Both the position numbers and the translations under genes were made by a program. A stretch of 23,182 nucleotides of DNA. Source: a virus. Shown one piece after another: positions 1-23,182 of this stretch (position 1 is the first letter of the stretch; the number at the start of each line of letters is the position of its first letter). Under the pieces are notes generated by a model that ran no database searches, was not told where the DNA came from, and saw nothing but the letters and a program-made list of their open reading frames with translations. Location of the stretch: IMG/VR virus record IMGVR_UViG_3300017772_003150, positions 1 through 23,182 of that record. The stretch is one strand, 5' to 3'.

Positions 1-566
1 ATTTATCGAAACTACAAGAAAGTCAGAAAGATTTAACGAAAAGGTATCAAAAGGCTCTTTCGTTAAATAAAGATTTAAACCGGGTTAACTCATTAATTTC
101 TGCAGAATTAGAGATTAAAGATAGCCTAGACGTAACGACAACGACTGAGACGATAGATACTACTACAACTAAAATTACATTTAATTCAAGTGAAGATTTT
201 GGAAATGGTAATTCTAGACTGTTGAGTGGGTTTTCGACGATAAGATATGAGTTTGAAAAATTCAAAGTATTAGATACTAAATTTGAATTAACACAAACTT
301 TGAGCCTAATGGCTGCAATTGAGCAAGGAGAAGATGGTGCTGATAGATTAAAGTTATCTACACAATATCCTGGCCTTGTGATTAAAGATATTGAAAACAT
401 AAATTTAGTAAATACCCGATTAAATAGACAAGTTGAAAAGAAGTCAAGATGGTTAATTGGATTTGGTGTTGGATATGGTATTAACTTAAATAACGATCAG
501 GTAATTAGTACGGGCCCTTCAATAGGAGTTGGTTTATACTTTTCACCTAAGTTTTTACAATTTTAA
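1..566 (+). CDS. C-terminal part of a possible spanin-like phage protein (5' truncated)
   Basis: The reading frame is open from the left edge (codons in phase with position 3) to TAA at 564-566, so the gene starts outside the window. The first in-frame TTG at 222 is not a credible start because coding sequence continues upstream. The visible part begins with a charged, probably coiled-coil stretch and a Thr-rich linker (about residues 45-60 of the fragment). It ends in a Gly-rich beta-type segment (GFGVGYGINL, then TGPSIGVGLYFSP). This layout resembles uncharacterised Bacteroidota phage proteins (the DUF6808 type) that I associate with spanin-like coiled-coil proteins. That link is from memory and is not proven here. 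The N-terminus, where a membrane anchor would sit, is not in view. Confidence 0.6.
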   Translation, partial: LSKLQESQKDLTKRYQKALSLNKDLNRVNSLISAELEIKDSLDVTTTTETIDTTTTKITFNSSEDFGNGNSRLLSGFSTIRYEFEKFKVLDTKFELTQTLSLMAAIEQGEDGADRLKLSTQYPGLVIKDIENINLVNTRLNRQVEKKSRWLIGFGVGYGINLNNDQVISTGPSIGVGLYFSPKFLQF

Positions 567-583
567 ATAAAATAAAAAATTAA

Positions 584-2644
584 ATGGCGAAATCATCAAG
601 ATTTGCAAGGTTAGACGAAGACGTTTTATTAGAGTTCATTTATCATGACCAAGATGTTAGCGCGATAGATAACGCTAAGATTGAGAATGATGAAAACGGA
701 AGTCAGATAAAGGTCTTAGATTCTACGGCTTCAGCGGCTGACAGCAGATACCTAATTCATGAGCTGGGAGCTGATGTGGTAAACTTTACAGTTACCATAT
801 CTAACGGTTATGTTTATATAAACAACTTTGCTTCTAGAAGACTCGTTCTAAAAAACGGTAAAACATATAAGTTTAACCTAACCGACGCTAGTATAAATAA
901 TTCTGCAGGTTTTTTAATTCCAGGAGGAACTTTAAATAATGCAGGTACTATTTACACATACAGTCCTACTACAAACGGAACTTACAATTATGAATATTCT
1001 AATCTAGCAGGAACTAGTTTTGTAGGAGGAGAAATTAATGTTTCTAACAGGGCTAATTCTTTGTTTGCTACTCCTGATGTAGTTTCAGGTAATGATATAA
1101 AAACAGCAGCCACTGAAGTTGGAAGATGGTACGCAGTACCAAGCGGTGTTGATAAGGAATACGCTTTATTAGATAATGATTTAACTTTCTTAGATTCAGC
1201 AGGTTGGGAAGGAACAAACTCAACTCAGTTACAGGTTGTTAGCAATAACGACGTATCGGCAATATGGTATGATACTGTTAGACTTCACCTTAAAACGGGA
1301 TATTCATTCTTAGGAAGAGGATATGAAGGATTTGTGTTTCAAGTAAAATCTAAGAGAAAAACCGGAGTTGAAAACTACTTTACTTCTATTGCTTATCTAA
1401 ATTCTTCTAATTTCGAAATTCAAAACCCAAAGCCATTTACATTGGGAGATACGGCATACTCTAAATATATTGAAGTTAAGATACCTGCCTTAATTCACAT
1501 GGAAAATACGGCATATAATAAAGATTTTAACGAGGAGTTCTTTGGAGTTGGTCAGCATGCATTTAACCCAAGTGCAAATTATGATGTATGTTTTCAATTA
1601 ATAGACAAAATTGTAGACTTAAACAATATAAGATACGCTACTTATAGTGAAGAAACCAAAATGACTCTTTCACAAGAAGATGAATTTACTGATATATCCG
1701 CTAATATTATAGAATCATCTAACGGAGATTATTTTGAAGTTTATGGAACCTATAATGGTTCTACATCTGCCTTTGAAAATTATATAAATGGTAGACTTGA
1801 AACCTCAGGAGATGATATTTCAGTCTTTCACGACATAGAGGTTAGTGAACAACTGGCTAATAATTATATTAAAACATACTCCACGACATTTGTACAAACT
1901 GAACAATTTGACGAACCAGTATTTTACAGACCTGTTATATTAAACTCTAACATATCTAGTAGTTTTTTAATTATTCACACGATGAGAATTTACAACGAGA
2001 CAGATAATACTCAAATTGTAAAACAAGCAAGTTTAATTAGTACTACTCCTAAAAAATATGGTAGAAGTTTTTCTAAAATAAATTTAAATTCTAATATAAG
2101 CCCTAGTTTAATATACAACACTTTACCTAATACATCAGTAAACAGAGAATTAAATCAATTTATTAATTCTATAAGACCGAGTATTGGAGAAACTAAATAT
2201 GTGCCAGTTGCTTTAGATACTAATCGTATTATGGCATCCAGCTCTAAAGTATCGGTTGATGGAACAGAAATAAATGTAATAGAAGGAGTTAAATACTTCG
2301 CTGAAGGTGAAACTGAAATAGTACTTTCTAAAGTATCTGATAATTTTATTAAATTCAATGTAGCACAACCTAGTGGAGAATCTATTCAAAACATAAGCTT
2401 TGTTAATGCTGAAGATATTGTACTAATTATTAAGAGTGGAATAATAGAACAAAGAATTTCACACGATCCTTCTTTTCCAGATATAGATGCAGCTGAAGGT
2501 GAAATTTTATTTAAAATAACAAAGGATGTTGCAACCAGATTTGATAGAAAAGATGCTAACGCATCAGAAGACAAGTTTTATATTAATATAAAAAATGGAT
2601 TAACCGAATCTTTATTATATTACGGAAAAGTAAAAATCGTATAA
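584..2644 (+). CDS. Virion structural protein, probably baseplate or tail associated (686 aa)
   Basis: A large protein with a beta-rich, Asn/Ser/Thr/Tyr-rich composition typical of virion structural proteins. There is no signal peptide or membrane segment. Residues about 76-153 (from YVYINNF to GGEINV) look like a degenerate copy of the beta-sandwich module common in marine phage tail proteins, in which a Leu-rich strand is followed by GKTYKFNL and a Gly/Tyr-rich hairpin. The rest has no motif I can name. The ATG at 584 follows an A/T-only leader with no Shine-Dalgarno sequence. The stop overlaps the ATG of the tail-tube-fold gene by one base, so the two are translationally coupled, which favours a tail or baseplate role. 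The exact T4 counterpart is unknown. Confidence 0.75.
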   Translation: MAKSSRFARLDEDVLLEFIYHDQDVSAIDNAKIENDENGSQIKVLDSTASAADSRYLIHELGADVVNFTVTISNGYVYINNFASRRLVLKNGKTYKFNLTDASINNSAGFLIPGGTLNNAGTIYTYSPTTNGTYNYEYSNLAGTSFVGGEINVSNRANSLFATPDVVSGNDIKTAATEVGRWYAVPSGVDKEYALLDNDLTFLDSAGWEGTNSTQLQVVSNNDVSAIWYDTVRLHLKTGYSFLGRGYEGFVFQVKSKRKTGVENYFTSIAYLNSSNFEIQNPKPFTLGDTAYSKYIEVKIPALIHMENTAYNKDFNEEFFGVGQHAFNPSANYDVCFQLIDKIVDLNNIRYATYSEETKMTLSQEDEFTDISANIIESSNGDYFEVYGTYNGSTSAFENYINGRLETSGDDISVFHDIEVSEQLANNYIKTYSTTFVQTEQFDEPVFYRPVILNSNISSSFLIIHTMRIYNETDNTQIVKQASLISTTPKKYGRSFSKINLNSNISPSLIYNTLPNTSVNRELNQFINSIRPSIGETKYVPVALDTNRIMASSSKVSVDGTEINVIEGVKYFAEGETEIVLSKVSDNFIKFNVAQPSGESIQNISFVNAEDIVLIIKSGIIEQRISHDPSFPDIDAAEGEILFKITKDVATRFDRKDANASEDKFYINIKNGLTESLLYYGKVKIV

Positions 2645-3195
2645 TGATATTAAATAGCAGAAATAATTTATTTAACTTTAAGTTTCCCAGAACTTTCATA
2701 CCTAAAGAGGTAGGAGATAAGTACATTCCTTATTTAAATAGGATGCCTGGTAATTTGATTACTGAGCCCATTGACTTTGTTAATTATTCTATACAGGGAA
2801 TAGGAATTCCTGGAATAAGCTTTGACCCAGTTGAACAGAATCCAAACGACGGTACCGTTTCTTATCATAGAGGTGCTACTCCAATACAAAATACAATCGA
2901 AAGACAGTTTACTGTAGAAATGCAGATGTTAGATGGTTATATTAATTATTGGATATTACAAGACACTCTATTATATTACTATTCAAAGACCCAAAAGAAG
3001 CCTTTTATTGATGATTTAAAATTACAAATCCTAGATTCTGAAGGAATACATGTAATGAGTGCTGTTTTCGAAAAGCCTATTTTAAATTCTATTACAGAAT
3101 TAGAATTAAATATGTCAAGCAACATTGCTGAATTTAATACTTTTACACTAAACTTCTACTATAATAAATTTAACCTTAAATTAGAAATAGACTAA
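2644..3195 (+). CDS. Tail-tube-fold protein (T4 gp19-like family)
   Basis: 183 aa. The order of elements matches the tail tube fold: an N-terminal beta strand (FNFKF), a segment with IQGIGIPGISFDP where gp19-type proteins switch strands, an ERQFTVEMQMLDGY strand followed by a Trp-containing helix, and a C-terminal strand EFNTFTLNFYYNKF. T4 gp19 shows the same order. The fold is also used by tail completion and baseplate hub tube proteins such as gp48 and gp54, so this could be the main tube or a tube-like baseplate protein. The start overlaps the stop of the structural gene by one base, and its own stop overlaps the next ATG by one base. The assignment is by pattern only. Confidence 0.6.
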   Translation: MILNSRNNLFNFKFPRTFIPKEVGDKYIPYLNRMPGNLITEPIDFVNYSIQGIGIPGISFDPVEQNPNDGTVSYHRGATPIQNTIERQFTVEMQMLDGYINYWILQDTLLYYYSKTQKKPFIDDLKLQILDSEGIHVMSAVFEKPILNSITELELNMSSNIAEFNTFTLNFYYNKFNLKLEID

Positions 3196-3800
3196 TGTTA
3201 GGGCATAGGTTTCAAACCAACCCTGAGTGGAGAGACCCTACTGGTGTCAATACGCAGTGGTTAGGTTTAAGTTCTTTAATTACAGAAGTATGCTATCATT
3301 ACCTTGACAATAAGGATTTACCTTCAGTAAGTTCCTTGAGGATGATAGAAATAGGTTCATATATGGGTGAATCTACTCAAATGTTTGCAACTTCTAATAT
3401 ATTTTCAGAAATTAAATGTATAGACCCTTTTCATGGAGATGAAGAGTTTAACTCTATTATGAATTATACATGGGAACAGGTTAAAAGTCAATTTCATATT
3501 AACACAAATCGGTTTAATTCAGTAAAACTATATGAAGGTATGAGTTATGATTTAGTTGATAAATTTGAAGATAATAAATTTGATTTTATTTATATAGATG
3601 GTGAGCACACCTATGAGGCTGTTAAAAGAGATATTCAATTATACTTGCCTAAATTAAGAAAAGGAGGAATTATAGCAGGTCATGATTATTCTGTAGGTTC
3701 AGATGATTTACCATGGCCAGGTGTAAACCGAGCAGTGAATGAAGAATTAGGAAAGCCAGATAGAACTTTTTGGGATACTAGTTGGATGAAGATAGTATGA
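3195..3800 (+). CDS. Class I SAM-dependent methyltransferase (Methyltransf_24 / TylF-CmcI type)
   Basis: 201 aa. Residues 51-60 (IEIGSYMGES) form the glycine-rich SAM-binding motif I. Residues 129-141 (FDFIYIDGEHTYE) are the acidic strand and loop typical of this family, and 157-165 (GGIIAGHDY) supply the His-Asp pair that often binds a metal in TylF-like enzymes. Such enzymes commonly O-methylate sugars or small molecules; the substrate here is unknown. The ATG overlaps the upstream stop by one base, and the gene ends in a 4-base ATGA overlap with the dioxygenase gene. With the next two genes it forms a small enzyme cassette that probably modifies a glycan or virion surface (inference). Confidence 0.8.
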   Translation: MLGHRFQTNPEWRDPTGVNTQWLGLSSLITEVCYHYLDNKDLPSVSSLRMIEIGSYMGESTQMFATSNIFSEIKCIDPFHGDEEFNSIMNYTWEQVKSQFHINTNRFNSVKLYEGMSYDLVDKFEDNKFDFIYIDGEHTYEAVKRDIQLYLPKLRKGGIIAGHDYSVGSDDLPWPGVNRAVNEELGKPDRTFWDTSWMKIV

Positions 3801-4411
3801 AGTATAAGATAATAAAAAATATAGTTCCAGAACTAATTATATCCTTTTTACAAGAATATACCTTAGAGTTAAAGTCGCGACTAGATGTAAATACTTTAGA
3901 AAACAAGAACATAGGTTCAGGTACATATTGGAAAGGAATTGATATGGCTTCTAGCTTTCCTTTGGCAACAAGTAAAGAAAACTTAAAACTTTTTAACGTT
4001 TACACTTCTAGATTAATGTACAATATAATTACAGAATACATTCCTTCTCCATACTTGTTTAATGACCAGATAGTGGTTAAAATGCCAGGTGAAGATTTTC
4101 AATTTGAACCACATTTTGATAATCAGTTCGGTCCTTCACCGGAAGATAAAGATTTAATAACTATAAATTGTATGTTAGTATTAGACGATTTCACGGATAA
4201 TAATGGGGCTATTAGGGTTTTTGACAACGAATGGATAACTCTTTATCCAAAGAAAGGAGACATTTTAATGATAGAAGGAAATACATTACATGCATCTTCA
4301 AATAATAACTCAGATTTACCCAGAAGAGCATATCTTTGTGTATACTCTAATAAATCTATAGGAAAAGATTTTCAGAAAGGGTTCTACTATGAAACTTTTA
4401 AATGTAGATAA
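3797..4411 (+). CDS. Fe(II)/2-oxoglutarate-dependent dioxygenase, PhyH-like
   Basis: 204 aa from the ATG at 3797, which overlaps the methyltransferase stop in an ATGA. A longer reading from a TTG at 3782 adds only five residues and is less likely. His106-x-Asp108 (in FEPHFDNQ) and distal His165 (in GNTLHASSNN) form the expected iron-binding triad, with Arg176/Arg177 in position to bind 2-oxoglutarate. The intervening VLDDFTDNNGAIRVF is typical of the phytanoyl-CoA dioxygenase superfamily, where it precedes the distal histidine. These enzymes hydroxylate small molecules, sugars or proteins. Similar oxygenases are common in marine T4-like phages. The target is unknown; the neighbours suggest glycan or virion modification. 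Confidence 0.8.
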   Translation: MKYKIIKNIVPELIISFLQEYTLELKSRLDVNTLENKNIGSGTYWKGIDMASSFPLATSKENLKLFNVYTSRLMYNIITEYIPSPYLFNDQIVVKMPGEDFQFEPHFDNQFGPSPEDKDLITINCMLVLDDFTDNNGAIRVFDNEWITLYPKKGDILMIEGNTLHASSNNNSDLPRRAYLCVYSNKSIGKDFQKGFYYETFKCR

Positions 4412-4412
4412 G

Positions 4413-4422
4413 GATATATAAG
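4413..4422 (+). promoter_or_regulatory. GATATATAAG motif, copy 1 (possible late promoter element)
   Basis: The 10-mer GATATATAAG lies between the dioxygenase and the DUF1796 gene, ending 35 bases before the ATG at 4458. The same 10-mer recurs at 5036, 11559 and 17501. It resembles the T4 late promoter box TATAAATA but is not identical. Spacing here would allow a normal leader. The function is inferred only from recurrence and position. Confidence 0.4.
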
Positions 4423-4423
4423 T

Positions 4424-4465
4424 ATGAATAACACCTTTAAAAAAATTACAAAGAAATATGAGTAA
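4424..4465 (+). CDS. Possible 13-codon leader ORF
   Basis: An ATG one base after the GATATATAAG motif opens a 13-codon frame (MNNTFKKITKKYE). It stops at 4465, overlapping the start of the DUF1796 gene at 4458 in another frame. Reinitiation from the overlapping stop could couple translation. It may equally be an accidental frame in an untranslated leader. No homology is recognised. Confidence 0.2.
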   Translation: MNNTFKKITKKYE

Positions 4466-5021
4466 GATGTATTTACCAATCAGCAGAACATGTACAGCTG
4501 GTGCTGCTATAAAACATTCTGGCCTAAGAGAAAAAACATACTTCTTTGACTGGCTAGGACAACCTTACCAAACGGTTAGCGATATTTTAAACAATGGGAT
4601 TGACAGATTATTTGAAGACTATGAAATAGTTTATCCAGTAGACCACACTCTACCTGTAATTTGGGATAAAACATACAATATCTTGTTTATTCATGAGGCA
4701 GACCCGGAAACAATGGATGCTTTAGATGTTAATCAGATTAAAACTAAATATATTGAAAGATATAATAGAACTATCGACGATTTAAGAAATGCGCAAGAAG
4801 TAGTTTTAATTAAGGCTAGTACGTGTGAAACTTCATTGTTAGACCATTGGAAGAGATGGGAAGCTTACTTCGAAGCTGAAATTCCAGATTCATCTGTTGA
4901 TAATATGTCTATCGGACCAATTTTAGAGTCTATATATAAGATAAACCCTAATATTACTATAAAGCAAACTGAAAATTCTTACTGGGCAGCTGTTGTTAGA
5001 GAATTAAAGGCTGGTATATAG
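4458..5021 (+). CDS. DUF1796-type putative papain-like cysteine peptidase
   Basis: 187 aa. The N-terminus has the family pattern: Cys12 inside ISRTCTAGAA, then SGLREKTYFFDW (residues 21-32), a helical run with ILNNGIDRLFEDY, and FIHEAD with His79. A KYIERYNRTIDDL helix and the strand EVVLIKAS follow. Family members are annotated as papain-like cysteine peptidases by fold prediction and are often encoded in cell-surface polysaccharide clusters. Enzymatic activity is not established for the family. Cys12 and His79 are candidate active-site residues by analogy. The start at 4458 fits the conserved N-terminus and no better ATG exists. It is the third member of the surface-modification-like cassette. 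Confidence 0.65.
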   Translation: MSKMYLPISRTCTAGAAIKHSGLREKTYFFDWLGQPYQTVSDILNNGIDRLFEDYEIVYPVDHTLPVIWDKTYNILFIHEADPETMDALDVNQIKTKYIERYNRTIDDLRNAQEVVLIKASTCETSLLDHWKRWEAYFEAEIPDSSVDNMSIGPILESIYKINPNITIKQTENSYWAAVVRELKAGI

Positions 5022-5035
5022 TTATTTCTTTAACA

Positions 5036-5045
5036 GATATATAAG
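5036..5045 (+). promoter_or_regulatory. GATATATAAG motif, copy 2
   Basis: The 10-mer ends two bases before the ATG at 5048 (context GATATATAAGATATG), an arrangement repeated exactly at 17501. If it is a promoter, the transcript would start at or very near the ATG and be leaderless. Otherwise it may act as a translation start signal or an RNA processing site. Confidence 0.4.
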
Positions 5046-5047
5046 AT

Positions 5048-5425
5048 ATGGAAAAGACAAAAACTTTTATTGAATACTTAGAAGAGCAAGATGTTTCTAG
5101 CGATCAACTTAAATCTCTTAACGAATCATTACAATCCGAATGGACTCCGGAATTAGAATCTAAAGTTGATGCTGCTTTAGAAGAATTTGCAAAGCAATAT
5201 CAAAATGAAGATGGAAGTTATGACATCGATGCGTTCAACACACAACTTACTAATGAAGGTTTATTCGGTTCACTTCTTGGAGGTCTTACTGGATTTGCTT
5301 TAGGAAAAGGTATTGGTAAAACAATAGCTAAAGTTCTAGGCGTTAAGAAAGGTATTATATACGATATGTTAACTTCAAGATTAGTTGGTGCCGCTCTAGG
5401 TACTGCTCTTGGTTCTAAACTATAA
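5048..5425 (+). CDS. Small candidate internal head protein with glycine-zipper C-terminus
   Basis: 125 aa. Residues 4-13 (TKTFIEYLEE) match the capsid-targeting sequence pattern of T4 internal head proteins: Thr6, Phe7, Tyr10, then Leu-x-Glu at 11-13, where a gp21-type prohead protease could cut. A second LxE lies at 24-26 before Ser. The middle (about 14-65) is acidic and helical. From about residue 71 the chain changes sharply to a Gly-rich hydrophobic segment, GLFGSLLGGLTGFALG then KGIGKTIAKVLGV, with GxxxG spacing, and ends with LVGAALGTALGSKL. Such segments can insert into membranes. I infer a packaged, possibly membrane-active peptide. It could instead be a minor membrane or scaffold protein. 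Confidence 0.55.
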   Translation: MEKTKTFIEYLEEQDVSSDQLKSLNESLQSEWTPELESKVDAALEEFAKQYQNEDGSYDIDAFNTQLTNEGLFGSLLGGLTGFALGKGIGKTIAKVLGVKKGIIYDMLTSRLVGAALGTALGSKL

Positions 5426-5428
5426 TAA

Positions 5429-6091
5429 GTGAATTATATTGCAATAGATTTCTCAATCAACTCTCCTGGTATCTGTGTATACAGGGATAATGACGACACA
5501 TATACTTTTATTAGCTATATTAAACCTAAAACAGGGACTAAAGCCGAAAGAGCTTTACAAGACCAGGCCGCTGAGTTAAACAGCGCTGTATTTGTTAAAC
5601 AACCTGTTTTTGAAACTTCTAATGAATTTTCGAGTAAAGAACTCTTAAAAATACATAGGTATGAGAAGATGGCATCTGAAATGTCAGAATTAATTATCGA
5701 TGCTATAGACCCTAAAACACCATCTGTTATCGGATTTGAAGGTTCTTCCTATGGCTCTGCAATGGGAACTAACAATTTAATAGATATGGCGTCCGCGGCA
5801 ACTCTTTTAAAGGTTAAGTTGTTAAACGAACTTGAAGTGAGAGATATGAGAACTGTTGCACCCTCTACTATTAAAAAGCATGCTGGTAAGGGTAATATGA
5901 AGAAAAGCGATTTGTGGAAAGTTTTTTTAGAAAACACCATCAAAGACACTGACATCTCAAACAACGATTTCTATTCTTTTTGTGTGGACGAAATTGGAGA
6001 GGTTAATAAAGTTCCTAAGCCCTTTGACGACTTAGTGGATTCTTACTTTCTATGTAACTTCCTGATGTATGGATTTACCACTCAGACCTAA
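5429..6091 (+). CDS. RuvC-like Holliday junction resolvase / RNase H-fold nuclease
   Basis: 220 aa. Candidate catalytic acids sit at the expected places: Asp7 in the first strand (YIAIDFSINSPG), Glu104 in VIGFEGSSYG, and Asp200/Asp201/Asp204 in PFDDLVDSY near the C-terminus. The basic segment TIKKHAGKGNMKKSD (147-161) is typical of phage RuvC-like proteins before the last acidic helix. The likely role is to resolve branched recombination intermediates before packaging, in place of T4 endonuclease VII. The start is GTG at 5429: an in-frame TAA lies immediately upstream at 5426-5428, and starting later would remove Asp7. It begins three bases after the previous gene and is followed by the gp32 leader region. 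Confidence 0.75.
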   Translation: MNYIAIDFSINSPGICVYRDNDDTYTFISYIKPKTGTKAERALQDQAAELNSAVFVKQPVFETSNEFSSKELLKIHRYEKMASEMSELIIDAIDPKTPSVIGFEGSSYGSAMGTNNLIDMASAATLLKVKLLNELEVRDMRTVAPSTIKKHAGKGNMKKSDLWKVFLENTIKDTDISNNDFYSFCVDEIGEVNKVPKPFDDLVDSYFLCNFLMYGFTTQT

Positions 6092-6123
6092 AACCAAGTC
6101 TTATATTGCTTTTGCCCCTAAAA

Positions 6124-6171
6124 GTTTCATATTACATAATAAAAAATTAAATATATAGATTACCATGAAAC
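6124..6171 (+). promoter_or_regulatory. Inverted repeat in the gp32 leader
   Basis: GTTTCAT at 6124-6130 is the exact reverse complement of ATGAAAC at 6165-6171, with a 34-base A/T-rich interval. A weaker all-A/U pairing, TAATTA at 6191-6196 with 6205-6210, lies downstream. In T4, a pseudoknot upstream of gene 32 nucleates cooperative gp32 binding to its own mRNA. These pairings are candidates for a similar structure, but I could not show a true pseudoknot. Confidence 0.25.
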
Positions 6172-6239
6172 ATTTATTTGTTAAGTGGTATAATTATTGT
6201 GAAGTAATTAAAGTACTGAACGGTTTTAAAGTAAATTAA
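6165..6239 (+). CDS. Possible 24-aa upstream ORF in the gp32 leader
   Basis: An ATG at 6165 opens a 24-codon frame (starts MKHLFVKWYNYCEV) whose TAA stop lies inside the first 10-base repeat before gp32. It follows an A/T-rich leader like those of other genes here. Nothing in the peptide is recognised. It may be a real small peptide, an upstream ORF that affects gp32 translation, or chance. Confidence 0.25.
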   Translation: MKHLFVKWYNYCEVIKVLNGFKVN

Positions 6240-6260
6240 AGTAAATTAACGTAAATTAAA
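6231..6260 (+). repeat. Three tandem 10-base repeats: candidate gp32 translational operator
   Basis: Three adjacent units, GTAAATTAAA, GTAAATTAAC and GTAAATTAAA, end 13 bases before the gp32 ATG. The T4 gene 32 mRNA has an unstructured A/U-rich region with UUAAA-type repeats just before its start codon, which gp32 coats to shut off its own translation. The composition, repetition and position here match that arrangement. Autoregulation is inferred from the T4 precedent. Confidence 0.55.
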
Positions 6261-6273
6261 GTTTTTAAGAATT

Positions 6274-7194
6274 ATGGCAGATTTTGACATTTTTAACTTG
6301 AGTATCTCCGATGTCGATACTCATGAAACAGAGAACAAAAGTTCTCAGAATGACATCTACAAACCATCAGCAGACGATGGTAAAGACGGAACTTACAAAG
6401 CACTTATTCGCTTTGTTCCTAATCCTAAAAATCCAAGACAATCTTTAGTAAAAAAGTATGTACACTGGTTGACTGACGCAAACGGCGACGGTAGACTTGT
6501 TGATTCTCCTTCTACGGTTGGTGAAGCGTGTCCTATTGCTGAAGCTTTCTTTAAACTCAGAAAATCAGACTCAGCAGTCGATAGAAAAATGAGTGACAAG
6601 CTTAAGCGTAGAGAACAATACTACTCTTTAATTAAGATTATTAAGGACCCGCAAAATCCTGAATTAGAAGGTACTTACAAAGTATTTAAATTCGGATATA
6701 AGATTAAAGAAAAAATCGAAGAAGAAACTAAACCTGCTTTTGGTGAGCCTACTCAGATTTATGACCTTTTTGAAGGTAAAAATTTCGAGTTGATTATCAC
6801 TAGACAAGGTGAGTATAACAACTATGATAAGTCTAAGTTTTCTCCTTCTAAGGCAGCTGTTATATTAAACGGCAAGCCTGCTGAAAGAAATCAAGAAAAC
6901 ATGGCTGCAATCAAAACAGAATTAGATGCAGCTCCAGTTTTAGACCCTTATGAATATAAGTCATGGGATGATAATACTAGAGATTTCGTCAACGGTATTT
7001 TAAGACAGTATTTAAATCCCGGAACTTCATTAGATGAAGTGGTTCCTTCTTCTAAGAAAACCTCTGCACCTAAGAAAGTAGAATCAACTAGCGAAGTTTT
7101 CACACAGGCGGCTGCAACTTCAGAAACTAAGACTGAAAAGAAAGCAGATTCGGCTGATGATTTAGATTCTTTCTTGAATGACCTCGACCTCTAA
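6274..7194 (+). CDS. 32: Single-stranded DNA-binding protein, T4 gp32-like
   Basis: 306 aa, close to T4 gp32 (301 aa). The core has the gp32 order: a segment with RFVPNPKNP and KKYVHWL (44-66), the CPIAEAFFKL region (86-95), REQYYSLIKIIKDPQNPELEG (113-133), then the FKFGYKI segment. The tail is a Thr/Ser/Lys linker followed by an acidic end (ADDLDSFLNDLDL), the part that contacts replication proteins in T4. The T4 zinc ligands are one His and three Cys. Here His64 and Cys86 are present but the other two cysteines are not, so zinc binding looks lost. The gene overlaps the primase start by 17 bases and follows a candidate autoregulatory operator. It coats single-stranded DNA at the fork and in recombination. 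Confidence 0.9.
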   Translation: MADFDIFNLSISDVDTHETENKSSQNDIYKPSADDGKDGTYKALIRFVPNPKNPRQSLVKKYVHWLTDANGDGRLVDSPSTVGEACPIAEAFFKLRKSDSAVDRKMSDKLKRREQYYSLIKIIKDPQNPELEGTYKVFKFGYKIKEKIEEETKPAFGEPTQIYDLFEGKNFELIITRQGEYNNYDKSKFSPSKAAVILNGKPAERNQENMAAIKTELDAAPVLDPYEYKSWDDNTRDFVNGILRQYLNPGTSLDEVVPSSKKTSAPKKVESTSEVFTQAAATSETKTEKKADSADDLDSFLNDLDL

Positions 7195-8257
7195 AATATC
7201 AGAAGAGTTAAAGCAAAAAGTCAGAAGTTTAGTAAAGCAAGTAGTTGTTAAAGAACATCACGAGCCAAGTAAACAAATGATAAAGGAAATGCCAGGTAGA
7301 TTAAACCTGGCATGTCCTTATTGCGGTGATTCATCTGATGACCATCATAAGAAAAGAGGTAATTTATATTGGAACACTCTACAATATCATTGCTTTAATT
7401 GCAATACACACGGAGATGTATATTCATTTTTAAAGGACCATCATATCAAGTTAAAAGATACTTCTGATTCGGTTCAAATTATAGAATATATTCAGGAACA
7501 TAAGGTTTCTGTGAATGAAGTAGAAACTTTACAACATGGTGTATTTAAAATGATGATGGATTTGGCTCCTACAAGAAACGAGCTGAAGAAGGTACTCTCT
7601 TTAAAGGAAATTGAACCTGGTGATTCGGCCTTTTTTTATTTAAGAGATAGAATGTTGCACAATAAACTAAGCAATTTTTTATATTCACCGAAGGATAAAA
7701 GACTTTTAGTTTTAAACTTGGCGCCTGAAGATAAAATAATAGGTTATCAGACACGGTCGTTATACCAGAAGGCTAATAGTAGGTACTTGACGTATGATAT
7801 AGAGAAAATATATCAAGAAATGAAGCTACCTCTAAGTGCATCTGAAGAAGAGCTCGTTGCTCTTAAAAAGCTATCAACTTTATTCGGTATTATGAATGCT
7901 AATTTTCAAGCTGATGTAACTGTATTTGAAGGTCCTATGGATGCATTGTTTATGTCTAACTCAATCGCTTTAGCTTCTGTAAATAGGTCAACGGAAGAGT
8001 TAGATGAAATACCGACTATTAGATATATGTTTGATAATGATGAAGCGGGTAAAGGTAAAATGTTAGAAAAGCTAAAGAAAGGCAAGAGTGTTTTTATGTG
8101 GTCAAAATTTATAGAAGAGGCTAATTTGGATAAATATCCAGATAGAATAAAGGACTTAAATGACCTTGTAATAGTATCTTGGAAGAACAAAATTAAAAAT
8201 CTCGGTAAAATAATAAACTACTTTACTGATTCTAAACTCGATGCATATTACTTATGA
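7178..8257 (+). CDS. 61: DNA primase, T4 gp61-like (DnaG/TOPRIM type)
   Basis: 359 aa. An N-terminal zinc-binding domain has Cys46-x2-Cys49 (CPYCGD) and Cys72-x2-Cys75 (CFNC). The TOPRIM core follows: Glu251 in VTVFEGPMDALF, the Asp286-Asn-Asp288 pair in YMFDNDEAGKGK, and Asp326/Asp329 in RIKDLNDL. It makes RNA primers for lagging-strand synthesis with the phage helicase, which is not in this window. The ATG at 7178 lies inside the end of gp32 (17-base overlap), so translation is probably coupled. The gene ends in an ATGA overlap with the next small gene. A perfect 9-bp inverted repeat lies early in the coding sequence (7289-7313). T4 gp61 is 342 aa, so the length fits. Confidence 0.9.
   Translation: MTSTSKISEELKQKVRSLVKQVVVKEHHEPSKQMIKEMPGRLNLACPYCGDSSDDHHKKRGNLYWNTLQYHCFNCNTHGDVYSFLKDHHIKLKDTSDSVQIIEYIQEHKVSVNEVETLQHGVFKMMMDLAPTRNELKKVLSLKEIEPGDSAFFYLRDRMLHNKLSNFLYSPKDKRLLVLNLAPEDKIIGYQTRSLYQKANSRYLTYDIEKIYQEMKLPLSASEEELVALKKLSTLFGIMNANFQADVTVFEGPMDALFMSNSIALASVNRSTEELDEIPTIRYMFDNDEAGKGKMLEKLKKGKSVFMWSKFIEEANLDKYPDRIKDLNDLVIVSWKNKIKNLGKIINYFTDSKLDAYYL
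7289..7313 (+). promoter_or_regulatory. Perfect 9-bp hairpin inside the primase gene
   Basis: ATGCCAGGT at 7289-7297 pairs exactly with ACCTGGCAT at 7305-7313 around a 7-base loop. The left arm contains an in-frame ATG (Met38), just before the first zinc-finger cysteines. It might act as an RNA structure for translation control or processing, or be a by-product of the protein sequence. Confidence 0.4.
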
Positions 8258-8469
8258 AAATAGAATTTTTTGAAATGATAGATTCAGAGTTAGACCAATT
8301 TGATGAAGACTCAAAAAGAGAAAGAAATTTAAAAACAATAGTTGATTTTAATTCTTCTGGTTACAACTACGAAAACAAAGATTTCGAAGTTAAAAAACCA
8401 AAACTAAAGAAGAAAGAAAAGTCAAGTATTTATATTAAGAAAACTAAAGGCAACAGGTCCTTATTTTAA
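8254..8469 (+). CDS. Small charged protein of unknown function
   Basis: 71 aa, starting in an ATGA overlap with the primase stop and ending two bases before the glyA ATG. The N-terminal half is acidic (MIDSELDQFDEDSKRE) and the C-terminal half strongly basic (KKPKLKKKEKSS), ending in GNRSLF. There are no Cys residues and no membrane segment. The overlap with the primase and the codon pattern make it a real gene. Its position suggests a replication accessory role, such as a primase/helicase partner or transcription co-factor, but nothing identifies it. I do not recognise a family. Confidence 0.65.
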   Translation: MKIEFFEMIDSELDQFDEDSKRERNLKTIVDFNSSGYNYENKDFEVKKPKLKKKEKSSIYIKKTKGNRSLF

Positions 8470-8471
8470 AT

Positions 8472-9626
8472 ATGAACGATAAAATACTTAACATTCTAAG
8501 AGAAGAAGAAAAAAGACAAAGAGAAGAACATAATTTTATTGCTTCCGAAAACTTTGCATCAGAAGATGTAAGATACTTCTGCGGCTCTGTATTTACTAAC
8601 AAATATGCTGAAGGTTTTCCAGGCAAGAGATACTATAATGGCTGTGGTAATTACGATGAGTTAGAGAATTATGGCATTGAATTAGTTACTAAACTATATG
8701 GCTGTAATTTTGCGAACATACAACCTCATAGTGGGGCTAATGCTAACCTAGCAATCTTCAAAGCATTCTTAAAACCAGGCGATACTATTTTAGGAATGGA
8801 CCTTTCAGCAGGTGGTCACCTATCCCATGGTTCACCAGCAAATATAAGTGGAAAATGGTTCGATAATCATTTCTATGGAGTTGATGAGGATGGATGGTTA
8901 GACTATGGTAAAATTTCAGCACAGGCACATGAACTAAAACCTAAAATGATTATTGCTGGTGCATCTGCATATCCTCGTCAAATTGATTTCTTAAAATTTA
9001 GAAAGATAGCAGACTCAGTTGGCTCTTTACTTTTAGTAGACATGGCACACTATAGTGGTCTAATTGCAGGCGGTGTTTATGAATCACCGCTACCACATGC
9101 AGACTTCGTTACTTCTACTACTCATAAAACTTTAAGAGGAGCTAGAGGTGGAATGATTCTTTGGAATAATGAAGATTATACTAAGAAAATTAACTCAGGC
9201 GTTTTCCCAGGAACACAAGGTGGACCTCTGATGAATCAAGTTGCAGGTAAAGCACAATCATATCATGAAGCATCTGCACCTGAATTCAAAGATTATTCAG
9301 AACAGGTAGTTGAAATGGCCCAGTTTATGTGTAGTATTTTTAAACAAAACGGCATTAAGCTAACGACAGGAGGAACAGACTCACACATTATCTTAATTCA
9401 TACCGAACATAAATCAGGAGCAGAAGTTGCAGATAAATTAGAAGATGAGCATAATATAGTAGTAAATAAAAACTCAATTCCTAACGATCCAAGAGGAGTA
9501 TGGGAAACATCTGGTATTAGAATAGGTACTGCTGCAATGGTGACTAAGTATGGAAATGACAAAGAATACTTTAAAAACATAGCAGATATTATCAGCAAAA
9601 CAATTATTGAAAAATATGAGCGATAA
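8472..9626 (+). CDS. glyA: Serine hydroxymethyltransferase (auxiliary metabolic gene)
   Basis: 384 aa; bacterial GlyA is usually about 415. It converts serine plus tetrahydrofolate to glycine plus 5,10-methylene-tetrahydrofolate, using PLP. Diagnostic motifs are all present: NKYAEGFPGKRYYNG (43-57), QPHSGANANLA (84-94), SAGGHLSHGSPAN (112-124), DMAHYSGLIAGG with Asp190 and His193 (190-201), the PLP lysine Lys219 in STTHKTLRGARGG, FPGTQGGPLMNQVAGKA, and SGIRIGTAA. The shorter length comes mainly from the C-terminus. The likely benefit is one-carbon supply for thymidylate or modified pyrimidine synthesis in phage DNA. It is wedged between replication genes and overlaps uvsY by 11 bases, so it is fixed in the operon and not a host contaminant. 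Confidence 0.93.
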   Translation: MNDKILNILREEEKRQREEHNFIASENFASEDVRYFCGSVFTNKYAEGFPGKRYYNGCGNYDELENYGIELVTKLYGCNFANIQPHSGANANLAIFKAFLKPGDTILGMDLSAGGHLSHGSPANISGKWFDNHFYGVDEDGWLDYGKISAQAHELKPKMIIAGASAYPRQIDFLKFRKIADSVGSLLLVDMAHYSGLIAGGVYESPLPHADFVTSTTHKTLRGARGGMILWNNEDYTKKINSGVFPGTQGGPLMNQVAGKAQSYHEASAPEFKDYSEQVVEMAQFMCSIFKQNGIKLTTGGTDSHIILIHTEHKSGAEVADKLEDEHNIVVNKNSIPNDPRGVWETSGIRIGTAAMVTKYGNDKEYFKNIADIISKTIIEKYER

Positions 9627-10041
9627 AAATAAAATATTACAATTAGATGAATATCTAGGTTCACAAAGAACGGAGTGGACAGGTAAAATAACAGGGCTAG
9701 CTAACGATATAAAGGCAGGGACAAACCTCGAAGAAGTAAGTTCTTTAACATTAAGTTATAGACAAATCTTAGTTGAGAATTTAGCCAGCATTAACACGCG
9801 AATAAGGTCCCAAAAAACAACAGTAGATAAGCTCTACAAACAAAAATGGATAGAATACTATAATTACGACTATAAATTAAGTGACAAACAAAAAGAAAAA
9901 TTTATAGATGCTGACATTGGTGAAGACAGACAGATTTTAAGTATGCTTGAAACTCAAATGCAATTTATAGAAGCTTCCGTTAAAACACTCGATAATATGG
10001 GGTTTGCCATTAAGAACAGACTCGATATGTCAAGGTACTAA
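9616..10041 (+). CDS. uvsY: UvsY-like recombination mediator
   Basis: 141 aa from the ATG at 9616, which lies inside the end of glyA; an upstream TTG at 9607 adds only three residues. The all-helical protein ends in DNMGFAIKNRLDMSRY, which matches the T4 UvsY end (GFAIKHIQDMRAF) closely. The middle has KQKWIEYYNYDYKLSD, like the Tyr/Lys-rich stretch in UvsY. T4 UvsY (137 aa) loads the UvsX recombinase onto gp32-coated single strands and displaces gp32. The uvsW neighbour immediately downstream and gp32 nearby match T4 gene company, though the order differs from T4. Confidence 0.8.
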   Translation: MSDKNKILQLDEYLGSQRTEWTGKITGLANDIKAGTNLEEVSSLTLSYRQILVENLASINTRIRSQKTTVDKLYKQKWIEYYNYDYKLSDKQKEKFIDADIGEDRQILSMLETQMQFIEASVKTLDNMGFAIKNRLDMSRY

Positions 10042-10058
10042 AAAAATATAAATGAAGT

Positions 10059-11567
10059 TTGGTACTTACACTAACAGAAGATAATCAGTTTTTAAGAATT
10101 GATGAGATAGGAGAGCTCGAACTAGAGCAGCTAACTATTTCATTAACTAAAAGAATTGAGAATTGGAGATTTAATCCTCTAGTAAAGAGAGGAGTATGGG
10201 ATGGTTACGTATCGTATATCAAAGATGATAAGTGGGTGCCTGCTGGTCTTTGGAGATATATTATGAGTATTTGTAAGGAATACAAATATGAACTAAAAAT
10301 AAACGGAATACGAAGGCTAATAGACCCTAACATATCAGCAGAACATTTTGAAGAATGGGCTCTATCATTTTTCGACGGTAGTAAACTAACACCTAGAGAC
10401 TATCAGATTGAAACATCATTTAATATTCTTAAATTTAGAAGATGCTTGGCAGAATTAGCAACTTCAGCCGGTAAAACTTTAATTAGCTTTATGGTTGTTG
10501 CGTATATGTTAGAGAAAAAGAAGGCGGAAAGAATACTCTATATAGTCCCTAATGTTTCTTTGGTTTTGCAGGCTAATGAAGATTTTCAAGATTACAATTT
10601 TAGAAACAGGGTAAAGTTGAAAATACAACAAATATATGCCGGTCAAAAAATAAAACCTAACAGAAACATAGTAATAGGAACATATCAATCTTTAGTAAAA
10701 AAAGATAAAGAGTATTTTGACCAGTTTGATGCCGTAATCGTAGATGAAACACACAAGGCAAAGTCAAATTCCATAAGAGATATATTAAAAAAATGCAGAA
10801 AGGCCACGTATAAATTTGGGTTATCAGGTACAATACCTAAAGATGGAACTTTAGATAAACTTACTCTTATGAGTCAAACAGGTCCTGTTATTAGCGAAGT
10901 AAAGGCTGCATTTCTACAGCAAGAAGGTCACATTGCCAATTGTAAGGTAAAAATAATTCAGATGAATTATGCACCTGAAAAAACAAGAGAGGCGTTTCAA
11001 CAGCTTGCACAAAACAGATATGAGAATAAAGATGTTTTTCAACTTGAACAGAACTATGTAATTAATAACGCAGCACGCCTTGATTTTATTGCTAATGTTA
11101 TTGCAAGAGTACCTCGAAATAGTCTTGTTCTTTTTCACCGTATAGAACATGGTAAGAGACTATATGAAAAGCTTAGGCAAGATAGTGATAAACGGGTTTA
11201 CTACGTTGATGGAGGAACAGACAAAGATATTAGGGAAGAATATAAGAAAAAGATGGAAGCGGGAGATGAGGTAGTTATTGTGGCATCCTATGGAACGTTC
11301 TCCACCGGTATCTCAATTAAGAAAATACACAACATCTTTTTTACCGAATCATTTAAATCAGAGGTTATTATTAGACAGTCTATTGGTAGAGGTCTAAGAC
11401 AGCATGAATCTAAAGATGCAGTATTAATTGTTGACTTTGTAGACGATATTAGAACGTCTGAATGGGACAATTATTTATATAAGCATGGTAAGGTCAGGCA
11501 GAAAATTTACAAACAAGAGAAATTTGATTACAGTATTAAGAAAGTCAAATTTGATGGAGATATATAA
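10059..11567 (+). CDS. uvsW: UvsW-like recombination DNA/RNA helicase
   Basis: 502 aa, the same size as T4 UvsW. The N-terminal domain has RFNPLVKRGVWDGYVSYI, matching T4 RFNPRFRYGNWDGRI. Helicase motifs follow: Walker A TSAGKT (135-140), DETH box (229-232), SGT motif III (256-258), VIVASYGTFSTGIS, and motif VI QSIGRGLRQ (440-448). UvsW unwinds branched DNA and R-loops and helps shift replication from origins to recombination. The start is odd: the frame is closed by TGA at 10053-10055 and the only start is TTG at 10059, while a well-placed ATG at 10052 is one base out of frame. The TTG reading gives an N-terminus about as long as in T4. Confidence 0.92.
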   Translation: MVLTLTEDNQFLRIDEIGELELEQLTISLTKRIENWRFNPLVKRGVWDGYVSYIKDDKWVPAGLWRYIMSICKEYKYELKINGIRRLIDPNISAEHFEEWALSFFDGSKLTPRDYQIETSFNILKFRRCLAELATSAGKTLISFMVVAYMLEKKKAERILYIVPNVSLVLQANEDFQDYNFRNRVKLKIQQIYAGQKIKPNRNIVIGTYQSLVKKDKEYFDQFDAVIVDETHKAKSNSIRDILKKCRKATYKFGLSGTIPKDGTLDKLTLMSQTGPVISEVKAAFLQQEGHIANCKVKIIQMNYAPEKTREAFQQLAQNRYENKDVFQLEQNYVINNAARLDFIANVIARVPRNSLVLFHRIEHGKRLYEKLRQDSDKRVYYVDGGTDKDIREEYKKKMEAGDEVVIVASYGTFSTGISIKKIHNIFFTESFKSEVIIRQSIGRGLRQHESKDAVLIVDFVDDIRTSEWDNYLYKHGKVRQKIYKQEKFDYSIKKVKFDGDI

Positions 11568-11568
11568 G
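11559..11568 (+). promoter_or_regulatory. GATATATAAG motif, copy 3
   Basis: The 10-mer covers the uvsW stop codon and ends 31 bases before the ATG at 11600. A second T4-late-like box, CATAAATA, lies at 11584-11591. Either could start transcription of the island that begins at 11600; the first leaves room for a short leader. Confidence 0.4.
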
Positions 11569-11599
11569 TTAACGACAAATAAACATAAATAGTCAAAAA

Positions 11600-13009
11600 A
11601 TGGAAAGAATAACAACATTCAAAACGTTTTCTCAACTTAAGCAACAAGAATCTATATCTAAGCTTAGAGAAGAAAATAACACAAAACGATCTGCTATCCT
11701 AGATAAAATCGCCGGTATATTAGACGAAATGGGAATCGTTGAATTAGAAAATTTAGACGAAGAACAGAAAACAGATTTAATTAAGAAGATATTTTTAGCT
11801 AAAGAAATGGCTGAAGAAACTGAAGAAACTGAAGAAGTTGCTGAAGAGGAAACCGAAGAAGAGGTTGCCGAAGAAGAAACTGAAGAAGTTACTGAATCAG
11901 TAGAAACCGAAGAAATCAAAGAAGAAGAATCTGAAGAAGAAGTTGCTGAAGAGGAAACCGAAGAAGAGGTTGCCGAAGAAGAAACTGAAGAAGAGGTTGA
12001 AGAAGAAATTGAAGAAGTTTCAGAAGGTACTCGTTCTCAATTTGGTAAAATAGATAAAAAGGGAAACATCACATCTGTTTACATGCACTATGATGGTTAT
12101 CCTGACCACATGTTACCTACTATTAAAAAGAACTATAAAGACGGAAAGAACGTTGATAAAGTAGTTGCTAAAGGCGGTGGTAGTGGATTAGATGCATTCA
12201 ATAAAATTAACTTTTATGATGATGGTGCTTCAACGAAAGGTAGCATTAATAAATTAGATAAGTATGTTAAAGATGCTGGCCAAGATGGCGGTGCAGAATA
12301 TATTTACCTATTTGATGAAAGAGACGGTAAATGGTATATGGCAGACATCTACTCTTATGATGGATTACAGCCTGCATTTGAATCTACTGAAGTCAATGAA
12401 GAAGCAATTAACGAAAATGCATATAGAAAAGCTGGTAAATTAGGTTACAATGACCAATTCTTAGGAAAGAAATCTCTTTCTGCTACTTTAGCGGCTGAGC
12501 TTGGTTTCGACCCTAAAAAACCATGGACAGAAGGTATTGGATTTGACCATGTTTCAATGTACGCTAATGGTAAAAAAGAAGGTACTATCAAAGCAAATGC
12601 TTTAAGCGGTAAATTTACTTACGATGATTTATTAAAAATGGCTAAGAAATTCTTAGGTATTAAAGAATCAGTTGACGTTGAAGAAGGAAATGAATTTGGC
12701 GCTGCTAGAGCAAAGGCGATTGCAGATGGTAAAGATGAGTTTGAGGTTGATGGTAAAAAGTTTAAAGTTACTGATGTAGATAAAGAAGACAAAGAGAACG
12801 CTGAAGAATTTACTGGCGAGTCTGAAGTTACTGAAGCTGAAGTAAAGTCAGCAGAAGAATTTAAAGAATATGCATTCTCAGTTTTAAAACAAGCTTTTGG
12901 AGATGAATTTGATGAGGCTAAAGCACAGGAAGTAGTTGACGGTTTAGTTGATAAACATGGAGAAGACTATGGAGCAATGGTTGGAGCATTACAATCTTCA
13001 TTAGGATAA
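11600..13009 (+). CDS. Acidic modular protein with head-targeting-like N-terminus (candidate internal head protein)
   Basis: 469 aa in distinct blocks. Residues 1-17 (start MERITTFKTF) share Thr6, Phe7 and Phe10 with the capsid-targeting-like set, but the first LxE is at 22-24 (LRE). Residues 71-141 are almost pure Glu with Val/Ala/Thr. Residues about 158-255 include YMHYDGYPDHM and EYIYLFDERDGKWY, a module I recall from other phage proteins with a Tyr-x-His-x-Asp-Gly-Tyr-Pro core. Residues 272-353 (from ENAYRKAGKLGY) and 364-392 (FGAARAKAIADG, FEVDGKKFKV) look like two more small modules. The C-terminal helical block (417-469) ends DYGAMVGALQSSLG. Enzyme residues are not evident. A scaffold-like role cannot be excluded because of the acidic core. 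The Glu-rich part contains a 58-base perfect direct repeat. Confidence 0.65.
   Translation: MERITTFKTFSQLKQQESISKLREENNTKRSAILDKIAGILDEMGIVELENLDEEQKTDLIKKIFLAKEMAEETEETEEVAEEETEEEVAEEETEEVTESVETEEIKEEESEEEVAEEETEEEVAEEETEEEVEEEIEEVSEGTRSQFGKIDKKGNITSVYMHYDGYPDHMLPTIKKNYKDGKNVDKVVAKGGGSGLDAFNKINFYDDGASTKGSINKLDKYVKDAGQDGGAEYIYLFDERDGKWYMADIYSYDGLQPAFESTEVNEEAINENAYRKAGKLGYNDQFLGKKSLSATLAAELGFDPKKPWTEGIGFDHVSMYANGKKEGTIKANALSGKFTYDDLLKMAKKFLGIKESVDVEEGNEFGAARAKAIADGKDEFEVDGKKFKVTDVDKEDKENAEEFTGESEVTEAEVKSAEEFKEYAFSVLKQAFGDEFDEAKAQEVVDGLVDKHGEDYGAMVGALQSSLG
11831..11993 (+). repeat. 58-base perfect direct repeat coding the Glu-rich tract
   Basis: Bases 11831-11888 are identical to 11936-11993, an offset of 105 bases (35 codons, in frame). 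Identity covers silent codon positions, including the mixed GAA/GAG and GTT/GCC choices, so the copies arose by recent duplication or are kept identical by recombination. Repeat number could vary between relatives. Confidence 0.85.
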
Positions 13010-13028
13010 TAAAATCCCCTTTCATAAG

Positions 13029-14309
13029 ATGAATAAAATCCTATCATACAAAGAATTTATAGTGGAAAGATATGACTCTTCGAAAGAAGAGTCCTCTCTT
13101 ATTCTAGAAGGTGGTGCTGCGGGTCACATGGCCCATCCATTTGATGATAACTCTTTAACTTTTGCAGATTTTAAAAGAATAGTGACAAGTGCTTTACAAG
13201 GTAAATTAGATTTTGAACAAGCTCCTACTGAGAAGACGGACGGCCAAAATCTTTTTGCAAGTGTAAAAAATGGCAAAACAATCTTCTCTAGAAACAAAGG
13301 ACAGCTTATTGCACCTTTAGATTTAAAAGGAATTATTGCAATGTTTACTGGCCATGGTTCTGCTCTAGTGGAAGAGACATATATTAAAGCAGCTAAAGAC
13401 TTAGACGCTGCCCTTACCTCTTTAAAAGACCAGTCTATGTTCAATGATGGTAAATCATTTGTAAACATGGAAATTATTTTCACTAAGAATCCGAACGTGA
13501 TAAACTATGATAGAGGAAATTTAATACAATTTCATAATATAGTTCATACAGATGGCCAAGGAAATATAACGGGTGAAGAGCAGAGACTGGGAACCGAATT
13601 AGCTAAAGCGATTCAAAAGATAGAGAAGGATGTTCAACAAACATATACAATCATCCCACCACAAATTTTAAAGATAGCTAAAGATGTTAACTTTGACGAT
13701 AGAGTAAATTACTACTATAAGAAAATAGATTCATTAAGAGACACATATAAGCTTACAGATACGGATGAAGTTAAAATGTATCATGAAGCTTGGTGGAGAA
13801 GTCAAATAGAATCTGAGTTTTCAGACATACCAACAGATGCTCAAGAAGGAATGTTGTTAAGATGGGCATACGGTGATAAGAAAACTCTTAATATGAGAGA
13901 GGTTGCAAAACTTGTTGACAAAGGCCAACTTAAAAGAATTAGAGAATTTGACAAAATATCAGGTAAAAAATATAAAGAAAATATTTTACCCTTTGAAAAC
14001 TTATTTTTAGAATTAGGGGCAGATGTTCTTAAAAACGTTTCTAATTTTGTAGCAGCTAGTCCTGATGCAGAAAAACAGAGACTTCACAAACAAATTAGAA
14101 CAGAATCCGGTAAGATAAAAAAGAACGGAGACCTAAGTCAAATAGATAAAGTAGAAAAAGAGTTAAAGAGACTCGAAAGCATCGGAGGAATTGAGTCCAT
14201 AGTTCCTAGTGAAGGTGTAGTATTTAAATATAACGGAAGATTATTTAAACTCACTGGAACATTCGCTGCTATTAATCAACTAATGGGCATAATTAAATAC
14301 ACAAGATAA
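13029..14309 (+). CDS. Ligase-like covalent nucleotidyltransferase with capsid-targeting-like N-terminus
   Basis: 426 aa. Residues 6-13 (SYKEFIVE) closely match the T4 internal-protein targeting peptide (TYQEFIAE). A second candidate protease site, Ile25-Leu-Glu27 before Gly, precedes the conserved-looking enzyme start GGAAGHMAHPFDD. The enzyme part has the nucleotidyltransferase signature of DNA/RNA ligases and capping enzymes: motif I Lys69-Thr-Asp-Gly72, a motif III-like FVNMEII (Glu148), motif IV EGVVFK (395-400), and motif V RLFKL (404-408) with Lys407. Lys69 would carry the covalent AMP or GMP. A long helical insert (about 185-385) separates III from IV. I recall similar uncharacterised proteins in T4-like marine phages. 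The substrate is unknown. A GAAA-tetraloop hairpin lies between the two candidate cut sites. Confidence 0.7.
   Translation: MNKILSYKEFIVERYDSSKEESSLILEGGAAGHMAHPFDDNSLTFADFKRIVTSALQGKLDFEQAPTEKTDGQNLFASVKNGKTIFSRNKGQLIAPLDLKGIIAMFTGHGSALVEETYIKAAKDLDAALTSLKDQSMFNDGKSFVNMEIIFTKNPNVINYDRGNLIQFHNIVHTDGQGNITGEEQRLGTELAKAIQKIEKDVQQTYTIIPPQILKIAKDVNFDDRVNYYYKKIDSLRDTYKLTDTDEVKMYHEAWWRSQIESEFSDIPTDAQEGMLLRWAYGDKKTLNMREVAKLVDKGQLKRIREFDKISGKKYKENILPFENLFLELGADVLKNVSNFVAASPDAEKQRLHKQIRTESGKIKKNGDLSQIDKVEKELKRLESIGGIESIVPSEGVVFKYNGRLFKLTGTFAAINQLMGIIKYTR
13074..13093 (+). promoter_or_regulatory. Perfect 8-bp hairpin with GAAA tetraloop inside coding sequence
   Basis: GACTCTTC at 13074-13081 pairs exactly with GAAGAGTC at 13086-13093 around the loop GAAA, a GNRA tetraloop closed by C-G, which is unusually stable in RNA. 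It encodes the linker (residues 16-22) just after the targeting-like peptide, 45 bases from the ATG. It may modulate translation or mRNA stability. Confidence 0.5.
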
Positions 14310-14310
14310 C

Positions 14311-14601
14311 ATGAGTATATTTACATTTATTATCGTATTGCTAGTTATTGGTGCAGGTGCACTTTTATGGGCATACAAAGAGGGAAAGCTTACAGATGCT
14401 GACGGAGATTACATTCCTGACGAAGTCGAGGAAAAAGTAGCAGATGTTAAGAAAAAAGTAAAAAGAAGAGTTAAAAGAGTCAAAGAAGAAATCGCTGACG
14501 TAAAAGAAGAACTCAAAGAAGTCGCTGACGAGGCTAAAGATGTTGTAGACGCTGCAACTGGAAAAGCTAAGAAGAGAAGAGGTCGACCAAAGAAGAAATA
14601 A
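14311..14601 (+). CDS. Membrane-anchored protein with Ca-binding-like motif, coiled coil and AT-hook
   Basis: 96 aa. Residues 3-21 are hydrophobic (FTFIIVLLVIGAGALLW), a single transmembrane segment or uncleaved signal anchor. Residues 29-40 fit the DxDGDxIPDxxE calcium-binding pattern of thrombospondin type 3-like repeats. Residues about 41-80 are a highly charged heptad-like helix (VADVKKKVKRR, then EEIADVKEELKEVADEA). The end, KKRRGRPKKK, contains the GRP core of an AT-hook, which binds the minor groove of A/T-rich DNA. The combination suggests a link between membrane and DNA, for example tethering phage or host DNA. If the Lys/Arg tail is cytoplasmic, the charge distribution favours N-out/C-in. 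It begins two bases after the ligase-like gene. The role is inferred. Confidence 0.7.
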   Translation: MSIFTFIIVLLVIGAGALLWAYKEGKLTDADGDYIPDEVEEKVADVKKKVKRRVKRVKEEIADVKEELKEVADEAKDVVDAATGKAKKRRGRPKKK

Positions 14602-14616
14602 TTTAAAACGCATATA

Positions 14617-16482
14617 ATGGCTTTACAAAAACTTAGAGAACATTTTCAGTCCGCTAACATCAATTCATTTAGTAAGATGCTAAAGAATAGAGTAGTTATT
14701 ACTGAGAAGTTATCAGCTCCTTCATTCCACTTTAGAAAGAAGCATGATGGATTTGAATACTATAAATCTGGTAAGGGTGAAGCTATGAATATGGTCGATA
14801 GAACAGTCGTTCAATTGTATGAAGCAGGTATTAAACACATTCAAAGTTTAGATGCTTCTATAAAGGAAGACTTACCTAACGATTGGAAGTTTGGATTTGA
14901 GTATTTACCTGATACTAAAATATCAGAATACAACTATGATGAGATTCCAAAAAATTCTCTTATTTTAAATCACATTCAACAAATTGGATTTAATGGTAAG
15001 GTTAAAAAGACTATTAGCGATCCAAGCGTTTTAAAGAAATGGGCAGGTATTTTAGAGGTTCAATCTCCAAACGTTATTTTTGACGGAGTTCTAGATGAAA
15101 ATCAGAAGAAAGAATTGATACAACTTTTATCAATCTCCGATAAAGAGTTTGAATCTATGTTTGATTATGATATAAATACAGACGCTAAAACATCTTTTAC
15201 AATGAAAATATTTAAGATGTTTGAAAAGGCATCTACGAGAACTTCATTATCTGAAGATTTAGAAAAAGAAATAGATGGATTAATTTTAAGCTTTTCAGAA
15301 AACGGAAAAATAAGGTCTTTTAAACTTGAAGACTTTACTAGAAAAATAAATGAGAAGAGAAGCTCTAGCCACATATATCAGTTAACAATAACTGATATGT
15401 TAGAGTATTTAACACAATATGATTTAGATAGCATTCAACTTACTGAAGAATCAGCGGATTATAGATACATGGAATTGATGTCAGCTGTATTTAATGAGTA
15501 TCTTAAAGAAAATTCTACTAAATATATTGGTGTTGATTTTGAAAGCGCTGATTTTGCTGACTCTAGTGTTTTTAAATTAAACACAAAATATCTGAAAAAT
15601 GAAACAACTTTAAAGTATGTTTCGAATCCAGTCTTAGCAGAGTTATTTAAAATAACCTTAGGATCGTTTAGAAAAAAGAAAACAAAGACAAGCGATATAC
15701 TAGATGAAGATATGATCGCTAGGTTAAATGAAATAGTGGATAAAATAGATACGATAGTTTTTGTAGAGAATACAGATAAAAACGAGGTCTATAATTTTAA
15801 AAACTATATGCTTCATAATAAAGTAAAACAATCTACGGTAAATGAAGCTCTTACGGTAAAGTACAAAGAGCAGGGTAAAGAGCCAGTAAATATGTTTGTT
15901 GGTAGATTTCAACCCTTTACATTAGGTCATGCTAAAGTTTTAGAAACTATTCACAAACAGAATGGTTTTCCTGTTGTAGTTTTCTTAGTTAAGGCTAAGA
16001 ACAAAAAGAAAGAAGATTCTTTTAAAAGACCTTATGATGAGGCAACTCAACTTAAAATGTTTAAAGCAGTACAGAAGCAGTATCCTTTCTTAAAAGAAAT
16101 ATATGTAATTCCAACTGCAGCTATTGACGTAATGTTCAATGAAATGAGACCAAAGTATGAACCTGTATTATGGGGAACTGGTAGTGATAGAATGAAAGTT
16201 TATGGTTATCAAGTAAACAATGACAAATATAGAGAAGACCTTGGAGTAAAAAGTGATTTTGGATTATATGAGATTCCAAGAACAGATAATAACATTTCAG
16301 CTACTAAAGTTAGAAATGCAATGTTAGATGGAGATGAAAAGTCGTTTAAGAAAATGACACCAAAATCCCTTCACAAATTATTTGGAGAACTTAAGAAAAA
16401 ATTAGAAGATTCAGTTAACTCATCAGAAGATGTAGAAATTAAAGAATCAGTTTTAACCTTTAAACAATTTATTGATAACTAA
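14617..16482 (+). CDS. Fusion of a ligase-like nucleotidyltransferase with an NMN-adenylyltransferase-like domain
   Basis: 621 aa. Residues about 25-245 show a degenerate RNA-ligase-type layout: TEKLSAPS with Lys31 as candidate nucleophile (Ala where KxxG has Gly), FGFEYLPD (92-99), EIDGLILSF (218-226) and RSFKLEDF (233-240). Residues about 250-410 are helical and unassigned. Residues 424-570 are a HxGH-superfamily nucleotidyltransferase: MFVGRFQPFTLGHAKVL, with TLGH in place of HxGH, then WGTGSDR (519-525) and ISATKVR (560-566). GRFQPF...GH with ISxTxxR is typical of NMN adenylyltransferases (NadM/NadR type). The last 12 residues (SVLTFKQFIDN region) resemble the targeting peptide seen at the N-termini of neighbours. 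Possible roles include NAD+ synthesis or repair, or nucleotide tagging of nucleic acid. Confidence 0.75.
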   Translation: MALQKLREHFQSANINSFSKMLKNRVVITEKLSAPSFHFRKKHDGFEYYKSGKGEAMNMVDRTVVQLYEAGIKHIQSLDASIKEDLPNDWKFGFEYLPDTKISEYNYDEIPKNSLILNHIQQIGFNGKVKKTISDPSVLKKWAGILEVQSPNVIFDGVLDENQKKELIQLLSISDKEFESMFDYDINTDAKTSFTMKIFKMFEKASTRTSLSEDLEKEIDGLILSFSENGKIRSFKLEDFTRKINEKRSSSHIYQLTITDMLEYLTQYDLDSIQLTEESADYRYMELMSAVFNEYLKENSTKYIGVDFESADFADSSVFKLNTKYLKNETTLKYVSNPVLAELFKITLGSFRKKKTKTSDILDEDMIARLNEIVDKIDTIVFVENTDKNEVYNFKNYMLHNKVKQSTVNEALTVKYKEQGKEPVNMFVGRFQPFTLGHAKVLETIHKQNGFPVVVFLVKAKNKKKEDSFKRPYDEATQLKMFKAVQKQYPFLKEIYVIPTAAIDVMFNEMRPKYEPVLWGTGSDRMKVYGYQVNNDKYREDLGVKSDFGLYEIPRTDNNISATKVRNAMLDGDEKSFKKMTPKSLHKLFGELKKKLEDSVNSSEDVEIKESVLTFKQFIDN

Positions 16483-17486
16483 TGGATAGGTACGACTTTG
16501 AAAGAGCGATGAATAATGCGATTAATGAAAACGCGCATAGTAGTGTGGGTAACTGGCTAACTTTAGCTCAGCAAACTAACGCTCAACATAAACAGATACT
16601 TTATGATAGAATTAATAAAGAGCTGTTTGGCGGTAAAGAACCTTGGCCAGGTAGATTAAAGCTTACTAAATTTGATGATAGTTCTTTTAAGAAAGTATTT
16701 CAATATTTAAATAAGAAATCAAAATTCATGAATCTATTGTTTAAGCAAAAGATTCAAGGTATTGGTGCAGGAGAAATAATGCTAGCATACATTGTTGAAA
16801 ACCTAACAGTAGGTGGAGGAAGTGCGACAGTTGATTTAAATCTATTTGATGACAACGGTTCTGTTTTTGATGAGTGTGAATTAAAAGAAGCTAAATTAAC
16901 AGGAGCTGGTTTCTTAGAAGGATGGCAGTTAGGAGCAAATCATGCTAAGCTCTCTATTAAAACTATAGACGATTTTAAAGCTCTATATAATGAGGTTAAA
17001 TTTTCAATACCTGAACTAGACCCTAATACAGACGCAGGAAAAAAGTTAGCAGATGGATTTACATCTGGTGAATGGGGAACGGCTCCCGATGGAAAGAGAT
17101 TTAGACATCTATCTGCAATCAAGGAAATTCCTGTAGGTCAAGATAGAGAATTTAAATTAGGACCTGGCCCTAATGGAGAAATTACAGTTAAATATAATGA
17201 AGTACTCTTAGGAAACTTAAGCGATAGTAAAACGGTTGATAAAATAAAGTCAGCTCTTTCTGCTAAAGCCAAGTCCAAGGTAAAAACATTTGACCAGATA
17301 CACACTGAATTAATAAAGAGTATGGGAGGAATTAAAGAAAAGTTCTTGTTTATTTCAACTACCGGTAAACCAGGTAGTAAGACTATACAGAAATACCACT
17401 TTAAGAAAAATCTTCCTGGAACAACTGATAAATTACAACTACATTCTATTACCCTAAACAAATGTAAGTTTAGAGTTAAGCCATAA
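16482..17486 (+). CDS. Putative PD-(D/E)XK-fold nuclease
   Basis: 334 aa, overlapping the previous stop by one base. Residues 93-138 carry a nuclease-like arrangement: GIGAGE with Glu98 on a helix, Asp118 in the strand ATVDLNLFD, and Glu133-x-Lys135 in ECELKEAK. The spacing Glu, Asp, ExK is that of restriction-endonuclease-like folds, with the two strands joined by a short turn (DDNGSV). The rest (about 140-334) is mixed alpha/beta with LTGAGFLEGWQLGANHAKL and a basic C-terminus. No target-recognition domain is recognised. An Ile-x-Glu (14-16) lies near the N-terminus, but the aromatic targeting motif is absent. The call rests on motif geometry alone. Alternatively it is a structural or regulatory protein. 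Confidence 0.45.
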   Translation: MDRYDFERAMNNAINENAHSSVGNWLTLAQQTNAQHKQILYDRINKELFGGKEPWPGRLKLTKFDDSSFKKVFQYLNKKSKFMNLLFKQKIQGIGAGEIMLAYIVENLTVGGGSATVDLNLFDDNGSVFDECELKEAKLTGAGFLEGWQLGANHAKLSIKTIDDFKALYNEVKFSIPELDPNTDAGKKLADGFTSGEWGTAPDGKRFRHLSAIKEIPVGQDREFKLGPGPNGEITVKYNEVLLGNLSDSKTVDKIKSALSAKAKSKVKTFDQIHTELIKSMGGIKEKFLFISTTGKPGSKTIQKYHFKKNLPGTTDKLQLHSITLNKCKFRVKP

Positions 17487-17500
17487 TAAAACAAATTCTA

Positions 17501-17510
17501 GATATATAAG
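17501..17510 (+). promoter_or_regulatory. GATATATAAG motif, copy 4
   Basis: The 10-mer ends two bases before the ATG at 17513, giving GATATATAAGATATG, the same context as at 5036. Both genes start with the targeting-like peptide, so the element may mark a co-regulated class. Confidence 0.4.
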
Positions 17511-17512
17511 AT

Positions 17513-20500
17513 ATGAAAAAAGTAACCACATTTGAAAATTTTCTTAACGAAAGGTCGATTAATAAAATATCTAAAGACCTAGAAGCTGTTGCTACTGAAA
17601 TGGTGAAGACTGTTGGTCAGTGGAAAGCTGCCAAAGGTGATAAAAAAGCCGAACTTCTAGAAATACTTAGAGCACTTAATAAAGAAAAGGCCGAGTTAGA
17701 AAAAGAATTAGATTCTGCAGTTGCAGGAAAAGATAAAAATATACAGCTTATTCTTACTGAAGAAGTAGAAGCTACAGCTCACTTCGAGAATGAAGTTAGA
17801 GATATATTAGATGAAGCTAAGTATAACAAGAAAAAGTTATTAAAAGCAATCAAGAATAAGGACGACATGTTTATTCAGTTAGGAGACGGCACTGAACTAA
17901 TAGTTTACAACCCAGATTCTAATAATAAAGATAATGCAGAAATGTGGCACGATGATGTTGTATTTGCAATCGATCAAGACGGAGAAGAACATGAAGTTAA
18001 ATACTCAGATATTGCAGGTATTGGAGAATCTACTTTTAATGAAGGGATGATGAGTGAACTTGATTTAATGGCAAAAGAAGCAAAATCCTTTTCCGAGTTT
18101 TTAAAAGACGTATTTAGTATACCTGAATACATTAAACATAAAGGTAAAAGAGATGTAGAAAAGTTCTTAAAGGATTTTTATTTTAGTGCAAATGAATCAG
18201 TTACCGAAGGTAAAAGAGATAATAATAAAGTGACTACTGCTTGGAAAAAGACAGGTGTTACTGATTTACCTTCAATTGCCAAAATGTATGCAGATGCAAT
18301 GCAAGATGCGAACTTCCATAGAGAAATTCCAACTTCTAAAGCGATTGGTGCAGCTTCTAAAGCAAAGGTAAAGAAATTAGGTGATATGTATACTTCTATT
18401 TCTCAAGCGGCAGGTTGGAGTGGTTATGCTATTGCAAACGGCACAGTACAGTACTTAAAACACATTGGTGAAGAAGGTGCTGCATCTAAGTTATTAAAGG
18501 CTATCACTAAATATGATTTAAATGAATCAGTTAAAGTATTTGAAGAATTCACTAAAGAAAATAAGAATTTGCTTCTAGAAGCCAATCCGCTTCACCCTAA
18601 CCTTAGCAAAAAGAATCTTGCGAAGCTTAAAAAACTAGGTCACACTGGTATGAAAAGTGCAATTCTTTGGACAGACGGACACAGTAGCAACCCTACATAT
18701 ATACAAATACCAGGAGAAGATGGAATTCCATGGGGAAGTAAAGGACCAAAAGATAGAACTACCTTTTACTGGGATGGTGAAAACGCATGGTGTACTAATT
18801 ACCCAAAAGAGACTTTACGAGCTGACTATAAGAAATCCGTAGATACTGCAGAAGAATTTTCAGATGCTACAAAATCAATATCAGATTCAGGTAAATGGGA
18901 AAAGGTAGAGAAAATGCAAGAACAGTTCATAAACGAAAGAAGAATTCAAATCAAAAGAAAATATACTGAAAATCACCCAGCACGAACAGCTGGTAAAACA
19001 GCAAGAGTTAGAAATAAAATTTTAGAATATATTTCTGACGGTAAACTTACACAAGATGAGTTTAACAAAATTTTATCTGAACTTTCATTAGATTCTAAAA
19101 GATGGTTAAAGAGAAATCAAAAGTACTTTAGCATATCGGAAGAAGGTATTAGTCTTTCAACGTTTGGAAAAAGAATTTTAAAAGGAATTACAATTAACGA
19201 AAATCAAAATAAAAAAGGCATGAAAATCTTTACAGCATTTAAAGATTACTTACTTGAATCAGAGTCAGTTGATGAAAAATTTAAGATAAGTAAACCAGGA
19301 ACAAAAAAAGCAGCTGAGCTATTAATAAAAGCTTTAGCTAAAGTAGATAAAAAAGACTATGAACTTTCTAAAGGCTCTTTAGAAGAAGGTGGATTCGACC
19401 TCGATCAGGATGAAGATGAGTTTGCAGGAGGTTCTTATTTTATCGGCGATAACGGCGAGATAGTTAATGCAGCAGACAGTATGAAAATCTACGGTAACGT
19501 TAAAGATTCAGTAAACGACATTATCAAGAATTTAAAGTCAGGTAAGATGGAAATTTATGGTAGGTTTGCAGGTGAGTCTGTTGAAGAAGCTGATTACGAT
19601 ATGTTATTAGAGGCTATTAAATCTACTAAGTTGGCAAGAATCTTAAAAATGTCAAACGACAAGAAACTTCTTAAAAGAATTTACAATATGTCAAAAATTC
19701 CTATTGATAAAATTGGAGATGAGAACATTACAGAAGTAGACCCTGAAAAAGCGTATAAAGAAAAGTATCCACACAGTGATGTTGTTATATTCTATATCTC
19801 TACAAGAGAGAAGGAAAATCCTTATGCTAAAGACGGACATACTCGTAATATACCTTCTAACTCAATCATAGGTGTTACTGACGGTGATAGAAAAATATTT
19901 GAACCTACGTTTAATCACCATGGAGGAGATACTGACTATTCTAAAGGTGTAAAACCAGCGTCTGATCGTGCAAGATACCGTAAAACTAATAAAGAAGGAA
20001 TGAGTGCTAAAGACAGGTATCCTAAATCAGGAACTAGTTCACCAGGTTCTTCTCTAAATTTACAAGGAAGCTGGAGTTTTAACTTAGGAAACGCTAAGAG
20101 AATTGCTTCTGTTTCTGATGTTGCTTATGTAGTTTGGCTTTCAGCTATTCCAAGCGCTGAACCACTAAGAGGTGAAAGAGCAAGAGCAAAAGAAGGTGCT
20201 ATAGCATTCGAACATCCAAAAGATTTTAAGAAAGCTAACATGGATAGGTATAAAATGATATTAGCTAAAAGAGCTGACAAGCCAGAAAAAATCGATAAAG
20301 ATGTTGAAAAGACAATTGAAAAAGCTCACAAATTATTTACAGATGCTTTCAAGACAAAGGAGATGAATCAGTATGGCTACCTTATAGTTGGTAAAGACCC
20401 TAGAGGTAGAGATGTTACCGCTAGAGATATAACTAGTTTTATTACAAGCCTTATGGACGACTGGCAAAGATATTCTGAAAATCATGCAAACGCAAAGAAA

Positions 20501-20626
20501 GAAGAAGAAAGAGATAAAGGCTCTAGATATGGTAGTGCTAGCTACTATCAAAAAGAAGCCAAGTCTTACGCATTAGCAATTAAGCAAAGATTGAATAAGT
20601 TTGCTAAAATGGATATCGCTTGGTAA
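17513..20626 (+). CDS. 1037-aa modular candidate internal head polyprotein
   Basis: The N-terminus MKKVTTFENFLNER fits the targeting-like pattern (Thr6, Phe7, Phe10, LNE 11-13). A second copy with its own Met lies inside at 570-582 (MKIFTAFKDYLLE), as if two genes were fused. Globular-looking modules follow candidate (L/I)xE cut sites: 102-170 (IVYNPDSNN, MWHDDVVFAIDQDG); 240-335 (GWSGYAIANGTVQYLKH); 357-465 (LHPNLSKKNL, TDGHSSNPTYIQIPGEDG, FYWDGENAWCTNYP); 583-690 (SYFIGDNGEIVNAADS); 701-1037 with RGERARAKEGAIAFEHP and NMDRYKMILAKRA, a segment I recall from other T4-like phage proteins. Sites with small residues after Glu include 99-101, 336-338, 354-356, 580-582 and 698-700. No catalytic signature is evident. 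It probably is a processed virion protein whose pieces are packaged (inference). Confidence 0.65.
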   Translation: MKKVTTFENFLNERSINKISKDLEAVATEMVKTVGQWKAAKGDKKAELLEILRALNKEKAELEKELDSAVAGKDKNIQLILTEEVEATAHFENEVRDILDEAKYNKKKLLKAIKNKDDMFIQLGDGTELIVYNPDSNNKDNAEMWHDDVVFAIDQDGEEHEVKYSDIAGIGESTFNEGMMSELDLMAKEAKSFSEFLKDVFSIPEYIKHKGKRDVEKFLKDFYFSANESVTEGKRDNNKVTTAWKKTGVTDLPSIAKMYADAMQDANFHREIPTSKAIGAASKAKVKKLGDMYTSISQAAGWSGYAIANGTVQYLKHIGEEGAASKLLKAITKYDLNESVKVFEEFTKENKNLLLEANPLHPNLSKKNLAKLKKLGHTGMKSAILWTDGHSSNPTYIQIPGEDGIPWGSKGPKDRTTFYWDGENAWCTNYPKETLRADYKKSVDTAEEFSDATKSISDSGKWEKVEKMQEQFINERRIQIKRKYTENHPARTAGKTARVRNKILEYISDGKLTQDEFNKILSELSLDSKRWLKRNQKYFSISEEGISLSTFGKRILKGITINENQNKKGMKIFTAFKDYLLESESVDEKFKISKPGTKKAAELLIKALAKVDKKDYELSKGSLEEGGFDLDQDEDEFAGGSYFIGDNGEIVNAADSMKIYGNVKDSVNDIIKNLKSGKMEIYGRFAGESVEEADYDMLLEAIKSTKLARILKMSNDKKLLKRIYNMSKIPIDKIGDENITEVDPEKAYKEKYPHSDVVIFYISTREKENPYAKDGHTRNIPSNSIIGVTDGDRKIFEPTFNHHGGDTDYSKGVKPASDRARYRKTNKEGMSAKDRYPKSGTSSPGSSLNLQGSWSFNLGNAKRIASVSDVAYVVWLSAIPSAEPLRGERARAKEGAIAFEHPKDFKKANMDRYKMILAKRADKPEKIDKDVEKTIEKAHKLFTDAFKTKEMNQYGYLIVGKDPRGRDVTARDITSFITSLMDDWQRYSENHANAKKEEERDKGSRYGSASYYQKEAKSYALAIKQRLNKFAKMDIAW

Positions 20627-21159
20627 TGTCAGATAAACAAAAAGACATACAAGAAGATTCAAGCCCTGCTAATATCGGAGGAATGGGACCTGTAACTTTA
20701 CCTAATGGTAGTGAACTTGGTTCTGGTGATGTTCCAGCCGGAAAAGGCGATGCCAAGGAAGAACAGAAAAAGAAAAAGAAAAAAAGAAAGAGAGAGTTAG
20801 AGATGCAAGAAAAATTAGTTCACTTAACCTTTGAAAACTTCGTAAACGAGATAACCGACTATAACGATCCTGTTCTAATTAGATTAAGACAAGATAAGCT
20901 TAGAAGGGCAGATTTTGCTAAACTAGATGCTATGAAGAAAGAGGCTGAGAAGAACAGAAAGAAAGCCATGAAGAGATGGAGCCAAAAGAAATATGAAAAA
21001 TGGCTAGAAGAAGTTGCTTCTAACGGTGGTGCGGAGAATGCATTTGATATGGCAAAGAATGCCGAGTTTGAACCGGGACTAATTGACTGGGTGGAGAAAG
21101 AATTCCCATACGATGACCCAATGCAAAGAATCCAATGGGATATTGAAGCATACGCATAA
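20626..21159 (+). CDS. Lys-rich protein with internal targeting-like motif
   Basis: 177 aa from the ATG at 20626, which overlaps the previous stop by one base; a TTG at 20620 adds two residues and is unlikely. The first 45 residues are Gly/Ser/Pro-rich (GGMGPVTLPNGS, then GSGDVPAGKGDA), a segment I recall in structural proteins of marine T4-like phages. A Lys/Arg run follows (48-56), then LTFENFVNE (67-75), like the targeting peptide of neighbours. An in-frame ATG at 20803 (Met60) would place that motif close to an N-terminus, so a second shorter product is possible. The rest is helical and basic, then acidic near the end (EPGLIDWVEKEFPYDD). It is the last gene before the terminator. Confidence 0.65.
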   Translation: MSDKQKDIQEDSSPANIGGMGPVTLPNGSELGSGDVPAGKGDAKEEQKKKKKKRKRELEMQEKLVHLTFENFVNEITDYNDPVLIRLRQDKLRRADFAKLDAMKKEAEKNRKKAMKRWSQKKYEKWLEEVASNGGAENAFDMAKNAEFEPGLIDWVEKEFPYDDPMQRIQWDIEAYA

Positions 21160-21189
21160 TAATTTTATTCAAATTTTTTGAAAATAAAT

Positions 21190-21220
21190 AACCTGAGATT
21201 TTTTTATCTCGGGTTTTTTT
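21190..21220 (+). terminator. Rho-independent terminator ending the 11.6-21.2 kb island
   Basis: AACCTGAGAT (21190-21199) pairs with ATCTCGGGTT (21206-21215) through ten base pairs, including one G-T pair, around a 6-base T loop. A run of seven T (21214-21220) follows. It is the only clear intrinsic terminator in the window and sits 31 bases after the Lys-rich gene. Confidence 0.9.
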
Positions 21221-21237
21221 AGTATATTAGTATAGGT

Positions 21238-21396
21238 ATGGCAGATAAGAATAAAAATAAAGATGAACTAAACTTTAATGGAGGTTGGTCATCGGGGGAA
21301 GCTGCTCACCACATCAGTAAAAAGTTGACACAACAAACAATTCCAGATAAAACTAAATACAGTAGAAAAAAGAAACATAAGAAAAAAGGAGATTGA
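21238..21396 (+). CDS. Small basic protein of unknown function (52 aa)
   Basis: The ATG at 21238 lies 18 bases after the terminator, behind an A/T-rich leader (TATATTAG, TATAGG) that could hold a promoter. The protein starts MADKNKNKDELNFNGGW, has GGWSSGEAAHHISKKL in the middle, and ends in a very basic tail (YSRKKKHKKKGD). It has no Cys and no membrane segment. The in-frame composition resembles neighbouring genes, and the space to the next gene is otherwise empty, so I call it real. It may bind nucleic acid through its tail. No family is recognised. Confidence 0.55.
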   Translation: MADKNKNKDELNFNGGWSSGEAAHHISKKLTQQTIPDKTKYSRKKKHKKKGD

Positions 21397-21439
21397 AACA
21401 AAATAGATTTTTTACATATAATAATCAAATAGACTTTAG

Positions 21440-21682
21440 ATGATGATTAACTTGAGACCTGAAAATTTTAGAACATGGGCTCCTTCTGCTATTAAAAAGA
21501 TAGAAAGAACAATTGACTCATGTGAATCAATGTTACAGCTTAAAGTTGCTAAGAAAATGATAGACAACTTTATAGTTATGAGCGTTATGCAAGAACATTC
21601 AGACGATGAAGATATTCAGTGGATAAGTCATCAATTATGGTTAAGAACAAAATTAAAAGAATTACAAATAAATGGACTCTAA
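21440..21682 (+). CDS. Small helical protein of unknown function (80 aa)
   Basis: Starts at ATG 21440 (a second ATG follows directly) and overlaps the cytidylyltransferase-like gene by 11 bases. The sequence is helical with LRPENFRTWAPSAIKKIERTI, SMLQLKVAKKMIDNF and QWISHQLWLRTKLKEL. There are no recognisable catalytic residues. The overlap and codon use support a real gene. Its 43-base upstream gap contains TATAATAAT, a possible promoter-like sequence. I do not recognise a family. Confidence 0.65.
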   Translation: MMINLRPENFRTWAPSAIKKIERTIDSCESMLQLKVAKKMIDNFIVMSVMQEHSDDEDIQWISHQLWLRTKLKELQINGL

Positions 21683-22124
21683 GAAAGGCGTTATAGGATT
21701 TACTGCAGGTAATTTTGACTTGTTACATCCTGGATATATTTACACATTTGAGACTGCTAAGCAGCATTGTGATTATTTTATGGTTTTTTTACAAGAAGAC
21801 CCTTCAGAAACAAGGTACACTAAATATAAACCCGTTATTCCGTTGTATGAGAGATACAAAACACTGATGGCAATTGAATATGTAGATGAAGTAGTGACAT
21901 ATCAAACTGAAGAAGACCTTGTAAAGTTAATGGAATTCTACAAACCAGATGTTAGAATTCTAGGAGATGATTACATCGGTAAAAGATTTACAGGTGATAA
22001 TCTTCCAATTGAAGTTATTTATACGACTAGGTCACATGACTGGTCTACAACCAAGATTAAGGATTTGATTACAATACAAACTTTAAAGCAAAATCCTAAC
22101 ATCTCTAAAAACATAGATAAATGA
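21672..22124 (+). CDS. Cytidylyltransferase-like nucleotidyltransferase (TagD/RfaE C-domain type)
   Basis: 150 aa, the usual size for this single-domain family. GFTAGNFDLLHPGYIYTF (9-26) is the nucleotide-binding signature, with His19-Pro-Gly21-Tyr22 where the family has HxGH. The segment YERYKTLMAIEYVDEVVTY and RILGDDYIGKRFTG follow, and SHDWSTTKIKDL supplies the STTxI element. Relatives activate glycerol-3-phosphate, ethanolamine phosphate or heptose phosphate with CTP or ATP. The Tyr in place of the second His makes substrate prediction uncertain. It starts inside the previous gene and ends in an ATGA overlap with a dTDP-sugar dehydratase-like gene, which supports a role in making an activated sugar or polyol. 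Confidence 0.8.
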   Translation: MDSKKGVIGFTAGNFDLLHPGYIYTFETAKQHCDYFMVFLQEDPSETRYTKYKPVIPLYERYKTLMAIEYVDEVVTYQTEEDLVKLMEFYKPDVRILGDDYIGKRFTGDNLPIEVIYTTRSHDWSTTKIKDLITIQTLKQNPNISKNIDK

Positions 22125-23080
22125 GAATAATCGTTACTGGAGGATTTGGATTTATAGGTTCTAGCTTTGTTAACCTCCTAAAAAGAAAAAACCCAACCAC
22201 AGAAATTGTCGTGGTAGACAAGATTACATACGCTGCAAACCCCAATAACATTAAAGCAAAGGTTAAGTTAATCAAAAAAGACATTTGCGACGTAACTGTA
22301 GAAGACCTTGGAGAATATGATTACTTAGTACATTTTGCAGCAGAAAGCCATGTAGATAACTCTATTACAAATGGCAGGCCTTTTATCAGAACAAATGTAG
22401 AAGGAACATATAATATTATTGAATGTGCAAGACAAAATGATAAGCTAAAGAAATTTATTCACATTTCAACCGATGAAGTTTATGGAGATATGGATGATTA
22501 TCCAGCTGACCTAATAAATGGAATAAGTAAGAAGGTTGTTGCAGATGAGAATTTTAATTTAAAAGGTTCTTCTTATTATTCTGCTACAAAGGCAGCTTCA
22601 GACCTTTTAGTTGAATCTGCGGGTAGAACTTTTAATTTACCATACATCATAACAAGAACATGTAATAATTATGGTTCTCATCAGCATAAAGAAAAATTTA
22701 TTCCTAAAATCATAGAGTCAATTAAAAATGGCTCAGAAATACCCGTATATGGAGATGGCCTTCAGGTCAGAGAATGGATAGATGTAGAAGATAATGTAAA
22801 TATCATATACGCTTTAATGTTATCTAGTCAAGTTAATGAAGTTTTTAATATTGGAAGTGGTGAAAGAATGGAAAACATTCAAATAATTGAAACAATTGGA
22901 AGCTTTTTGGGTAAAACCCCTAACTTTAAATATGTTAAAGATAGACTAGGACATGACAGAAGATACGCTTTAAATAGCGATAAACTCAGAAATGTTATTG
23001 GAGAATATATTCCACTATCATTCATAGAGTTTTTAAAAGAACAAATAAGTGAACTAAATAAAATAAAAGAATATGAGTAA
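22121..23080 (+). CDS. rfbB: NAD-dependent sugar-nucleotide dehydratase, dTDP-glucose 4,6-dehydratase-like
   Basis: 319 aa; RmlB/RfbB enzymes are usually about 340-360. Extended SDR features are clear: TGGFGFIGSS (6-15) binds NAD, HFAAESHVDNS (71-81), STDEVYGD with the Asp118-Glu119 active-site pair (116-123), YSATK with catalytic Tyr153 and Lys157, and RTCNNYG, EKFIPK and YGDG-x3-REWIDVED, which fit dTDP-glucose dehydratases best. The reaction is dTDP- (or other NDP-) glucose to the 4-keto-6-deoxy sugar. The 4-base ATGA overlap couples it to the cytidylyltransferase-like gene. The linker before Tyr153 (ENFNLKGSS) differs from the usual Pro-rich RmlB sequence, so another NDP-sugar substrate is possible. 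Confidence 0.85.
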   Translation: MRIIVTGGFGFIGSSFVNLLKRKNPTTEIVVVDKITYAANPNNIKAKVKLIKKDICDVTVEDLGEYDYLVHFAAESHVDNSITNGRPFIRTNVEGTYNIIECARQNDKLKKFIHISTDEVYGDMDDYPADLINGISKKVVADENFNLKGSSYYSATKAASDLLVESAGRTFNLPYIITRTCNNYGSHQHKEKFIPKIIESIKNGSEIPVYGDGLQVREWIDVEDNVNIIYALMLSSQVNEVFNIGSGERMENIQIIETIGSFLGKTPNFKYVKDRLGHDRRYALNSDKLRNVIGEYIPLSFIEFLKEQISELNKIKEYE

Positions 23081-23182
23081 TTTATACACAATGTTAAAGG
23101 CATCTGCAGAAGCAGATAAACAAAAGGCATTATTATCGTTAGATTTATTAAATAACAAGGCAGTTGGTATTGGAGACCACTC
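23073..23182 (+). CDS. N-terminal part of an unknown phage protein (3' truncated)
   Basis: The ATG at 23073 overlaps the end of the dehydratase gene by 8 bases, and the frame runs to the right edge. The 36 visible residues begin MSNLYTMLKASAEADKQKAL and end LLNNKAVGIGDH. I recall proteins with an LLNNxxGIGDH segment in T4-like phages, but cannot give a function. It is probably in the same operon as the upstream enzymes. Confidence 0.6.
   Translation, partial: MSNLYTMLKASAEADKQKALLSLDLLNNKAVGIGDH

Follow-up and report, generated by a model that had tools for sequence, protein, structure and literature searches.

The stretch of DNA analysed here, hereafter the window (23,182 nucleotides), is a 23-kb IMG/VR fragment from a T4-related phage and encodes gp32-like, primase, UvsY-like, UvsW and tail-tube proteins, its UvsW sharing 57% identity with the UvsW of LR756500, an uncultured huge phage of 462 kb. 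It carries, on the plus strand, a gene at 5048..5425 and an island of genes extending from 11600 to 21159, many of whose products display a common short peptide, hereafter the tag. The virus is T4-like, large, marine and uncultured, and infects bacteria; signal peptides with a terminal Gln give an indirect hint that its host may belong to Bacteroidota. The window was compared with contig G001 (IMGVR_UViG_3300048126_000458), which corresponds to its last 11,019 bases at 99.92% identity and adds 34 kb, with the larger relatives G006 (205 kb), G008 (171 kb), G003 (101 kb) and LR756500 (W02), and with four outgroups, i.e. Mel-JY01 (W01), a 100-kb part of LR756508 (W03), G014 and G015, T4 being used as control.

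The products of the genes starting at 5048, 11600, 13029 and 17513 begin with MEKTKTFIEYLEE, MERITTFKTFSQL, MNKILSYKEFIVE and MKKVTTFENFLNE, respectively. An earlier note on this DNA had pointed out a likeness of these N-termini, and of internal and C-terminal copies in other products, to the start of T4 internal proteins; all the residues that it named are found in the sequence, and the start MKTYQEFIAE that it gave is indeed that of IPII and IPIII. The four fixed positions of the tag correspond to Y4, F7, I8 and E10 of this peptide, i.e. to the residues of IPIII that control targeting (4 and 7) and processing (8 and 10) (PMC9026906). With aromatics at T4 positions 4 and 7 in an N-terminal peptide of about 10 residues, the tag conforms in this respect to a T4-type capsid-targeting sequence. 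As stated in the note, an (L/I)xE site closes the tag in three of the four N-termini (5048, 13029 and 17513), as in most of their homologs; it is missing from the 11600 product and from the C-terminal tag of the 14617 product.

The 5048 gene encodes a 125-aa protein with a glycine-zipper-like C-terminus, whose tag TFIEYLEE occupies residues 6-13 (5063-5086). All 32 distinct homologs in this family keep the aromatic pair and the aliphatic residue, and 31 keep the Glu, nearly all tags being of the form MKTFxx[YH]LxE. The 469-aa product of 11600..13009 (+) includes TTFKTF, an acidic Glu-rich stretch and a phrog_1987 domain. It keeps the targeting aromatics without LxE, which some homologs of its family also lack, and in G006 the phrog_1987 domain lies behind a complete tag (MNNIKNFNDFINES...GTRSQFGKIDKKG). 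The 334-aa product of 16482..17486 (+) lacks a canonical tag and carries an [LI]xE site near residues 14-23, as do its few homologs; its leader may be inferred to be a propeptide.

Two products of the island have a predicted ligase-like fold. The gene at 13029..14309 (+) encodes an RNA/DNA-ligase-fold protein bearing the N-terminal tag SYKEFIVE (13044-13067). Its motif I, EKTDGQN, is nearly invariant and fold comparison ranks RNA ligases first, with modest significance (probability 0.94, E 0.008), the tag region having no confident fold in the model. Among the single-domain members of this family, 27 of 29 have the aromatic pair and the aliphatic residue; 26 also have the acidic residue, which is Glu in 21, and the three exceptions consist of one start-codon artefact and two proteins in which Leu takes the first place. 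A different N-terminus, LGxWLAxx[IL][IL]xE, is found in the relatives that are fused to a nucleotidyltransferase. A second cut site in EGGAxGHM, a segment located before the ligase domain, was envisaged and rejected: this segment is almost invariant across all architectures and may be no more than a piece of the fold.

The second of these genes (14617..16482, +) encodes a T4 Rnl2-like ligase-fold domain joined to an NMN-adenylyltransferase-like domain, and ends with the C-terminal tag LTFKQFIDN (residues 613-621, 16453-16479). Foldseek retrieved T4 Rnl2 (2hvr, E 1.2e-7), then NMNAT/PPAT structures (E about 1e-4), and Pfam a CTP_transf_like match. The window copy has a degenerate motif I, EKLSAPS, which reads EKIDGSS in L006 and L020. 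The family ends with [LM]TFxxF, T614, F615 and F618 being invariant in 18 aligned homologs, and residues 604-621 have low model confidence. The Glu required for cutting, absent from the window copy, is never present in this family, which agrees with T4, where altering position 10 prevents processing and not targeting. The LR756500 homolog of the 14617 product is devoid of a C-terminal tag. The comparison of homologs thus bears out that the motif is kept alongside the enzyme domains, a point on which the earlier note had made its proposal depend.

The gene at 17513..20626 (+) encodes a 1037-aa putative tagged polyprotein. Tag-like sites occur at five places, TFENFLNE (6-13), SFSEFLKD (192-199), FEEFTKE (343-349, followed by LLE356|A), QEQFINE (469-475) and AFKDYLLE (575-582, within TAFKDYLLE at about 574-582), and a further LLE700|A site is found. 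Segments of this product correspond, in relatives, to separate proteins with tagged starts (MATFEDFLSEGKKIQIKRKYTENHPA, MNKIHTTFESFVNESLEVNEAFKSSKL). Furthermore, comparison with a close homolog in L033 reveals two indels of the size of a module, about 56 and 133 residues long, whose edges lie at LxE sites and which each contain their own tag-like site. As LxE-type sites number 23 in 1,037 residues, the proximity of four edges to such sites is unlikely to be due to chance (about 0.002, an estimate). Tagged modules appear to be strung together in the 17513 product, cutting at the joints being inferred. Pfam gives no match in this product; residues 415-509 have a weak PADLOC match to AbiTii (E 3e-6), which spans an indel relative to L033.

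The last gene of the island (20626..21159, +) encodes a 177-aa protein made up of a GGMG...GSGDVP leader, a Lys-rich stretch, an internal tag (LTFENFVNE, residues 67-75, 20824-20850, numbered from the ATG at 20626 and not from the TTG at 20620) and a cargo part. The leader block (20626-20850) is preceded by PSVSKSQQRLMGMAYAVK in relatives. Such shared leader blocks (GGMG...GSGDVP plus Lys-rich stretch) may be further packaging signals. For the 17513, 5048 and 20626 products, no cultured-phage homolog was found, only the uncultured LR756500.

The N-termini of the window and its relatives were scanned for the tag core [FY]xx[FY][LIV]xE, and the motif occurs there more often than expected by chance. 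The window has it in 3 of its 24 proteins (shuffles: mean 0.04, maximum 1 of 200). LR756500 has 21 N-terminal matches where 1.9 are expected from the motif density elsewhere in the same proteins (Poisson P 2e-15), G006 has 13 (1.2 expected, P 5e-10), G008 has 10 (0.7 expected, P 3e-9) and G003 has 4 (0.4 expected). None of the four outgroups exceeds chance. The register is sharp, 20 of the 21 LR756500 matches starting at residue 7, and a de novo search for N-terminal patterns, to which the motif was not supplied, recovered the same signature in LR756500 (30 versus 0.4 expected), G006 and G008. Chance as an explanation of the shared N-termini is ruled out by the shuffles and this de novo enrichment. 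It could still be argued that these proteins are paralogues that inherited one N-terminus and that the motif has no function, as several LR756500 tagged proteins are indeed paralogous leucine-rich repeat (LRR) proteins. However, tags precede unrelated domains and also occur at C-termini and internal joints, the motif positions are fixed where neighbouring residues vary, and the N-terminal excess reaches P ≤ 3e-9 in three genomes; chance or shared descent therefore keeps hardly any credibility.

Applied to the called genes of T4 as a positive control, the same scan retrieved IPII and IPIII only. In addition, two T4 genes (NC_000866), uvsW.1 (114210-114440, MLLEFKQFLYEAS...) and 61.1 (18966-19130, MKTFKEFIKED...), have starts resembling capsid-targeting sequences. 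Both are listed as conserved ORFs of unknown function (PMC1524935), and these two orphans become candidate packaged proteins. The former comes after uvsW, as the tagged island does in the window; no homology is detectable between T4 UvsW.1 and the 11600 product. A distinct N-terminal signature, KLRxIIxEEIxxVLxE, was observed in one outgroup (LR756508.1, 100001-200000): 21 of its 107 called genes have it, versus 0.4 expected, and many of them adjoin head genes; the signature is possibly a second kind of packaging tag.

The tagged genes also share an upstream element. Four exact copies of GATATATAAG are found in the window (0.15 expected): three precede the 5048 gene (5036..5045, +), the island (11559..11568, +) and the 17513 polyprotein gene (17501..17510, +), and one (4413-4422) lies upstream of 4458, an untagged DUF1796-like gene. 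The element also precedes the 5048 homologs of G003 and G006. An upstream element, GATATATA, is common to tagged and head genes, without expression data. In relatives, RATATATA precedes the portal, core and protease genes (it is missing at the G008 core gene) and the homologs of 5048 and 11600, not the replication genes between them; overall, it was found at 7 of 9 tagged or head genes versus 4 of 52 others (P 2e-5). It is absent within 70 bases of the major capsid gene. Genome by genome, its enrichment at tagged genes is significant in LR756500 alone (P 3e-4) and not, taken alone, in G006 and G008. The T4 late-promoter consensus TATAAATA was tried upstream of tagged genes and proved uninformative in such AT-rich genomes, RATATATA being found instead. 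In this phage group, GATATATAAG probably serves as a late-promoter element, and late expression of the tagged genes can be inferred.

The window itself gives no match to the PF03420 profile, since it is a fragment without the head cluster. However, the gp21-type protease that the note had advised looking for is present in contig G001, which over 11 kb shares 99.9% of its bases with the window: this contig encodes a T4-type head cluster in which a gp21-type (Peptidase_S77) protease is fused to a scaffold region. Peptidase_S77 exceeded the cut-off in 11 of 18 records, G001 among them, and in the clade of the window it belongs to a single protein of 630-730 residues, the remainder of which is a scaffold-like segment. 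As PHROG 207 (head maturation protease, 519 positions) spans most of this protein, the fusion as such is not new. The scaffold segment consists of repeats, e.g. QYSEYLAEKTDQNI, mostly spaced by 14 residues, and contains 4-8 copies of the tag core (4 to 9 if histidine is allowed) versus a mean of 0.06-0.10 after segment shuffling, making the fusion the protein richest in tag-core copies in each of five genomes. Furthermore, a small gene lying between those for portal and protease has a tagged product in G001, G003 and G006. The tag core is also matched by the cut site of the T4 capsid protein gp23, FGSFLTE65, which loses 65 residues (PMC9026906) and whose site is aligned with LxE-like sequences (KLYE, ELYE, QLVTE, QLISE, QLLKE) in eight relatives. 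In the same cluster, the G001 portal gene (12028-13626 of the contig) appears as two ORFs about 50 bases apart, versus one ORF in relatives, which could reflect a frameshift, a sequencing error or a small insertion. In LR756508.1, an intein, recognised by LAGLIDADG_3 and partial Intein_splicing matches, splits the S77 prohead protease (156480-158204).

These data bear on the possibility that the N-terminal motif serves as a signal for localisation or interaction without any role in the head, directing proteins to a membrane, a replication compartment or a common partner, the LxE being incidental. The motif is a short amphipathic helix, which would suit such a signal, and many tagged genes do lie outside the head cluster. 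However, the repetition of the core in the protease-fused scaffold, its fit with the cut site of the capsid protein and the upstream element common to head genes make this improbable. The S77 protease, the scaffold repeats, the conservation of the motif and the shared upstream element rather support what the note had suggested, that the motif acts as a capsid-targeting sequence on the same principle as in T4 internal proteins, to which a probability of about 0.85 can be given, docking, cleavage and packaging being inferred from sequence.

According to this capsid-targeting reading, the tagged proteins would be produced together with head genes. The amphipathic tag (aromatic-xx-aromatic-aliphatic-x-Glu) would dock in the prohead core as a copy of one scaffold repeat unit, and the scaffold-fused Peptidase_S77 would then cut after LxE, freeing the cargo within the head. 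Without the Glu (C-terminus of 14617, 11600), the protein would be targeted and its tag left uncut; where tags lie between modules (17513), cutting would release several products. The packaged cargo, including the two ligase-fold enzymes, would probably be ejected with the DNA, which is a weaker inference. Packaging is thus well supported by inference and injection is plausible, neither having been shown; no virion proteomics was found for the phage group of the window. The absence of the motif from the T4 scaffold gp22 means that docking by mimicry cannot be transferred to T4 as it stands, and the consistent basic charge of T4 internal proteins was not seen in the cargo.

Alternatively, the tagged proteins could be parts of the prohead core that aid assembly and are then degraded or expelled without any delivery to the host. 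The small tagged protein encoded beside the protease and the acidic 11600 protein do resemble core proteins, and T4 gp67 and gp68 are of such a kind (PMC9026906). This is nevertheless unlikely, as the tag is borne by enzymes and effector-like domains and as the T4 proteins bearing such a tag are injected (PMC12373910). Besides the ligase folds of the window, the LR756500 tagged set includes the five LRR proteins, a DUF2201 metallopeptidase-VWA protein, a polynucleotide kinase 3'-phosphatase and a DUF5661 protein.

Capsid targeting can be extended, more tentatively and with less than even confidence, to modular delivery: the tag would reproduce one scaffold repeat, so that any protein, or a chain cut at its tag joints within the head, could be loaded by mimicry, and the cargo would comprise proteins for RNA repair (ligase-fold enzymes, ligase-NMNAT fusion and the 3'-phosphatase of LR756500) acting at DNA entry. 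That the ligase folds and their companions would repair RNA at the onset of infection remains a guess drawn from modelled folds. If true, modular delivery would explain how capsid-targeting sequences are recognised, for which scaffold mimicry is a concrete proposal. More broadly, capsid targeting would reach beyond a few T-even proteins and take in a broad group of phages, both large uncultured marine ones and huge ones, and the sequence rule would make packaged cargo predictable from genomes alone. The predicted cargo includes enzymes and effector-like domains with a role at the start of infection that is open to testing, and the loading-and-delivery system suggested here is now testable.

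Several known systems are similar in part. In T-even phages, both capsid-targeting sequences and the shuffling of internal proteins have been described (Repoila 1994, cited in PMC12373910), and a general capsid-targeting role has been suggested in T4-like phages (PMC9026906); no prior report for the clade of the window, nor of scaffold repeats matching the tag, was found in the open-licence literature. Polyvalent proteins (Iyer et al. 2017, PMC5512222) are long, multidomain and thought to be delivered with DNA, and one G006 tagged protein has a weak similarity to MPTase-PolyVal (E 8e-4, below the cut-off); however, no domain in common with them was found in the 17513 product, and its modules are split by tags and LxE sites. 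Comparable too are the ejection proteins of the giant phages SPN3US and phiKZ, in which a prohead protease cuts many head proteins after Glu (PMC9026906), but the head systems are only distantly related. T4 Alt, a packaged ADP-ribosyltransferase, is comparable to the enzymes inferred to be packaged here and is processed at both ends (PMC9026906), thus providing a precedent for a C-terminal signal; it is a different enzyme, and the C-terminal tag found here lacks the Glu needed for cutting. The system of T4 IPI-III (Straboviridae) shares the N-terminal aromatic-xx-aromatic-aliphatic-x-Glu tag, a gp21-family protease and the association of unrelated small proteins with one tag, the leader being the sole part common to T4 internal proteins (PMC12373910). 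Pfam and PHROGs gave no match to the mature domain of the IPI/IPII/IPIII family. Whereas T4 has IPII, IPIII and a few candidates, the relatives studied here have 10-21 tagged proteins, with enzymes in the cargo, C-terminal or internal tags, and a protease-fused scaffold built of the tag core. In this far relative, the features that are novel compared with T4 are the proposed scaffold mimicry, the C-terminal and internal tags and the RNA-ligase-fold cargo.
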